Assembly: GCF_015910535.1 (NCBI RefSeq)
Contig: NZ_JACBJG010000008.1
Coordinates: forward strand, 1-64,000
Source: Saccharomonospora sp. NB11
Lineage (GTDB): Bacteria; Actinomycetota; Actinomycetes; Mycobacteriales; Pseudonocardiaceae
Direction: 5' to 3'
Length of the DNA stretch: 64,000 nucleotides
The position numbers were made by a program, and so were the translations under genes. Each line of letters starts with the position of its first letter. Within the stretch, counting starts at the first letter, position 1. This document shows, in pieces, positions 1 through 64,000 of the stretch. The notes beneath the pieces are model-generated. The model was not told the origin of the DNA. It worked only from the letters and a program-made list of their open reading frames with translations, and did not search any database.

Positions 1-117
1 CTGGCCGGTTACCGACGCCTGACCATCCGCTACGAACGCCGCGCCGATGCCTTCAAAGGCTTCCTCGCCCTCGCCGCCGCACTGACCTGCTTCAAGAAGC
101 TCAAACAAGCCAAGTGA
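1..117 (+). CDS. IS5-type transposase, C-terminal fragment (cut by window edge)
   Basis: The frame is open from base 1 and ends at TGA 115-117. The last 38 residues read LAGYRRLTIRYERRAD followed by a hydrophobic run and a lysine-rich end. The pattern RYERR.D.F..FL.LA is typical of the C-terminus of IS5/IS4-superfamily DDE transposases, where the last acidic residue and basic tail lie. The gene starts outside the window, so completeness of the element cannot be judged. No terminal inverted repeat was confirmed in the bases just downstream. It marks the left edge as mobile-element territory, in keeping with the patchwork of broken regulators that follows. Confidence 0.65.
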   Translation: MAGYRRLTIRYERRADAFKGFLALAAALTCFKKLKQAK

Positions 118-237
118 GACACGCTCTTAGACGACGGTTCACTGAGTGAGCACAAACGGCGCCGCCAAGCCTCGTTCGCAGAGTTGGGTGCGAACTGGGA
201 TGAAAATCCTACGTTTTCGCTGGCATGCGCGGCGACC

Positions 238-630
238 TTACGAAGTCGTACCCGCTGGATGCGGTGTCGAACCGACATAAGAAGATGGCCAACCCGCCTC
301 GATACTGAAACAAATAAACTCATGCCCTGCGGCGCTACTCGGCAACGGAACTGCTGACGGCTCGGCGTGTGCTAGCGCTTCCATGCACTGCCGGACGGCT
401 GATATCAGTAGACTGCACTTCTCGATTCGGACTTCCGGCCATTGAGCATCGTGTTCGTGGTGAATCTTGACCGACTCAGTGAATCGCTCTCGTTTCCAGG
501 CAAGCTCCTTATCTTTTCTGGCGTTATAAGTGTTGATGAGGGAGCTTACGATCGGCCCGGCTGCCCCTAATGCTGCGGCGGATAGCATGGCGAGGACGGC
601 TAGCCAGAGCGGCGCCTCTACGGCCTTCAC
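238..630 (-). CDS. Hypothetical single-pass membrane protein
   Basis: A 130-aa frame with one clear N-terminal hydrophobic segment (about residues 8-33, starting APLWLAVLAMLSAAALG), then a charged stretch rich in Lys and Arg (NARKDKELAWKRERF) and a polar C-terminus. The layout suggests a short N-terminal anchor with a cytoplasmic tail. I recognise no family. It is divergent from the NUDIX gene downstream. GC is lower than in neighbouring housekeeping genes, so this may be acquired DNA. It could be a spurious frame, but the hydrophobic start favours a real gene. Confidence 0.4.
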   Translation of the reverse strand: MKAVEAPLWLAVLAMLSAAALGAAGPIVSSLINTYNARKDKELAWKRERFTESVKIHHEHDAQWPEVRIEKCSLLISAVRQCMEALAHAEPSAVPLPSSAAGHEFICFSIEAGWPSSYVGSTPHPAGTTS

Positions 631-759
631 GCGAGCAGGATATTATGCAGCGTTAGCTGTATTCCTAAGGGAAGCTACACCTCGGTCTGTACTCCCCCAG
701 ATGGTTTGCGGTGGACTGAACAACGGGGCGGCCCAAGTGAGCCGCGTAACCTGTGCGTC

Positions 760-1308
760 GTGAGTGATAAGCGCGGTTCATGGCAGACGTTTGGTGAGCG
801 GTTCGTCTATGACAACCGGTGGGTGCGGTTGGGGTTGGTTGACGTGCAGGCTCCCAACGGCAACCGTTGGGAGTACCACGTCGTTCACCTGGCCCGGATC
901 GCGATTTCCCTGGTGGTGAATGACCGCGACGAGGTACTGATGCTGTGGCGGTACCGCTTTGCCACGGACCAGTGGGGTTATGAGCTGCTCGGTGGTCTGG
1001 TCGACGAGGGCGAGGACTCGGCTGCCACGGCTGCGCGGGAGGCGGCTGAGGAGAGCGGTTGGCGTCCGCTGGGGGAGGGTGAGCACCTCGTCAGCTTCGA
1101 GCCACTTCCAGGCCAGGTCACCGCGCCGACGGACATCTACCTGTGGCGCGGTGCCGAGCACATCGGCGACCCCACGGATACCGAGGAAGTCGGCCGCGTC
1201 GAGTGGGTGCCGCTGTCACGGGTCAACGAACTCGCCCAGCGGCAGCAGCTTCTCGGTTCGGGCACGTTGGTTGCGCTGCTGTACTACCTGAACTCACAGA
1301 AGTCGTGA
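760..1308 (+). CDS. NUDIX hydrolase
   Basis: A 182-aa protein if read from GTG 760 (SDKRGSWQTFGERFVYDN); an in-frame ATG at 706 would add 18 unlikely residues. The NUDIX box is intact: GGLVDEGEDSAATAAREAAE then ESGW fits G-x5-E-x7-REUxEExGU. The N-terminal part resembles ADP-ribose pyrophosphatase-like NUDIX enzymes, which hydrolyse nucleoside diphosphates linked to another group. Substrate cannot be fixed from sequence. It is a single gene with no obvious partner and ends just before a broken regulator on the other strand. Confidence 0.85.
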   Translation: MSDKRGSWQTFGERFVYDNRWVRLGLVDVQAPNGNRWEYHVVHLARIAISLVVNDRDEVLMLWRYRFATDQWGYELLGGLVDEGEDSAATAAREAAEESGWRPLGEGEHLVSFEPLPGQVTAPTDIYLWRGAEHIGDPTDTEEVGRVEWVPLSRVNELAQRQQLLGSGTLVALLYYLNSQKS

Positions 1309-1377
1309 CCCGCTCGTCGGCAACACCAGACCGCGCAGTCGCCGTAGGTGCCGGTCGGACCTGATCTGCCTACCGAA

Positions 1378-1558
1378 CTACCGCGCTTGGAGGGCGTATT
1401 GCTGAGCTTGGTCGCGGTCGTCGGAGGCGGCGTGCGCGAACGCGAGGAACGCTCGCCTGCGAGACGTGCGAACGTTCCGCCAGTTCGCGTTGGCGCAGCC
1501 CGAACTCGTGCATGCGCTCGTTGATTGCCCTCGCGACCGCCGCCCAGTCTTCGGTCAC
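1378..1558 (-). pseudogene. Remnant of an XRE-family regulator
   Basis: From ATG 1558 the minus strand reads MTEDWAAVARAINERM and continues into RQRELAERSHVSQASV, the first helices of an XRE helix-turn-helix. The frame then becomes low-complexity Arg/Pro and stops near 1370. In another frame the sequence FAHAASDDRDQAQQYALQAR ends at a TAG at 1378-1380 and looks like a genuine tail. An internal deletion has therefore probably joined the N-terminal HTH to a short C-terminal end out of frame. It is one of several decayed XRE genes in the first 16 kb. Confidence 0.5.
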
Positions 1559-2007
1559 CTATTCCTCCGTGGTCCGCCTCGGAGGCGAGATCAACGCCCA
1601 GGCCAAGCCGCATGGGGCCGACCTCGCAAAATCGGCATCCGCCTGTCCATTTCACGCTGAAATCACTTCTTTCGCTGAAATCAACCCGAGCAGGTCACCG
1701 CGCGCTACCAGGTCTCCACGGGCCGGTAGGTGCGGCGAGCGAAGTGGTTCACACTCGCGGCGACGTATGTCAACCGTTGCGGCGCAAGCTATTCGCCGAC
1801 TACCTAACCGACGCGCGGCAGACATGGACGCCCGGCGTGACGAGCTCTCTGGCATGGGTTCGGCAGGTCCCCGACTGCTCGCGTGGGTTGTCGTCGCGGC
1901 TGGCGGACGCACTCGCGGCCGAGGTAGAAGGCGGGGTGAAAACTCGTGAACGCTGACGACCGGGAATTCGTGAACACCTCGTCGCTCGTGCATAGGGGCC
2001 GTGCGAC
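1559..2007. other. Intergenic region with no supported gene
   Basis: About 450 bp between the broken XRE gene and the next plus-strand gene. Open frames here are GC-driven and match nothing I recognise. The only structure noted is a pair of direct repeats, CGCTGAAATCA, just upstream of the XRE remnant. Confidence 0.5.
1655..1683. promoter_or_regulatory. Direct repeats upstream of the XRE remnant, possible operator
   Basis: CGCTGAAATCA occurs at 1655-1665 and again at 1673-1683, 18 bp apart. They lie about 100 bp upstream of the minus-strand XRE remnant starting at 1558. Tandem half-sites are common for autoregulating XRE proteins, but function is inferred from position only. Confidence 0.35.
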
Positions 2008-2385
2008 ATGGAGGCTGCGGACCCGGTGGTGGATGGCGGAACACTCACGGGCCACGCAGCGGGGGAGGACACCGCACTCAGCATCGATCATGCGGCCGTG
2101 GTGAAAGCCATCGGCGCGGGCAGCGATCCTGAACCGGCGGCGGGCCTCCCGGAACCGCTCGCCTCCGTCGTCGAGTACCTCGACACGCACACGGACGACC
2201 GGGAGTTCGTGCCCACGGCCGAGCTGGTCGACGCACTCGACGTCGAACCCAACGCATTCGGACGGCAGATGAGCGACCTCGGCTGCTCGTCACAACGCAA
2301 GCGCGTCCCCACCGAGGACGGCAGAACACGGCAGGTGCGCGGCTACCTCATCGCCGACATTCGCGCTGCGGTCGAGGATTTGTGA
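2008..2385 (+). CDS. Winged-helix-like C-terminal segment, probable mobile-element protein remnant
   Basis: A 125-aa frame from ATG 2008. Residues about 48-125 form a compact domain with REFVPTAELVDALDVEP and RKRVPTEDGRTRQVRGYLIA. That pattern resembles the short DNA-binding end of replication or FtsK-like transfer proteins in actinomycete integrative elements, which usually sits at the end of a much longer protein. No ATPase domain precedes it. I infer a C-terminal remnant that retains a start codon, or a free-standing small DNA-binding protein. A perfect terminator hairpin follows directly. Confidence 0.4.
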   Translation: MEAADPVVDGGTLTGHAAGEDTALSIDHAAVVKAIGAGSDPEPAAGLPEPLASVVEYLDTHTDDREFVPTAELVDALDVEPNAFGRQMSDLGCSSQRKRVPTEDGRTRQVRGYLIADIRAAVEDL

Positions 2386-2398
2386 GCCGTCACAAGCA

Positions 2399-2435
2399 CT
2401 GGGCTCCCGTCACACCTGCCGTGACGGGAGCCCAG
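2399..2435. terminator. Bidirectional hairpin terminator
   Basis: CTGGGCTCCCGTCAC (2399-2413) pairs perfectly with GTGACGGGAGCCCAG (2421-2435) across a 7-nt loop and is followed by TCGTTT. It lies between the plus-strand gene ending at 2385 and the minus-strand operon ending at 2442. Confidence 0.8.
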
Positions 2436-2441
2436 TCGTTT

Positions 2442-2666
2442 CTACCTGCGGAAACGGCGTCTGTGACACCTGTGGCGCCACCAGCGAGAGCCGTCACGAT
2501 CACCCTTGGAGGGCCGTTCCGGTTGTGTTCGCGTGTCGTGGGCGGCTGTGCCGTCACGCGACTCAGCGAGCGCGTCGGCGAGCGAGTCGAGCTGCCGAAC
2601 CAGGTGCGCCATCCGCCGCTCGATCGCGGCAAGCCGCCGCTCGATGTTGCCTTCCGGCTCGCTCAT
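2442..2666 (-). CDS. Small coiled-coil protein of a coupled operon
   Basis: A 74-aa protein. The first 40 residues (MSEPEGNIERRLAAIERRM then AHLVRQLDSLADALAESRD) have a heptad pattern typical of a short coiled coil; the tail is Arg/Trp-rich. Its ATG overlaps the TGA of the upstream zinc-ribbon gene as ATGA, so it is translationally coupled. The operon is divergent from the regulator at 3448. The coil is loosely reminiscent of the short MI-RDRELL proteins further right. No function is known to me. Confidence 0.5.
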   Translation of the reverse strand: MSEPEGNIERRLAAIERRMAHLVRQLDSLADALAESRDGTAAHDTRTQPERPSKGDRDGSRWWRHRCHRRRFRR

Positions 2667-2905
2667 GCGCTTGCCTCCTCACCGTCGAGCAGTCGAGGCG
2701 GGGGAGCGTTATGCAGGCACGCCACGCACGGCATACCGGTCGGGCGGTCGAGCAACTCAAGCCGGCCCGGACCGAATTCGGTGCCACACAAGGCCGTCAA
2801 CCGCGTCGGCTTCTCCCCGCGTGGCAGCACGAACACGTGACACACCCGCCGTGTCTCGCCAACGGTGCCCCGTAATGGGCGAGCCAGCACCAGTAGCTCG
2901 TCCAT
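2663..2905 (-). CDS. Small cysteine-rich (zinc-ribbon-like) protein
   Basis: An 80-aa protein from ATG 2905 (MDELLVLARPLRG). Cysteines occur at VCHVFV, ALCGTEF and PCVACL, the last a CxxC pair, giving a possible zinc knuckle. It is the middle gene of a three-gene minus-strand operon, starting 2 nt after the upstream stop and overlapping the downstream start. Small zinc-ribbon proteins of this kind often lie beside XRE regulators in actinomycetes. The exact role is unknown. Confidence 0.5.
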   Translation of the reverse strand: MDELLVLARPLRGTVGETRRVCHVFVLPRGEKPTRLTALCGTEFGPGRLELLDRPTGMPCVACLHNAPPPRLLDGEEASA

Positions 2906-2907
2906 GC

Positions 2908-3324
2908 CTACCGCCTGCCGTGGTGTCCGGCGGACACGGACGCGTCGGGGTCGCAGCCCGTGCCTGCCGGGGAAGGGGTCCGGCCGTTCCGCGTGGAGGG
3001 CACCACGGCGGGGAAGGGAACGACCGGAGCTCGGAAACGCGTCAACGCGCGGCGGAGCGCGCCGTGACGCTGCAGCGGAACCGCCGTGGTCTGCCGGGCT
3101 GCGAGCAACTCTCGATTGCGCGCGAGACGATCGCTGCACGCCGCGCAGGTCGCCTCCGAGGCAAGCAGCATCGATCCGGGCCGTGTCACGTGCCCGCACA
3201 CCGCCCGGAACAACCCATGGGCGCGGCGAGGCCCGTGCGCGAACTCCTCGTCGGTGACCGCATGCTCCAGCCCATCGACGTCGCAGCGATGCCAGACGAC
3301 ATACAACGACCGGCCCGTATCCAA
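2908..3324 (-). CDS. Zinc-ribbon-like hypothetical protein
   Basis: A 138-aa protein from ATG 3324. The first 80 residues are ordered (MDTGRSLYVVWHRCDVDGLE) with CGHVTRPGS followed by CAACSDRL, a likely CxxC-type metal site together with AVCGH. The C-terminal third is low-complexity Arg/Pro/Gly. It is the first gene of the operon and is separated from the divergent regulator at 3448 by about 120 bp that must hold both promoters. The 83-aa protein at 30535 has a similar CGAT/CWRC arrangement and the same position in its cassette, so the two may be analogous. Confidence 0.45.
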   Translation of the reverse strand: MDTGRSLYVVWHRCDVDGLEHAVTDEEFAHGPRRAHGLFRAVCGHVTRPGSMLLASEATCAACSDRLARNRELLAARQTTAVPLQRHGALRRALTRFRAPVVPFPAVVPSTRNGRTPSPAGTGCDPDASVSAGHHGRR

Positions 3325-3447
3325 GCTGATCCCCTCCCGAAGTTCGCAAGCTGATCACCAGCAGCCACGATCTGTGACAGCCTGAAACCAGCGTGCAATC
3401 AGCGGTGACGTCAGCAGAACGACACGGACCCGACACGAGGCCGACAT

Positions 3448-4620
3448 ATGGGGAGCACAGACCAGCCGGGCGCATCCGAGCCCTGGCGTCCGCGTACTGT
3501 CTTGGACCACCAGATACGCGACGTGCGCAAAGAGACGCTGCAGGAGTTCACCGAGTACGCCGAACGCTTCGCCCGCGACCACGGCGAACCCGGAACCCTC
3601 AGCCAACGACACCTGGAACGATTGGTCGCAGGCCAGGGACCGAATGGCAGACCCCTGGGCAAGCCCCGCCCGGCGACGGCACGGCTGCTGGAGCGCATCT
3701 TCGGCATGCCGATAGACGTCCTGCTTTCGCCGTACGTGCCGGGTGATAACCAGGCCGAGCTGGACACCAAAGAACAGGAGTTCCGTGCCCGACTGCGAAC
3801 CTCAGCGCGTGTGGACACCGGAGTGATCGAGGTACTGCGGCAACAGCTCAACCTCATCCGGCGGCTGGACCGTCAACTCGGAGCCCGGGCAGTCCAGGCC
3901 GAAGTAGCGGCGAAGGTGCAGCAGGCCACTGAACTGATGCAGCACTCGACCATGCCGAGCACACGTGCCCGACTAGCGGCCTTGCTGTGCGAACTCTGCA
4001 CCCTCGCAGGCTGGCAAGCCCTCGACCGCGCACAGATGGCCACCGCGTGGCGATACTACGAACAAGCCAAGGCCGCCGCGCGGGAGTCCGGAGACAAGTC
4101 GTTCGAAGCGCACGCTACGGCAGAACAGGCGTTCGTCCTGATCGATATGGGCGAGACTCAGGACGCGGTCGAAATGCTTGAACGTGTCCGTAAGGATGCG
4201 CGGCGTTACGCGCCGCGCATCCTTACATCGTGGCTGGCTGCTGCGTGCGGGGAGGCATACGCGGCGGACCACTGCTGCGTTGCAGCCCTCCGAGCCTTCG
4301 ATGACGCCGACGAGTTGCTCTGTCCGCAGCCGCACGATGTGGCGGGCCCTCACGTCACGCTAGACGAGGTCCATCTCAAGAGGTGGCGCGGACATGCCCT
4401 CGCCCGTCTCGGATCGATTGAGGCGATTGTTGTGCTAAAAGATTGTCTCAGCCGCCTCGACCAGACTTTCGCCCGCGCACATGCTTCCTTGCAAGTGGAC
4501 CTTGCCATTGCTATGAAGGGCAACAATATAGATGCTCGTCGACAGTACGAACGCGCATCTGTTCTAGTGAACGAGCTAGGGTCAGCACGGCAATGGCGAA
4601 GGCTGGCGAGTATGGTTTGA
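3448..4620 (+). CDS. XRE-like regulator with long TPR-like helical C-terminus
   Basis: A 390-aa protein from ATG 3448. The N-terminal 80 residues include LSQRHLERLVAGQGPNG and a helix-turn-helix-like stretch ending in LLERIFGMPIDVLL. From about residue 105 it is all-helical, with TPR-like repeats (TAWRYYEQAKAAARESGDKS, AVEMLERVRKDARRYAP). This layout is common in actinomycete XRE regulators that sense through a helical repeat domain. It is divergent from the zinc-ribbon operon. A fragment of its central part (VLRQQLNLIRRLDRQL) is copied next to two of the I-E leaders (near 5.6 and 9.4 kb). A perfect 16-bp hairpin lies within the coding sequence. Confidence 0.65.
   Translation: MGSTDQPGASEPWRPRTVLDHQIRDVRKETLQEFTEYAERFARDHGEPGTLSQRHLERLVAGQGPNGRPLGKPRPATARLLERIFGMPIDVLLSPYVPGDNQAELDTKEQEFRARLRTSARVDTGVIEVLRQQLNLIRRLDRQLGARAVQAEVAAKVQQATELMQHSTMPSTRARLAALLCELCTLAGWQALDRAQMATAWRYYEQAKAAARESGDKSFEAHATAEQAFVLIDMGETQDAVEMLERVRKDARRYAPRILTSWLAAACGEAYAADHCCVAALRAFDDADELLCPQPHDVAGPHVTLDEVHLKRWRGHALARLGSIEAIVVLKDCLSRLDQTFARAHASLQVDLAIAMKGNNIDARRQYERASVLVNELGSARQWRRLASMV
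4190..4226. repeat. Perfect 16-bp inverted repeat inside the regulator gene
   Basis: GTAAGGATGCGCGGCG (4190-4205) pairs fully with CGCCGCGCATCCTTAC (4211-4226) over a 5-nt loop. It is within the coding frame of the regulator, so it is not a simple transcription end. It could attenuate transcription or mark an insertion. Confidence 0.8.
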
Positions 4621-5029
4621 TATTCCGATCAGGGATGCGAGACATCCTTGTCGTTGATTCCTTAATTCAGCTCGATCGCCCCCGTTGCCCCCATTTCAAG
4701 TAGTATGCAAATAGGGGTCAGAAATGTGAAGGGTAGACATTTCTTGAGTGGTTGACGGTGCGGGCTCTCCACCAGCAACGTCCCGCCTCCATCGGCTTGA
4801 GGTGGCCGGCCGCAGTGCGAGCGTTTGCCAAGCTTGCGCTCCCCGGTCCCGGAGCGGCTCGATAGATGAGGCTGGCTGGCTGTCCATGGTTTCGTCCATG
4901 AACCCTTGCCGTTCGCTGCCTCCAGAGCCTCACGGCAGTCAACGGGCACCGCTCCTACCAACGGTTACTACTCCTGACGGGTGATTTCGCGGTCTCACGA
5001 TCCCTTGGCCGCGGGTTGCTGCCGGGGAG
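4621..5029. other. Intergenic region before array A1
   Basis: About 410 bp between the regulator stop and the leader-distal end of array A1. It is AT-richer near 4640-4740. I found no supported gene and no clear repeat. Confidence 0.5.
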
Positions 5030-5362
5030 GGACTATCCCCGCGTGCCCGGGGCCGGCCAACGGCGAAGTCCGCGCCGACATCCGCTGGAGGGACTATCCC
5101 CGTGTGCGCGGGGCCGACGGGCCAGGGATGGGTCGCGGCGGCGCTTCGCGCGGACTATCCCCGCGTGCGCGGGGCCGACCGTGTGAACTGGCGTGACGAT
5201 CAGATGAGCGTGGGACTATCCCCGCGTGCGCGGGGCCGACCGTGTGAACTGGCGTGACGATCAGATGAGCGTGGGACTATCCCCGCGTGCGCGGGGCCGA
5301 CTCCGCGCCGGGACGCCGTGCCGGGCAGGAGCGAGGACTATCCCCGCGTGCGCGGGGCCGAC
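5030..5362 (-). CRISPR. Type I-E-like array A1, 6 repeats
   Basis: Repeats of 28 bp start at 5030, 5091, 5152, 5213, 5274 and 5335. On the plus strand they begin GGACTATCCCCGCG and end GCGCGGGGCCGAC; spacers are 33 nt. The inverted-repeat core and the minus-strand end (GGGGATAGTCC) match the I-E repeat class, in which the crRNA handle follows the stem, so transcription is on the minus strand with the leader at the high-coordinate end. The first two repeats from the left are mutated, as expected at the leader-distal end. Two adjacent spacers (5180-5212 and 5241-5273) are identical. No type I-E cas genes are in the window. Confidence 0.95.
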
Positions 5363-5430
5363 ACTTGTTGACCTGGGCGTTTACTCGGCCAAGGAACGAT
5401 TTTCATTCAGTCTGCCACAGGGCGGGTAGG
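5363..5430 (-). promoter_or_regulatory. Leader of array A1
   Basis: The sequence ACTTGTTGACCTGGGCGTTT starts directly after the last repeat and runs into ATTTTCATTCAGTCTG. It is AT-richer than its surroundings and conserved beside all five I-E arrays. On the minus strand it is upstream of the first repeat, as a CRISPR leader should be. Confidence 0.8.
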
Positions 5431-5569
5431 GGCTGGTCGTCGGTTCTCCAGCGGAGGTAGTCGTTGGATGGCGGGGCATGTGGGCGGGATCGACCGTCTG
5501 GGCAAGGGCTTGGTGCAACGAGATCGTTAGCATGCGGGGCTGACACATTCCCGGAGCTCTTCCCCCGAC

Positions 5570-5706
5570 TTGCATGCAGCCGACGGTATCGCGAACCTCA
5601 GCGCGCGTGGTACCGAAATGATCGACTTGCCTGAGGCAACGTCTCAACCTCATCCGGCGTCTGAACCGCCAACTGAGAGCCCGAGTTGTGCAAGCCGAGA
5701 TGCTGA
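5570..5706 (+). pseudogene. Fragment of the XRE/TPR regulator beside leader A1
   Basis: This stretch matches the part of the 3448-4620 regulator that encodes QQLNLIRRLDRQL, with a frame break (the local frame reads ARGTEMIDLPEATSQPHPAS). The block from 5363 to 5700, leader included, is nearly repeated at 9125-9442. It is a decayed copy and not expressed as a whole protein. Confidence 0.6.
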
Positions 5707-5922
5707 GGGGGCAGCAGGCCACCGACCGCAAAGGCTGTGGAGGTCGCTCCGTCCGGAGCGGGACTTCGACGCGCTACGTTGCTGCCGAATCCAGGACCGA
5801 ACAACGCCACGTTCCACCGCGCACACGATGCTGTGCCGAAAGGTGGTGGCGAACGTGGCGGCCATAGAACTCGGCCTGATCGTCGGATTCCTGACTATTG
5901 CGTCGCTCGGTACTAATTATGT

Positions 5923-6186
5923 GTGGACCATCTCTACTGGAATCTTGGATCTTGCGCAGGCGGTGCCTGCTTCGAGGTATCGCTGCGAGGGTCGACCGCC
6001 AGAGTCTGCCTCATGGACGTCGACCAGTACCAGGCATACCTCGACGGCGATGAGTACGAGTGGTTCGGTGGCTTCTACGACGTCAGCCCGGTTGTCTTGG
6101 AGGTGCCCTACGACGACCATTGGTACCTCGTCGTTGACAGCAACTACCGGAAAATCAAGGTCAAGGTCACCGAGATCTTCGACTGA
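5923..6186 (+). CDS. DUF1883-like small protein
   Basis: An 87-aa protein from GTG 5923 (DHLYWNLGSCAGGACFEVSL) with RVCLMDVDQYQAYLDGD, FYDVSPVVLEVPYDDHWYLV and a basic end. This fits the compact all-beta DUF1883 pattern (L..G...G..V.V.L......V.LMD....Y..G, then G......SP..L..P..GHW.V..D). DUF1883 domains are often linked to TIR domains and prophage or defence regions. It stands alone between array A1 and the XRE cassette, with no TIR partner. Function unknown. Confidence 0.65.
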   Translation: MDHLYWNLGSCAGGACFEVSLRGSTARVCLMDVDQYQAYLDGDEYEWFGGFYDVSPVVLEVPYDDHWYLVVDSNYRKIKVKVTEIFD

Positions 6187-6464
6187 TCACTCACAACCCC
6201 TCCGCGATGAGAGACGACGCTGACTGCCGCGGTGGGGCAGCCATCGAAGAGACCGCAGGACGGTTGTTCACGGTTCGATCATGAATTCGTGACGTACTCT
6301 CTGCCCCGGCGCGAGTCATGCCTCAAAGCGTGGGGTCACGACCACGGCGTGTGGGGTTTGATCGGCGTGGGGATCGTCGCGGGAGCCGGGCATGCACGCT
6401 CGACTTGCGTCGACCGGGAAGGGCGGTTCGGGCGGCCGTGGCAGCGGCAGCCCGAGCGGCATGG

Positions 6465-6668
6465 CTACAGCCGTCGGAGACCGGCGAGCACATTTCGTAC
6501 AGGCTCAGCCGCGGTGTAATGGGCTGATACAGCGCCGCCCGAGCTTTCCGTGGTGTCGGAGTCGGCGGTGGGGCACATGGTCGGCGTGGGGGCGAGGCAT
6601 CGGAGTGGTCGCGTCGGGCCGTCGTCCACCACGGCACTGAGCACAGCGGTCGGGGCATCATCCGGCAC
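6465..6668 (-). CDS. Small cassette protein beginning M-x-DAPTAV
   Basis: A 67-aa frame starting MPDDAPTAVLSAVVDDGPTR. The start resembles that of the 93-aa protein at 29722-30003 (MYDAPTAVLHPECDDPPTTQ), and both follow and overlap a gene of the MI..DR.LL..L family. I read it as the third gene of that cassette, shortened here. The remainder is not similar. Confidence is limited because it is short and lies in high-GC sequence. Confidence 0.4.
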   Translation of the reverse strand: MPDDAPTAVLSAVVDDGPTRPLRCLAPTPTMCPTADSDTTESSGGAVSAHYTAAEPVRNVLAGLRRL

Positions 6669-6870
6669 CTGCCACCACCGTGCCGTCGAGTTCGTCGGCG
6701 CGAGTGATCATGTCGTCAGCCAGCATGCGTAGCGCTTGGCCGACTTCGCGGAGTCCGCGGGCGGGGAGTTCGCCGCCGTCCTGGGCGGCCATGAGCGCGA
6801 GCACGACTTCACCGATGCTCGCGTTCACTTGCCCGAGCCGCGCCAACAGCTCGCGGTCGCGGGCGATCAC
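6658..6870 (-). CDS. 70-aa cassette protein (MIARDRELL family)
   Basis: A 70-aa helical protein from GTG 6870 (IARDRELLARLGQVNASIGE then VVLALMAAQDGGELPARGLR). It is about 80 % identical by eye to the protein at 9522-9734 and matches the N-terminal 60 residues of the 180-aa protein at 29996-30538. Its start overlaps the stop of a 32-aa acidic peptide as GTGA. It follows a frameshifted XRE regulator on the same strand. I recognise no named domain. The shortened C-terminus relative to the 30-kb copy suggests this is a minimal or truncated form. Confidence 0.65.
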   Translation of the reverse strand: MIARDRELLARLGQVNASIGEVVLALMAAQDGGELPARGLREVGQALRMLADDMITRADELDGTVVAGAG

Positions 6871-6965
6871 TGTTCACCACCCTCGTCACTCGACGCCGCG
6901 GCCGTGATCTCCTGCTCGTCCTCAGACCTGGTCGTGGCCGGCGTCGGTTCCTGCCCCGTCCACAA
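6867..6965 (-). CDS. Short acidic peptide of the XRE cassette
   Basis: A 32-aa frame from TTG 6965 reading LWTGQEPTPATTRSEDEQEI and ending SSDEGGEQ. It parallels the 31-aa peptide at 9731-9826 (MWTGQEPTPAATTDDEQEV, ending SSDEGGER), and each overlaps the start of its 70-aa partner by 4 nt. Conservation of both sequence and coupling argues that it is translated; the rare TTG start is a weakness. It may equal the C-terminal end of a longer zinc-ribbon protein such as that at 30535-30786. Confidence 0.45.
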   Translation of the reverse strand: MWTGQEPTPATTRSEDEQEITAAASSDEGGEQ

Positions 6966-7071
6966 TGCATGGCCCCCACCACGGCACGATCCGCTGTTCC
7001 AGCTCATACATGGAACGTAAGCCCGCACCGTCATGTCGTAGTAGGACGGAATGTTTTACTACCCGACCGGG

Positions 7072-8251
7072 CTATCCAGTGACGGAGAGGCGGCGGGCAA
7101 GGCTCCGAAGGCGCGACTGCCGGTCACGTTCCAGCAGCTCGCCGACGATGCGGCGTGGCAGCGTCTGGTGTCGAATCCAGTCGGGCCCCATCGATTCGGC
7201 CGTCAGCAACGCGTCCACGGCTTGTTGGGCATGGCCAAGACGGGCGTGCGCGAGCGCCTGGTCGGCGAGGTGCCGGCACCGGGACGCCAACGGCAGCGTG
7301 GTGCCACGCGGCATCCGTTTCGCGGCGTCGAGCGCGCCCGCGTAGTCCTCGGTGACCACGCCGACATCGACGGTCTGCATCACAACCTGGGACGGGCCGA
7401 AGTAGGTCTCGTAGTCGTGGCGGTCCACGCCCATGCGGCCTGCCACTGCGGTGGCCTGACTGACAAGGTGCTGCGCTTCACCGACGCGCCGCGCGCGGCC
7501 GGACGCTGTGGCCGCGGTGATGATGAGGCTGCCGTACGCGGACAGGTGCGGCAACGGAACGTCCCCGCGGGGGCTCGATCGTCTCTGCAGTGCGGACAGC
7601 GACGCGGTGGGACTCGTCGTAACGGCCCTGCACGAGGAGCTGCCACGCGATCGACCCGCGGATGGTGGCGGCAAGGAGCTCGTCGGAGCCGTGACCGCTG
7701 GTGTCGTGGGCGAGACGGATGGACTGCCAGGCGATGTCGGTCTGGCCGAGATGGACGAGGGTGCAGCCGGTGACCCAGTAGGCACGAGCAAGCAACTCAG
7801 CCACGGCGGATCGCTGGGCTGCATCGGCAGCGTGCATGGTGGCTCGCAACTGCGGCAACGTGGACGGCAGGATGGTGGCGAGGTGGTCGTACTGGCCACC
7901 CCAGTACGCCGACCAGGCGTAGTCGACGGCGCGGCGCGCATCGTCGAGCGTGATGGGCTCGCCTGTGATGTCGCCGATGAGGTCGTCGACGGGAGAGAGG
8001 GCCTGTCGAAGTGCGACCACGCCGCCGTCCGCTTCACCGGTGGGTACGGAGGCGCGCTGTCCGAGAAGCTCGGGCAGGGACACGTCGAGAGCGCGGGCGA
8101 TCTTCGTGAGCGTGCCGATCGCGGCGGTCTTGCGGGTGCCTTGTTCCAGCTTGCGGATCACGTCCACCGACACGCTCGCAGCGTCCGCGAGTTGCTGTTG
8201 GGTGAGTAGCTTGCCGCGTAGGGCTTTGATGCGTGCGCCGATCTCCTGCAT
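7072..8251 (-). pseudogene. XRE/TPR regulator 1, frameshifted
   Basis: From ATG 8251 the first frame encodes a clear XRE HTH (MQEIGARIKALRGKLLTQQQ, LADAASVSVDVIRKLEQGTR, ending LPELL) and TPR-like helices to about residue 235. Near 7560-7575, in a run reading CCCCGCGGGGG on the plus strand, the frame is lost. The rest of the protein (HLSAYGSLIITAATAS to RDRQSRLRSLARRLSVTG) continues in another frame to 7072. A one-base indel restores about 390 aa, matching its paralogues. It is either a recent pseudogene or a sequencing error. It sits between array A2 and the 70-aa cassette. Confidence 0.75.
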
Positions 8252-8368
8252 GGGGGTGCCCCCTTCGTCGCGTGGCCGGGACTCCTCCGCGTCGCCCCAG
8301 GGTTCCTCATGCGGGGCGCATCACGCGAAGGGTCCGCCGCACAGCGGAGCCAGGAGCCGATCGGTACG

Positions 8369-8584
8369 TCACCCCGAACAGCAAGCGGCCCCGGCACCGT
8401 GTGGTGTCCGGGGCCGCTTCGGCGAGCGCGGTTGCCATCTTCGTGTCGCCCACTTGACGAACCGCATGAGCAGGTAAATCACGGCGAGCACGAGCGCGAC
8501 ACGCCCGAGCAGCGGACCGAGCGAGTAACTGCCATCACTGTTGATCGCGACGACGACCAGGAACACGACGGCAGCGGCGATCAC
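8369..8584 (-). CDS. Small two-helix membrane protein
   Basis: A 71-aa frame from GTG 8584. Two hydrophobic segments (IAAAVVFLVVVAI, and VALVLAVIYLLMRF) are followed by a basic tail (WATRRWQPRSPKRPR), predicting two membrane passes with the tail in the cytoplasm. The frame stays open upstream with KRKALLNIIGNGLYLLV but shows no better start. It lies between the regulator at 8251 and the distal end of array A2. Function is unknown. Confidence 0.45.
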   Translation of the reverse strand: MIAAAVVFLVVVAINSDGSYSLGPLLGRVALVLAVIYLLMRFVKWATRRWQPRSPKRPRTPHGAGAACCSG

Positions 8585-8731
8585 GAGCAGGTACAGCCCG
8601 TTTCCGATGATGTTGAGCAGCGCCTTCCGTTTCGCTTCCGGAGTGGGTGTGGAGTGTGCTCTCAGTGCTCCAGTGGAACGAGCACGTCCCAGAGTGGCCG
8701 TGGCGATCAGGGATCGAAGCGCACTGCGTCA

Positions 8732-9124
8732 GGACATCCCCGGGTGCGCGGGGCCGACGCCTTCATGACACCGACGTCGTCGGCCCGGGCCGGACCATCC
8801 CCGCGTGCGCGGGGCCGACGTGATCCAGCAGAAGCGCGTGGTGATGTAGGTGGGACCATCCCCGCGTGCGCGGGGCCGACTGCCCGGCTGGTGTGGACCA
8901 GCCCGAACGCGACGGACCATCCCCGCGTGCGCGGGGCCGACTCGGTCGTGGGGATGGCCACGGCCGGGTTTCTGGGACCATCCCCGCGTGCGCGGGGCCG
9001 ACGCCGAGGCTCAGGCACATCAGCCACGGCCGAGCGGACCATCCCCGCGTGCGCGGGGCCGACCCACACGAACTCCTCATCCCGGTAGATGGCCAGGGAC
9101 CATCCCCGCGTGCGCGGGGCCGAC
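8732..9124 (-). CRISPR. Type I-E-like array A2, 7 repeats
   Basis: Repeats start at 8732 (mutated, 27 bp), 8792, 8853, 8914, 8975, 9036 and 9097. The plus-strand form begins GGACCATCCCCGCG and ends GCGCGGGGCCGAC; spacers are 33 nt. The decayed repeat is at the low-coordinate end and the conserved leader follows 9124, so the array is transcribed on the minus strand. The repeat differs from array A1 at the GGACCAT/GGACTAT position. Confidence 0.95.
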
Positions 9125-9190
9125 ACTTGTTGACCTGGGCGTTTACTCGGCCAAGGAACGATTTTCATTCAGTCTGTCATGGGACGGGTA
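9125..9190 (-). promoter_or_regulatory. Leader of array A2
   Basis: Identical over more than 50 bp to the leader of A1, beginning ACTTGTTGACCTGGGCGTTT and containing ATTTTCATTCAGTCTG. The similarity to the A1 flank continues to 9442, well beyond the leader. Confidence 0.8.
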
Positions 9191-9309
9191 GGGGCTCATC
9201 CGTTCTCCGGCGGAGGTAGTCGTTGGTTGGCGGGGCATGGGCGGAGGTCGATCGCCTGGGCAAGGGCTCGGTGCAGTGAGCACGCGGGGCTGACACGTTC
9301 CCGTAGCCC

Positions 9310-9465
9310 CGACTTGCATGCAGCCGACGGTATCGCGAACGTCAGCGCGCGTGGTACCGAAATGATCGATGTCCTGAGGCAACGTCTCAACCTCATCCGG
9401 CGTCTGAACCGCCAACTGAGAGCCCGAGTTGTGCAGGCCGAGATATCGGCGGATGCAGCAGGTCA
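9310..9465 (+). pseudogene. Fragment of the XRE/TPR regulator beside leader A2
   Basis: In frame it reads VSARGTEMIDVLRQRLNLIR then RLNRQLRARVVQAEISAD, matching residues about 112-146 of the regulator at 3448-4620. No start or HTH is present. It is a second copy of the fragment found beside leader A1 and is better preserved in frame. Confidence 0.65.
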
Positions 9466-9521
9466 CCGAGAGGCCGCGTCGGACGGTCATCGACCACGGC
9501 GGCTTCGGAGCGGTCGGGGCA

Positions 9522-9734
9522 TCACTGAGCACCGACCACCGCCGTGGTGTCGAGTTCGTCGGCGCGAACGATCATGTCTTCGGCGAGAGTCCGCAATGCC
9601 CGGCCGACTTCGCGAAGCTCAGCCGAGGGAAGTTCGCCGCCGTCCTGCGCGGCCATGAGGGCGAGCACGACCTCGCCGATGCCGGCGTTCACCCGTCCCA
9701 GTCGCGTCAGGAGTTCGCGGTCGCGGGCGATCAC
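9522..9734 (-). CDS. 70-aa cassette protein (MIARDRELL family), second copy
   Basis: A 70-aa helical protein, MIARDRELLTRLGRVNAGIG then EVVLALMAAQDGGELPSAEL, ending ELDTTAVVGAQ. It is a close paralogue of 6658-6870. It overlaps the stop of the 31-aa acidic peptide upstream. Downstream, a frame starting MLSDAPTAPKPPW overlaps its stop and looks like the beginning of the third cassette gene before decaying into the CRISPR flank. It belongs with the minus-strand regulator 2. Confidence 0.65.
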   Translation of the reverse strand: MIARDRELLTRLGRVNAGIGEVVLALMAAQDGGELPSAELREVGRALRTLAEDMIVRADELDTTAVVGAQ

Positions 9735-9826
9735 CGTTCACCGCCCTCGTCGCTCGACGACACAGCCGCGACTTCCTGCTCGTCGTCAGTGGTTGCGGCC
9801 GGTGTCGGTTCCTGTCCCGTCCACAT
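9731..9826 (-). CDS. Short acidic peptide of the XRE cassette, second copy
   Basis: A 31-aa frame from ATG 9826: MWTGQEPTPAATTDDEQEVA, ending SSDEGGER. The stop overlaps the start of the 70-aa gene. Strong similarity to the peptide at 6867-6965, including the charge pattern, supports expression. No known domain. Confidence 0.55.
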   Translation of the reverse strand: MWTGQEPTPAATTDDEQEVAAVSSSDEGGER

Positions 9827-9953
9827 AGCACGGCCCCCGACGCGACATGATCCGCTGTTCCAACTCATGCGCGGACGGTAGGCGGGGCGGACGACCGCGC
9901 GCGGTACACGCCAGCACCCCACGTGGAGGGGGACATTCTGTCCCCTCGCACGG

Positions 9954-11180
9954 TCAGGTGAGAACGCCGAGCTGCGACGCGAGGCTTCGTGCGTCTTGCT
10001 GGATCAACCGGCCACCTGATGTCACCAACTCGGCGGCCAACCCCCGGGACAGCGGATGACAACGCATCGACTCCGTGCTCGCTGCCGTGGCGCGTTGCAG
10101 CGTGTGGAGCGCGCCGGTGTAGTCGTGTCGCTGGGCATACGCGCGGGCGGTTTCCAGCCACAGTCGGGCCTGACGATCACGAGACGGGATCGCGTCCGGG
10201 TCGACGGCGTCGGCCTTGTCGAGCGCAGTTCCACCCTTGCGGAGGTCGACGGCGACCGACACTCCGGTCAGGTCAGTGTTGGCGCGGCCGAACAACGTCC
10301 ACGGATGCGCATAGCTGTGAGGGAGCCGCGGCACGATCGTGTCGGCGTCGTCGAGATACCGGAACGCGTCGCCTTCACGGCCGAGTCGCGCGGCCGTGAT
10401 CGCCGCGTGCAGTCGACACGCACCCCACAGGGCACGAACGGTGTCGTCCTCGCCATCGAGATACGGTGCGAGCACGGCGGCCGCGTCGACCGCGAGCTGC
10501 AGCGCGTCTTCCTCACGGCCCGTCGCCCGCCACACGTTGCCCACAACCCATGCTGCGGCGGCAAGGCTCACCGGGTCGTCGGCCTGCTCGGCGGCCGTCA
10601 GGCACCGGTCAGCGGACAACCACAGCAACGCCGAGTCGGACACCCATGCCAACGCCTGCTCCGCCAGCGCGTATGCGGCGACGAGCGCGGTGTTCGCCGT
10701 GCGACGGTCGGGGCCGGTGAGCACACGGGCGGCCCGACGCGCATCCCGCAACAACGACGGCAGCACACGGCCGACATCGGCACGTGGCGTGGCCGAGGTG
10801 TGCCACACCCGCCAGGCATAGGCGGCCCGGTCGACCAGATCCGTCACGTCGTGATGCGCGTCCCGGTCGACCACGAGGACGGTCTCTTCGATCGCTTCCC
10901 GAATCGCGGGCACGGCTTCGTGACCTTCCCGGCGGACGGCGCTGACCGTGATCGCCTGATCTCCGGTGAGTGCGGCGACATCGTGCAGGCCGAGCGCGTC
11001 GGCCAGCTTCACCAGCATGCCCAGCCGGGGCGGCAGCAGGTGACCGCGCTCGACCTTCTTGAGCCAGTCGGGGGAACGGCCGACCAGACCGGCAAGGACC
11101 GGGCGGGACATTCCGCGTCGCTCCCGGTATGCCTGAATCCGGCCCCCAACGGGTTTCCCGGCGAGTTCATCGACGTGCAC
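9954..11180 (-). CDS. XRE/TPR regulator 2
   Basis: A 408-aa protein read from GTG 11180, which has GAGG 8 nt upstream; GTG 11189 is an alternative. The HTH is at residues about 12-70 (GGRIQAYRERRGMSRPVLAG, LVGRSPDWLKKVERG). The rest is a series of paired helices of TPR type (ALAEQALAWVSDSALLWLSA, ARAYAQRHDYTGALHTLQRA). The paralogue at 14022-15248 has the same length and the same RERxGMSRPVLAGLVGRS motif. It is flanked by the acidic-peptide cassette downstream and array A3 upstream. The helical domain probably senses a small ligand or peptide; that is inferred. Confidence 0.75.
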   Translation of the reverse strand: MHVDELAGKPVGGRIQAYRERRGMSRPVLAGLVGRSPDWLKKVERGHLLPPRLGMLVKLADALGLHDVAALTGDQAITVSAVRREGHEAVPAIREAIEETVLVVDRDAHHDVTDLVDRAAYAWRVWHTSATPRADVGRVLPSLLRDARRAARVLTGPDRRTANTALVAAYALAEQALAWVSDSALLWLSADRCLTAAEQADDPVSLAAAAWVVGNVWRATGREEDALQLAVDAAAVLAPYLDGEDDTVRALWGACRLHAAITAARLGREGDAFRYLDDADTIVPRLPHSYAHPWTLFGRANTDLTGVSVAVDLRKGGTALDKADAVDPDAIPSRDRQARLWLETARAYAQRHDYTGALHTLQRATAASTESMRCHPLSRGLAAELVTSGGRLIQQDARSLASQLGVLT

Positions 11181-11208
11181 GCGGATCACCTCGTTCGCGT
11201 AGTCGTGT

Positions 11209-11262
11209 CCTCTTCGCGAAACCCCTGGCCAGGCTGCGGGCACTCTGCGAAGAGAATCACTC
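11209..11262. promoter_or_regulatory. Putative operator upstream of regulator 2
   Basis: CCTCTTCGCGAA (11209-11220) and CTCTGCGAAGAGAATCACTC (11243-11262) contain the inverted arms TCTTCGC and GCGAAGA about 36 bp apart. The second block is almost the same as one upstream of regulator 3 (GCGAAGAGAGTGACTC). Position and conservation suggest autoregulation. Confidence 0.5.
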
Positions 11263-11622
11263 GTCAGGTTAGCGGTCGGTACTTGATTGGGCACGTAAAG
11301 CGGCCCCCCATCTCCGGGGCTGCGGCGACGAGCACAATCGCTGGTCTCGTGCCGCCCGTTTGACGGGCTGCGTAAGTAGACGGCGAGCGCGAGTGCGATA
11401 CGCCCGAGCAACCAGCCGCCATGACAAGCGTTATTGCGTTGGGAAGCACGCAGCTGATTGCGCGAGCGACCCTTGGCGGTGGGTCTAGTCCACCGGCGCA
11501 CAGTCAGGGGAGCAACGGTCTGCGTTGGGTTCGCCGAGAGCGTTTGTGACGAGTCGGTAGTTCGTAAACAGCCCTCGTGTGTGGGTCTGACGCGGTAGCC
11601 GCCGACCTCGAAGCCGCGAGCA

Positions 11623-12445
11623 CCGAGTATTTCGGGGCCGCGGGGCCGATTCCTCCAAGGGAGTCAGCGTGTACGACGCGCTGGACCATCCCCGCGTGCG
11701 CGGGGCCGATGGCCAGCGGCGCGACCGTGAGCAGGCCTGTCGCTGGTCCATCCCCGCGTGCGCGGGGCCGATTGCTGACGAACGATCCGGAACAAGCTCG
11801 ACAGTGGTCCATCCCCGCGTGCGCGCGGGGCCGATGGCCGTGGCGGCGTCGGGTTCTACGACGTCACAGGTCCATCCCCGCGTGCGCGGGGCCGATCACC
11901 ACGACGCAGCGAAGCACGATCCCAAGACGGGTCCATCCCCGCGTGCGCGGGGCCGATTCGGCGTCGACGCGGACGGCGAAAACGAATCGCGGTCCATCCC
12001 CGCGTGCGCGGGGCCGATGGATGGAGACCCGTCGGAGATGACCCGGCAACTGGTCCATCCCCGCGTGCGCGGGGCCGATCCGCCGAGGACTCGCGCCAAC
12101 TCGCCCGCGACCGGTCCATCCCCGCGTGCGCGGGGCCGATGCTCCGCTGTCGGTGACGGAGGCGGCCCTCGAGGGTCCATCCCCGCGTGCGCGGGGCCGA
12201 TCGCGGGTGCCACGCCGCCCCGGCGGGTACCGGAGGTCCATCCCCGCGTGCGCGGGGCCGATTCTCGACGGGCACCCGCCCACCGGGGCGGGGCGGGTCC
12301 ATCCCCGCGTGCGCGGGGCCGATCCCCTGATCCACCGCGGGAGAATGATCACGAAGGGTCCATCCCCGCGTGCGCGGGGCCGATCGTGAGCTCGCCCGCT
12401 GCTGGGGTCACATCACCGGTCCATCCCCGCGTGCGCGGGGCCGAT
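11623..12445 (-). CRISPR. Type I-E-like array A3, 13 repeats plus a degenerate one
   Basis: Intact repeats start at 11683, 11745, 11806, 11869, 11930, 11991, 12052, 12113, 12174, 12235, 12296, 12357 and 12418. They begin GGTCCATCCCCGCG and end GCGCGGGGCCGAT, a variant distinct from A1, A2, A4 and A5 (GGAC, GAC). A half-preserved repeat occupies 11623-11650. The repeat at 11806 has a 2-nt insertion (GTGCGCGCGGGG). Leader at the high-coordinate end, so transcription is on the minus strand. This is the longest array in the window. Confidence 0.95.
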
Positions 12446-12505
12446 ACTTGTTGACCTGCGGGTTTACTCGGCCAAGGAACGGTTTTCATTCAGTCTGACA
12501 CAGCG
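12446..12505 (-). promoter_or_regulatory. Leader of array A3
   Basis: ACTTGTTGACCTGCGGGTTT followed by GGTTTTCATTCAGTCTGACA. It carries a few changes from the A1/A2 leader, in parallel with the array's divergent repeat sequence. Confidence 0.75.
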
Positions 12506-12663
12506 TGGGCGTGGGTTGTGCACGTGTTCTCCGAGAGGTCAACCCCCATGGTCGGGGCTTGTTGCTCTCTACGGTGCCCGATGTCCGCGGTGTGGCGTCG
12601 CAGGGGGCCAGTTCGTGTTCTCTTGCGGCGGTGAGAAGGGCTATCGGGCGTTTGTGGGTTTCC

Positions 12664-12890
12664 CTAGCTGGCTCGGGTGTCTGTGGTCAGTCGTTGGAGT
12701 TCGGTGAGTACGGACCGCAGGATCGGCAGTGTCGGCTCGTCGTTCTGGTGCAATGCCGCTTGTGCTTGCGCGATCACGTCGTCGCGCGGGAGGTCGGGCC
12801 ACTGCCACGCGTCCCGTAGGTGTAGTTGAGTGGTCTGCTCTACCTCGGCCTCGGTTTCACCCGAATCCGCCAGCGGTGTCCTCCATGCAC
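12664..12890 (-). pseudogene. C-terminal gene remnant between arrays A3 and A4
   Basis: The minus strand encodes DAWQWPDLPRDDVIAQAQAA then LHQNDEPTLPILRSVLTELQ and ends at 12664. The composition is that of a real helical C-terminus. Upstream it runs into the decayed end of array A4 with no start codon, so the 5' part appears to have been lost at the array boundary. I do not recognise the family. Confidence 0.35.
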
Positions 12891-12901
12891 GCGGCCGACG
12901 C

Positions 12902-13229
12902 GCAGCTCGGCATCCTTCGCGGGGCCGACCTGGTATCGCTGCCGAAAGGGCGGACTGGACCATCCCCGCGTGCGCGGGGCCGACTGCCCGCCACACCTCG
13001 ACCGGAACCTCTCCTGGTGGACCATCCCCGCGTGCGCGGGGCCGACGAGCCACTGGCCATCGGGGCCGCACCACTGCGGGGACCATCCCCGCGTGCGCGG
13101 GGCCGACGTACGCGGAGCAGGACGTGGTGATCAAGGGCGGGGACCATCCCCGCGTGCGCGGGGCCGACGACCCGCTCTCGGAGACGCTGGAGGCGCCGAC
13201 GGGACCATCCCCGCGTGCGCGGGGCCGAC
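12902..13229 (-). CRISPR. Type I-E-like array A4, 5 repeats plus a degenerate one
   Basis: Repeats start at 12957, 13019, 13080, 13141 and 13202 (GGACCATCCCCGCG to GGGGCCGAC), with spacers of about 33 nt. A decayed repeat ending TCGCGGGGCCGAC is at 12902-12929. Leader at 13230. Minus-strand transcription as in the other I-E arrays. Confidence 0.95.
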
Positions 13230-13300
13230 ACTTCTTGACCTGGGCCTTTATCCGGCCAACCGGTCGTTTTCATTCAGTCTGACACAGCGTGGGTGAGGGC
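13230..13300 (-). promoter_or_regulatory. Leader of array A4
   Basis: ACTTCTTGACCTGGGCCTTT, then CGTTTTCATTCAGTCTGACA. It is the most diverged of the five leaders but keeps the TTTTCATTCAGTCTG core. Confidence 0.75.
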
Positions 13301-13502
13301 CGTGCATCCGTCCTCCGCCGCATAGTCCGGGGTCCCTCGGTGTTGCCTCAACGGTGCCTGATATTCGTCGGAAGACGACGAGGGGGCGAATAAGCAGCGT
13401 TCGTTCTCGGTGGTGATCAGGGTGGAGCGCATGGGCGGCAAATGGAAAGCGTTCCATCGGACCTCGGGCGAGCTGGACGGTTCGCAGGGTTTCCAGCGTC
13501 GG

Positions 13503-13802
13503 TCAGCTGTTCGGTGAGCGCGTGGGAGGTTCCGGCAGCGACATCAGCGCGTCGATCACCTCGGTGAGGCTGCCCTCGGCCGACCAGATCACGTGGCCGT
13601 CGGCGCGGTCCCAGCGGCGGCCGGCGGCATCCTCACGGTCGCGCACCCGTAGCCCGTCGACATAACGGCCCGTCGCACGGCAACCGTTGATCTGCTGCAA
13701 TTCCCCGTCATTGAGCTTGTGCTCGAACTGCCACCCGGCACGCACGAGGTCGCCGAGGCGCTGCAACGCAGGATCGGCGCGCGCCAGCTCGTCAACATTC
13801 AC
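13503..13802 (-). CDS. Small cassette protein of regulator 3
   Basis: A 99-aa protein from GTG 13802 (NVDELARADPALQRLGDLVR, with AGWQFEHKLNDGELQQINGC and RADGHVIWSAEGSLTEVIDA). Mixed alpha/beta pattern; no family recognised. Its start overlaps the end of a 30-aa acidic peptide, the same coupling as in the other cassettes, although the protein itself is not related to the MIARDRELL family. It is downstream of regulator 3 on the same strand and so probably under its control. Confidence 0.55.
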   Translation of the reverse strand: MNVDELARADPALQRLGDLVRAGWQFEHKLNDGELQQINGCRATGRYVDGLRVRDREDAAGRRWDRADGHVIWSAEGSLTEVIDALMSLPEPPTRSPNS

Positions 13803-13884
13803 CGTGCCTGCCCTCGTCCTCGGCGGCCGTCGGCGGCGCATCCATCTCCACCTGCTCGTCGGCCTGCTCAGGTGCTGACGGCAT
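13792..13884 (-). CDS. Short acidic peptide of the regulator 3 cassette
   Basis: A 30-aa frame from ATG 13884: MPSAPEQADEQVEMDAPPTA, ending EDEGRHGEC. It overlaps the GTG start of the next gene by 11 nt. Acidic composition and position match the peptides at 6867 and 9731, although sequence similarity is weak. Confidence 0.4.
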   Translation of the reverse strand: MPSAPEQADEQVEMDAPPTAAEDEGRHGEC

Positions 13885-14021
13885 GGGGTGCGATCCGGTT
13901 CTCGTGCCAGTCGGCACACGCCCCGGCCAGGACCGGCACACTCGGCTGTTCTTCATGACCGCGAAAGCTACGAGCAGCAGAAACCGGTCAGCGGTACAGT
14001 TCGTACCCTCACTCGTTCGGG

Positions 14022-15248
14022 CTAGGCAGGTATCCCGACGCGCTCACACAACGCCCGGACGTCGTCGCCGTGCCCGGTGGGCGGGCGACGGCGAAGGTCG
14101 ACAAGCATCTCGCGGGCGAATCCGTTGTAGCGGATGGTTTCTGTCGCTGTCCGTTCGGCAGCGGCGAGCAGCGCCCACACCGCGTGCCGCTCGTCGCGTT
14201 GCTGATAGGCGCGCGCCACCTCGATCAGATGACGGCTTCGCCGTGGCACGGATGCGATCGTGGTCGGGTCGAGGGCGTCGGCCGCGCGGAGTGCTTCGGC
14301 TGGTCGTCGGAGTTCGACGCCGAGCGTGACCGCGTGGGCGCTCATCACCGAGCACGAGAAACTGGACTGGACATGCCGATACTCGGGGCCGAGGATGCGC
14401 GCGATCTGATCAGCGGCTTCCCAGTGGGCCCACGCCTCGCCATGTCGTCCTCGGCGCGCATGGACGTAGGCGATCTCGGCCTCCAACGCGCCGACCATGC
14501 CCCGCCAGTCGGCGGGCGCCGAGTCGAGGTGCGGCAGGAGTTGCCGGATGGCATCGTGAGCGAGAGTGAGCGCTTCGTCCCACCGACCCGCGTCGCGCAG
14601 TGCTTGCACCATCGCCCATGCGCCCCCTGCTGCGACGTATGGGTCGTCCGCTTCCTGCCCTTCGGTCACGGCCCGGTCCGCGACCATCCACACCAGTTCG
14701 GGCGCGGGCTGGTACGCCACATAGAAGTCGGCGAGCTGATACACGCCGGACAGCACACAGCGGGCGTTCCTGCGCTCGACGCCGCGGAGCAAGCGGACAG
14801 CGGCCTGCGCATCACGAATCAGGTCGGGTAGGAGGATGCCGAGCTGTGTCCGGTGGTCCGGCGAACTGTGCCGGACCTGCCACGCCTGGTCGAGCCGGTG
14901 CGCGAGGTGGGGCACGCTCGGCGGATCACCGGCAGGGGCCATGCGGTACTGAGTCAATGCGCTCTGCACGGCCGACAATGCGGCATGCCGGGAGCCTGCG
15001 AAACGTTCGACCGACACGGCGTGGCCATTTCCCGTGAGATCAGCGAGGTCCTCAAGACCGAGAGCCTGGGCGAGCTTGAGCAGCATCGGCAGCTTCGGCA
15101 CCTGCAACCGTCCAGTCTCGACCGCCTTGACCCACTCAGCAGAGCGGCCGACAAGCCCCGCCAGCACCGGACGGGACATGCCAACGCGTTCGCGGTATCG
15201 CTGAATCCGCCGACCGATCGGGAAGTCGGCGTCCGGCTGCGGCGTCAT
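14022..15248 (-). CDS. XRE/TPR regulator 3
   Basis: A 408-aa protein from ATG 15248 (MTPQPDADFPIGRRIQRYRE). HTH at residues about 11-65 (RVGMSRPVLAGLVGRSAEWV), then TPR-like helices to the end (GVYQLADFYVAYQPAPELVW, LIEVARAYQQRDERHAVWAL). Equal length and strong similarity to regulator 2. Array A5 lies upstream and the acidic-peptide cassette downstream. The promoter region carries the GCGAAGAG motif shared with regulator 2. An in-frame start at 15287 exists but is less likely. Confidence 0.75.
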   Translation of the reverse strand: MTPQPDADFPIGRRIQRYRERVGMSRPVLAGLVGRSAEWVKAVETGRLQVPKLPMLLKLAQALGLEDLADLTGNGHAVSVERFAGSRHAALSAVQSALTQYRMAPAGDPPSVPHLAHRLDQAWQVRHSSPDHRTQLGILLPDLIRDAQAAVRLLRGVERRNARCVLSGVYQLADFYVAYQPAPELVWMVADRAVTEGQEADDPYVAAGGAWAMVQALRDAGRWDEALTLAHDAIRQLLPHLDSAPADWRGMVGALEAEIAYVHARRGRHGEAWAHWEAADQIARILGPEYRHVQSSFSCSVMSAHAVTLGVELRRPAEALRAADALDPTTIASVPRRSRHLIEVARAYQQRDERHAVWALLAAAERTATETIRYNGFAREMLVDLRRRPPTGHGDDVRALCERVGIPA

Positions 15249-15277
15249 CGCACCCACACCCTTCGCGGAGTCGCGTT

Positions 15278-15334
15278 CCCTTCGCAAGAGCCGGGGTTTG
15301 CCCGGGGTCTTCGGCTCCGCGAAGAGAGTGACTC
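15278..15334. promoter_or_regulatory. Putative operator upstream of regulator 3
   Basis: CCCTTCGCAAGAG (15278-15290) and CCGCGAAGAGAGTGACTC (15317-15334) repeat the spaced CTTCGC/GCGAAG arrangement seen upstream of regulator 2. Conserved motif and position; binding is inferred. Confidence 0.5.
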
Positions 15335-15538
15335 AGAGAGTAGCGGACATCGTGTGATCGGTCGCACAACCGGCTCGGGGGCCAGGTGTGCGTCCGTGGT
15401 TGTCGCGCGCAGTTGTGGGACGGCGGTTGCAGGCTTTGTCGACGGGCTGATTCTGGGCCTCCCAGTGGAGGCGGGCATGGCAGGTGGGGAGGCGGCGGGC
15501 CGACATTCACCGCGTCCGGCGAACAGTCACAACTTCAT

Positions 15539-16176
15539 AAAACATCCCCGCGTGTGCGGGGCCGACTGACTCCACATGTCGGCAGACCACAGGGGCACCG
15601 GACCATCCCCGCGTGCGCGGGGCCGACGACTCGGACTGGATGAACTCCGCGTTCGAGTACGGACCATCCCCGCGTGCGCGGGGCCGACCACGCCCTTGAC
15701 ACCGGCCGCAATGAGTACGTCGGACCATCCCCGCGTGCGCGGGGCCGACGGCGCGCGCCCTGCCGCGATCTCGCCGGTTGACGGACCATCCCCGCGTGCG
15801 CGGGGCCGACCGTCACCCTGTTCGTCGACGCCACCGACCCCGAGGACCATCCCCGCGTGCGCGGGGCCGACGCATCGTCACCGCGCAGGCACGAACGCAC
15901 CACGGGACCATCCCCGCGTGCGCGGGGCCGACCGACCCGCACACTGAACTGCTCGCGTTGGAACTGGACCATCCCCGCGTGCGCGGGGCCGACGGCGAGG
16001 AAGCGGTCGACGCTGCCGCCCGCGAGGGACCATCCCCGCGTGCGCGGGGCCGACCCGAGGCGCGCGAAGCCGTCCTTGCCGGTCGCCGGACCATCCCCGC
16101 GTGCGCGGGGCCGACGCGCCCAGGGAGACGAGACCTCCGCCACCACCGGGACCATCCCCGCGTGCGCGGGGCCGAC
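15539..16176 (-). CRISPR. Type I-E-like array A5, 11 repeats
   Basis: Repeats start every 61 bp at 15539 (mutated, GTGTGCGGGG), 15600, 15661, 15722, 15783, 15844, 15905, 15966, 16027, 16088 and 16149. They begin GGACCATCCCCGCG and end GGGGCCGAC. Leader follows at 16177. The distal repeat is decayed, the rest are uniform. This array is the closest to the type III effector operon, 300 bp from its 3' end. Confidence 0.95.
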
Positions 16177-16245
16177 ACTTGTTGACCTGGGCGTTTACTC
16201 GGCCAACGAGCGATTTTCATTCAGTCTGACACAGGGTCGGTAGGG
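16177..16245 (-). promoter_or_regulatory. Leader of array A5
   Basis: ACTTGTTGACCTGGGCGTTT then CGATTTTCATTCAGTCTGAC. Nearly identical to leaders A1 and A2. The following 230 bp to 16478 hold no recognisable gene. Confidence 0.8.
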
Positions 16246-16478
16246 CGTGGTCATCCGTTCTCTCCGGAAGGAGACAAGGTCAGTCTTCCCATGGTGAGTT
16301 CCCTCGGTGATGTCCCGGCTGACCCTCAGGGAGCGCGTTGCATCGCCGTTGTCATCGTGCCCTAGCGGAGCCTCAATCACCGATGCCTTGCCTCCCTGCC
16401 GTCCAGAGCAGCGCTGCGAGCGTGATCCCCGTCGGCGCGCGATCGGGCGTAGCGCAGCGATGACGTCGCCATGCTGTG

Positions 16479-16991
16479 TCAGCCTCCCGTCGCCGCGTCC
16501 TCTACTTCGTCGTCGGGCATGGGGGTGACCACGGGGTCCGGCAACAACTCCGACGGCAGGTCGTCCTTGTGTCCGACGAACGGCGCGCACAGTGGCAGGT
16601 GCGGCAGCAGGCGTACGTGCTCGCGGCGGCCGAGGACGTTCGCCGTTCCCCTGTACTGCTTGACTCGGTCGTCGTTGGGTTCCCAGTGGCGAATCCAGGC
16701 GACGGTCGGCTCTATTTTCTTGTCGTTGCGGGTCCAGGGAAGCGGGAACTCGACGTCGAGGGTGAGGACCGCCGCCCACCAGTACGGCACGTCGAGACGG
16801 ACCCGCAGCCACCGGTGCCTGGTGAACGCCCACAGGTGAGTGGTGGCCGGGGGAGTGGCGGGCATCGGTTCGAGGTGGAAGCCGCCGGTGTCGGTCCAGG
16901 CCGCGGGCCAGTCCCGCGTGTGTTCGTGCAGCAGCGCCCAATCGGCATGTTCGTGGCGGCCGCTGCCGTACAGGGTCCAGGTGTGGGTCAT
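16479..16991 (-). CDS. Csx19-like type III-D accessory protein
   Basis: A 170-aa protein from ATG 16991 (MTHTWTLYGSGRHEHADWAL), rich in Trp and Pro, with YWWAAVLTLDVEFPLPW and VGHKDDLPSELLPDP. It is the last gene of the six-gene effector operon and overlaps the tandem-Cas7 gene as ATGA. Position, size and Trp-rich character fit Csx19, a small subunit known from some III-D complexes, but I cannot confirm similarity by eye. The alternative is an unrelated operon-specific subunit. Confidence 0.45.
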   Translation of the reverse strand: MTHTWTLYGSGRHEHADWALLHEHTRDWPAAWTDTGGFHLEPMPATPPATTHLWAFTRHRWLRVRLDVPYWWAAVLTLDVEFPLPWTRNDKKIEPTVAWIRHWEPNDDRVKQYRGTANVLGRREHVRLLPHLPLCAPFVGHKDDLPSELLPDPVVTPMPDDEVEDAATGG

Positions 16992-18235
16992 GCGGCAATC
17001 TCCCCGGTGAGGCGGTCGGCCAGTGTGGTCAGGTCCGGGCGGGTCCACTCGGACGTGATTCTCACGGTGCCGAGGCCCGCTGTCGTGCGGCCTCCGATAC
17101 CGACGAGCCCGTCGTGCAGGTCGGTGAGCACGGTGTCGATGAGCAGGCGGTCGACGTCGTCGAGTGGTTCGAGTGCGTAGACGCGCAGTCGGAATCGGCC
17201 CGCGGTGACCACTTCGTCCGTGAAGAGAAGTTGCTCGCGGGCGCCGCCGGTGAAGCGGTCGATGGCCACGTGTGTGCGCAGATCGGTCGTGGCGTTGTCG
17301 ATGACACTGTCGGAGACGGCGATCTTGGCGCGACGCGCGTTCCGGCTTTCCCCACTGAAGCCGAAGAGGCGACACGGGTGGCACTCACCGCACCGGCGGT
17401 CGGCACAGGCTCCGGCACCGACGACGCGGCACACGTACTCGGCTCGCGACCGCAGATTGCCCTTCAGTGTGGAGCCGGGGACGACGAGTCGGCCGTCACT
17501 CCGGAGAACCTCGTTGATGATCGGGCGGTCGGAGGTGCTGTCGGCGGTGGGTTTTCCCGCGCTGATGTGCAGGCCGTCGATGATCTCGAACGTGACGTCG
17601 TAGTCGGGTTCGAGTGGGCGCTGCGGTTCCGCGAGCGGTTCCGGCGCGGGGTAGTCGTCGGGGAACCGCAGGTGCAGCCAGGTGTGCAGGCCGTGGACCG
17701 TGGTCAGGTCGTACTTGCGGTGGCCGAGGCCGACGACGGAACAGCGGCCCGCGTCGTGGCTGGCCCCGCGCCCGAGGCGGGGCCGCCACTCCTGAAGAGC
17801 TCGGAGGAACGGCTCTTCGCGTTGATCGGGGTTGTCCCAGCTCAACACGATGTCGAACTCCGTGCCCGCCGGGAGAACGGTGACTCCGTGCAGCATGGTG
17901 TTGGCCGGCGCGCCGCGTTCCCGGTCGATGGCGGTGCGGTGTCGCACGGTGCCGTTCGTGTCGCCGAGATACCGGGTGCCCAACACCTGGATGCTCGATG
18001 GGATGCGTTCGACGTCGTTGGCGATGCCGAACAGCGTTTTCTCCGGCAACAGCTCATCATAGGTGGCGCAGTGCGCGCGCAGGCTGCCCGCGACCGTGGT
18101 GCCGGGGAGATGGGGACGCCCCGTGGTGTCTCTGCGGAGCGGCAGCACGTTGTCCACATCGGGAAGGGCTTCCGGTGCGGTGACTCCGCCGGGTGTGTCC
18201 ATGCGCAGTTTGACGGTGATCACCATGCTGATCAT
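16988..18235 (-). CDS. Tandem Cas7-Cas7 RAMP protein (Cas7-2x)
   Basis: A 415-aa protein from ATG 18235 with two RAMP halves. The first has LPGTTVAGSLRAH near residue 45, the second VPGSTLKGNLRSR near 245, each the loop typical of Cas7-family backbone subunits. A cysteine cluster follows in the second half (CADRRCGECHPCRLFGFSGE), as in many Cas7 zinc knuckles, and the C-terminus has a glycine loop, GIGGRTTAGLGTV. In type III-D variants a fused Cas7-Cas7 contributes two backbone positions and target-RNA cleavage sites. It overlaps its neighbours by 4 nt at both ends. Confidence 0.8.
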   Translation of the reverse strand: MISMVITVKLRMDTPGGVTAPEALPDVDNVLPLRRDTTGRPHLPGTTVAGSLRAHCATYDELLPEKTLFGIANDVERIPSSIQVLGTRYLGDTNGTVRHRTAIDRERGAPANTMLHGVTVLPAGTEFDIVLSWDNPDQREEPFLRALQEWRPRLGRGASHDAGRCSVVGLGHRKYDLTTVHGLHTWLHLRFPDDYPAPEPLAEPQRPLEPDYDVTFEIIDGLHISAGKPTADSTSDRPIINEVLRSDGRLVVPGSTLKGNLRSRAEYVCRVVGAGACADRRCGECHPCRLFGFSGESRNARRAKIAVSDSVIDNATTDLRTHVAIDRFTGGAREQLLFTDEVVTAGRFRLRVYALEPLDDVDRLLIDTVLTDLHDGLVGIGGRTTAGLGTVRITSEWTRPDLTTLADRLTGEIAA

Positions 18236-19221
18236 GTGTGAGCCTCCGGTCGCGGCGGGGCAACATACAGGGCGCCGAACCCTTCGCGGCGCCGGAGTCC
18301 GATGCCGCGGGCGGCGAGTGTTCGCCGTGCCTCCGGGCTCGGTGCTTCCGCGCAGCGGATGCGATAGGTGGAGCCGGCGGCCACCGCGCGTTCGACGGGT
18401 TTGGGCAGCCCGCTGGCGGCGTGCCAGCCTCCTACTTCGTCCCATCGGGTCCAGGCACCGACGACCTCGAGAGCCTCCACCCCGAGGACGTCGGACAGCT
18501 CACGCAGGTCGGGTTGGTCCGCGGGGAACCCGAAGTCGTCACAGAACGCGGCAGGGGCGGCCAGCCGCAGGATGACGTCCTGGCCCACGCACTCGACCGG
18601 ATCGGGCTCGGCCGTGGTGTCGACGGCGAGGGTGACACTTCCTCGCAGGCTCCGTCGCGAACCGAACGACAGCGTGTGGATCGGCTCGTCGCCGCAGAAC
18701 AGGGCACGTGTCGCCGGGCCGTGCAACCACCCGCTCAGACGCGCTTGTTCCTTCAGCATGCTCTGGGTGAACAGGTGGCCGTCGCGGGCGACTCCTTCCG
18801 CGGTCAGAGCCGTCGTGGTGCGGGTTTCGAGCGGCACACGACCGCGGGCTTGGCCCTTGCTGAAGACCAGCGGGTCCTCGCATTCGTCACACGTCGTGGC
18901 GTGCTCGTCGTAGGCGGCGTCCCATTCGCTGCGACAGTTTTCCGACGCGGCGTACTTGTGGCGTTTCACCGACAGCGGCACCGGAAGACTGGCCTCGGAG
19001 TGCAGGGGCCCGAAGCTGCCCGCTCCCTCGAACGTCTCCAGGAACTCGGGGAGTTGCGTGACCTCCCGGCCGCGTCGGCGAATCCACGCGGCGGCCAACG
19101 CTCCGCGCAGCACCGATCCGGGAACGTGGTTGTGGGTCTCCTGCCGGAAGTCGGCGCGGGCGTTACGGCCCGCGGCGACCGGTTGGGTGAGAGTGACCGT
19201 GATACGCGCGTACTCGCTCAT
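18232..19221 (-). CDS. csx10: Csx10/Cas5-like RAMP subunit
   Basis: A 329-aa protein from ATG 19221 (MSEYARITVTLTQPVAAGRN). Early ETHNHVPGSVLRGALAAAWI is the RAMP substrate loop; CRSEWD and CDECEDPL give a metal knuckle; RVPLETRTTTALTAEGVARD then GHLFTQSMLKEQARLSGWLH matches the Csx10 central region. The end RGIGLRRREGFGALYV is the glycine-rich RAMP loop. Csx10 is the Cas5-like subunit that marks type III-D systems and holds the crRNA 5' handle. The size excludes the large Cas7-5-11 fusion seen in some III-D loci. Confidence 0.75.
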   Translation of the reverse strand: MSEYARITVTLTQPVAAGRNARADFRQETHNHVPGSVLRGALAAAWIRRRGREVTQLPEFLETFEGAGSFGPLHSEASLPVPLSVKRHKYAASENCRSEWDAAYDEHATTCDECEDPLVFSKGQARGRVPLETRTTTALTAEGVARDGHLFTQSMLKEQARLSGWLHGPATRALFCGDEPIHTLSFGSRRSLRGSVTLAVDTTAEPDPVECVGQDVILRLAAPAAFCDDFGFPADQPDLRELSDVLGVEALEVVGAWTRWDEVGGWHAASGLPKPVERAVAAGSTYRIRCAEAPSPEARRTLAARGIGLRRREGFGALYVAPPRPEAHT

Positions 19222-19774
19222 GCCGACCTCAGTGCCAGGAAGCGTTCGACAGCCGCTTGGTCCAGTTCCTCGGTGGTGCAGGTGATGGTGACCCAGCCCA
19301 GTCCGCGTCGGCGGTCGGCGCCGAGCGAGCGGGTGGCTTGGCCCGCCACGGCGAGCACGAGGCGGTGGGTTTGCAGCGTCGCCTTGTCCAGCGGATGTCG
19401 CTGCGCGATCGTGAAACGCGCCGTCTCGGCGCCGATCTGCTCGGTGACGGCGAGCATGTCGGGTTTCGCGGCGTGGGTGTGTGAATCGACTGCTACCCGG
19501 GCCGCGGGGCGCGTCTGGTGCCATCCGTTGTCGGGGACGGCGTCGTGCCACAGCCACGGGCATTCGATGCTGGACGAACCGAACACCTCATGGACCACTC
19601 TGGTGTGGGGTTCGAGCAGCCGCAGTGCGGTGGCGCGCATGACGCCTTTGAGGCTGCTGCTGGGCAGTGGCCGGTGGGCATCGACTCCGGCGTCCAAACC
19701 GGGGCGAGCGTGCCCGGTGGAGACCCGGAACGGCGTGTGGAAGCGCACCTCGAATTCGAGTGTGGACATCTCGG

Positions 19775-19778
<4 letters not shown>
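19218..19778 (-). CDS. cas7: Cas7-family RAMP subunit
   Basis: A 186-aa protein from ATG 19778 (MTEMSTLEFEVRFHTPFRVS). LPSSSLKGVMRATALRLLEP is the Cas7 loop, and LGADRRRGLGWVTITC near the end is the glycine-rich RAMP motif. Short, Csm3-like in layout. It overlaps cas10 upstream and csx10 downstream by 4 nt. Expected role: one backbone position of the effector, with target-RNA cleavage through a loop Asp that I cannot place by eye. Confidence 0.75.
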
Positions 19779-24426
<4,648 letters not shown>

Positions 24427-25180
24427 CCTCGCCGGACGGCCACGGATCTACCCGGCGAGGCTGCACGGCGCGGCGTGCGCGTTGCTGGAAACCACCCGCG
24501 ATGATCATCGCCGGCAGCACAAGCCGTTCGCGGTCGGCCCGCTGTACGACGTCGGCGGCCACACCCGTTGGCGGCTCGGCTGGCTCACCGACCACGACCC
24601 GCCACCTCTTCCGCGACTGGTCCGGTTCGGCGACACTCCGTGTCCGGTGTTGGACGTGCGCGTGGAGCAGACCAGCTACGCCGAACTCGCCCGCTCGGAA
24701 CCTGCTCGTCACGCGCAACTGCGCATGACGAGCCCGCTGTATTTCTCTCGCAGCGGTCGCGACCACCCACTGCCGGATCCGGTGCTCATCGTGCGCAGCG
24801 CCGCCCAGCGATGGAACGCCCATGCGCCCGAAATGTTCACCATCGCCGACAAGCAAATCCGAGCGGTGACCGGCACGGTGTTCCTGCACGACATGGAAGG
24901 CGAGACGGTACGCACCCCGGTATCGGCGACCATGCACCAGACGGGCTTCCTCGGCTCCGTGAGGCTCGGACTGACCAAGTCCGCCGACCACGCCGCCCGC
25001 ATGGTGTTCGCCGCGCTCCTGCGCTTCGCCGCCCTGGCCGGTGTCGGGGCCCAAACCACTCACGGCTTCGGCAGCATCCAACTGGAAGAGCTCTCCGCGT
25101 GATCTCCGGCAGTTGCAGGACGTCGCAACCGCCCAGTCAGAGGCCGGTACAGATCAACGACGAATCGCCGGAAAACCCGC

Positions 25181-25306
25181 CGGTCCTCGCAACCGGCATC
25201 GCCGCAGGTCAACGCCCTGTGGAAGGCGGAGGGAAGGCTGCCGCCGGACGGCATGTGGATCTTGCTTGTCCCGGTCCTCGCGACCGGCTACCATTTCCGC
25301 AGGTCA
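25181..25306 (+). promoter_or_regulatory. Leader of array III-1 with a duplicated element
   Basis: CGGTCCTCGCAACCGGCATC followed by GCCGCAGGTCAA is at 25181-25212, and a second form, CGGTCCTCGCGACCGGCTAC then CATTTCCGCAGGTCA, at 25272-25306. The copies start 91 bp apart. Both are also found before array III-2 with 90-bp spacing. The second copy ends 22 bp before the first repeat. Likely leader/integration or promoter element. Confidence 0.7.
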
Positions 25307-25328
25307 CAAGGGGTGCCAAACCCGACCA

Positions 25329-25922
25329 GTCGCAAAGCCTCGCCCGACCTGAAGGGCATAGAAACATGTTTTCCGGTAGGCAATCCACTTTCTGCTCGTT
25401 GTCGCAAAGCCTCGCCCGACCTGAAGGGCATAGAAACGTTCCACGACATGTGCATGAACAGCGCGATCACGGCGGTCGCAAAGCCTCGCCCGACCTGAAG
25501 GGCATAGAAACTAGGAATCCCTGGAGCTCTTTATACAGTCTGTTAGAGTCGCAAAGCCTCGCCCGACCTGAAGGGCATAGAAACTCATGTTCATGATTCG
25601 GAGGAGATAACCTCTTGAGTGAAGTCGCAAAGCCTCGCCCGACCTGAAGGGCATAGAAACTCTTCAGCTCCTTGGCGTCGCAAAGCCTCGCCCGACCTGA
25701 AGGGCATAGAAACGGTAGAATCCTGCTGTGTCAGTCAGTGGGTTTCGTCGCAAAGCCTCGCCCGACCTGAAGGGCATAGAAACCTTTTATTCGGGAAGAC
25801 GAAGATACGTCTCAGCAGGTCGCAAAGCCTCGCCCGATCTGAAGGGCATAGAAACGTTCACATCATGCGGAGTCAGGTTGACGATATGCGTCGCAAAGCC
25901 TCGCCCGATCTGAAGGGCATAG
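25329..25922 (+). CRISPR. Type III array III-1, 9 repeats of 37 bp
   Basis: Repeats start at 25329, 25401, 25475, 25548, 25624, 25677, 25747, 25819 and 25890. They begin GTCGCAAAGCCTCGCCCGAC and end CTGAAGGGCATAGAAAC. The last two have CCGATCTGA instead of CCGACCTGA and the last is cut after GGGCATAG, so the 3' end is the old end. Spacers are 33-39 nt except one of 16 nt (25661-25676). The end ATAGAAAC is the type III handle, so transcription is on the plus strand, between cas6 and the RT-Cas1 gene. Confidence 0.97.
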
Positions 25923-25972
25923 CTTCACAGTTGAATAGACGGGACGACATCTGACGCGTATCTGGGGGTGCC

Positions 25973-27844
25973 ATGGGGGTGTTGTATTCTCGGGCTTTCA
26001 CGCAGCAGGCGTTATTGGATGCGTGGGATCAGGTCCGGGATTCGGCGTTGGAGGATGGGCGTCCGGATTTCGAGGTGGAGCGGTTCGAGGCGGACGCCGC
26101 CCGGCTGATCAGTAAGTTAGCGGCCGAATTGCGGGAAGGCACGTGGCGGCCCTCGCCCGTGCGGCGGGTGGAGATCCCGAAACCGTCGGGTGGGGTGCGG
26201 CGGCTGGGAGTACCCGTCCTGGCGGATCGGATCGTGGAGCGCGCCTTGCTGGCGGTACTGGATCCCGAGATCGACCCGTTGCTGTTGCCGTGGAGCTTCG
26301 CCTACCGGCGGGGCCTCGGGCCGCGCGATGCGGTGGCGGCGTTGACCGAAGTCCGCGATACCGGCGCGACATGGGTAGCTCGTGCCGACATCAAGGACTG
26401 CTTCGAGCGCATTCCTCAGTGGGAAGTGCTGCGCCGTCTACGGGAAGTGGTCGACGACCAGCGGGTGATCCACCTGGTGGGCATGCTGCTGGACCGCCGA
26501 GTCCGAGGCGGCCGGACAAATCCAGACGACCGCGGGCGCGGGCTCCACCAAGGCAGCGTGCTCTCCCCGCTGCTGAGCAACCTGTATTTGGATGTGTTCG
26601 ATCGAGCGATGCTGGAGGAAGGCTGGCGGGTGATCCGCTACGGCGACGACTTCGCCATCCCGGTCACCAGCCGGTCGGAAGGGGAACAGGCGCTGCGGGC
26701 GGCGAGCACCCGGTTGGAAGACCTCCGGCTGGAGCTCAACACTGGTAAATGCCACGTTGCCTCGTTCGAGGACGGGGTTCGGTTCCTCGGTGAGACTCTC
26801 ACCGCTTCCACGCTGGCGGCCTCGGAGATGCTGTCCCACCCCACCGAGACCGTTGTCTACGTGGACCGCCAGGGCAGCCTCGTCCGCGTGCGAGGAGACC
26901 GCCTGATCGTCGTGGACGGCGACGAATCGTTGTTGCGGCTGAATCTGCGGCGGGTACGGCAGGTGGTGTGCTTCGGGCGTGTCGGACTCACCACCACGTT
27001 CCTGCACCGGGCAGCACAACGTGGCATCGAGGTCGTGCTGCTCACCGAGCAGGGCACCCTCGGCAGCAGGCTCACACCACCGACGACCTCCGACCCGACA
27101 GTGCGCCGCGCCCAGTACCGGGCCGCTGACGATGCGACACGGACTCGTCGCCTTGCCGCCGCCTTCGTCGACGGCAAGATCGACAACATGCGGGTGTCGC
27201 TGCTGCGTGCCGCCCGACGCCGCGAAGACGGCGACGCTTCCGCGGCCGCGGAACGGCTGCGCGAAGCAGGACAACGGTTGAGCGATGCCGCAGACCTCGA
27301 CGCGGTGCTGGGGTGGGAAGGCAGCTCCACGCGGGAATACATGCAGGGGCTGCGGCGACTGCTCGATCCGGAGTGGGACTTCCACGGGCGACGTCGCAGG
27401 CCACCGACCGATCCGGTCAACGCCATGCTCTCCTACGGCTACACGCTGCTGTGTCACGAGGCGATCGCCGCAGCGGAAGCCGCCGGACTCGACCCGATGG
27501 TCGGTTTCCTGCACCGGCACCGCTGGGGACGGCCCGCGCTCGCGCTAGACCTCATGGAGGAGTTCCGGCCGATGACCGTGGACGTCGCCGTGTGGCGCTG
27601 TATCAGCACGCGGCAGGTGCGGCCCGACCAGTTCACCACCGAGCCCGACACCGGATGCCGCATGGGCGACGACGCCAAGCACACCTTCCTCGCCGCCTAC
27701 GAAAAACGCATGCTCACCCTGATTTCCCACCACGGCACAGGACGCCGGGTCTCCTACCGGGTGGCGCTGTCCCTACAGGCGAAAGCACTCGCCAAATCGC
27801 TGCTCGACCCGGACGAGCCGTACCGGGCGCTGCGATGGAAATGA
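25973..27844 (+). CDS. cas1: Reverse transcriptase-Cas1 fusion
   Basis: A 623-aa protein from ATG 25973. Residues 1-280 are a group II intron-like reverse transcriptase: VARADIKDCFERIP with D139, GLHQGSVLSPLLSN (190-203) and YGDD at 223-226, all intact. Residues about 293-623 are Cas1 (VVYVDRQGSLVRVRGDRLIV), with the expected metal ligands E449 (GWEGSSTREY), H514 (GFLHRHRWGR) and D526 (ALALDLMEEFRP). Such fusions, known from type III systems, can acquire spacers from RNA by integration and reverse transcription. There is no Cas6 fusion; cas6 is separate upstream. cas2 follows after 7 nt. Confidence 0.95.
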   Translation: MGVLYSRAFTQQALLDAWDQVRDSALEDGRPDFEVERFEADAARLISKLAAELREGTWRPSPVRRVEIPKPSGGVRRLGVPVLADRIVERALLAVLDPEIDPLLLPWSFAYRRGLGPRDAVAALTEVRDTGATWVARADIKDCFERIPQWEVLRRLREVVDDQRVIHLVGMLLDRRVRGGRTNPDDRGRGLHQGSVLSPLLSNLYLDVFDRAMLEEGWRVIRYGDDFAIPVTSRSEGEQALRAASTRLEDLRLELNTGKCHVASFEDGVRFLGETLTASTLAASEMLSHPTETVVYVDRQGSLVRVRGDRLIVVDGDESLLRLNLRRVRQVVCFGRVGLTTTFLHRAAQRGIEVVLLTEQGTLGSRLTPPTTSDPTVRRAQYRAADDATRTRRLAAAFVDGKIDNMRVSLLRAARRREDGDASAAAERLREAGQRLSDAADLDAVLGWEGSSTREYMQGLRRLLDPEWDFHGRRRRPPTDPVNAMLSYGYTLLCHEAIAAAEAAGLDPMVGFLHRHRWGRPALALDLMEEFRPMTVDVAVWRCISTRQVRPDQFTTEPDTGCRMGDDAKHTFLAAYEKRMLTLISHHGTGRRVSYRVALSLQAKALAKSLLDPDEPYRALRWK

Positions 27845-27851
27845 GGAAACA

Positions 27852-28133
27852 GTGATCGTGGTCGTGGCCTACGACATCGTCGACGACCGGCGTCGCGAGG
27901 ACGTCGCGATGCTGCTGTCGGGATACGGGCCCCGGGTGCAACTGTCAGTGTTCGAATGCGAGGTGCGCGACCGCGACGAACTCCGTGCCCTGCGCGCCGC
28001 GCTCAGAGAATGCATCGACCCCCTGGAAGACCAGGTACGCCTGTATCCCACCACCGCACGAAGCTTCGAAGAGCGCTACATCATCGGAGCTCGCACCGTC
28101 GAAGAACGAGCCGACTACTGGATCGTCCGATGA
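27852..28133 (+). CDS. cas2: Cas2
   Basis: A 93-aa protein from GTG 27852 (IVVVAYDIVDDRRREDVAML). The early AYDIVDDRRR and the later VQLSVFECEV are the hallmark strand and core of Cas2. It starts 7 nt after the RT-Cas1 stop. With RT-Cas1 it should form the integrase complex. Leader III-2 begins 38 bp downstream. Confidence 0.95.
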   Translation: MIVVVAYDIVDDRRREDVAMLLSGYGPRVQLSVFECEVRDRDELRALRAALRECIDPLEDQVRLYPTTARSFEERYIIGARTVEERADYWIVR

Positions 28134-28171
28134 GGTGGTACAGGCTGCCCCGTGGAGGCCGGGATTCGCGT

Positions 28172-28297
28172 CGGTCCTCGCAAAAGCGTCTGCGCAGGTC
28201 AAGCCCGATGAGAACAGTGAGTACGGGGTGGTGGAGTGCGATCCGCCAACCACCGTTGGAGCGGTCCTCGCAACCCGCTACCATCACCGCAGGTCAA
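28172..28297 (+). promoter_or_regulatory. Leader of array III-2 with a duplicated element
   Basis: CGGTCCTCGCAAAAGCGTCT then GCGCAGGTCAA at 28172-28202, and CGGTCCTCGCAACCCGCTAC then CATCACCGCAGGTCAA at 28262-28297. These match the two elements of leader III-1 in sequence, order and spacing (90 bp), although the DNA between them differs. Confidence 0.7.
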
Positions 28298-28320
28298 CAC
28301 CCGCGCCGGACCCCCCATCC

Positions 28321-28649
28321 GTCGCAAAGCCTCGCCCGGTTTGAAGGGCATAGAAACGCTCGAGCTCAGCCGGAGTCAAGCTCACTCCGTCCTGTCGCAA
28401 AGCCTCGCCCGGTTTGAAGGGCATAGAAACACCTCCTCGCGCATTTCCCCTTGTAGGAATCCCTGGAGCTCGTCGCAAAGCCTCGCCCGATTTGAAGGGC
28501 ATAGAAACGTCCTTCGCACCTGGTGCAGGTGCAGCAGCCCGGGTGTCGCAAAGCCTCGCCCGATTTGAAGGGCATAGAAACGGTAGACCTCGTCAAACTT
28601 CTCTACGAGTTTTCGGGTCGCAAAGCCTCGCCCGGCTTGAAGGGCATAG
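28321..28649 (+). CRISPR. Type III array III-2, 5 repeats and a truncated sixth-type end
   Basis: Repeats start at 28321, 28394, 28472, 28545 and 28617; the last is truncated after GGGCATAG, so four complete units and one terminal one are present. The middle differs from III-1: CCCGGTTTGAAGGG in the first two, CCCGATTTGAAGGG in the next two and CCCGGCTTGAAGGG in the last. Spacers are 35-41 nt. Same orientation and handle ATAGAAAC as III-1. The spacer at 28431-28471 ends with 18 nt that also begin a spacer of III-1. Confidence 0.95.
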
Positions 28650-29270
28650 GGTCTTGTCGAAATCGGTGTCGCATCCGGTGCTTTCCTTTGTTGTAAACTT
28701 TGCTGAGGATGAAACTCGCGTGCCCCGGTTTGTGTGTGCAAAAATCCAGGAAGGCCTGATGTGGAAGTGGCTTGCAGCGGCTGGATAGGCACTTGTAGGA
28801 GTATCGAAACGATATATTGCTGACAAGTCGTAGTCCGCGTGACTTCTTACCGTAAAGGCGTGTGAACAGCGGCTGCTGCACTGTGTACGGAACCCTCGAT
28901 GGATCGGGTTCTGGCTTGCCACGCTGGGGGCACTCGACGTGTGAACTGCTGGCACGAAGTGCTTCACAAGGGCGGACAGGTGCAGGTTGTCAGCGCGAAG
29001 ACGACCTGGCGGGCCGGCCCGCGGGCACCGACAGGGAGCACAGACAGGCCGGACGGTGCATCACCGTGATGCAGGCGGGCAACGCCTTCCGATGTCACTG
29101 CTCTCGCCGCAGCCATCCCACTCGACGGAACCGTGACTCGAAACGCACATCCGTTTCCCTGAACACCGTGTTTCTGTTACCGGGATCGCGGTCGTCCGTG
29201 CCGGAACGTCGAGTCAGCGTTTGCGGCATGGCACTCGCCGCTTCGCCAAGACCGGAGGAAGAAGGCCGCC
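28650..29270. other. Intergenic region after array III-2
   Basis: About 620 bp with no supported gene. The first 200 bp are AT-rich for this genome, suggesting foreign or decayed DNA. No repeat or RNA gene recognised. Confidence 0.5.
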
Positions 29271-29691
29271 GTGGCGCAAGGACTGAACGTTCACTACCTG
29301 GTCGAACACGCCGACAACCCCGTCACCGTGAACACGCCCGACGAGGTTCGTACGTCGCTCCGCGCCGTCAGGGACGCCTACCCGGCCGGCCGTCCCGTGC
29401 TCCTCACTGTGGTCGTGGCCGATGACCCGTGGAAGTCCGAACTCTCTGTCGGAATCGACGGAGAAGGGCGTATTGCACTACTCCGGGGAGGGCACCCCAC
29501 CCAACGGCGTTTACAGCGAGAATCCGACCCCCTCCAACCCCTCTCCAGTGATCTACTACTACGTCTCGGCCGACACTGAGTTCCCGGCCAACGCGGAAAT
29601 CCCATTCTCAACAGTGGAAGCAGCCGTGGTCGAGTACCTGACCACAGAAGGCGAGCAACCGGCAGCCGTGAATTGGCAAACCACCATGTGA
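29271..29691 (+). pseudogene. Imm1-like immunity protein, frameshifted
   Basis: From GTG 29271 the frame reads AQGLNVHYLVEHADNPVTVN and reaches SELSVGIDGEGR near 29468. The expected continuation, KGVLHYSGEGTPPNGVYSEN then VIYYYVSADTEFPANAEIPF, is in another frame and ends at 29691. Together they match Imm1, an immunity family paired with deaminase toxins of polymorphic toxin systems. The break lies at GGAGAAGGGCG. No toxin gene is adjacent, so this is an orphan and probably non-functional unless the shift is a sequencing error. Confidence 0.7.
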
Positions 29692-29721
29692 GCTGCCACC
29701 CCCGAGGATCGGGCCGGAGAG

Positions 29722-30003
29722 CTATGGCACGAGCTGCTGTAGTCCGTGTAGCAGGCGTTGGAGTGTGGGTAGGTCGGTGGAGTGGGCGCGGCGCAGCGCG
29801 TGGCGTGCCTCGGCGGTGGTCTCGTCGGGATCGACGGTCGGCCATGCCGGTAGGTGTCCGAAGTGGAGGCCGGTGGTCGGCTGGGCATCTATCACGGCGG
29901 GGATGGTTTCGGTGGTGGGTTCGTGGCTGTCCAGCGCCCAGAACTGTGTGGTGGGCGGGTCGTCGCACTCGGGGTGGAGTACGGCGGTGGGCGCGTCATA
30001 CAT
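29722..30003 (-). CDS. 93-aa cassette protein beginning MYDAPTAVL
   Basis: A 93-aa acidic protein from ATG 30003 (MYDAPTAVLHPECDDPPTTQ), with HSTDLPTLQRLLHGLQQLVP at the end. Its start overlaps the stop of the 180-aa gene. Shorter relatives start at 6668 and 9532 in the same relative position. No known domain. It is the last gene of a three-gene minus-strand cassette divergent from the XRE/DUF397 genes. Confidence 0.5.
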   Translation of the reverse strand: MYDAPTAVLHPECDDPPTTQFWALDSHEPTTETIPAVIDAQPTTGLHFGHLPAWPTVDPDETTAEARHALRRAHSTDLPTLQRLLHGLQQLVP

Positions 30004-30538
30004 CGACGGTGTCCTGGTGGGTGAGTAGGTGGTGGGCGAGTTCGGCGACGTGGCGGCCGACGGCGTGGAAGTGGCGGGTGTCGTGGGGTGCGGCGTCCGC
30101 GAGGTGGGCAAGGGCTCCGATGACTTCGTAGGCGTGGCACCACAGCTCGCGGGCGGGGCCGTCCTCGACAACCGGCGCCCATTCGGCGGGGCGGGCGGCT
30201 TCGAGGATTCCGGCGGCGCGGTCGTGGAGGTCCTCCCGTCTGCCGTCCATGGCGCGACACATGTCGGCGAGAGTGTCGGCGAGGGTGTGCCATTGGCTGC
30301 GGGTGAGGAGGGCGTGGGGAGTTTCGCGGCCTCCCGTGAGCGCGGGTTGCGGGTTGATCTCGTCGGCGCGGGCGAGCATGTCGGTGCCGAGCGCGCACAA
30401 CGCCTCGCCCACCTCACGCAAATCCCGTGCGGGGAGTTCACCGCCGTTCTGGCCGGCCATGAGCGCGAGCGCGACTTCCCCGAGGCCGCCGTTCACCCGA
30501 CGCAACCGCGCCAACAGACGCCGGTCCGACTCGATCAC
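29996..30538 (-). CDS. 180-aa cassette protein, full-length MI..DR.LL family member
   Basis: A 180-aa helical protein from ATG 30538 (MIESDRRLLARLRRVNGGLG, EVALALMAGQNGGELPARDL). The first 60 residues match the two 70-aa proteins at 6658 and 9522; residues 70-180 form a second helical domain (WHTLADTLADMCRAMDGRRE, HAYEVIGALAHLADAAPHDT) absent from them. Overlaps the upstream 83-aa gene as ATGA. Function unknown; probably a cytoplasmic partner in a regulator cassette. Confidence 0.65.
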   Translation of the reverse strand: MIESDRRLLARLRRVNGGLGEVALALMAGQNGGELPARDLREVGEALCALGTDMLARADEINPQPALTGGRETPHALLTRSQWHTLADTLADMCRAMDGRREDLHDRAAGILEAARPAEWAPVVEDGPARELWCHAYEVIGALAHLADAAPHDTRHFHAVGRHVAELAHHLLTHQDTVDV

Positions 30539-30786
30539 TGCGCGCCCTCCGTTTCAGCGGCGAGGGCCGGGATCTCCTCCGGCGGGAAACCCTCGCGTAC
30601 CCGCCACTCGCGGTCACAGCGCCAGCAGGTCTGGTCGAACCACATTCCCGGCGCCATGTCCTGAGTCCGGGGCGTCACGGTCGCCCCGCACAAGGTGGTG
30701 AGCGGCTGCCCGACCGCAGGTCGCTCGGCGTCGGTGTCGTAAGCGTGCCGCCGTCCGTCGGCCTGCTGCCACAGATATCGCTGCAT
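30535..30786 (-). CDS. 83-aa zinc-ribbon-like protein
   Basis: An 83-aa protein from ATG 30786 (MQRYLWQQADGRRHAYDTDA) with LCGATVTP and TCWRCDREWRVREG, giving a C...CxxC metal site, and an acidic C-terminus (ALAAETEGAQ). It is the first gene of the cassette, directly downstream of the palindromic operator at 30821. The acidic ends of the short peptides at 6867 and 9731 may correspond to its tail. Confidence 0.6.
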   Translation of the reverse strand: MQRYLWQQADGRRHAYDTDAERPAVGQPLTTLCGATVTPRTQDMAPGMWFDQTCWRCDREWRVREGFPPEEIPALAAETEGAQ

Positions 30787-30820
30787 GGGAGCCTCCGTCT
30801 CAGTAGGATCGAGACAACAG

Positions 30821-30858
30821 TCTTGATTCATGAATCAAGATGGCTGATTCGTGAATCA
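30821..30858. promoter_or_regulatory. Palindromic operators in the divergent XRE promoter
   Basis: TCTTGATTCATGAATCAAGA (30821-30840) is a perfect 20-bp palindrome. TGATTCGTGAATCA (30845-30858) is a near copy centred 21 bp further, two helical turns. A third half, TGATTCATGA (30914-30923), covers the XRE start codon. They lie between the cassette starting at 30786 and the XRE gene at 30920, so the XRE protein is a likely ligand and autoregulator. Confidence 0.75.
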
Positions 30859-30919
30859 TGTGGCAATACTCCGAACGGCTGAACGTCGTGTGTCTCGATC
30901 GTGCTCTATCGTTTGATTC

Positions 30920-32083
30920 ATGAGCGGAATCAACCCGGATGCGTTGGCGTACGTGCTTGGCGGTGAGATCCGTGCTCACCGGGAAGCCGCCCGCCTGGTG
31001 CAACGCGAACTTGCGCGCCGAGTGGGTGTCTCGCACAGCATGGTTGTTCGCTGGGAGCGCGGCATCCGTGTTCCCGACGCGGCCCATCTCGTGAAGTTTG
31101 CCGATGTGTTGGGCCTCTCCGCAGTTGACCGTGATCGCCTAACGCAGCTCGCCCGCGAGGCCGCAGACGAACCTGTCAATGAGGTGTCGGCGGGTGAGCG
31201 TGGTCAGGCCGACGCGCTAACTACGTTGATCGAATTCGAACGTTCGGCAACCGCGATCACGGACGTTTCACCCCTGTTGGTGCCGGGCTTGATGCAGACC
31301 AGCGACTACGCGCGCATCGTGCTCGGTCGTGCAGCGGACGTTGAGACCCGGACAGCCGTGCGTGTCGGGCGGCGCGATGTCCTCACCCGCAGGCGGAACC
31401 CCGTTCAGTACACGGCGATGATCCTTGAGTCTGTGCTGCACCAACGCATAGGTAGTGAAGTCATGGCAGATCAGCTACGGCTGATCTACACGCTGGCTGA
31501 TCTTCCGAACGTGTGTGTCCGTATCATCCCCGACGCGGTTGGGCTTACACGGGCGCACATGGGTGCGTTCATGCTGATCGAATTCGCTAAAGCTGAGCCG
31601 ATCGTTCACCTGGAACACCTGTCGACGACAGCTTTTCTACGGGATCGGGCAGACGTGGAGGCGCACATGGGAGCGCGAACGGACCTTGATCAGGTGGCGA
31701 TGAGCCCGGACGATTCGATCGAGCTCATCGCGGATGTCATCGAAAAAATGGAGACGACACAATGGCGGTACACGAGGCGTTCGGCGAATGGCGTAAATCG
31801 TCGTTCAGTGGCGAACAGACGAACTGTGTGGAGTTCCGCCGCACGCCAGACGGGGTGGAGGTCCGTAACTCGAAGCGGCCTGACGCTGGGACTGTCGCCT
31901 ACACCGACAGCGAGTGGAAGGCGTTCATCGCTGGCGCGAAGAACGGCGAGTTCGATATCTGAAGCCGTCTTTGCACGCTGGCCCGCACCTCGGTCATGGT
32001 GCGGGTTGGCTTGTCGCGCAGCCGCTTTTTCCGAGGCCATCCCCGACCGTGAGACCGGGGAGCCTTTGCTCTCAGCGGTCTGA
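30920..32083 (+). CDS. XRE regulator with DUF5753-like domain, unusually extended C-terminus
   Basis: A 387-aa frame from ATG 30920. HTH at residues about 14-70 (ALAYVLGGEIRAHREAARLV, RRVGVSHSMVVRWERGIRVP). The central part (ITDVSPLLVPGLMQTSDYAR, LESVLHQRIGSEVMADQLRL) is the DUF5753 domain typical of actinomycete XRE regulators paired with DUF397 proteins. The natural end should be near IELIADVIEKMETTQW (about residue 283), but no stop occurs and the frame runs 100 residues further across the DUF397 gene at 31762 in another frame. A lost stop or a small indel is likely. Confidence 0.8.
   Translation: MSGINPDALAYVLGGEIRAHREAARLVQRELARRVGVSHSMVVRWERGIRVPDAAHLVKFADVLGLSAVDRDRLTQLAREAADEPVNEVSAGERGQADALTTLIEFERSATAITDVSPLLVPGLMQTSDYARIVLGRAADVETRTAVRVGRRDVLTRRRNPVQYTAMILESVLHQRIGSEVMADQLRLIYTLADLPNVCVRIIPDAVGLTRAHMGAFMLIEFAKAEPIVHLEHLSTTAFLRDRADVEAHMGARTDLDQVAMSPDDSIELIADVIEKMETTQWRYTRRSANGVNRRSVANRRTVWSSAARQTGWRSVTRSGLTLGLSPTPTASGRRSSLARRTASSISEAVFARWPAPRSWCGLACRAAAFSEAIPDRETGEPLLSAV
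31762..31962 (+). CDS. DUF397 protein, first copy
   Basis: A 66-aa protein from ATG 31762 (MAVHEAFGEWRKSSFSGEQT, CVEFRRTPDGVEVRNSKRPD, ending AFIAGAKNGEFDI). The W-RKSS-FSG-...CVE...VRNSK signature is diagnostic for DUF397, small proteins encoded beside XRE/DUF5753 regulators in actinomycetes and tied to development and antibiotic control. It overlaps the extended XRE frame completely from its start. Confidence 0.9.
   Translation: MAVHEAFGEWRKSSFSGEQTNCVEFRRTPDGVEVRNSKRPDAGTVAYTDSEWKAFIAGAKNGEFDI
31982..32005 (+). terminator. Hairpin after the first DUF397 gene
   Basis: CCCGCACC pairs with GGTGCGGG across TCGGTCAT. An extended 15-bp version follows the second DUF397 gene, showing that the terminator was duplicated with the gene. 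Confidence 0.6.
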
Positions 32084-32084
32084 A

Positions 32085-32201
32085 AAGACGGTGGCCGGTT
32101 ACCGGGACGCGGTCGATACCCTGTGCCGGTCGGCGATGAGCCCCGCCGAATCCATGCAGCTCATCGCCGATGCCCTCGAACAGAAGGAGACGCAACCGTG
32201 A
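32085..32201 (+). pseudogene. C-terminal remnant of a second XRE/DUF5753 regulator
   Basis: VAGYRDAVDTLCRSAMSPAE then SMQLIADALEQKETQP ends at TGA 32201, overlapping the GTG of the next DUF397 gene. It corresponds to the last 35 residues of a DUF5753 regulator; the rest of the gene is missing. It is preceded by the tail of the first duplication unit. Confidence 0.7.
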
Positions 32202-32401
32202 GCGGACAGCGCAAGCACGACGGCGCCTGGCGCAAATCGTCGTTCAGTGGCGGGCAGACTGACTGTGTGGAGTTCCGTCGCACGCCGGACGGGGTGGAAG
32301 TCCGTAACTCCAAGCGGCCCGAGGCCGGGACCGTCGCCTACACCGACAGTGAGTGGAAGGCGTTCATCGCCGGCGCGAAGAACGGCGAGTTCGACATCTG
32401 A
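32198..32401 (+). CDS. DUF397 protein, second copy
   Basis: A 67-aa protein from GTG 32198 (SGQRKHDGAWRKSSFSGGQT). After the first ten residues it is nearly identical to the first copy, ending in the same AFIAGAKNGEFDI. It overlaps the stop of the XRE remnant as GTGA, the normal coupling in this gene pair. The surrounding 430 bp are a tandem duplication with a deletion in the regulator. Confidence 0.9.
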   Translation: MSGQRKHDGAWRKSSFSGGQTDCVEFRRTPDGVEVRNSKRPEAGTVAYTDSEWKAFIAGAKNGEFDI

Positions 32402-32412
32402 ACCGTCCCTGC

Positions 32413-32450
32413 AAGTCAACCCGCACCTCGGTCATGGTGCGGGTTGACTT
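32413..32450 (+). terminator. Hairpin after the second DUF397 gene
   Basis: AAGTCAACCCGCACC (32413-32427) pairs perfectly with GGTGCGGGTTGACTT (32436-32450) across an 8-nt loop TCGGTCAT. Confidence 0.75.
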
Positions 32451-32847
32451 GTCGTGCAGCCTCTTTTCCGAGGCCCTCCCCGATCTGAGAGCAGGGGCAT
32501 CTGCCCTCAGCGGTCTGGTCGAGCGACGGCCCCGGCATCAGCGCCGTCATCATGGCGCTCGCGGACGCCTTCTACGAGGCCGCGCTCGATCAGCGGACGG
32601 AGCTGTGAGAAGTCCGGTTCTGCACGGGAAGCCCACGCCGCCACAGGAAGCGCCCCAGACCACCCGCCCGGCATCGTTCCTGGTCAACACCACCGGCCAC
32701 AAGTGGCCGCTCCGTGGCCTTCCCGTGGTCCCGGGTGGCGCTGAGTATGGGTGTCACCGCGGACTGGTGCCGTGAAACGGAACGCGGCGGCGGCCACACA
32801 AACAGTCCGCTATCGGAAACGACCGTCACGACTGGGGAGACAAACGA

Positions 32848-33960
32848 ATGAGGACCACCACAGGCCGGCGACTGCTCGGGCTCCTCGGGGGCGCTGCGCT
32901 CGTCGCCACCGTCGGCAGCACACCCGCGTGGGCCATACCGGCCGACGACCACGCGGAAACGCAGGCCGTTCTCGACGCCTACCACGCCAACACGGGCCCG
33001 GGCGCCGCCGTCCACGCGGGGGACAGCACCGAGAGCTGGACCCTCTCCAGCGGGACCGCCACGGTCTTCGAGGATCGGCCGATCACGTCGACCGATCACT
33101 TCCGGATCGCCAGTCAGACCAAGACGTTCACGGCGGCCGTGGTGCTCCAGCTCTTCGACGAGGGCAGGGTCGACCTCGACGCGCCGATCGAGCAGTACCT
33201 GCCCGGCGTGGTCACCGGGAACTTCGACGGCACCGTCATCACGGTGCGGCAGTTGCTCAACCACACCTCGGGACTCCCGCGCGAGGTCGCGGGCGCGGCC
33301 GCGAACCCGGACGGCACGTACGAGTTGGCCGCCTTGGTGGCCTCGGCGATGGACGACGCCCCGCAGTCCGCGCCCGGCGAAGCGCTCAACTACTCCAACA
33401 TCGGCTATCTCGTCCTGGGCATGCTGATCGAGGACCTCACCGGCCAGGACGTCGGCGACGCGATCACCGAGCGGATCATCGAACCGCTCGGCCTGACCGG
33501 CACGTCGTTCCCCGAGCCCGGCGATCGGGAACTCCCGGCGCCGTACGTGAACGGTTACCAAGGTTTCAAGGTGGGAGGGGTATACGTCTGGCTCGACTGG
33601 ACGACCCGGATCGAGCTGTCGGCGTGGAGTTCGGCCGGCGCGATGGCGTCCACCTTCGAGGATCTGGCGACCTTCTACCGCGCGCTTCTCGACGGTGACG
33701 TGATCTCCGAGGCGGCGCTCGACGACATGCGTGGTACGCCGAACTCCATCTACGGGTTGGGCTTGTTCGCACAGGAGCTGTCCTGTGGCGGGGTCGCCTG
33801 GGGGCACAATGGCCGACTGGCGACCGGACATGCGTCGCGCACGATGGTGACCGAGGACGGTCGCTTCGCCTCGGTCCTGGCCAACACCGTCGGTCTCATC
33901 CAGCCGAGCGACCCGTCGGAAGCCGACGTCGTCGACGCCGCCCTCTGCGAAGGGCAGTGA
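32848..33960 (+). CDS. Secreted serine hydrolase of the beta-lactamase/DD-peptidase family
   Basis: A 370-aa protein from ATG 32848. Signal peptide: MRTTTGRRLLGLLGGAALVA, with likely cleavage after AWA. Active-site motifs of class C beta-lactamase-like enzymes are present: SQTK (SxxK, in FRIASQTKTFTAAVV), YSN (in ALNYSNIGYLVLG) and HNG (in VAWGHNGRLATGH). A secreted or cell-wall D,D-carboxypeptidase or esterase is likely. Single gene with its own RBS (GGGGAGA) upstream. Confidence 0.88.
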   Translation: MRTTTGRRLLGLLGGAALVATVGSTPAWAIPADDHAETQAVLDAYHANTGPGAAVHAGDSTESWTLSSGTATVFEDRPITSTDHFRIASQTKTFTAAVVLQLFDEGRVDLDAPIEQYLPGVVTGNFDGTVITVRQLLNHTSGLPREVAGAAANPDGTYELAALVASAMDDAPQSAPGEALNYSNIGYLVLGMLIEDLTGQDVGDAITERIIEPLGLTGTSFPEPGDRELPAPYVNGYQGFKVGGVYVWLDWTTRIELSAWSSAGAMASTFEDLATFYRALLDGDVISEAALDDMRGTPNSIYGLGLFAQELSCGGVAWGHNGRLATGHASRTMVTEDGRFASVLANTVGLIQPSDPSEADVVDAALCEGQ

Positions 33961-34272
33961 CGACTCGACAAGGCCTCCCGACGCGCGCTCGGTAGGGAAT
34001 CCTTGTCAGGACCGCATCGCATGTTCCCGTGCATCGAGCGTCGTGTGGCGGGCACCCGGCCAGCGTGGGTGCCCGCCTTCGGCGTTCGAAGTACGTGTGG
34101 CCCAACGATCTGATGCGCACGCAGTTATAGAACGAACACTGTCTGTAAGATCACTTGGTCGACTGAGTTGAGCGCTCGGCAGGTGGGTCGCTACGCCGCC
34201 AACCGCCACCGTGGCCAGGGGGCGTGTCAGCTGAGCCTCGTTGAGTGAGAGGGCGGACAGTATGTCGGGTAC
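33961..34272. other. Intergenic region
   Basis: About 310 bp between the serine hydrolase and the lipoprotein. No gene or repeat supported; it should carry the promoter of the lipoprotein gene. Confidence 0.5.
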
Positions 34273-34797
34273 GTGGAGATCGTGGCGGCGGTGCTGGCAA
34301 CGGCTGTGCTTGTAGCGAGTTGTAGCACGGCTGCCGAGGACCAAGCGGACGCCGCCGATGGTCGGGCGACAAGCGGGAGGGACACGGCCGAGGTCGAGAA
34401 AGACAGCGCCGACGACGTGCTCGGATTCGGTGAGAGCTATGAGGGCGCGATCCGCACTACGGTCAGCGAACCCGAAGAATTCACCACGAGCGCGACAGCG
34501 CAGCCGAAACAGAACGCACCGGCGTGGGGTGTGACGATCGAGTACGAGAACACGTTGGACCGCCCGTTCCCGATTGCCGTCCTCGACGTGTCCGGCTACG
34601 TCGGTGACACGAAGGTGAAGGCGGCCTTTGACTCGGCGCAGGACTGGGACGGTGGCCTGAGCGCGGGTCGGCTCGCGCCAGGTACGCGCGTGGAAGTTCG
34701 CTATGCCTTCTTGGTGGACGACAACGAGGGACCGAAAATGGTTGTGGTGTCGTCGATGGACGGGTCGACGACGGCCACGTTCAAGGATGGGGTGTGA
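34273..34797 (+). CDS. Lipoprotein with DUF4352-like domain
   Basis: A 174-aa protein from GTG 34273 (EIVAAVLATAVLVASCSTAA), where LVASC is a lipobox with Cys17. An acidic linker is followed by a beta-rich domain (APAWGVTIEYENTLDRPFPI, LAPGTRVEVRYAFLVDDNEG) resembling the DUF4352/immunoglobulin-like extracellular domains of actinomycete lipoproteins. It should be anchored on the outer face of the membrane. Role unknown. Confidence 0.7.
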   Translation: MEIVAAVLATAVLVASCSTAAEDQADAADGRATSGRDTAEVEKDSADDVLGFGESYEGAIRTTVSEPEEFTTSATAQPKQNAPAWGVTIEYENTLDRPFPIAVLDVSGYVGDTKVKAAFDSAQDWDGGLSAGRLAPGTRVEVRYAFLVDDNEGPKMVVVSSMDGSTTATFKDGV

Positions 34798-34845
34798 CAC
34801 GGCCCGGACCAAGGAACGACCGCCGCCGTGGCGAGGAGGAGTCCC

Positions 34846-36372
34846 GTGAGCTACCGACCTGTCCTGCCCACCCTGCCGCTGGTCCTGCCTCGCGGCCACC
34901 TGGCGTTTCCGTCCGTGACGCGGCTCGACGACGGGCGGCTGTTGCTGGTGTGGCGTCGCGGCAGCGATCACTACCTCGCCCGCGACGGCGTGATCGAGGC
35001 CGCTGTCAGCGACGACCTCGGTGTGACCTGGACGCAGATCGACGGGCTCGCCGACCCGGACGATCTGCGTGACCCGTGTGTCGCGAACATCGGCGGCACC
35101 GTGTGGCTGACGTACTTCAAGGGCAGGCGCGAGTCCCGGGCCGCCGGGGCGTTCGTGCGCCGCAGCGACGATCACGGCGCGACGTGGGGACCCGAGTACC
35201 GGATCGACCCGGACCTGCATCAGGCGGCTCTCTGCGCGCCGCTCGTCCAGCTCCCGGACGGACGACTGCTGGCGGTGTACTACGGCCGCCACTCCGGCGA
35301 GACGTTCGACAGCGTGTGGGCGGCCACCAGCGTCGACGGGCGGACCTGGACGTCGCAGCGCCTCGTGCGGGGCACCGCGCGCTCCTACCAGGAGCCGTGG
35401 GCGGCACGGCGCGGAGACGAGCTGACCGTGACCTTCCGGTGGGGCGGGGCGGACGGCGTGGGCGGTGTCCAGTCGCGTGACGGCGGCACGACGTGGGGCA
35501 CACCCGTGCGCCTGTTCACCGGCACCGGTCGGCCGTCGGCGTGCTGGGACGGCGACCGGCTGGTCATCGTCTACCGCGGCGAGCACGGACACGCGACGAT
35601 GCGGTCGCTGCGCGGCGATGTGCTGTCCGCGCCGAGGATCGTGCATCGGGCGGCGCCTGGCGGCATGATGACCTACGCCCATCCGCTCGTCGTCGACGGT
35701 GAGCTGTTCTGCCCGCTGTCCACAGAGGACCCCAACGGGGTGGAGTCCGAGTTGCGGCTGACCTACCTCTCCACGGGCGGGCAGACGCCGCTGGGCTGGG
35801 TGCCCACCGGCACCCTCGCCGTGCTCACCGACTACGACACCACTCTGGCCGCGGAGGTGTTCGACCGGCCCGACGGCCCGCCACCGGGCTGGCGCGACCT
35901 GCGCGGCTCCGCGACCGTCCGCGACGGAGTGCTGGTCTCCACCGCCGCCGACGGCAATCCCGACGTGGCCGTTCTGCCCACCGGGTCGGCCGAGGTCACC
36001 GTCAGCGCGGACCTGCGCTGGACCGGCATGTCCGGCACCGGCGTCGTGGTTCGCGCCGTCGATGCGCAGAACTATCTGTGGTTCACGGCCGAGTCGGGTG
36101 GGACCGTGCTGCGCCTGTACAAGCGGCAGGGCGGCACCGTCACCAAACTCGCCGGCGTCTACGGCGACACCGCCGCGAACGTGTGGCACCGCTACCGCGT
36201 CGACGTGCGCGGCCCGCTGGTGCGCTGTTTCCTCGACGACGAACCGGTCCTCGACCACGCTCTCACCAGCGCCGACCAGGCGCGGTTCGGGCGCGCGCAC
36301 CGGCACGGCGTCGTCCTCAACGCCCCGGACGGCGGAACGCACGCGTGTCGCCGCTTCACCGTGCACGCGTAG
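34846..36372 (+). CDS. Sialidase-like BNR-repeat protein with C-terminal lectin-like domain
   Basis: A 508-aa protein from GTG 34846, preceded by GAGGAG at 5-8 nt. Four Asp-box repeats are visible: SDDLGVTW, SDDHGATW, SVDGRTW and SRDGGTTW, giving a six-bladed propeller of the sialidase superfamily. From about residue 340 a jelly-roll domain (VTVSADLRWTGMSGTGVVVR, VWHRYRVDVRGPLVRCFLDD) resembles LamG/DUF1080 folds. No signal peptide is evident at this start, unusual for an exo-glycosidase. It may act on intracellular or imported glycans. Confidence 0.8.
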   Translation: MSYRPVLPTLPLVLPRGHLAFPSVTRLDDGRLLLVWRRGSDHYLARDGVIEAAVSDDLGVTWTQIDGLADPDDLRDPCVANIGGTVWLTYFKGRRESRAAGAFVRRSDDHGATWGPEYRIDPDLHQAALCAPLVQLPDGRLLAVYYGRHSGETFDSVWAATSVDGRTWTSQRLVRGTARSYQEPWAARRGDELTVTFRWGGADGVGGVQSRDGGTTWGTPVRLFTGTGRPSACWDGDRLVIVYRGEHGHATMRSLRGDVLSAPRIVHRAAPGGMMTYAHPLVVDGELFCPLSTEDPNGVESELRLTYLSTGGQTPLGWVPTGTLAVLTDYDTTLAAEVFDRPDGPPPGWRDLRGSATVRDGVLVSTAADGNPDVAVLPTGSAEVTVSADLRWTGMSGTGVVVRAVDAQNYLWFTAESGGTVLRLYKRQGGTVTKLAGVYGDTAANVWHRYRVDVRGPLVRCFLDDEPVLDHALTSADQARFGRAHRHGVVLNAPDGGTHACRRFTVHA

Positions 36373-36520
36373 CCGCAATCGCACCGCCTGCCGACCGGGA
36401 GGCGAACCCGCCGCCGTCCGACAGGAGCCGCATGGGGACAGTCAGCTGCGCGGCTTCCGCCGGAGTGCGACGGAGGTAGGCGGCGAGGACGCGGGCGAGG
36501 TGGGCGTCGCTGATCGGCAT
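36356..36520 (-). pseudogene. N-terminal remnant of a NUDIX hydrolase
   Basis: From ATG 36520 it reads MPISDAHLARVLAAYLRRTP then AEAAQLTVPMRLLSDGGGFA. This resembles the N-terminus of an actinomycete NUDIX family in which the NUDIX box follows 50 residues later. Here the frame ends before any box, overlapping the end of the sialidase-like gene by 17 bp. A truncated gene is the best reading. Confidence 0.45.
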
Positions 36521-36604
36521 GCGTTCAGCCTCTCGCCGCCCACGCTCGGCAGTCCAGTTCTTCGGTTCGGGAGCGAGCGGAGGTCGTCGCGGGTGCTGCG
36601 GCAC

Positions 36605-37534
36605 CTACACCCAGCGCGCACCGGCGGGTAATCCCAGCCGCTGCGAGCGGGCGTTCGCGAGCAGTTCCATGAGGGCCAGTGCGGTTCGCGAGAGGGGCCG
36701 CGCGGGGTCGTGCACGAGGCAGATGTCGCGTTCGACGACTGGTTCGACCAGGGGGCGGGAGTCGACGTCGGCGAACGTCATCATCGGCAGCACGAGCCCG
36801 GGAACGGCGGAGACGCCCAGGCCCGACGCGGTGAGTCCCGCGACGGCACCGACGTTGCGGGCCTGGGTCACCGTGCCGAGGGCGACGTCGTGGCGGGACA
36901 GCGTCCGGTCGACGTAGGCGCGGATGCTGCTGGTCGGGTCGAAGGCGACGAAGTCCTCGCCGGAGAGGTCGGCCCAGGTCAGCTCGTCGCACGCGGCGAA
37001 GCGGTGGCCGGGCGGGAAGACGCAGACGAACCGGTCGACGGCGATGCGCTGCGTGTGCAGCGTGTCGGGCACGGTGGTGGCGACCGTGACCGCGAGGTCG
37101 GCGCTGCCGCGCGCGACGTGGTCGAGGACGTCCTGGGACAGCCCGTCGAGAACGGACACCACCACGTCGGGGTGGGCGGCCCGGAACGCGGCGAGCACGT
37201 GGGGCAGCAGGGTCGCGGCGAGCGAAGGCAGCGCCGCGATCGACACCGAACCCCGGGTTCCGGCCAGATAGCCCTCGAAGTGGTTCATGGCGGTGTCGAA
37301 CTCGGTCAGCAGGCGACGGGCGAGAGTCAGGAACTGCTCGCCGTCCGCGGTGGGCCGCACCCTGCGGGTGGTGCGCTCGAAGAGGCTCACCCCGAGTTGG
37401 CGCTCGACTTCCAGCACCGTGCGGCTCATGGACGACTGGGCGACGTGGAGGGCGCGGGCCGCGCCGGTGTAGCCGCCCGCGTCGGCGACCGCGACCACGG
37501 CGCGGAGGTGCCGGATGCCGATATCGATGCCCAT
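36605..37534 (-). CDS. LysR-family transcriptional regulator
   Basis: A 309-aa protein from ATG 37534. The N-terminal winged HTH (IRHLRAVVAVADAGGYTGAA, RALHVAQSSMSRTVLEVERQ, LGVSLFERTTRRVRPT) is standard for LysR. The rest is the periplasmic-binding-like sensor (SIAALPSLAATLLPHVLAAF, GLGVSAVPGLVLPM). It is divergent from the CitMHS transporter with 130 bp between starts, so it probably controls that gene and the AtuA-like genes in response to a carboxylic acid. Confidence 0.93.
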   Translation of the reverse strand: MGIDIGIRHLRAVVAVADAGGYTGAARALHVAQSSMSRTVLEVERQLGVSLFERTTRRVRPTADGEQFLTLARRLLTEFDTAMNHFEGYLAGTRGSVSIAALPSLAATLLPHVLAAFRAAHPDVVVSVLDGLSQDVLDHVARGSADLAVTVATTVPDTLHTQRIAVDRFVCVFPPGHRFAACDELTWADLSGEDFVAFDPTSSIRAYVDRTLSRHDVALGTVTQARNVGAVAGLTASGLGVSAVPGLVLPMMTFADVDSRPLVEPVVERDICLVHDPARPLSRTALALMELLANARSQRLGLPAGARWV

Positions 37535-37664
37535 GACGCATCAATGTATGCGAAATTGCCGTTGGACTTGAATAGTGCCCGGCCTCACACTCATGCCCAG
37601 GCACTGTCGCCGACCTTCCTCGGCGGCAGTGCGCTCCGAGTCGCCGAGGGAGAGGTCCGGGTCG

Positions 37665-39047
37665 ATGTTGTCCCTGATGGGTTTTCTGACCATCGGCGTG
37701 ATTCTCGCTGTGTTGCTGACCAACCGGGTCGCCGCGGTGGTCGCGCTGGCGGGCGTCCCGATCGTCGGTGGGTTGATCGCCGGGTTCTCGCCCGAGGAGA
37801 TCGGCGGTTTCGTCTCCGACGGCCTCGGCGGAGTCGTCGGCGTCACCACCATGTTCGTCTTCGCGATCATCTACTTCGGACTGATGCGCGACGCGGGGAT
37901 GTTCGACCCGATCATCAACCGCATCGTGTCGCTGGCCGGGAACGCGCCCGTCACGGTGTGCGTGGCGACGACGCTGCTGGCATGTGCGGCGCACCTCGAC
38001 GGTGCCGGAGCCACGACGTTTCTGATCACCATCCCGGCCATGGCGCCGCTGTTCGACCGCCTCGGCATGAGCAGGCTCGTGCTCACCACGTGCGTCGGAC
38101 TCGGCGCGGGCGTGATGAATCTGCTGCCGTGGGGCGGCCCGACCGCCCGCGCCGCCGCGGCGACGAACGTGCCCGTCAACGACCTGTGGGTTCCGCTCAT
38201 CCCGGCGCAGGCCGCCGGAGTGGTGGCGGCCCTGGCCGTCGCGTGGCTGCTCGGGCGGCGCGAGCAGCGCAGGCTCGCCGGGCTTGCCGAGCACACGCAC
38301 CAGGCGCAGGGCGTGACCGCCGGTGCGGGTAGCTCGGGCAGCGTTGTCACCGGCCCCGTGTCCGGCGGCGCCGGTGGGGAGGGAGCGGCCGGGAAGGACT
38401 CCGGGGAGGAGCTGCGCCGCCCGCGCCTGTTCTGGTTCAACATCGCCCTGACGGTCGCGGTCATCGCCTGCCTCGTGGCCGCGGTCGCGCCACCGGAGCT
38501 GTTGTTCCTGGTGGCGACGCTGATCGCGTTGCTGGTGAACTACCCGGGCCTGAAGCGGCAGACCGCCCGGATCGAGGCCCATTCCACCGGTGCCATGCTG
38601 ATGGCCACCACGTTGCTCGCCGCCGGGGTCTTCCTCGGCATCCTCGAAGGCAGCGGCATGATCGAGGCGATGGCGTCGACGGCCGCCGGGCTGATCCCGG
38701 AAGGAGCCGCGCCCGCCCTGCCGCTGATCGTCGGTGTCCTCGGGGTGCCGCTGAGCCTCGTGTTCGGGCCCGACGCGTACTACTTCGGGGTCATGCCGGT
38801 GCTGATCGGCGTGGGCGAGCAGTTCGGGGTGGCCGGGGTCGACATCGCGATGGCGTCGTTGCTCGGGGAAGAGACCGTGGGCTTCCCGATCAGCCCGTTG
38901 ACCGGAGCGTTCTACCTGCTCGTCGGGCTCGGCGGGGTCGAGATCGGACGACACATCCGCCATCTCCTCGGGTGGGCGTGGCTCGTGAGCATCGTGATGC
39001 TGCTCGTCGCCGTCGCCACCGGGGCAGTGCCGCTGTGGGCAGCATGA
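37665..39047 (+). CDS. CitMHS-family carboxylate-metal:proton symporter
   Basis: A 460-aa protein from ATG 37665, with GAGAGG 9 nt upstream; an earlier in-frame ATG at 37575 is less likely. About eleven to twelve hydrophobic segments (MGFLTIGVILAVLLTNRVAA, AHLDGAGATTFLITIPAMAP, LGEETVGFPISPLTGAFYLL) fit the CitMHS family, which imports citrate or related acids complexed with a divalent metal. A Gly-rich cytoplasmic loop lies around residues 210-245. Regulated presumably by the divergent LysR; the two AtuA-like genes follow. Confidence 0.9.
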   Translation: MLSLMGFLTIGVILAVLLTNRVAAVVALAGVPIVGGLIAGFSPEEIGGFVSDGLGGVVGVTTMFVFAIIYFGLMRDAGMFDPIINRIVSLAGNAPVTVCVATTLLACAAHLDGAGATTFLITIPAMAPLFDRLGMSRLVLTTCVGLGAGVMNLLPWGGPTARAAAATNVPVNDLWVPLIPAQAAGVVAALAVAWLLGRREQRRLAGLAEHTHQAQGVTAGAGSSGSVVTGPVSGGAGGEGAAGKDSGEELRRPRLFWFNIALTVAVIACLVAAVAPPELLFLVATLIALLVNYPGLKRQTARIEAHSTGAMLMATTLLAAGVFLGILEGSGMIEAMASTAAGLIPEGAAPALPLIVGVLGVPLSLVFGPDAYYFGVMPVLIGVGEQFGVAGVDIAMASLLGEETVGFPISPLTGAFYLLVGLGGVEIGRHIRHLLGWAWLVSIVMLLVAVATGAVPLWAA

Positions 39048-39058
39048 GGGGGAACACC

Positions 39059-40396
39059 ATGAGGAAGACCGTGCGCGTGGGCGCCGGAGCCGGGTTCGCC
39101 GGCGACCGCATCGACCCGGCCGTGGAGCTGGCACGCCGGGGCGAGCTGGACTACCTGATCTTCGAGTGCCTCGGTGAGCGCACCGTCGCCGCCGCCCACG
39201 CACGACGGCTGAGCGACCCGCACGTCGGCTACGACCCGCTGCTGGCAGCCCGACTGCGCGCCGTCCTGCCGCACACCAGCCGCGCCGGCACGCGGGTGGT
39301 CACCAACTCCGGTGCCGCGAACCCGGAGGCCGCGGGACAGCTCGCCGCGCGCGTCGCGACCGAGCTCGACGTGCCCGCGCGGATCGCGGTGGTCACCGGG
39401 GACGACGTGCTCGACGTCGTGCGCCGCGTCGACCCGGTGGTGTGGGAGACCGGCGCGCCGCTGTCGGCCTGTGCCGAGGAGCTGATCTCGGCCAACGCCT
39501 ACCTCGGCACGGAACCGGTCGTGGCCGCTCTCGACCAGGGCGCCGACGTGGTCGTCACCGGACGCCTCGCCGACCCGGCGTTGTTCCTGGGGCCGCTGCT
39601 CCACACCCACGGCTGGGCCGCCGACGACTGGGGCCGGCTCGGCGCGGGCACCGCGGTGGGACACCTGCTGGAGTGCGCGGGGCAGCTCACCGGCGGGTAC
39701 TTCGCCGACCCCGTCACCAAACCGGTGCCCGACCTCGCCCGCCTGGGGTTCCCCTTCGCCGACGTCGCCGAGGACGGCACGGCCGAACTCGGCAAGCTCA
39801 CCGACACCGGGGGTCGACTCGACACCCGCACCTGCGCCGAACAACTGCTGTACGAAGTGGACGATCCCGGCGCGTACCCGACTCCCGACGTCGTCGCCGA
39901 CTTCACCGGGGTGCGGTTCACCGAGACCGGCGAGAACCGTGTGCACGTGTCCGGAGCCACCGGACGGCCCCGGCCGGACCAGCTCAAGGTCACCCTCGGG
40001 TTCCGGGGCGGTTGGCTGGGGGAGGGACAGATCAGCTACGCGGGCCCGCGTGCGCTCGACCGCGCCCGCCTGGCCGCCGACGTCGTGCGCGAGCGGCTCG
40101 TCCGCGTGCACGGGGTGGAGGACAGCGCCATCACCGTCGAGTACATCGGCGCGGGCGCGGCGTTTCGCGGTCTCGCCGCCGACGCGCAGCCGTTCGAGGT
40201 GCGCCTGCGGGTGTCGGCGCGCGTCGCCGACGCCGCGCACGCCGAGGTGATCGGCTGGGAGGTCGAGTCCCTCTACACCAACGGCCCCGCGGCGGGTGGT
40301 GGCGTCACCCGCCGCGCCCGCGAGACCGTCGTCGTCCGCTCGTGTCTGGTGCCGCGCGAGCTGGTGTCCCCGTCCGCCCACCTGCTGGAGGCCTGA
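39059..40396 (+). CDS. AtuA-like (DUF1446) protein, N-terminal part of the family
   Basis: A 445-aa protein from ATG 39059 (MRKTVRVGAGAGFAGDRIDP), with GAGGGGGA upstream. Motifs YLIFECLGERTVAAA, VVTNSGAANPEAAGQLAARV and GADVVVTGRLADPALFLGPL are typical of DUF1446/AtuA, a family linked to acyclic terpene and related carboxylic-acid catabolism. It overlaps the next gene by one base. Actual reaction unproven; the CitMHS neighbour suggests use of a tricarboxylic or similar acid. Confidence 0.85.
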   Translation: MRKTVRVGAGAGFAGDRIDPAVELARRGELDYLIFECLGERTVAAAHARRLSDPHVGYDPLLAARLRAVLPHTSRAGTRVVTNSGAANPEAAGQLAARVATELDVPARIAVVTGDDVLDVVRRVDPVVWETGAPLSACAEELISANAYLGTEPVVAALDQGADVVVTGRLADPALFLGPLLHTHGWAADDWGRLGAGTAVGHLLECAGQLTGGYFADPVTKPVPDLARLGFPFADVAEDGTAELGKLTDTGGRLDTRTCAEQLLYEVDDPGAYPTPDVVADFTGVRFTETGENRVHVSGATGRPRPDQLKVTLGFRGGWLGEGQISYAGPRALDRARLAADVVRERLVRVHGVEDSAITVEYIGAGAAFRGLAADAQPFEVRLRVSARVADAAHAEVIGWEVESLYTNGPAAGGGVTRRARETVVVRSCLVPRELVSPSAHLLEA

Positions 40397-40704
40397 TGCC
40401 CACGCTCGACGACCTCGCCGACGTCCGCGCGGGGGACAAGGGTGACGCGCTGATGCTGGCGGTGTTCCCGCGCGACCCGGCCGATGTCGACCTGCTGTCG
40501 ACCCACCTCACCGCGGAGGTCGTGGCACGCCACTTCGGCCCTGCCGTCACCGGCCCGGTGACGCGCACCGTGCTGCCGCACCTGCCCGCCCTCGTGTTCG
40601 CGATCCCCGGTGTCCTCGCCGGTGGGGTCACCGGGTCCACCGTCCTCGACGGACACGGCAAGACGCTCAGCTACCACCTGCTCGGGGTGGAACTACCGAG
40701 CTGA
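40396..40704 (+). CDS. AtuA C-terminal-like small subunit
   Basis: A 102-aa protein from ATG 40396 (MPTLDDLADVRAGDKGDALM, with VFAIPGVLAGGVTGSTVLDG). RAGDKGD is typical of the separate C-terminal AtuA domain that follows the large subunit in many operons. Start and stop overlap (TGATG), so translation is coupled. It ends at a strong hairpin. Confidence 0.85.
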   Translation: MPTLDDLADVRAGDKGDALMLAVFPRDPADVDLLSTHLTAEVVARHFGPAVTGPVTRTVLPHLPALVFAIPGVLAGGVTGSTVLDGHGKTLSYHLLGVELPS

Positions 40705-40708
40705 CCAC

Positions 40709-40742
40709 CGGCCCGGCCCGGGAACTTCCCCGGGCCGGGCCG
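40709..40742. terminator. Bidirectional GC hairpin between convergent operons
   Basis: CGGCCCGGCCCGGG (40709-40722) pairs perfectly with CCCGGGCCGGGCCG (40729-40742). It separates the convergent AtuA-like and aldehyde dehydrogenase genes. Confidence 0.8.
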
Positions 40743-40748
40743 AGGTGA

Positions 40749-42218
40749 TCAGACGCGCGTCACGCCGATCGTGTGCGCGGTGGTGAACTCCTCGATGGCC
40801 CAGTCGCCGTTGAAGCGGCCCAGCCCGGAGTTGCGTTCCCCGCCGAACGCGACGTGGGCCTCGTCCTGCACGGTCATCTCGTTGACGAACGTCATCCCGG
40901 CCTTCACCCGCTGCGCGAAGCGCACCCCGCGGTCGAGGTCCTGGGTGAACACGGCCGAGGACAGCCCGAACACATGGTCGTTGGCCAGTTCGAGCGCGTG
41001 CTCCTCGTCGTCGGCCTTCAGGATCGCCACCATCGGCCCGAAGATCTCCTCGCGCGCGATCTCCATGTCCGGGGTGACGTCGACGAAGACGTGCGGCGGC
41101 ACGACCCGGCCGGTGATCTCGCCTCCGACAAGTTTGCGCGCCCCGGCGCGTTCGGCCTCGGCGATCTTGTCCCGCAGGGTCTTGAGCTGCGCGTCGTTGA
41201 CCACCGGACCGACCAGCGTGCCGTCGGCGGCCGGGTCGCCGTGGGGGACGGCACGGGCGGCTTCCGCGAACTTGGCGACGAACTCGTCATAGACGGGCGC
41301 CTGCACGATGATCCGGTTCACCGACATGCAGATCTGGCCCGAGTGCAGGAACGTGCCCGGCACGGCCTGCCCGACGGCGGCGTCGAGGTTCGCGTCGTCC
41401 AGCACCACCAGCGGCGCGTTGCCGCCCAGCTCCAACGACGTCTTCTTCAGGTAGGTGCCGCTGGAGGCGATCGTCCCGACCTGCTGACCCACCGGGGTGG
41501 AGCCGGTGAAGGAGATCAGCCGGGGCACCGGGTGGGCGACGAAGTCGTCACCGATCTCCGACCCGGCGCCGATCACCACCGACAGCACACCCTCGGGCAG
41601 CCCGGCCTCTTCGAAGATCCGCGCGAGCACCAACCCACCCGTCACCGGGGTGTCGGAAGCGGGCTTGACCACGACGGCGTTGCCGAGCGCCAGCGCCGGA
41701 GCGACCGAGCGCTGCGACAGGTGCAGCGGGAAGTTCCACGGGCTGATGACACCGACGACGCCGACCGGCTTGCGGTAGACGCGCATCTCCCGGCCCGGCG
41801 TGTCCGACGGATGGATCGTGCCGTGCACGCGGGTCGGGAAGGACGCGGCCTCGGTGGTGATGCCGACGGCCAGCGACACCTCCTTCTCGGCCTTGATCCG
41901 CGTGGAGCCGGACTCCCGCACCAGCCACTCCACGATCTCCGCGCGCCGTTCCTCCAGCAGCGCGGCGGCCCGCCGGATCACCGCAGCCCGCTGCGTCGGC
42001 GCGGTCGCCGCCCACTCGGCCTGCGCGGCCTCGGCGGCCCGGTAGGCGTCGTCGAGATCCTCCGTCGAGGCGTGGCGGATCTCGGTGAGCACCGTGTCGT
42101 CGAAGGGGTTGGTGTCGATGTTCACCCGCTCCGAGCGGCCCTGCCGCCACTGGCCCGCGATGAACTGGGTGTCCATCCGCCGGCCGGCGAATGTCGCGTC
42201 GAACGTCGTGTCCGTCAT
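40749..42218 (-). CDS. Aldehyde dehydrogenase (benzaldehyde/vanillin type)
   Basis: A 489-aa protein from ATG 42218. NAD-binding and catalytic features are complete: [29 protein letters not shown] with the general base Glu, and [12 protein letters not shown] with the catalytic Cys. [15 protein letters not shown] and [16 protein letters not shown] follow. The cluster context (pobA, pca genes) suggests oxidation of an aromatic aldehyde such as 4-hydroxybenzaldehyde or vanillin to the acid. It is the last gene of the minus-strand operon, 37 nt after pobA. Confidence 0.9.
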
Positions 42219-42255
42219 GGTGAGTCCTCTGCCGTTGGTGGTTGATGGGTGGGGA

Positions 42256-43440
42256 TCAGGGCGAGGGCCAGCCGGTGTAGCCCTCGGCGAGGAAGGTCGA
42301 TCCGGCCCGCGACCGGACCACGGACCGCAGCTCGGCCACCTGACGACGCACCGCGAAGTCGTCGGCGCCGGGCTGCCGGTGCAGCATCGACGTCATCCAG
42401 TAGGAGAAGTGCTGCGCCCGCCACACGCGGTCGAGCGCCCGCCGCGAGTAGTCGTCGAGCACGTCGTCGTCGTTCGTGGCGAGTGCCCGCTCCAGCACCT
42501 CGGCGAGGATGCGGACGTCGGCCAGCGCGAGGTTCAGTCCCTTGGCACCCGTGGGCGGGACGGTGTGCGCGGCGTCGCCCGCCAGCAGCAGGTTGCCGTA
42601 GCGCATCGGCTCGACGACGTTGCTGCGGAACCGCAACACCGACTTGTCGACCACCGGCCCCTCCACGAGGTCGTGGCCGTGGGGTCGCACCCGCGCCTGC
42701 AACTCCGACCAGATCCGGTCGTCGCTCCAGTCGTCGACGTCCTCGTCGGGATCGCACTGGAAGTACATGCGTTGCAGGGTCTCGGTGCGTTGACTGATCA
42801 GCGCGAAACCCCGCTCGGAGTGGCTGTAGATCAACTCCGGCGCGCTCTTCGGTGCCTCGCAGAGAATGCCGAACCACGCGAACGGATACTCCGTGCGGTA
42901 CTGGCGGAGGTGCTCGGCCGGGATCCGGTGCCGACACAGGCTGTGCGAGCCGTCGGCGCCGACGAGGTAGCGGCAGTGCACCTCCCGAGAGGTGCCGTCG
43001 GAGTCGGTGTAGCGGATGACCGGAGTGGCCGTGAGGTCGTGCACCGAGGTGTCGCGGACCCCGAACCGCACGTCGCCACCCGCCGCGTCCCGCGCGTTCG
43101 CGAGGTCGACGAACACCTCCGTCTGCGGATACAACCACACCGAAGCGCCGACCAGTTCCTGGAAATCGACGCGGTGCGACTCCCCGCCGAAGGCGAGTTG
43201 GATGCCGTGGTGTTCGTCGCCCTCGGCCAGCACCCGGTCGGAGACACCGGTCTCGGTGAGCGACCGGACGCTGTCGGCCTCCAGGATGCCGGCGCGGATC
43301 GTGCGTTCGATCTCGTCGCGGCTGCGATGGTCGACGACGACCGAGTCGATGCCCCGCAAGGCCAGCAGATGCGACAGCATGAGCCCCGCGGGTCCCGCGC
43401 CGACGATGCCGACCTGGGTCGTGGTCCGCGGCGCGCTCAC
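42256..43440 (-). CDS. pobA: 4-Hydroxybenzoate 3-monooxygenase
   Basis: A 394-aa protein from GTG 43440, overlapping the pcaC stop (GTGA). FAD motifs: [20 protein letters not shown] at the N-terminus, [13 protein letters not shown] (DG motif) and [19 protein letters not shown] (GD motif). The length equals that of PobA, and the cluster with pcaHGBC supports conversion of 4-hydroxybenzoate to protocatechuate. Cytoplasmic flavoprotein using NAD(P)H. Confidence 0.92.
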
Positions 43441-43832
43441 GCGTCGTGCTCCGTCTCGTCGGCGAGGACCTGCTGGGCGACGGCGAAACCGTGGTTGGCC
43501 GTGGGCACGCCGCAGTAGATCGCGCTCTGCAGGATCACCTCGCCGATCTCGTCGACGGTCAACCCGTTGCGGCGGGCGGCACGCACGTGCATGGCGAACT
43601 CGTCCCAGTGCCCGCGCGCGAGCAACGTGCTCAACACGGCCACGCTGCGCATCCGCCGGTCGAGGCCGGGACGCGTCCAGACGCTGCCCCACGCGTAGCG
43701 GGTGATCAGGGCCTGGAAGTCCTCGGTGAACGGCGTCGTGCGGGCCTGGGCGCGATCGACGTGGTCGTCGCCGAGCACCTCGCGACGCACACGCATCCCG
43801 GCGGCGTAGGGGTCGGGAACTTCCTCGGGCAT
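43437..43832 (-). CDS. pcaC: 4-Carboxymuconolactone decarboxylase
   Basis: A 131-aa protein from ATG 43832 (MPEEVPDPYAAGMRVRREVL), with ITRYAWGSVWTRPGLDRRMR and EIGEVILQSAIYCGVPTANH, the CMD/AhpD-like signature. Length is standard for single-domain PcaC; many actinomycetes have a PcaCD fusion (PcaL), which is not the case here. It decarboxylates carboxymuconolactone to the enol-lactone. pcaD and pcaIJF are not in the window. Confidence 0.92.
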   Translation of the reverse strand: MPEEVPDPYAAGMRVRREVLGDDHVDRAQARTTPFTEDFQALITRYAWGSVWTRPGLDRRMRSVAVLSTLLARGHWDEFAMHVRAARRNGLTVDEIGEVILQSAIYCGVPTANHGFAVAQQVLADETEHDA

Positions 43833-43864
43833 CGAAGACCTCCGTCGGGTCGGGGATGGGCGGG

Positions 43865-45061
43865 TCAGCCGTGGTCGGTGGCGTGGTGGCGGGCCAGGAC
43901 GTCGTCGACGAACCGGCCCGCGACACCGAGGTAGTCCGCCGGGTCACCGGGTCGGCCGCGTTCGGCCAGCAGGTCGTCGGCGGCGCCCTCGGCGTGCGCG
44001 CGCAGGGCCGTGACGTCGACCCGCAACCCGCTCACCAGCTCGGCCGCCTGCGACGCGGCGGTGGTGGTGAGGTCGAGCAGTCGACGCAGAGCGGGCCACT
44101 CGGCGTGCCAGGCACCGTCGGGTCGTTGGTCGACGGCCTGCGCGGCGGCGGCGTGCAGCGTCGCGCCGAGCTGCGGTGCTTGCAGCGCGGCGGCGCGCAC
44201 CAGCACCGACAGCACCGGGTTCTGTTTGTGCGGCATGGTCGACGACCCGCCTCGACCGGGCGCGGCACCTTCCCGCACCTCACCGATCTCCGGCCTGCCC
44301 AGCAGCGTGACATCGGCGGCGACCACCCCGAGCACGTCGCACACGCCGACGAGTGCGTCGCCGACGTCGGTGATCGGGCGTCGCCGCGTGTGCCAGGGCA
44401 GTCCCGGCCACCGCAGGCCGAGTTCGGCGGCGAAGGTGCGTGCCACCACCAGCGGATCGGGGGCGAACTCGCCGACCAGCGCGAGCGTTCCCGCCGCGCC
44501 CCCGCACTGCACCGGAAGCCCCGCCCGCACGCGCCGGACGGCGTCGAGGGCGTCGAGGACACCGGCGAGCCATTGGGCGGCGGTGAGGCCGAACGTCACC
44601 GGCACCGCGTGCTGCGTGAGCGTCCGGCCCGGCATGACGTCGTCGCGATGCCGGGCGGCCAGCATGGCCAGGGCGTCCGACGCCGTGTGCAGCTCGTCGG
44701 CGACGCGGTCGAGCACGCCCCGCGCGAGCAGCACGAGTGCCGTGTCGAGCACGTCCTGACTCGTCAGTCCACGATGGACCCACCGTGCGAGCCGGTCGTC
44801 GCCGACGCTCGCGCGCAATGCCTTGACCAGCGGGACCACCGGGTTGCCCGCGCCTTCGGCGTCGCGTGCCAACGCCACCACGTCGAGGTCGGCGGTGGCG
44901 AGCCGCTCGGCCGTGCGTGCGGCGTCCCCGGCGTCGAGCACACCCGAGTCGGCGAGTGCGTGCAGCCAGGCGATCTCCACCGCGCGCAACGCGGCGAGCA
45001 GGGCGGCGTCGTCGACCAGCCCGGCGGCCCGATGCGCTCCGGGTTCCAGCAGCCCGCTCAT
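43865..45061 (-). CDS. pcaB: 3-Carboxy-cis,cis-muconate cycloisomerase
   Basis: A 398-aa protein from ATG 45061, overlapping the pcaG stop (ATGA). The fumarase/aspartase superfamily signature GGSSTMPHKQNP is present, as are GLTSQDVLDTALVLLARG and GRTLTQHAVPVTFGLTAAQW. It cyclises carboxymuconate in the protocatechuate branch of the beta-ketoadipate pathway. Slightly shorter than the usual 450 aa, as in other actinomycete PcaB proteins. Confidence 0.92.
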   Translation of the reverse strand: MSGLLEPGAHRAAGLVDDAALLAALRAVEIAWLHALADSGVLDAGDAARTAERLATADLDVVALARDAEGAGNPVVPLVKALRASVGDDRLARWVHRGLTSQDVLDTALVLLARGVLDRVADELHTASDALAMLAARHRDDVMPGRTLTQHAVPVTFGLTAAQWLAGVLDALDAVRRVRAGLPVQCGGAAGTLALVGEFAPDPLVVARTFAAELGLRWPGLPWHTRRRPITDVGDALVGVCDVLGVVAADVTLLGRPEIGEVREGAAPGRGGSSTMPHKQNPVLSVLVRAAALQAPQLGATLHAAAAQAVDQRPDGAWHAEWPALRRLLDLTTTAASQAAELVSGLRVDVTALRAHAEGAADDLLAERGRPGDPADYLGVAGRFVDDVLARHHATDHG

Positions 45062-45609
45062 CGGTCGTGCGCCGGGAAGGTCAGGAACACGGTCTCGTGC
45101 TCGCCCTGCAGGTGGATGTCGTGGACCAGGTCCCCGCGCTCGTCGCGGGTGGCCACGAGCGTGCGGCGACGGTCCGGCGGCAACGAGTCGAGCAGCGGGT
45201 CCGCGTCGGTGCCGGGGAGGTAGACGCGGGTGAAGAGCCGGTCGAGCAGGCCCCGGGCGAACACGGTGACCGCGAAGAACGCCGCCGTGCCCGGGCGCGT
45301 GGGAGCGGGCTCGACGGTGGTGATCGCGTAGCGGCCCCCGGCGTCGGTGGCCACGCGCGCCCACCCGGTGAACACGCCGTCGCGTCGCAGCGAGCCCTCG
45401 ACCCGGGGAACTTGCCCGGCGGCATCCGCTTGACGGAACTCCAGCAACGCGTCGGGCACGGGTGCACCGGCACCGTCGCGGACCGTGCCGTGCAGGCGCA
45501 CCGTCCCGGGCCCGCCCGGGGGAGCCGGGTGTGGACCACCGGCGTAGGGCAGCGCGTAGTGGAAGAACGGGCCGACGGTCTGGCCGGGAGTCGGGACGAG
45601 CTCAGGCAT
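45058..45609 (-). CDS. pcaG: Protocatechuate 3,4-dioxygenase alpha subunit
   Basis: A 183-aa protein from ATG 45609 (MPELVPTPGQTVGPFFHYAL), with PDALLEFRQADAAGQ and a C-terminal HETVFLTFPAHDR. This is the iron-free subunit of the intradiol dioxygenase. It overlaps pcaH by 8 nt and pcaB by 4 nt, so the subunits are made together. Confidence 0.93.
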   Translation of the reverse strand: MPELVPTPGQTVGPFFHYALPYAGGPHPAPPGGPGTVRLHGTVRDGAGAPVPDALLEFRQADAAGQVPRVEGSLRRDGVFTGWARVATDAGGRYAITTVEPAPTRPGTAAFFAVTVFARGLLDRLFTRVYLPGTDADPLLDSLPPDRRRTLVATRDERGDLVHDIHLQGEHETVFLTFPAHDR

Positions 45610-46351
45610 CGTCGGCCTCCTCGATCGGAGTGGCGTGCGTGCCGGTCAACACGATGTCCCAGCGATACCCCGTGGCCCACTCGTGCGTGGTGAGCTCGTG
45701 GTCGTAGGTCGCGACGAGCCGATCGCGGGCCTTCTGGTCGGTGATCGACTGGTAGATCGGGTCGAACGCGAACAGCGGGTCGCCCGGGAAGTACATCTGC
45801 GTCACCAGCCGCTGCGTGAACTCCCGGCCGAACAGCGAGAAGTGGATGTGTGCGGGCCGCCAGGCGTTGTGGTGGTTGCGCCACGGATACGGGCCCGGCT
45901 TGATCGTGGTGAACCGATACCAGCCGTCGTCGTCGGTCAGGCAGCGCCCCGCTCCGTGGAAGTGCGGGTCGAGCGGCGCGGGATGCTGGTCGCGTTTGTG
46001 CACGTAGCGGCCCGCGGCGTTGGCCTGCCAGATCTCCACGAGCTGTCCGCGCACCGGGTGTCCGTCGGCGTCGAGCACCCGCCCGGTGACCACGATCCGC
46101 TCCCCGATGGGCTCGCCTTGCGGGTGCAGGGTGAGGTCCGCCTCCGTCGGGTCCACGTCCGACTGACCGAACACCGGGGCCGCCAGCTCGACGTCCTCGG
46201 GGTCCACCACGAGGGGACGCTTCGTGGGGTGTCGCAGCAGCGAGCTGCGATACGGGGGGAAGTCCAGCCGGGGCCGGGTCTCGCCGGGGTCGGCCGCTGC
46301 GTGGATCCGAGCGATCTCCTCGGAGATCGTCCGCTGCGTTGCGGGCGTCAT
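45602..46351 (-). CDS. pcaH: Protocatechuate 3,4-dioxygenase beta subunit
   Basis: A 249-aa protein from ATG 46351; an ATG at 46357 would add two residues. LVEIWQANAAGRYVHKRDQH and RPAHIHFSLFGREFTQRLVT carry the intradiol signature, the latter with the two His ligands of the catalytic Fe(III). First gene of the pca/pob operon; its promoter region with the IclR gene contains a CAGTGA palindrome. Confidence 0.95.
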   Translation of the reverse strand: MTPATQRTISEEIARIHAAADPGETRPRLDFPPYRSSLLRHPTKRPLVVDPEDVELAAPVFGQSDVDPTEADLTLHPQGEPIGERIVVTGRVLDADGHPVRGQLVEIWQANAAGRYVHKRDQHPAPLDPHFHGAGRCLTDDDGWYRFTTIKPGPYPWRNHHNAWRPAHIHFSLFGREFTQRLVTQMYFPGDPLFAFDPIYQSITDQKARDRLVATYDHELTTHEWATGYRWDIVLTGTHATPIEEADDA

Positions 46352-46387
46352 GCGCACATCGTGAGGTGATCCCCCACCCTACGACTA

Positions 46388-46403
46388 CAGTGACCTTTCA
46401 CTG
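46388..46403. promoter_or_regulatory. Palindrome in the pcaH/IclR divergent promoter
   Basis: CAGTGACCTTTCACTG has inverted arms CAGTGA and TCACTG around CCTT. It lies 36 bp from the pcaH start and 17 bp from the IclR start. A likely operator for the IclR protein. Confidence 0.55.
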
Positions 46404-46419
46404 AGTGAGAGGACCTCGC

Positions 46420-47175
46420 ATGGCCGGCAACGTGTCCACACCCGGGGCCACGGTCGTCTCCCGCGTGTTGTCCGTGCTCTACGCGTTCGACGACGCCCAC
46501 CGCCGCCTCACCGCCACCGAGGTGGCGCGTCGAGCCGACTTGCCCGTCCCGACCGCGCACCGGCTGCTCCGGGAACTGCTGGCGGGCGAGGCCGTCACTC
46601 GCGGCGCCGACGGCCGGTACGCCATCGGCCGACGCCTGTGGGACGTCGGCATGCTCGCCCCGGAACAGACCGAGCTGCAGCAGCTCGCCTCACCGTTCCT
46701 CAGCGACATCCACGCGGCCACGCGCGCGACCGTGCACCTCGCCGTCCGCGACGGCACCGAGGCCCTCTATCTCGACCGGCTCGCGGGCCGGGCGTCGGTG
46801 CCGGTGGTCAGCCGCGCCGGGTCACGGCTGCCCCTCCACGCCACCGGCGTCGGCAAGGTGCTCCTCGCGCACGCCCCCGAGGAGGTCCGCGAGGACTACC
46901 TCGCCGGACCCCTGCGCCGACCGACCCCGCACACCGTCACCCACCCCGACCGCCTGCGACGACAGCTCGCGGCCGCGCGCCGCGACGGCTACGCGACCAC
47001 CGTCGACGAGATGACCCTCGGCGCGTGCTCGATCGCCGTGCCGATCATGCGATCCGGCGACGACGACGTCGTGGCGGCGCTGGGCATCGTCGTGCCCACG
47101 CTCAAACGCGAACGCACCCGGCTGCTCGTCGCGCTCCAGGTCGCCGCCCGAGGCATCGGACGCAGCCTGCCGTGA
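46420..47175 (+). CDS. IclR-family regulator of the pca operon
   Basis: A 251-aa protein from ATG 46420, with GAGAGG at 7-8 nt upstream. N-terminal winged HTH (VVSRVLSVLYAFDDAHRRLT, ATEVARRADLPVPTAHRLLR) and an IclR sensor domain (RLPLHATGVGKVLLAHAPEE, DEMTLGACSIAVPIM). IclR proteins such as PcaR and PobR commonly regulate the divergent protocatechuate operon, which is the arrangement here. Confidence 0.9.
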   Translation: MAGNVSTPGATVVSRVLSVLYAFDDAHRRLTATEVARRADLPVPTAHRLLRELLAGEAVTRGADGRYAIGRRLWDVGMLAPEQTELQQLASPFLSDIHAATRATVHLAVRDGTEALYLDRLAGRASVPVVSRAGSRLPLHATGVGKVLLAHAPEEVREDYLAGPLRRPTPHTVTHPDRLRRQLAAARRDGYATTVDEMTLGACSIAVPIMRSGDDDVVAALGIVVPTLKRERTRLLVALQVAARGIGRSLP

Positions 47176-47231
47176 GCGTCGCGCGCCGTCAGTCGGCGCG
47201 GCTGCACGCAAGGTGATGCCGGTGGTCCGGA

Positions 47232-47894
47232 GTGGATCGACGGGCCGCGGTGTGCCGAGCGATGTCGGCGGGTAGTCCCTCGCCGATGTGGTCCTCCACC
47301 CTCGGCTCGATGCTCGGCGGCGTCTTCGGCACGCTCGCCGGAGTGCGTCGCGGCAAACCGCTGCACCCGCGCGGCGCGGTGTTCGACGCGGTGGTGCGGC
47401 GCACCGGGTCGCCGCGCTCCTGGGGCGCGGCGTGGTTGGACGAGCAGGGCGAGGACCACGGTCTGGTCCGCCTCTCGCGGTCGGCCGGACTTCCGCCGCC
47501 GCTGCCCGACGTCCTCGGGCTGGCGTTGACGTTCGGTGACCGTCACGACGTGCTGCTCGCGACCACCGGGCTGCGGCCGGGAACGCGATTCACCCTGCTG
47601 CCGAGGCGGCGGGACCCGTTCGCGGTGCCCTACGGATCACTGCTGCCTTACCGCACCCCGAGAGGCCTGACGCTGCTCGCCGCCGTGCCGACGCCACCCC
47701 GCCGATTCCGGCTGCTCGCTGCCACTCCCACCGGGAAATGGGAGCCGTTCGCGACGCTCGACCTCACCGACCGCCACGTCGTCGACGAGACGATCCGCTT
47801 CGACCCGGTCCTGCACCTCCCGCCGGGGTTGTCCTGGCCACCGGCCCTCACGCGGCTGCGCGAACCCGCCTACGCCGCCGCCCGCCGGGCGTGA
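47232..47894 (+). CDS. Conserved actinomycete hypothetical protein
   Basis: About 200-220 aa depending on start (GTG 47232, ATG 47262 or ATG 47286). HPRGAVFDAVVRRTG, DHGLVRLSRSAGLPPPLPDV and VPYGSLLPYRTPRGLTLLAA form a conserved pattern that I associate with a family often labelled phosphodiesterase and possibly related to the catalase fold. Assignment is weak. It is convergent with the glycosylase gene. Confidence 0.6.
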   Translation: MDRRAAVCRAMSAGSPSPMWSSTLGSMLGGVFGTLAGVRRGKPLHPRGAVFDAVVRRTGSPRSWGAAWLDEQGEDHGLVRLSRSAGLPPPLPDVLGLALTFGDRHDVLLATTGLRPGTRFTLLPRRRDPFAVPYGSLLPYRTPRGLTLLAAVPTPPRRFRLLAATPTGKWEPFATLDLTDRHVVDETIRFDPVLHLPPGLSWPPALTRLREPAYAAARRA

Positions 47895-47897
47895 ACC

Positions 47898-48677
47898 TCA
47901 CCGCGGTTGGTCGTGGGGACAGTGGTAGGCGGTGCGACCGCCGACCGTGCTGGTCACCACCGGTTCACCGCAGTCACGGCACCGCTGCTGCTTGTAGACC
48001 TTCCGGGCCTCGGCCTCGGGGACGGCGGCCCGGTCGGCGACGTCCACCGTGACGATGCGGCCGTCCTCGACCGACTGCGCCATCATGCGCCGCAGCTCCG
48101 CCCACAGCCGTCGCGCGTCGGAGTCGGTCAGTTCCCGGCACGGTCGGGTGGGCGCGATGCCGACGGCGTGCAGGGCCTCGTTGCGGAAGACGTTGCCCAC
48201 CCCGGAGACCACGGACTGGTCGAGCAACGCCGCGCCGACGGCTCCCGGGGCGTCGCGCAGCGCGGCCACGGCTGCTTCGTCGTCGGTGTCCGAGCGCAGC
48301 GGGTCCGGGCCAAGGTCCCGCACCAGCGCCCGCATCTCGTCGGCGGTGAGCAACTCGCAGCGGGACGGCGCGATCAGGTCCCAGGCCACGTCGTCGGTCG
48401 CGAGCCGCAACCGCACCTGCGGCAGCGCCGGTCGGGTCGGGTCGGAGAATCGCAGCCACTTGCCGCGCATCCCGAGGTGGACGTGGATCTCGTCGTCCGA
48501 GCCGAGTCCGACGAAGAGGTGCTTGCCGTGGGCGTCGGTGCGGCGCAGCGCCTCACCGTCCACCCGCGCGGCCTGGGCGGCGAACCGGCCCTGGGGCGAG
48601 GTCACCGACAACCGTCGTCCGTCGAGGTCAGCGGCCAGCTCACGGGCCAGCCGATGGACGACGTGTCCCTCGGGCAT
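47898..48677 (-). CDS. Fpg/Nei-family DNA glycosylase-AP lyase
   Basis: A 259-aa protein from ATG 48677. MPEGHVVHRLARELAADLDG has the catalytic Pro-Glu exposed after Met removal. H2TH region: LLDQSVVSGVGNVFRNEALH. The C-terminal zinc finger starts CRDCGEPV and ends YHCPHDQ; the last position is Asp where Cys is usual, so the metal site may use His or be altered. Nei-type enzymes remove oxidised pyrimidines. Co-directional with the NTF2-fold gene upstream. Confidence 0.88.
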   Translation of the reverse strand: MPEGHVVHRLARELAADLDGRRLSVTSPQGRFAAQAARVDGEALRRTDAHGKHLFVGLGSDDEIHVHLGMRGKWLRFSDPTRPALPQVRLRLATDDVAWDLIAPSRCELLTADEMRALVRDLGPDPLRSDTDDEAAVAALRDAPGAVGAALLDQSVVSGVGNVFRNEALHAVGIAPTRPCRELTDSDARRLWAELRRMMAQSVEDGRIVTVDVADRAAVPEAEARKVYKQQRCRDCGEPVVTSTVGGRTAYHCPHDQPR

Positions 48678-48680
48678 TCC

Positions 48681-49079
48681 TCACCTCGTCGACGTCTCCG
48701 GTTTCAGGAATGCCGCGGTGTCGAAGTAGGTGGCGAACCGGCGGATGCGGCCTTCGTCGTCGAAGTACAGCAGCGACGTCCCGCGATACTCGATCGGCCG
48801 ACCGCTGGTGAGCGTGCCGCGCGAGACCCATTCGAGCACCCCCAGGTCGTCCGCCTCCGACACCTGGGTGAACTCGGTGGTGACCTCGGTGAACGGCGAG
48901 CGGTATCGGTCCCAGAACCGCGTGACGTCGCCGGCCTCGTCGTCGCCCGTCACCACCTGTGGTCGCACCAGCTCCGGTTCCGGAGCGAACAACTCCCGCA
49001 ACCGCGAGCTGTCCCCGGTGTCCTCCAGGTGCCGCAACGCCTCGGCGAAGCGGTCGGCTCGTGCGTGCGCGCTCGTCAT
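48681..49079 (-). CDS. NTF2/SnoaL-fold protein
   Basis: A 132-aa protein from ATG 49079 (TSAHARADRFAEALRHLEDT, with VTRFWDRYRSPFTEVTTEFT and TSGRPIEYRGTSLLYFDDEG). The pattern is that of the SnoaL/NTF2-like superfamily, alpha-beta barrels used as isomerases, cyclases or ligand binders. Ends 3 nt before the glycosylase start. Specific function unknown. Confidence 0.75.
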   Translation of the reverse strand: MTSAHARADRFAEALRHLEDTGDSSRLRELFAPEPELVRPQVVTGDDEAGDVTRFWDRYRSPFTEVTTEFTQVSEADDLGVLEWVSRGTLTSGRPIEYRGTSLLYFDDEGRIRRFATYFDTAAFLKPETSTR

Positions 49080-49203
49080 GCAGCGGACGTACCCGTGGGG
49101 GAGGCGGGGAAACCGATGTGCGCGTCTGCCTCAAGTGTTCCGGACAGGCCCGGCGGAGGTGCCGAACGAGTCACTGCTCCCCTCACGTTCGGTGAATGCG
49201 ACG

Positions 49204-50796
49204 TCACGCCGGCGTCTTCGTGGTACCACCTCTGGGCCGACGCGATCGAGTGCGCGGAGGAAGCACGATCCGTGCGGGGATCTTGTGTTGATGGCACAAG
49301 GCCAGCAGGCCCGTGCCGTCGATCAACTGCAGTGGTTTTCCGTTCGCGAACTCGTGACTCGACGGTCCGAACCCTGCGGTGGTGATGAGAATGCCCTTGG
49401 TTGCTCCCTCGTGCTGCACGGTCCCGTAGAGGTCGCGGACGGCGGCGGGCTGCACCGTCTTGGTGTAGCGCTTCGCTTGGATCACGAACTTCCCGCCGGT
49501 GATCGGACTGGGGTCGAAGGCGACGCAGTCGACACCGCCGTCACCGTCTGCCCTGAACACCTTCGTGTCGAACCCCATGCGGGTGAACAGGTTCTGAATG
49601 AAGTGCTCGAATTCCTTCGCGGAGAGGTCTACCAGGTTGGGCCTGCGGTCGATCTCACTGATGATGTCGACCGGGTCGACGATTCGTGGATCAGCCATGT
49701 CGAAACTCATGACCGGCGTCACCGGGACCAGTTCCTCCGGGTGGGGCGATACGGTTGCCGCGAAGTGCTTGGTGACGCACGTGACGGCGTCGAGTTGATC
49801 CAGTACCAGAGCTTGGTAGTGTTCCCGCGTGGCGCGCAGGGTGATCAAACACCGCTGCACACGTTGGCCAGTTGCGCGATCGACATCCTCGACGACACCG
49901 TTGAAGGTGACCGTGTCGACGAGCTCCGCGGGGTCGGACTCGAAGATCGCACGGAGGGCGACGAGAGCGATCTGTGCGGAGAGCTGCTGATAAGCCCGAC
50001 GAATATCCATGGCGGCGCGTGCGCTGGAATCGATGCTGTCGCGACTCTTGACGTACTTGAACGACCGTTCTCGAGGGATGATGTCGGTGCCGGGCAAGCG
50101 CCACTCGACCGCCAACAAAGTGGATTCGGGCACGTAGCCCACTTTGCGTTCGGCGGGGCATCCCGAAGGGAGCTTGATCGCGTCGACGACTCGCTGGTAG
50201 TAGCCACTGACGGCATGCCGGTCAGCGGCGTGGACTCCTTGCGCGAGTTCGTCGACCTTCGCGTTGTGGGCAGCCACTCGCCGCTTCTTGGCCTCCTGTT
50301 TCGCGGCGTGGGCCTTCCTCTTCTCCCGGACTCGCTGTTGGCGTGCTGTCTCCGCTTCCTCGTACTCTCGCATCGCTTCGTCGAACAATCGTTCGGCGAT
50401 CGCTCTGCGGGAGGCATATCGCGAATCGCCGCCGAACAGACGCCCGATCGCTCCCGGTGGTCGCGGCGCGAAGTCAGCCCAAAGCGGTCGCCGAAGGGGA
50501 CGTGCGTCCGCTCCGAGCTCTACCTCCTCGGAGACAGCGCGCCTCTTCATGCTCTTGAAGTCGAGCGGGCGAACGGGAGTCGCCAAAGCGGTGGTCAGTA
50601 TCCCCGTGAGCTCCGACATTCGAGCTTCGGCCGCCTTGGTTCGAGTTTCTGCTTCTGCGACTCGGCGTTTCTGATAGGCCACCTGCGCGGCCTTCTCCTC
50701 AGCTTTGCGTAAGCGTTCCGCTTCGCGTCGAGCCCGCTCCGCTTCGCGGCGTGCGGCGGCTTGCTGCCGCTCGCGCTCCGAACGCTTCTGTGCCAT
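49204..50796 (-). CDS. Mrr-type restriction endonuclease with coiled-coil N-terminus
   Basis: A 530-aa protein from ATG 50796. Residues about 1-70 are a highly charged coiled coil (RREAERARREAERLRKAEEK), with another charged stretch near 140-190. The C-terminal 150 residues hold the Mrr catalytic domain: LSAKEFEHFIQNLFTRMGFD, then DGGVDCV and KFVIQAKRYTK with the D...QxK motif. Mrr-like enzymes cut modified or foreign DNA. The gene stands alone, without a methylase, consistent with a modification-dependent nuclease. The middle part may be a target-sensing domain. Confidence 0.85.
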   Translation of the reverse strand: MAQKRSERERQQAAARREAERARREAERLRKAEEKAAQVAYQKRRVAEAETRTKAAEARMSELTGILTTALATPVRPLDFKSMKRRAVSEEVELGADARPLRRPLWADFAPRPPGAIGRLFGGDSRYASRRAIAERLFDEAMREYEEAETARQQRVREKRKAHAAKQEAKKRRVAAHNAKVDELAQGVHAADRHAVSGYYQRVVDAIKLPSGCPAERKVGYVPESTLLAVEWRLPGTDIIPRERSFKYVKSRDSIDSSARAAMDIRRAYQQLSAQIALVALRAIFESDPAELVDTVTFNGVVEDVDRATGQRVQRCLITLRATREHYQALVLDQLDAVTCVTKHFAATVSPHPEELVPVTPVMSFDMADPRIVDPVDIISEIDRRPNLVDLSAKEFEHFIQNLFTRMGFDTKVFRADGDGGVDCVAFDPSPITGGKFVIQAKRYTKTVQPAAVRDLYGTVQHEGATKGILITTAGFGPSSHEFANGKPLQLIDGTGLLALCHQHKIPARIVLPPRTRSRRPRGGTTKTPA

Positions 50797-51086
50797 CGAC
50801 AGGTCCTATCGATCGACCGGCTACGTCCGAACCTGAACGTAGCCAGATTTGTCGATCACGTCGCCGGCGGCGACGACATCGCACTCGGACGGACCTTGGT
50901 CGATCTGCCGATCGGGGCAGCGCCCCCTAGCGCCGACACGGCGTGTGACAGCAGCGAAGGAGCGGAGTCGCGAAACCGCGATCCGACTTGCAGAAAAATG
51001 CGGTTGCGGCCAGCCCCGCCGTCGTCACCGGTGCGGACCGGCGAGAGTCGCTCCGGGACGCCCTCGCGCGCTGCTAGGTTCGCGGC

Positions 51087-51917
51087 ATGCTCCTTCCCAC
51101 CACCGTCCCGGGCGTCGTCGACGGCCGCGCCGCACAGCTGTTGCAACCGCGTTGGTCGCGGGCGCGGGGAGCGCTGTCGGCGGCCTTGGTCGGCTGTCCC
51201 TGGGTGATCGTCGTCCTCTGCGCGGTCGCGGCGGCCGTCGCCGGTGCCACGGGTGGGGCGATGGCGTGGGCGGCCGTGGGCGCGGTGTTGGCCGCCGTGC
51301 CCGCCGTCGTGTTGACCGCGAGCGTGCGGAACCTGGTGTTCCAGCCGCCTCGCTGGGTGCGCGCCGCCGCCCTCGGCTGCGGGGCGCAGTTGGTGGTCGG
51401 CGTGCTGCCCGTGGTCGGCGTGGCGGCGGGTGCGGGGGGATCGGGCGCCGCCGTCGCGACGGTGGTCCTCGTGGTGTCGCTCGGCGTCGTGGTCGCCGCC
51501 GTGGCCCTCGCCTCCCGTGCCGTGCGGACGTTGTTGACACCTGTGTCGTGGGAGTTGGGCGCGACGCCGTTCACCGTCGCGCTGCGGGCGCGCCTGCACG
51601 ACACCGGGATGCTGACCGGCTCGGTGTCCCTGGGAACGCAGAGCATCGAGTGGGCCGCCCGGCAGTACCGCGCCGTCGGCCACGCCTCCGTCCCCTTCCA
51701 TGCGGTGCGGGACGTCCGACCGACGACGTTGCCGAGCACGGCGGGTCCGATGCCGTGGCTGCGCCTGTCCGACGGGAGCACCGCCTGCGCCACCCCCGGC
51801 CCCGCCGTGCTCGTGGACACCGACTCCGGAGCGGTGACCCTGCCGGTCGACGACCCCGCGCTCGTCGTCGCGATGCTGCACGCCCGCCTGGCGCTGTGGC
51901 GCGGCGGCATGGCGTGA
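51087..51917 (+). CDS. Membrane protein, four predicted helices
   Basis: A 276-aa protein from ATG 51087. Hydrophobic segments at about 33-56, 60-78, 91-114 and 118-142, followed by a soluble C-terminal domain (AGPMPWLRLSDGSTACATPG, SGAVTLPVDDPALVVAMLHA). No family recognised. Divergent from the Mrr gene and 80 bp upstream of the first type VII-associated module. Confidence 0.65.
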   Translation: MLLPTTVPGVVDGRAAQLLQPRWSRARGALSAALVGCPWVIVVLCAVAAAVAGATGGAMAWAAVGAVLAAVPAVVLTASVRNLVFQPPRWVRAAALGCGAQLVVGVLPVVGVAAGAGGSGAAVATVVLVVSLGVVVAAVALASRAVRTLLTPVSWELGATPFTVALRARLHDTGMLTGSVSLGTQSIEWAARQYRAVGHASVPFHAVRDVRPTTLPSTAGPMPWLRLSDGSTACATPGPAVLVDTDSGAVTLPVDDPALVVAMLHARLALWRGGMA

Positions 51918-51996
51918 ATCGGGAAACCCGCCTACCTGCGTCGGACTGCCCTGCTACGTTCTGCGGACACGTGGAGCAAGACGAGAGGTAGTCATC

Positions 51997-52521
51997 ATGC
52001 TGGGCGGAAATCCCACCGAAGCCGGAGAACGGCTGGAGCGGTTCGCCGAGACCCTGCAGAAGAAGGCGCAGGGCTACACCGCTCTGCACCAGCAGCTCGG
52101 TTCTGCCAGCGTGACCGAACGTTCGGCCGGTGGCGAGGTCGAGGTGACCGTCGACGGCAACGGTGTGTTGACGCGGCTGGAGCTGAGCGAACGGACCCGC
52201 GGCATGGACCCGGCCTCGGTGTCCGCCACGATCATGGGTTGCCTGCGGCAGGCGCAGGCTCGACTGCGCGAACAGGTCGCGTCGCTCGTCTCCGAGACGG
52301 TCGGTGACGACGACCCCGCAGGCAGCAACATCGTCAACCAGTACGCCGAACGCTTCCCGTATTCCGTGGACGAGGAGGAGACGGCGCGCCAGGAGCCCCG
52401 CTCTTCGCTGGGCCGACTCGGCGAGGAGACCGATGCCGATCGGCGGGAACCGCGTCGGCCTCGGCCGCGTCGGTATGACGAGGACGACGAGGATCTGGGT
52501 GGCGGATCCATCCTGCGGTAG
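51997..52521 (+). CDS. YbaB/EbfC-like protein, module 1
   Basis: A 174-aa protein from ATG 51997. The first 110 residues resemble YbaB/EbfC DNA-binding proteins (RLERFAETLQKKAQGYTALH, VEVTVDGNGVLTRLELSERT), and the tail is highly charged (DEDDEDLGGGSILR). In actinomycetes such proteins commonly precede WXG/EspC-like genes in type VII-associated operons. The two genes downstream follow closely (12 nt, then a 4-nt overlap). Confidence 0.75.
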   Translation: MLGGNPTEAGERLERFAETLQKKAQGYTALHQQLGSASVTERSAGGEVEVTVDGNGVLTRLELSERTRGMDPASVSATIMGCLRQAQARLREQVASLVSETVGDDDPAGSNIVNQYAERFPYSVDEEETARQEPRSSLGRLGEETDADRREPRRPRPRRYDEDDEDLGGGSILR

Positions 52522-52533
52522 GGAGGAACAGCG

Positions 52534-52923
52534 ATGGGAGACTCGTTCCGGGTCGACCCGGACGAGGTCCGCGCGCACGCGAACACCGTGCGGGACTTCG
52601 AGAGCCGAGCGGGGACGGCGGCCGACGCCGGATCTCACCTGGCTGGTCTGGACGACGCCTACGGCGTGCTGTGCCAGCCGTTCGGTTCGATGGTGTCGGG
52701 CCCGCAGGAGCGTGGGGTGGAGGCGCTGAACCAGGCCCGCGAGTTCACGCGGCAGCTCGCGGAGAACCTCGACACGGCGGCGCAGAAGTACGAGGAGTAC
52801 GAGGAGCGCGTGGTCGAGATCCTGGAGAAGGTGAACCGTGAGCTGGAGTCGGCGCGCTTGAAGCTCGTGGAGTCGTCGGGCGTCGTGGTGCCGTCCGAGA
52901 GCAGGGTGGTGCCGGAACGATGA
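52534..52923 (+). CDS. EspC-like type VII-associated helical protein, module 1
   Basis: A 129-aa protein from ATG 52534 (GDSFRVDPDEVRAHANTVRD), wholly helical, with FTRQLAENLDTAAQKYEEYE. FRVDP...V..HA..V...E at the start is typical of EspC/WXG100-like excreted proteins (type VII/ESX). No secretion ATPase is in the window. Overlaps the next gene by 4 nt. Confidence 0.75.
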   Translation: MGDSFRVDPDEVRAHANTVRDFESRAGTAADAGSHLAGLDDAYGVLCQPFGSMVSGPQERGVEALNQAREFTRQLAENLDTAAQKYEEYEERVVEILEKVNRELESARLKLVESSGVVVPSESRVVPER

Positions 52924-53771
52924 GCAACCCGTTGATCGAGGACGACACCGACCCCGACAAGTTCTACGCCGAGGACCGCGCCGACGGCGATCCGTTCACC
53001 AAGATGGACGTCCCGAGCCAGGACGGTGGCACGGGGTTCATGACCGGTATCACGCCGTTCGAGGCGGGTTGGGCGGTTGCCGAGGGCATCGACAAGGGCG
53101 ACTACAAGCTGGCTGTCAGCGGGCTGGTCGCCGGTGGTCTCGACGTCGCCTCGGCGATCAGCGACCCGATCGGTTTCGTCGCCGGTCAGGTGATCTCGTG
53201 GATGCTCGAACACATCGAGCCCGCGCGCAAGGCGCTCGACGACCTGGCCGGCAACCCCGACATGGTGAAGGCCTACTCGCAGTCGTGGACCAACGTCGAA
53301 GAAGAGCTCACCGCACTCGGCGAGGACGTCAAGAGCGCGGCTCCGTCCGAGACGCAGGGCTGGACCGGCGGCGCCGCCGACGCCTACCGCGCGAAGGCGG
53401 AGGAACTGGCGGGCGTGTTCGGTGGTGCGGCCGGTGCCGCGCACGGCCTCGCCGGGATCACGATGGGCATGGCCGAGGTCGTCAACGGTGTCCGCACGGC
53501 GGTGCGTGACCTGCTGGCGAGCATCGCGGGCTCCCTGGTGAGCTGGACCATCGAGCTGCTCTGCTCGGTCGGCACGGCCGCGCCCTTGGTCGCGGCTCAG
53601 GCGACCACCGCCATCGCGCGCGTCACCAGCATGGTGGGCAAGCTGCTCACCGCGCTCGGCAAGGCGATGACCGACGCGATCACGTGGCTGACGGTGCTGC
53701 GCGACGTACTCGACGGTCTGCTGCGCGCCATCAACGCGATGCAGGAGAGCGCGAAGACCGCTCCCCGGTGA
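52920..53771 (+). CDS. WXG100-like long protein, module 1
   Basis: A 283-aa protein from ATG 52920. Acidic N-terminus, then helical segments, with SETQGWTGGAADAYRAKAEE carrying the W-x-G turn of the WXG100 superfamily at about residue 146. Hydrophobic helices (LVSWTIELLCSVGTAAPLVA) follow. Likely a type VII substrate or its structural partner. No toxin domain is visible at the C-terminus. Confidence 0.7.
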   Translation: MSNPLIEDDTDPDKFYAEDRADGDPFTKMDVPSQDGGTGFMTGITPFEAGWAVAEGIDKGDYKLAVSGLVAGGLDVASAISDPIGFVAGQVISWMLEHIEPARKALDDLAGNPDMVKAYSQSWTNVEEELTALGEDVKSAAPSETQGWTGGAADAYRAKAEELAGVFGGAAGAAHGLAGITMGMAEVVNGVRTAVRDLLASIAGSLVSWTIELLCSVGTAAPLVAAQATTAIARVTSMVGKLLTALGKAMTDAITWLTVLRDVLDGLLRAINAMQESAKTAPR

Positions 53772-53814
53772 CGAGAGCCGAGGCTCGCGGCGTGTCGGCC
53801 GATGTGGACGGACG

Positions 53815-54186
53815 TCACGTCCCGTCCGGCCGCAGCCGGTCGTACTTGTCGGCACGACCGCGAGCCAGCTCCACCGGATACTTCGCCGCGTTGACGCGCA
53901 GTTTCTCCTCCGACGCCGCCATCAGGTCGACGTCGAGCACGTCGGCGAGGCGCACCAGATAGGCCAGCACGTCGGCCAGTTCGTGCCGCACCTGCTCGGC
54001 CGTGCGCGGGTCGGACATCACGTCCCGCGACTCCTCCGGTGTCAACCACTGGAAGATCTCCGTCAGCTCGCCCACCTCGCCCGACAACGCCATGGCGAGG
54101 TTCTTCGGCGTGTGGAAGCGGTGCCAGTCGCGCTCGTCGGCGAACTCACGCAGGCGACGCTGCAGCTCGGCGAACTCCATGCCCAC
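53815..54186 (-). CDS. MazG-like nucleotide pyrophosphohydrolase
   Basis: A 123-aa protein from ATG 54186 (or ATG 54180). ALSGEVGELTEIFQWLTPEE then ELADVLAYLVRLADVLDVDL gives the ExxE..ExxD metal motif of all-alpha NTP pyrophosphohydrolases of the dCTPase/MazG-like group. It cleans up non-canonical or excess dNTPs. Convergent with module 1 and co-directional with the nuclease-helicase upstream, 30 nt away. Confidence 0.88.
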   Translation of the reverse strand: MGMEFAELQRRLREFADERDWHRFHTPKNLAMALSGEVGELTEIFQWLTPEESRDVMSDPRTAEQVRHELADVLAYLVRLADVLDVDLMAASEEKLRVNAAKYPVELARGRADKYDRLRPDGT

Positions 54187-54216
54187 CCACCCTACGGACC
54201 CACGCGGGGAAGTGGG

Positions 54217-56106
54217 TCAACCGGCCGTCTTCTCCAGGAACGCCTGCGTCTCCGCGTCGGTCGAGTACAGACACACTCCCCGCATGCCTCGGGTCAGCAG
54301 CACCTTGTACGTGTTGCGAATCAGCCGATCGAAGTGCAACTCGTCGGCCTTCTTCACGGCAGGGTCGTGCGAGTGCTCGCGTCGTGACACCCATTGGTCG
54401 CCACGGCGCACGAAGTCGGGGCCGAGTATGACGCCCGCCCAGTCGTACTCGAAGCCCTGAGCGGTGTAGATACAACCCACCTGACCGAATCCTCGAGGAT
54501 CGGATGCCCAGTAGTAGGACTCCGGTGCGTCGGGCACACGCTTGTCCGGCTTGGCGTTCCAGGGACGGCTCCAGTCGCCGATGGCGACGTCGTGGACGAG
54601 CTGCTTGCCGTCCGCCGTCGTCAACGGATCGCTCCACTTCCAGCAATAGCCGGCGGCGAGCCGTGCCGTGCCACCGTGCTGGGCGGCCTGTGTCGACAAC
54701 CAGGACTCCATTGCCGCGGGAGACGAGGCAGTGGCGACGACGAAGTCGTCGTCGGGTTCGGCCAGCTGGCTCCACGGCGTCGGTTCCGCCCGGCCGAGCC
54801 CGAGAAGTCGCGCGACCCACGTGTCGTACGCGGCCGAGCCACCGCATCGGAACTGTCCGTGCAGTCGCACGACGTCCACCACGCAGCCCCTGGCTTCAGC
54901 GGCGGCGCGAATTTCCTCGAGAGAGCCCATTTCTCCCGGCCTCACGGTTTGGTGCTGGTCCAGGAGGAACACCGGAACCCACGCGACGTCGATGAGCTCG
55001 TCGATCTGACGTCCGGCGCGGTCCCGGACCTCCCGTCGCGTGTACCGGTTGACACTGGTCTCACGGATGCGGTGGGCCTCGTCGCAGATCAGCACGTCGA
55101 GGTCCCGTGGCTCGGCGTCGATGTAGTCGTTGAAGTACTTGAACAGGCGCTGAACTCGGGTGTTGCGGCGTCCGGCGGTCTTGCGCATCGTCCTCGTGAA
55201 CGCCGAGGAGCCGGTCGCGTGGTGCACGCTGCGACCACGCCTGGCGAGCTCACCGAGGAGGCTGAGAGCGATGGCGCTCTTGCCGGAGCCGGGGCCGCCC
55301 AGCACGATGACGACAGTCCGGGTGTTGGAGGCGCGGGCTCTGTCCACCGCCCTCTGCACCAATTCGAACGCCACCTTCTGTTCGTCCAGGAGCACGAACT
55401 GTTCGCGTTCCTGGATTTCCTTGGCTGCGAGATTCAGTAGTGGCTTCGACGGTGCATGGGCGAAGTTGAGGAAGTCGTCCGCTGCGGCGAGGGCTGCTTC
55501 TCGGGCGCCGTCCGTGGCGAGGACAGCGCGAAGGTGCTGTATCAGCTCGGCTCTGTCGTCGAGGGTGAAGAGTCTGCCGTACTCGGTCGGCTGGTACTGG
55601 GTCAGTGACGCGACGAGTGACGTCCGTGCGTTGTGGAGGTAGGCGATGCCGTGCACGGCATGAGGTCGCTCCGCGAGCGCCGGGGTCGAATCCACCAGGT
55701 ATTCGCAATAGTCGCGCACCTGCGTGACCGGGTGAAGGTGTGGGTCTGGCCCGAGGCCGGGCACGTGCACGAGGTCGTAGGCGATGAGCTCGGCACGGGA
55801 CCACTGCTTCAGCTCGACCAGGACGTAACTGGACTCGCCTGTCCGGGGATGGATCCCGCAGAGTACGACGTCGACCCGCTTGGGACTGTGCGGCAGCTTG
55901 TGTTCGAGAAGAACTTCGACATGGCCCAACCCGGCATCGACGAGGTCGGTGAGCAGCACGGGGAGGCTGCGTCGCCACGCGCGCTCTTCACCGGCACTCG
56001 CACGCGAATCGAATTGGAACGCGGCTTGTTCGGACAACAGAGTGTGCAGCCGGTCGGCCTTCGCTTCGTCGAGCAGATCCACCGCACTCCTGCGGACGAG
56101 CGCCAC
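54217..56106 (-). CDS. Nuclease-helicase: PD-(D/E)xK plus DUF2075
   Basis: A 629-aa protein from ATG 56106. N-terminal PD-(D/E)xK-like nuclease: KRVDVVLCGIHPR and SSYVLVELKQWSRAELIAYD with the D...ExK pair. Helicase part: Walker A VLGGPGSGKSAIALSLLGEL near residue 270, DEAH in LDVLICDEAHRIRE, FLLDQHQTVRPGEMGS (motif III), and GFEYDWAGVILGPDFV with YKVLLTRGMRGVCLYSTDAE near the end. DUF2075 proteins are related to Schlafen-type helicases, and fusions with a nuclease are often in defence islands. Anti-phage function is inferred. Confidence 0.82.
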   Translation of the reverse strand: MALVRRSAVDLLDEAKADRLHTLLSEQAAFQFDSRASAGEERAWRRSLPVLLTDLVDAGLGHVEVLLEHKLPHSPKRVDVVLCGIHPRTGESSYVLVELKQWSRAELIAYDLVHVPGLGPDPHLHPVTQVRDYCEYLVDSTPALAERPHAVHGIAYLHNARTSLVASLTQYQPTEYGRLFTLDDRAELIQHLRAVLATDGAREAALAAADDFLNFAHAPSKPLLNLAAKEIQEREQFVLLDEQKVAFELVQRAVDRARASNTRTVVIVLGGPGSGKSAIALSLLGELARRGRSVHHATGSSAFTRTMRKTAGRRNTRVQRLFKYFNDYIDAEPRDLDVLICDEAHRIRETSVNRYTRREVRDRAGRQIDELIDVAWVPVFLLDQHQTVRPGEMGSLEEIRAAAEARGCVVDVVRLHGQFRCGGSAAYDTWVARLLGLGRAEPTPWSQLAEPDDDFVVATASSPAAMESWLSTQAAQHGGTARLAAGYCWKWSDPLTTADGKQLVHDVAIGDWSRPWNAKPDKRVPDAPESYYWASDPRGFGQVGCIYTAQGFEYDWAGVILGPDFVRRGDQWVSRREHSHDPAVKKADELHFDRLIRNTYKVLLTRGMRGVCLYSTDAETQAFLEKTAG

Positions 56107-56545
56107 CTTCTACCCCCACTGGGCACGCGTGAGTTACGCGCGGGTGGGGGCAGCGACGAAGTCTCGACTTCGGTGCCCGTCGGGCCGCGATCTTGCGACG
56201 TCATGGTACCGCGCGGGAGATCACGTTCGTGGAGGGTCGGCGGACCGCCCGACGTCCATGACCGGCCTGTCAGGAGCCGGCCGAAGCGACTGCGGAGCAA
56301 TTTCGGTGGCCGCTGTCAATACCTGTTCTTGTCGGTTGCCGTTGGTAGAATATCCAGGTAAGGCAGGCAGATCGGCATCGCGTGGGACCGTTCGATTTCG
56401 GGCGCTGTTTCAGGGTGGCGGGAAGCGCTCGTGTGCTGGGGGATTGTCGTGTCGTCGACCATTGTGGGAATGGTCGTGGTATGTCGATTCTTCGGCTCGA
56501 AGAGGTCGTTCGTGGTGCTCCGTGACGGCGAACGGAGCTGGTTCG
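56107..56545. other. Intergenic region between divergent genes
   Basis: About 440 bp between the nuclease-helicase start and the gene at 56546. No gene supported. It should carry both promoters. Confidence 0.5.
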
Positions 56546-57187
56546 ATGACTATCACTGCCCCTACGGTGTTCATCGGTGGACTTCAGTGGTTGGACTACG
56601 TTCATGCTGGTCCGCGCAAGGCGGCCTCGATGGTGGCCGAGCAGAAGCGCCGCTATCTCGACCCCGGGCGACCCGCTTGGTCGGCGTACGGGCCGTTGCT
56701 CGCGGCGTTTCGGCGCGCGTTGAATTCCGCTGATCGGCGTGGTGAACTCGACCGTGTCATCGCTCAGGTGTCCGACGCCGGGGATTGGCGAGCTGCTGCC
56801 TATCGGGACGCGGCCGACGGATTTCTGTCCGTGATTCCTCGACGGGCCACGGGAATCCGAGTCAGTGATGCCACGTGGGCGGAAGAGAATCTGCGTATCG
56901 TGTTCCGGGATCTGCTCGGAGTGCGCGTGCACGACAAGGCGGACACCCGGTGGCTGGTGCTGCCCTACTGCAAGGCCGACCCGCTCACCCAGGGCAGCGC
57001 CGACATCGTGCTGCAGATGATGGAGACGTTCGCCGATCTTGTCCTGCCGGGGGCGCGGCCCATCGTGCTCGACACCCGCCGCGCCACGTTGTTCAAGCTC
57101 CGCGCGAACGCCAACCGCGACACCCTCGACGTCTACGTTCGCGGGCTCGCGCTCGCCTATGCGAGGCAGTGGGCGCTCGCGGCGTGA
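56546..57187 (+). CDS. Hypothetical helical protein
   Basis: A 213-aa protein from ATG 56546, with GGAG 8 nt upstream (MTITAPTVFIGGLQWLDYVH). Mostly helical, with DKADTRWLVLPYCKADPLTQ and FADLVLPGARPIVLDTRRAT. No family recognised. It stands between the nuclease-helicase and module 2. Confidence 0.6.
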   Translation: MTITAPTVFIGGLQWLDYVHAGPRKAASMVAEQKRRYLDPGRPAWSAYGPLLAAFRRALNSADRRGELDRVIAQVSDAGDWRAAAYRDAADGFLSVIPRRATGIRVSDATWAEENLRIVFRDLLGVRVHDKADTRWLVLPYCKADPLTQGSADIVLQMMETFADLVLPGARPIVLDTRRATLFKLRANANRDTLDVYVRGLALAYARQWALAA

Positions 57188-57630
57188 ATGGTTGCCGGGC
57201 GAGCGTCGTGGTGCGCTCGCCCGGCTCGTCCCTGTGAGCCGAGGTTCAGTAGGTGGCTGGTGGTCCGCGCTCTGCCGCGCAACGGAAGACGCCCTACTGC
57301 CGGGCGTGTCGAATGGACTGTGCTCGATGAGTATTTCGGTCGATTCGGACGCATTCCTCTAGCTGTTTACATAGGACGCGCTCATGTGAGCACTTCGTGG
57401 CCGAGTATGGGGAAAGGGTTGTCCGAACCCATCGGTGACGGAGAGGATACGTTGTGCATCCCAGCACGGCTGCTTTCTCGCGGGGCTTCACTCGATGTTG
57501 ACGTGTCGTTGTCGCCATCTCGGTGGCAGCACCCTCTTCGGCCGCTCGCCTGAGCGGAGAGAGTTGTCGTTTCGTCCCACCCGCGAACGCACCGTGTCGT
57601 GATGAGCAGGCGTATCGCAAGGAGCAGGGT
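57188..57630. other. Intergenic region before module 2
   Basis: About 440 bp without a supported gene. An RBS (AAGGAG) precedes the GTG at 57631. Confidence 0.5.
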
Positions 57631-58149
57631 GTGGACTCGAATCTGAGGCCCGGCGAGGACCTCCAGCATTATCTCGAACGACAAGCCAGCCAGATGCAGG
57701 AACGCGCGGCCGCCCTCCAGGAGGCCTTCGCTGCCGCGGCAGCGACCGTGACTTCCCGAGACGGCACCGTCACCGTCTCTCTCGCGCCGAACGGTGCGCT
57801 GCGGAACATCCAGCTCGGCAAGCGAGCCTGCGAACTGGGTGAGGCCCGGTTGGCGGCCACGATCATGGAGACCGTGCGCCTGGCGCAGAGCCAGACCGCG
57901 CGGGCCGTGACGAGCTCGGTGCAGTCGATCGTCGGCAACAACCAGGCCGTCGAGATGATGAAGAGCTTCCTGCCGCCGGATCCCGCGGCCGCCGACGAGG
58001 TGGACCAGAACAAGTTCGTCGAAGACCCCGAGCCCGACGACGCCCCGCCGCCCCCGAAGCCGCCGGTGACTCCGCCGTCGTCGCCCACGAATCGGCCGCG
58101 ACGCCGCCCCGAACGCCGCGATGACGACGAGGAGGCGAACCCCTGGTGA
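57631..58149 (+). CDS. YbaB/EbfC-like protein, module 2
   Basis: A 172-aa protein from GTG 57631 with GGAG 7 nt upstream. ASQMQERAAALQEAFAAAAA and TVTVSLAPNGALRNIQLG fit the YbaB-like fold; the tail is Pro-rich and charged. Paralogue of 51997-52521. The next gene overlaps by 4 nt. Confidence 0.72.
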   Translation: MDSNLRPGEDLQHYLERQASQMQERAAALQEAFAAAAATVTSRDGTVTVSLAPNGALRNIQLGKRACELGEARLAATIMETVRLAQSQTARAVTSSVQSIVGNNQAVEMMKSFLPPDPAAADEVDQNKFVEDPEPDDAPPPPKPPVTPPSSPTNRPRRRPERRDDDEEANPW

Positions 58150-58460
58150 GCAGTGGACACGTCATCCGGGACTACTCGGAGTTCGACGAGTTCAGCCGCA
58201 CGCTCGACACGTTGGCGTCCGATCTGCGCAGCACCGGTGATCTCGTCGGCAGCATGGTCGCCGATCCGGGCCTGTGGGGAGTCCTCCTCGGTCAGGTCAT
58301 CGGTGCCGCCGCGAGCAAGTTCTGCGCCGACGCGCGCGACGCGCTCAACGACTACGGCGAGGCGATCGAGTTGCACAAGGAGAAGCTCGACAAGGCTCGG
58401 CGTCTCTACGAGGAAACCGACCGGCAGGCGGACGAGTCGATTTCGAGGTATCAGTTGTGA
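58146..58460 (+). CDS. EspC-like type VII-associated helical protein, module 2
   Basis: A 104-aa protein from GTG 58146 (SSGHVIRDYSEFDEFSRTLD), helical, ending in a coil (KLDKARRLYEETDRQADESI). It is in the same position as the EspC-like gene of module 1. Overlaps upstream and downstream genes by 4 nt each. Confidence 0.7.
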   Translation: MSSGHVIRDYSEFDEFSRTLDTLASDLRSTGDLVGSMVADPGLWGVLLGQVIGAAASKFCADARDALNDYGEAIELHKEKLDKARRLYEETDRQADESISRYQL

Positions 58461-60862
58461 GCGGGATTTCGGACAAGGAGACCTACACGCCCGGGGATTT
58501 CTGGCACGACCCGGGTGATCTGATCACCTCTGACGACTTCCGCACCAACGGCGCGGGCATCGTCAACACCATCGACGTCCTGCAGGACGCGGTCAAGGCC
58601 AACGACGACGTCACCATCGGCATCGCGGCCGCAGGTCTGGCGCTGGACGTGCTCGGGCTCGTGCTCGACCCGCTGGGCACCATCTTCGCGGCGGGTATCG
58701 GCTGGCTCATCGAGCACGTCACCCCGTTCCGGGTTCCGCTGGACATGCTCTTCGGCGACCCCGAGGGCATCACGGTCGCCACCTCGGCCCTCGACGCCGA
58801 GGCCGAGAAGGTCGCCGAGCGGAAGAGCGACCTCGAACGCAAGCTCGCCGAGTTCATGCAGAGCTGGAGCGGCGAGGGAGCGGACGCGTTCCGCGCGAGC
58901 ACACAGGAACTCGCCGATGGCATGGACGCGCTTCAGGAGGCGCTGAAGTCGGCGAGCAAGAACATGAGCATCTGCGGCGCCGTGGTCGGCGCCGTTCGCG
59001 GCATCATCCGCGACCTCATCGCCGGGGTGCTGGGCGGCATCCTCGCGGGCGCGCTGGCCGCGATCGCGGCCATGCCGTTCACCTTCGGCACCTCGATCGG
59101 CATCTTCCTGGGCACGGTCTTCACCACCGTGGCCGTCGCCCTCGGCAAGATCGCCATGCACATCAAGAACCTGGTTTCGAAGATCACGAACGCCGCGAAG
59201 GCGTTGAAGAACGTCGGAAACGCGGCGAGGAATCTGGGCAACCGCGCGGGTGACGCCGTCAATGGTGCGCCCATCCCGACGCCGAACGTCGTCGGATCCG
59301 GTGGACCGCAGGTGAACCCGAACACGGGCACGCCGCCCACGTTCGGCAACGGCGGTGGTGGTGCCGGCGGCAGCGGTGGTGGGGCCCCGAGCGGATCGGC
59401 CGGAGGACACGGGACGCAGACCCCGAGCGGGGCCGGCAACACGACGGACGTGCAGGGCACCGGTGGTAATTCGCGACCGGGTGCCAGCGACTCCACGTCC
59501 AGTCCGCGCCCTGACACCGGTGGTGGATCTGGCACGAACAGCACGCCGGAGACCAACGGCCCCAGCGGTTCGGCTGGTGGCAGCCCGGTGGGGAGTCCGT
59601 CCACCTCGCGGCCGCCGAGTTCGTTGGGTGACTTCGATGCCGGGTCCGGTGTGAGTGGTTCGGCTGGTGGCAGCCCGGTGGAGACCCCGTCCACCTCGCG
59701 GCCAGGCACCTCGTCCGGCGACACCGGTGGCGGTACCGGCGGTGGTGGAACGCCGCAGACACAGGAACCGAGCGGTGGTCCGTCGACCGACAACCCCTCG
59801 GCGGGCAAGGGCGGCGGAGGCCGTGATCCGTTCGAGGACTATCCCGAGCTGACCGAGAATCCGTGGGCCGACAGTCCGGCGGGCGGAACCGGTGGTGGGT
59901 CCACGGGCGGTGGTGCTCCGGAGACTCAGGGGCCGAACGGCGGCGGTGGCGCGGGCCCGGCCGGGGGCGGCGGGGGCCGTGATCCGTTCGAGGACTATCC
60001 CGAGCTGACCGAGAACCCGTGGGCCGACAGCCATGGCAATCTGCCCGACTACGGTTCGTCCGGTGGTACCTCCGGCGGTTCGATCTCGGACCGGCTCGGC
60101 GGTGGTGACCGGCCCGGCGACGCTCCCAGCGGCAACAACGGTCCTGACGGCGCTGACGGTTCCTCCGGCCGGGGGCGTGACGGTGAGAGTCCGGACGGTG
60201 GCTCCGATCGTGGTCGTGGTCAGGACACTGACGGCGGCTCGGGTCGTGATGGCGATGGTCGGGACGCCGAGGGTGGCTCGGGTCGTGATGGCGACGGTCG
60301 GGACGCCGAGGGCAACTCCGGTCGTGACGGCGACGGTGAGGATGCCGACGGTGGCTCGGGTCGTGACCGGGACGGTGAGGACGCCGAGGGCGGCGGCGAC
60401 CCCGACCGCGACCCCGATGGTGAGGGCGCCCAGACCGACGGTCGCTCCGACCGTGATCGGGACGGCGAGGACGCCGACGGCGCAAGCCAGAACGGCGACA
60501 AGGACAAGTCGTGGTTCTGGGACAGCAAGGAGAAGACGCGCGACCTGTTCATGGAGGGGTTGCGCAAGTACTCGGACGAACATCCGGGCTCGATCACGCC
60601 CGAGCAGATCAGGGAGTACGAGTTCAAGGTCGACAAGGTCATCAGTGCGTTCGAGTCGAAGTACGTCTTCGACGCGTTCGCGAAGAGTCACCCGGACGTC
60701 GCGCACAGGGTGGAGGACATCCTGCGCACGATGACCGATCCGACACACAGCAAGCTCGGCCTCATCACCAAGAGCTCGCTGGACTTCTTCCGGTTCGGTG
60801 CGTGGCAGGCGATGGTCAACGCGGGCGTCTTCCCGGACGAGTGGCGAGGTGACAACGCCTGA
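58457..60862 (+). CDS. Large repeat-rich WXG-like protein, possible polymorphic toxin, module 2
   Basis: An 801-aa protein from GTG 58457. Residues about 1-260 are WXG-like and partly hydrophobic (FMQSWSGEGADAFRASTQEL). The middle 400 residues are low-complexity Gly/Ser/Pro with two repeats of RDPFEDYPELTENPWADS and many GRDGDGRDAEG units. The last 125 residues form a compact, distinct domain (KEKTRDLFMEGLRKYSDEHP, FAKSHPDVAHRVEDILRTMT). This architecture (secretion domain, flexible repeats, unique C-terminal domain) resembles type VII polymorphic toxins. The C-terminal activity is unknown and no immunity gene is identified. Confidence 0.75.
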   Translation: MSGISDKETYTPGDFWHDPGDLITSDDFRTNGAGIVNTIDVLQDAVKANDDVTIGIAAAGLALDVLGLVLDPLGTIFAAGIGWLIEHVTPFRVPLDMLFGDPEGITVATSALDAEAEKVAERKSDLERKLAEFMQSWSGEGADAFRASTQELADGMDALQEALKSASKNMSICGAVVGAVRGIIRDLIAGVLGGILAGALAAIAAMPFTFGTSIGIFLGTVFTTVAVALGKIAMHIKNLVSKITNAAKALKNVGNAARNLGNRAGDAVNGAPIPTPNVVGSGGPQVNPNTGTPPTFGNGGGGAGGSGGGAPSGSAGGHGTQTPSGAGNTTDVQGTGGNSRPGASDSTSSPRPDTGGGSGTNSTPETNGPSGSAGGSPVGSPSTSRPPSSLGDFDAGSGVSGSAGGSPVETPSTSRPGTSSGDTGGGTGGGGTPQTQEPSGGPSTDNPSAGKGGGGRDPFEDYPELTENPWADSPAGGTGGGSTGGGAPETQGPNGGGGAGPAGGGGGRDPFEDYPELTENPWADSHGNLPDYGSSGGTSGGSISDRLGGGDRPGDAPSGNNGPDGADGSSGRGRDGESPDGGSDRGRGQDTDGGSGRDGDGRDAEGGSGRDGDGRDAEGNSGRDGDGEDADGGSGRDRDGEDAEGGGDPDRDPDGEGAQTDGRSDRDRDGEDADGASQNGDKDKSWFWDSKEKTRDLFMEGLRKYSDEHPGSITPEQIREYEFKVDKVISAFESKYVFDAFAKSHPDVAHRVEDILRTMTDPTHSKLGLITKSSLDFFRFGAWQAMVNAGVFPDEWRGDNA

Positions 60863-61009
60863 CCGGCTGCCGGGTGCCGGACGACCGGCACCCGGCTCGA
60901 CACCTCTCACCGAGCAGTGCGGATGGGGTGCACAGGCGCACAACGGCCGTCGGAAGATGGTGGAGTATCACGTCGCGTGTGGACGGTGGCGGCCGACGTC
61001 GCGCCCGAC

Positions 61010-61549
61010 TCAGTGGCGCAGTTCCGCGCGGAACGGGGCACTCGGATTCTCGACGAGCACCGCATCACCCTCCGGCGCAGTGCTAGCACCGATCACCCGG
61101 GACATGCTTCCTCGGGAGAACGGGAACGCGGCCAGAACGGCCACGACGAATCCGGCCAGTGCCACCCCGGCCAGCCACCGCACCGTTCCCGCCTCGGTGA
61201 GAATCCCGGCGACGAGCGAACCCGCGAACACCAGCAGCCCGCCGAAGAACAGAACGGCGGCGACGGTCAACCACCGGGTCCGGGTGCGGGCGCAGACGTC
61301 ACACAGCGGCCAGCCCTTGACCTGCGTCACGCGAACCTTGCGCGCGTGCTGGTCCAGACGTTCGGCCATGCCCACCGCGCCGAAGACGCCGACCCGGCGC
61401 GTTCGGCTGCCCTTCAGCCGGACCTTGCTCTGCAACGTGAAATCCGCGCGCCGCACCGCAGGCCGACCGTGACGCGAGCAATGGGACGGCAAAATTCCCT
61501 GTTCGGCCAGGTTTGCCGGAATTCGAACGGTGTCGAAATCGGACGCCAC
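61010..61549 (-). CDS. Membrane protein with two helices and a short cysteine motif
   Basis: A 179-aa protein from ATG 61549 (MASDFDTVRIPANLAEQGIL). HCSRHGRP and CDVCARTRTRW (CxxC) may bind metal; two adjacent transmembrane helices follow (VAAVLFFGGLLVFAGSLVAG, WLAGVALAGFVVAVLAAFPF). The tail is soluble. No family recognised. It sits antisense between modules 2 and 3. Confidence 0.65.
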   Translation of the reverse strand: MASDFDTVRIPANLAEQGILPSHCSRHGRPAVRRADFTLQSKVRLKGSRTRRVGVFGAVGMAERLDQHARKVRVTQVKGWPLCDVCARTRTRWLTVAAVLFFGGLLVFAGSLVAGILTEAGTVRWLAGVALAGFVVAVLAAFPFSRGSMSRVIGASTAPEGDAVLVENPSAPFRAELRH

Positions 61550-61659
61550 GTGAACTCCTTCCCGTCGATTCCGCCCCAGGCCGCTCCGCGGGAGCCTACC
61601 GGATACAGTGGGCCGCTCGATCGCATTGCGGTGTCCGTGACGGCGAGGAGGTGCACACG

Positions 61660-61971
61660 GTGGGCTTCAAGGTTGAACCCGCGAGTATCACGAAGTTCGG
61701 CGAGCAGATCGACGAGCTGAAAACCGATGCCAAGGCGGCGCAGGTCTATGCCGAAGATCATTTGCAGATCGACGGTGGTGACGCGCGCATGTATGCCACC
61801 GCGGCGAGCGCGGCCGCGGACGCCAGCGCCCTGCTCACCGAGAACTACGAGCGTCTCGCCAAGATCGTCGAGACCGCGGCGATCGAGCTGGACAAGGCCG
61901 CCACCATGTACGCGGAGACCGATCGCGAGAAGGCCGAACAGCTCGACAGCACCTACCCGACAGGAGAGTGA
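61660..61971 (+). CDS. EspC-like type VII-associated helical protein, module 3
   Basis: A 103-aa protein from GTG 61660 with GAGGAGG 8 nt upstream (GFKVEPASITKFGEQIDELK). Helical, with AASAAADASALLTENYERLA. F.V.P.....FG..I..L is typical of EspC-like proteins. Followed at once by the next gene. Confidence 0.75.
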   Translation: MGFKVEPASITKFGEQIDELKTDAKAAQVYAEDHLQIDGGDARMYATAASAAADASALLTENYERLAKIVETAAIELDKAATMYAETDREKAEQLDSTYPTGE

Positions 61972-61973
61972 CC

Positions 61974-62693
61974 ATGGCCGACTCGCCCCGGTCCGAACTC
62001 GTCGACCCGACCGCGTCCGATCCCATTCCGGATCTGCTCGAGAACGTCATCGGCATCACCCAGTACATCAGCGTCTCGTACTGGGTGGGTCAGGCCATCG
62101 ACCTGATCTTCGACGTGAACCCGTTCTCGTGGGTGGCGGAGCAATTCGCGGGTGACTGGGAGAAGGTGCAGAAAGCCGGCGTCGCGATGGAGAAGTTGGG
62201 GGAATTCAACGACTCCTTCGCCAACGTCATCACCACCGAATTGAAGAACGTGTCGGCCGATTGGCAGGGGAACGCGTTCGACAGCGCGAACACCTACTTC
62301 AGCGAGCTCGCGAAGACCATCGAGGACCAGAAGGCGACGCTGAGCGCGATGGGCCGCGAGTTCAAGCAGACCGCCATCGGCATGTACGAGACGGCGAACT
62401 CGATCAAGTCGTTCCTCGAACTGCTGCTGGATCTGCTCATCGCGATCGGCCTGGAGCTGGCAGCGGCAGCCGCGAGCAGCTGGACCGTCATCGGGCCCAT
62501 CCTCTCCGGCGCCGCGGCGGCCGCGACCATCAGCAAGGCGCTCGGTGTGTGGGACGACCTGCTCCAGGCACACACCATCGCCTGGAACGCGGTGCAGGGT
62601 CTTGTCGGCGTCACCGCCGGCTACCTCAGCACCCTCGGCGACATCGAGAAGCACGCGTTGCCCGAGAGCAACTACGACCACCCGGGGGTGTGA
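61974..62693 (+). CDS. WXG100-like long protein, module 3
   Basis: A 239-aa protein from ATG 61974 (or GTG 61968, which overlaps the upstream stop). LKNVSADWQGNAFDSANTYF contains a WxG-type turn near residue 100. Hydrophobic helices follow (LLLDLLIAIGLELAAAAASS). Likely type VII substrate or partner. The third module gene starts 2 nt downstream. Confidence 0.72.
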   Translation: MADSPRSELVDPTASDPIPDLLENVIGITQYISVSYWVGQAIDLIFDVNPFSWVAEQFAGDWEKVQKAGVAMEKLGEFNDSFANVITTELKNVSADWQGNAFDSANTYFSELAKTIEDQKATLSAMGREFKQTAIGMYETANSIKSFLELLLDLLIAIGLELAAAAASSWTVIGPILSGAAAAATISKALGVWDDLLQAHTIAWNAVQGLVGVTAGYLSTLGDIEKHALPESNYDHPGV

Positions 62694-62694
62694 G

Positions 62695-63084
62695 ATGAGC
62701 AGGCCGGACCAGGAACCGATGCTCGACGTCGCCCGAGGCGATGCCGCTCTGTCACGGCACCTCAAGAACTCGCTGACGGTGCTGCGCGACAAGGTGGCCG
62801 ACCCCGAGTTCAAAAGCCTCGTCGACGACGTCGTGGCGGGCCGCCGGAGTCTGCGCGACACGGTCACCTCGCCCGCGTTCTCGCGCGCGCTGGACCCGCT
62901 GATGGAGCAGGCCGCCGAGCACTACCGCACCCTCTCCGACGAGGAGCGCGAGGAACTTCGTCGCACCGGCGAGCAGCAGTTCGAGCAACTCCGCCGCGAC
63001 GAGGAGGAGCAGGCCGCCGCCGCGCGTGATCGTCGCCGCGACGAGGACGACGAGGACTTCAGCGACCGGAACTGGCTGCGCTGA
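62695..63084 (+). CDS. Charged helical protein, module 3
   Basis: A 129-aa protein from ATG 62695 (SRPDQEPMLDVARGDAALSR). Helical, with a strongly charged end (EEEQAAAARDRRRDEDDEDF). It takes the place of the YbaB-like gene of the other modules but comes last, and shares only the acidic tail with them. Probably a cytoplasmic partner. Confidence 0.65.
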   Translation: MSRPDQEPMLDVARGDAALSRHLKNSLTVLRDKVADPEFKSLVDDVVAGRRSLRDTVTSPAFSRALDPLMEQAAEHYRTLSDEEREELRRTGEQQFEQLRRDEEEQAAAARDRRRDEDDEDFSDRNWLR

Positions 63085-63090
63085 TCGCCC

Positions 63091-64000
63091 TCACATCGCC
63101 CCCACCGGGATGGTGCCGGGTGGTGGGCGCCAGTCCAGCATGAGCAGCGTGGCGTCGTCGTCCATCACACCTCGCTGGTGGTGCAGGACGCCGCGCATCA
63201 CACGCCGGAGGGTCTCGGGCGCGGCGAGGTTCGGCGCCGAGTGCCGTTCGACCAGCGCGACCAACCGGTCGACACCGAACTCGTGTCGGTGCCGGTCCCG
63301 TGCTTCGGGAATGCCGTCGGTGAAGAACAACACGCGGTCACCCGGTTCGAGCTGCTCCCGGCCCACCACGCCGTCGGGCGGCGTTCGGGAGACGCCGAGC
63401 GGGATGCGTGGCGGCGTCCGCAGGCGCTTCACCGCGGTGTTCGCCCGCAGCAGCAGCGGAGCCGGGTGACCGGCGAGCAGGTAGGTGAGCTCGCCGGTCG
63501 CGACGTCGAGCCAGCTCAGGATCGCGGTCACATAGCGCGAGCCGATGGGTCGGTTCTCGGCGACCATCCGATCCGCGCGATGGGCCAACTCGTTCAAGTC
63601 GTGCACCCCACCGCGCCGCGCGTTGCGGATCGCCGCCAACGCGACCGCGCTGGTGAGCCCCGATTGCATGTCGTGTCCGACGCTGTCGAACAACGCGCAG
63701 AACGCCATGTCCTCGTTGATCGCGTAGTCGAACGCGTCACCCCCGACCCGCTCGTGCGGCTCCAACACCACGCTGATCATGACCTGCGAGGACGCGAAGC
63801 TCAGCGGCGGCAGCAGTTGCCAGAGCAGTTCGGCGTCAGCGGTGAAGGGCGCAGCGCGGCGCGCGACGTGCAGGGCGTCGCCGTAGGCGAACTTCGTGGC
63901 GACCACCTGCCCGAGCAACCCCGCGAGCGACACACACCGGTCGCGCACGGTCGCGTCGTGCGGGTCGAGCGCCGGAGGCAACCCGAGACAGACCACGCCG
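63091..64000 (-). CDS. PP2C/SpoIIE-family phosphatase (5' end outside the window)
   Basis: The minus-strand frame stops at 63091 and is open to the window edge. RVGGDAFDYA and FCALFDSVGHDMQSGL are the metal-binding motifs of SpoIIE-type PP2C phosphatases, and GDRVLFFTDGIPEARDR with MDDDATLLML follows. Such phosphatases act on anti-sigma-factor antagonists in actinomycetes. The missing N-terminus may hold a sensor domain. Confidence 0.9.
   Translation of the reverse strand, partial: GVVCLGLPPALDPHDATVRDRCVSLAGLLGQVVATKFAYGDALHVARRAAPFTADAELLWQLLPPLSFASSQVMISVVLEPHERVGGDAFDYAINEDMAFCALFDSVGHDMQSGLTSAVALAAIRNARRGGVHDLNELAHRADRMVAENRPIGSRYVTAILSWLDVATGELTYLLAGHPAPLLLRANTAVKRLRTPPRIPLGVSRTPPDGVVGREQLEPGDRVLFFTDGIPEARDRHRHEFGVDRLVALVERHSAPNLAAPETLRRVMRGVLHHQRGVMDDDATLLMLDWRPPPGTIPVGAM

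Follow-up and report, generated by a model that had tools for sequence, protein, structure and literature searches.

The segment at positions 16479-28653 of the 64,000-nt stretch of DNA analysed here (the window) is a complete type III-D-like CRISPR-Cas locus, a complete bacterial immune locus built from parts of known kinds. The minus strand carries genes for Cas7-insertion, Cas10, Cas7, Csx10, Cas7-2x and a small protein of Cas11/Csx24 type, while the plus strand carries a SAVED protein with two helices (hereafter SAVED-TM), Cas6, an RT-Cas1 fusion, Cas2 and two arrays of 37-nt repeats. All ten frames are open with intact motifs, and every part named in a preliminary description of this DNA was recovered in its place by ORF and family searches:

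16479..16991, minus strand: small effector subunit of Cas11/Csx24 type, 170 aa (PADLOC Cas11 match)
16988..18235, minus strand: Cas7-2x (tandem Cas7), 415 aa (PADLOC Cas7_IIId, 1.5e-41)
18232..19221, minus strand: Csx10 (Cas5 of III-D), 329 aa (family searches)
19218..19778, minus strand: single Cas7, 186 aa (PADLOC Csm3-type, 5.5e-38)
19775..21088, minus strand: Cas10, 437 aa (Pfam palm2, 2.1e-13, above cut-off)
21175..23187, minus strand: Cas7-insertion (TIGR03986), 670 aa (E 3.3e-112; 376.7 bits, cut-off 161.35)
23284..24426, plus strand: SAVED-TM, candidate effector, 380 aa (two N-terminal TM helices, C-terminal SAVED domain)
24380..25102, plus strand: Cas6, 240 aa (Pfam, 1.5e-17, above cut-off)
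25103..25328, plus strand: likely leader of array 1 (short repeats D9 and D13 common to the array 2 leader)
25329..25926, plus strand: CRISPR array 1, 9 repeats (37 nt) and 8 spacers
25512..25547, plus strand: array 1 spacer starting with an 18-nt sequence shared between the arrays
25973..27844, plus strand: RT-Cas1 fusion, 623 aa (RVT_1 1.1e-27 and Cas_Cas1 1.9e-89 in the same protein)
27852..28133, plus strand: Cas2, 93 aa (Pfam, 4.1e-19)
28134..28320, plus strand: likely leader of array 2 (short repeats common to the array 1 leader)
28321..28653, plus strand: CRISPR array 2, 5 repeats (37 nt) and 4 spacers
28431..28471, plus strand: array 2 spacer ending with the shared 18 nt, on the same strand

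Family profile searches place the locus in type III, with cas10 alongside Cas5- and Cas7-type subunits, and in III-D in the broad sense, with a Csx10-type Cas5, a TIGR03986-family Cas7 with insertion and an HD-less Cas10 with GGDD. The proposed III-D assignment holds by profile search: the majority of matches favour III-D, and placement in III-A or III-B did not come out. The Cas10 GGDD lies at residues 256-259 and is present in 16/16 aligned sequences (this Cas10 included), C103/C106/C129/C132 are conserved, and the HD family is absent from the Pfam, NCBIfam and PADLOC profile matches. The best NCBIfam match of Cas10 is Cmr2 of III-B (1.5e-14, below cut-off); among solved structures, only the III-Dv Cas10 is related to it at E ≤ 0.001. 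According to the available part of PMC11229360, HD domains occur in only 3% of III-D Cas10s, a low share taken by the authors to suggest that III-D works mainly via signalling. For Csx10, the top NCBIfam match is TIGR02674 (E 5.3e-23), although its 81.8 bits fall short of the cut-off (177.3); three PADLOC Cas5_IIId models match at 1.3e-22 or better. Cas7-2x finds its best solved match in 8s9t_D, also a Cas7-2x (E 1.6e-15), and the position aligned with the catalytic D33 of that chain is Asp in 1/17 sequences; in the single Cas7, D29 is retained in 13 of the 16 alignable sequences.

The small protein is matched by the PADLOC profile 'Cas11, putative small subunit of type III' in 17/17 members and by Csx24 in 16/17. 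NCBIfam gave no match for any of the 17 members at E ≤ 0.1, a search of solved chains with the profile of the small protein was empty at E ≤ 1, and its AlphaFold model (two-sequence alignment) has a mean pLDDT of 34.0. Its identity as Csx19 is unsupported, as no member has an NCBIfam match and PADLOC gives Cas11/Csx24 instead; the preliminary description had proposed a search with the Csx19 model and did not name Csx19 as present. As far as the available part of PMC11026444 describes it, the III-Dv system of Synechocystis 6803 (PDB 8s9t) shares with our locus a GGDD Cas10, Cas7-2x and a TIGR03986-family Cas7-insertion, as well as Cas6, adaptation genes and array downstream. In contrast, Synechocystis has one Cas7-Cas5-Cas11 fusion where Cas7 and Csx10 are separate ORFs here, and it has Csx19 where we find the Cas11/Csx24-like protein.

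On the plus strand, SAVED-TM has two predicted TM helices at ~14-41 and ~54-78; in the AlphaFold model the helices span 14-41 and 54-81 (block pLDDT 57-81). Two hydrophobic segments within the first ~80 residues occur in 21/21 orthologues longer than 250 aa, in agreement with the two transmembrane segments first proposed, and the suggested SAVED similarity is also present: PF18145 (SAVED) is matched at E ≤ 0.01 by 17/21 orthologues, this protein counted (best 2.1e-7), while PADLOC 'SAVED6--SAVED_TM' matches the protein at 7.4e-104 and PDLC01166 covers it at E 3e-176. Taken alone, this protein matches the Pfam SAVED domain at E 0.0012, below cut-off, which counts against our main reading, as does the finding that 9/24 related loci lack a full effector. 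AlphaFold (two-sequence alignment) modelled the SAVED domain poorly, with a mean pLDDT of 41.7, which is another point against that reading. The loop between the helices carries E39 in 19/21 and D40 in 20/21 orthologues, and R74 stands at the end of TM2 in 21/21; the positive-inside rule, applied to R74 and the TM layout, would put both the N and C termini in the cytosol. SAVED-TM had no match on plasmids or phages, and a literature text search on the name 'SAVED-TM' returned none.

'Transmembrane SAVED effectors' in type III are a published prediction, for which the available part of PMC9704534 gives nothing functional, and the PADLOC SAVED-TM effectors PDLC01166 and PDLC02014 have two N-terminal TM helices and SAVED, as here. 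The same layout is reported for Cap1, which is N-in with two TMs, a cytosolic sensor and a tetrameric pore opened by cA4 (PMC12642688, available part). In Cap1, Cam1 and Csx23, as here, a short TM part is coupled to a type III sensor of cyclic nucleotides that lies in the cytosol, but in the available parts of these accounts the sensor is CARF, CARF-like or unique, whereas here it is SAVED (PMC12642688, PMC11229360). SAVED-TM would constitute a largely uncharacterised, putative signal-gated effector family.

In the adaptation module, Cas1 is fused to a group II-type RT with YxDD (RT with YGDD at ~12-280, Cas1 at ~294-623) and accompanied by Cas2, and RT-Cas1 would probably take up spacers from invader RNA. 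Of the 12 records in the actinobacterial RT-Cas1 clade RT-CRISPR-10, Cmr effectors accompany 5 and Csm (A/D) effectors 7; the clade resembles our locus in fusion layout (RT-Cas1 without a Cas6 domain), actinobacterial host and effector type (Csm-type in 7/12); the available part of the account has no mention of SAVED-TM (PMC5541045). The preliminary description had regarded the combination as new. This stands in part only, as RT-Cas1 with Csm-type effectors in actinobacteria, membrane SAVED and the PADLOC profile are already on record, and each component belongs to a known kind.

We then compared related loci. All ten genes occur in identical order in G556, a genome of another genus, which answers the proposed search for this gene order elsewhere. 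Among 24 SAVED-TM loci in the family, a number that leaves aside a partial match in G040, a genome from the same class (tblastn, E 1.7e-20, 104 residues at 37.5%, no cas match nearby), 15 adjoin a full six-gene effector, 3 have part of it and 6 have no effector gene nearby; a stop codon interrupts the matched stretch in 4/24 (G517, G431, G631, G674), which also weighs against the main reading. Cas7-insertion adjoins SAVED-TM in 14 of the 15 complete loci, and RT-Cas1 is present in two of them. Because 15/24 loci adjoin a full effector and only 2/15 of these have RT-Cas1, SAVED-TM is, by gene neighbourhood, the steady partner of the effector, the presumed RNA sensor, and not of RT-Cas1. The two are co-inherited: divergence of SAVED-TM correlates with that of the effector subunits at r 0.88-0.92 (Cas10 0.92; 105 pairs, 15 loci), compared with 0.89-0.97 among the subunits themselves, high values also being expected from shared descent alone.

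Against G556, Ka/Ks of the ten shared genes is 0.09-0.59, all below 1. RT-Cas1 (Ka/Ks 0.09) is 84% identical, the six effector genes 49-63%. Ks, near saturation and hence rough, is 1.10 for RT-Cas1, 0.99 for Cas2, 0.80 for Cas6 and 0.69-0.94 for the effector and SAVED genes. With its Ks similar or higher and its Ka/Ks at 0.09, the identity gap of RT-Cas1 reflects selection, not age, and separate transfer of RT-Cas1 by module exchange was rejected on the same Ks values. In G453, of the same genus, Ka/Ks of the seven shared genes is 0.22-0.51, again all below 1, and the SAVED gene is followed only by a cas6 stub, without RT-Cas1, Cas2 or III-type arrays there. Here cas6 and the SAVED gene overlap by 47 nt; the stub aligns to cas6 nt 3-96 with 86 of 96 columns identical, its first part inside this overlap, and extends 49 nt (window 24427-24475) beyond the SAVED stop. 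For cas6 at least, this stub contradicts the idea that the cas6-RT-Cas1 half was inserted into the present genome. RT-Cas1, Cas2 and the arrays would have been lost from G453 together with cas6, although the ancestor may have had cas6 alone.

The two arrays hold 12 spacers, of 33-39 nt in array 1 (one exception, of 16 nt) and 35-41 nt in array 2, and the last repeat of each is degenerate. A spacer of array 1 and a spacer of array 2 overlap over 18 nt of the same strand, which shows that a single source was sampled by both arrays; this 18-nt sequence has no further exact match among 297 family genomes. Array 1 gave cyanophage matches at E 0.1 and nothing else among phages, array 2 gave none, four cores from 5/12 spacers had 0 exact matches in viral contigs, and a 20-residue peptide had no match in phages. 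That no spacer target was found among the phages and viral contigs searched weighs against the main reading given below.

Taken together, RNA sampling, an RNA-triggered cyclic nucleotide and a membrane response, as first suggested, would form the best-supported functional outline, and we consider it probable that the locus is a type III-D-like adaptive immune system joining memory, an RNA-triggered signal and SAVED-gated membrane damage. RT-Cas1-Cas2 would capture nucleic acid of the invader, DNA and probably also RNA, at the leader ends of both arrays, and Cas6 would cut the array transcript. The crRNA would be held in a complex of Cas10, Csx10, Cas7, Cas7(2x), Cas7(insertion) and the small subunit, in which binding of invader RNA would switch on the GGDD cyclase of the HD-less Cas10. 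The cyclic oligoadenylate so made would then bind to the SAVED domain, on the cytosolic side of SAVED-TM, and this two-helix protein would oligomerise or open, damaging the inner membrane so that the cell is arrested or dies and phage growth stops. In a stricter form, for which we see a modest chance, a SAVED-gated channel would be the main or only output, RNA being read and remembered with little or no nuclease step; this is suggested by the HD-less Cas10, the catalytic aspartates of Cas7-2x not being kept throughout the clade, and the RNA memory of RT-Cas1.

SAVED domains have also been described as ring nucleases (PMC11417357, PMC12751052, PMC12409355; available parts), and SAVED-TM is kept without a nearby effector gene in 6/24 loci, as might be expected were it a membrane-tethered sink or ring nuclease limiting cyclic oligoadenylate, with the true effector elsewhere. 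We hold this to be unlikely: of the ten genes common with G556 (the set to which comparison around the remaining loci was limited), SAVED-TM alone is a candidate for the output, and a pair of TM helices joined by a conserved acidic loop exceeds the needs of a mere tether. A PADLOC scan of ten neighbouring ORFs showed no ring nuclease, a point against the main reading; one helix-turn-helix regulator was matched weakly.

Part loss is frequent in related loci, with cas6 stubs in G453 and elsewhere and Cas7-insertion fragments in others, and the short arrays, with their 16-nt spacer, could likewise belong to a decaying relic, neither adaptive nor immune any longer. Ten open frames, intact motifs and Ka/Ks below 1 make such decay decidedly improbable, as do the identical repeats 1-7 of array 1 and the overlapping spacers in both arrays, which show past independent acquisition.

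The genome also has a type I-E operon (Cas3, Cse1, Cse2, Cas7, Cas5, Cas6e) on another contig and five I-E arrays just upstream of the III-D locus within the window. RT-Cas1 is the only Cas1 found (one PF01867 and one TIGR03638 match, both in RT-Cas1; assembly listed as 99.98% complete, E. coli control matched with both models), which is why it was considered as feeding the I-E arrays too. Cas1-Cas2 is usually specific to repeat and leader, and with I-E repeats (61-nt period) wholly unlike the 37-nt III repeats, and Cas1 matches in 6/12 same-genus genomes (one being this RT-Cas1), such feeding is very improbable, loss of the I-E cas1 and fossil I-E arrays being simpler.

If the main reading of memory, RNA-triggered signal and membrane damage is right, the locus would be a compact system, complete in its natural form, that allows RNA-derived memory, the sensing of RNA and the action of one membrane effector to be tested jointly, and SAVED-TM an uncharacterised effector family with 15 complete loci on offer. 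That the effector, and not the RT-Cas1 module, appears to partner SAVED-TM would decide which genes must move together experimentally.

The locus at window 16479-28653 consists of two CRISPR arrays and ten open genes, which form two divergent groups; five type I-E arrays lie beside it:

Minus strand, in transcription order: Cas7-insertion (TIGR03986), Cas10, Cas7, Csx10, Cas7-2x, a 170-aa small protein
Plus strand: SAVED-TM (23284..24426), Cas6, array 1, RT-Cas1, Cas2, array 2
5152-5362: type I-E array
8792-9124: type I-E array
11686-12445: type I-E array
12956-13229: type I-E array
15544-16176: type I-E array

An 86-nt gap follows the Cas7-insertion gene and the remaining adjacent minus-strand genes share 4-nt overlaps; the Cas6 and SAVED-TM genes overlap by 47 nt. 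In a search for solved relatives of Cas10, the three Cas7-type proteins and RT-Cas1, the single relative of Cas10 at E <= 0.001 was 8s9t_C of the Synechocystis III-Dv complex (E 1.5e-4), the tandem Cas7 best matched Cas7-2x of Synechocystis III-Dv (8s9t_D, E 1.6e-15), and the TIGR03986 protein matched Cas7-11 chains, then 8s9t_E; the single Cas7 had no solved relative at E <= 0.1. As family matches and solved relatives point there, the III-D assignment of the preliminary description is well supported in a broad sense, although the top NCBIfam match of Cas10, Cmr2 of III-B (under cut-off), counts against this label. The III-Dv form was rejected: here Cas7, Csx10 and the small subunit each have a gene of their own, in contrast to III-Dv, and no Csx19, proposed earlier as a search model, was found in the locus.

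SAVED-TM alone falls under the Pfam cut-off (E 0.0012) and scores low in NCBIfam (0.019). Its orthologues settle the matter: because 17 of 21 match PF18145 (SAVED) at E <= 0.01 (best 2.1e-7), the SAVED similarity first suspected for the 23284 protein holds. Three PADLOC models, labelled 'Membrane associated CARF', 'C3a205' and 'SAVED6--SAVED_TM', cover the window protein (3e-176, 7.4e-120 and 7.4e-104), so the family is already catalogued. Each of the 21 sequences above 250 aa in length has, within its first ~80 residues, two hydrophobic segments joined by an acidic loop (E39 in 19/21, D40 in 20/21), with R74 behind the second (21/21). The orientation of membrane proteins is given by the positive-inside rule, by which these features would place the SAVED domain in the cytosol, the compartment in which Cas10 would form its product. 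No solved chain is similar in sequence to SAVED-TM, the 21-sequence profile giving one match at E 0.42; its membrane layout is that of Cap1, reported as a cA4-opened tetrameric pore (PMC12642688).

Among 297 genomes of the same family, SAVED-TM was matched in 21 and RT-Cas1 (E <= 1e-80) in four, the two occurring together only in NB11 and in G556, a relative from another genus. At class level, RT-Cas1 was matched in 7 of 394 genomes, of which only NB11 has a SAVED-TM match. The SAVED-TM search gave 29 rows, corresponding to 24 loci including that of NB11; at each locus, 11 to 20 kb was compared with the ten window proteins. A complete six-gene effector adjoins SAVED-TM in 15 of them and a partial one in three (G631, G430b, G517); six have no effector gene within about 9 kb (G568, G398a, G564, G453b, G674, G686). 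RT-Cas1 is found in 2 of the 15 complete loci (NB11 and G556) and Cas6 is matched in full in three (NB11, G556 and G577); another, G437, has a Cas2 match and a Cas1 match that lacks the RT part. Given these counts, 15/24 and 2/15, we infer that SAVED-TM partners the effector and that RT-Cas1 is an exchangeable front end, the latter in agreement with Silas et al. (PMC5513706). SAVED-TM and Cas10 divergence correlate at r = 0.92 (105 pairs from 15 loci), a value that common descent alone would also make high.

In G638 (L052 2388-10516), SAVED-TM also adjoins the effector, at the operon end opposite to that in the 14 other complete loci, beside the small subunit. G397 (C34:34984-36848; L012 14982-16849) carries III-D effector genes, no SAVED-TM match, and an RT-Cas1 relative split over two frames with slightly overlapping RT and Cas1 parts, which may be a frameshift, an assembly error or a real split. 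A predicted conjugative plasmid of Rhodococcus ruber holds a region, annotated as cas1 and a hypothetical protein, that is 36% identical to RT-Cas1 over the full length (NZ_CP024892.1:198726-200645).

A search for the same gene order in other actinomycetes, as had been suggested, was successful: G556, assigned to the same genus as G430 (g174), keeps the complete ten-gene order, and arrays likewise separate Cas6 from RT-Cas1 and follow Cas2. Further arrays with III-type, diverging repeats flank both outer sides of this syntenic locus (L010 5071-6106, L011 268-606). The same-genus relative G453 aligns with window 16460 to 24475 as one 8,053-column block (87.6% identity) ending inside cas6. Since a cas6 stub is kept after the SAVED-TM gene (L037 8922-9017) and the sequence beyond has no blastn match to the window, G453 lost cas6. 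The G453 locus also lacks RT-Cas1, Cas2 and III-type arrays, and a search of the whole genome gave no RT-Cas1 match; presumably all four went in one loss. Different ages for the locus halves were not supported by Ks.

The Cas10 GGDD is invariant (16/16 sequences). Few III-D Cas10s carry an HD domain, 3% according to a survey that covered 1113 type III loci (PMC11229360). YGDD is directly visible in the RT part of RT-Cas1, and the Cas1 part aligns along its length with solved Cas1 chains. Sequence evidence on target RNA cleavage is mixed, and its loss is possible. At the position aligned with D33, catalytic in III-Dv Cas7-2x (PMC11026444), 1 of 17 proteins has Asp, the window protein having D28 two residues away; the second Cas7-2x loop is rich in acidic residues but without an Asp that is invariant, and in Cas7, D29 is conserved in 13 of 16 alignable proteins (truncated G631 left out). 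The loops themselves align with an uncertainty of one or two residues.

Arrays 1 and 2 have 5' leaders with short repeats in common and degenerate last repeats. Spacers are 33-41 nt long, save one of 16 nt in array 1 (25661-25676), about half the usual length. The first 18 nt of spacer 25512-25547 recur on the same strand as the last 18 nt of spacer 28431-28471; among 12 III, 35 I-E and 19 G556 script-cut spacers, only one further pair, in I-E, shares a 12-mer. Because this overlap spans both arrays and its exact sequence is otherwise absent from the 297 family genomes, the arrays independently sampled one source, to which none of the searched collections gave a match. Same-strand orientation would follow from selection for usable crRNA or from RNA-templated uptake, but in a single pair it has a chance of 1 in 2. 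No targets were found for the III spacers tried, nearly as described for RT-linked Arthrospira spacers (Silas et al., PMC5513706).

The type I-E operon (Cas3, Cse1, Cse2, Cas7, Cas5, Cas6e; G000:C24:185560-193373, L033 7561-15374) is on a different contig from the five I-E arrays, from which 35 spacers were cut by script. Two Cas1 models found no I-E Cas1 in the NB11 genome, RT-Cas1 being the sole Cas1 found. Of the two neighbouring I-E spacers that start at 5180 and 5241, one looks like a duplicate, as they have 23 different 12-mers in common (about 34 nt if contiguous). In Saccharomonospora phage PIS 136 lies a four-repeat array of 61-nt period (JX006077.1:15678-15890; L082 3001-3213) with repeats nearly those of the window I-E arrays and no annotated cas gene within about 3 kb, possibly a phage mini-array using host I-E machinery; a search with it gave, besides itself, weak phage matches only (best E 2e-3). 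A direct repeat with a period of about 436 nt (31696-32517) overlaps and extends past the end of an HTH/DUF5753 regulator gene.

By homology, RT-Cas1 would copy invader RNA or DNA into the arrays; according to PMC5541045, a III-B RT-Cas1 has been shown to take up RNA. crRNA-guided binding of invader RNA would activate the Cas10 cyclase, as its GGDD suggests, and the domain layout of SAVED-TM suggests that the product would open or assemble it in the membrane; most likely, the infected cell would arrest growth or die. The suspicion that this combination was undescribed stands for the full ten-gene set, of which no description was found in the open-licence papers searched, and not for its pieces and most pairings, which are already known, including actinobacterial RT-Cas1 with Csm A/D effectors (PMC5541045) and the predicted membrane SAVED effectors of type III (PMC9704534). 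SAVED-TM is thus an effector family that deserves testing.
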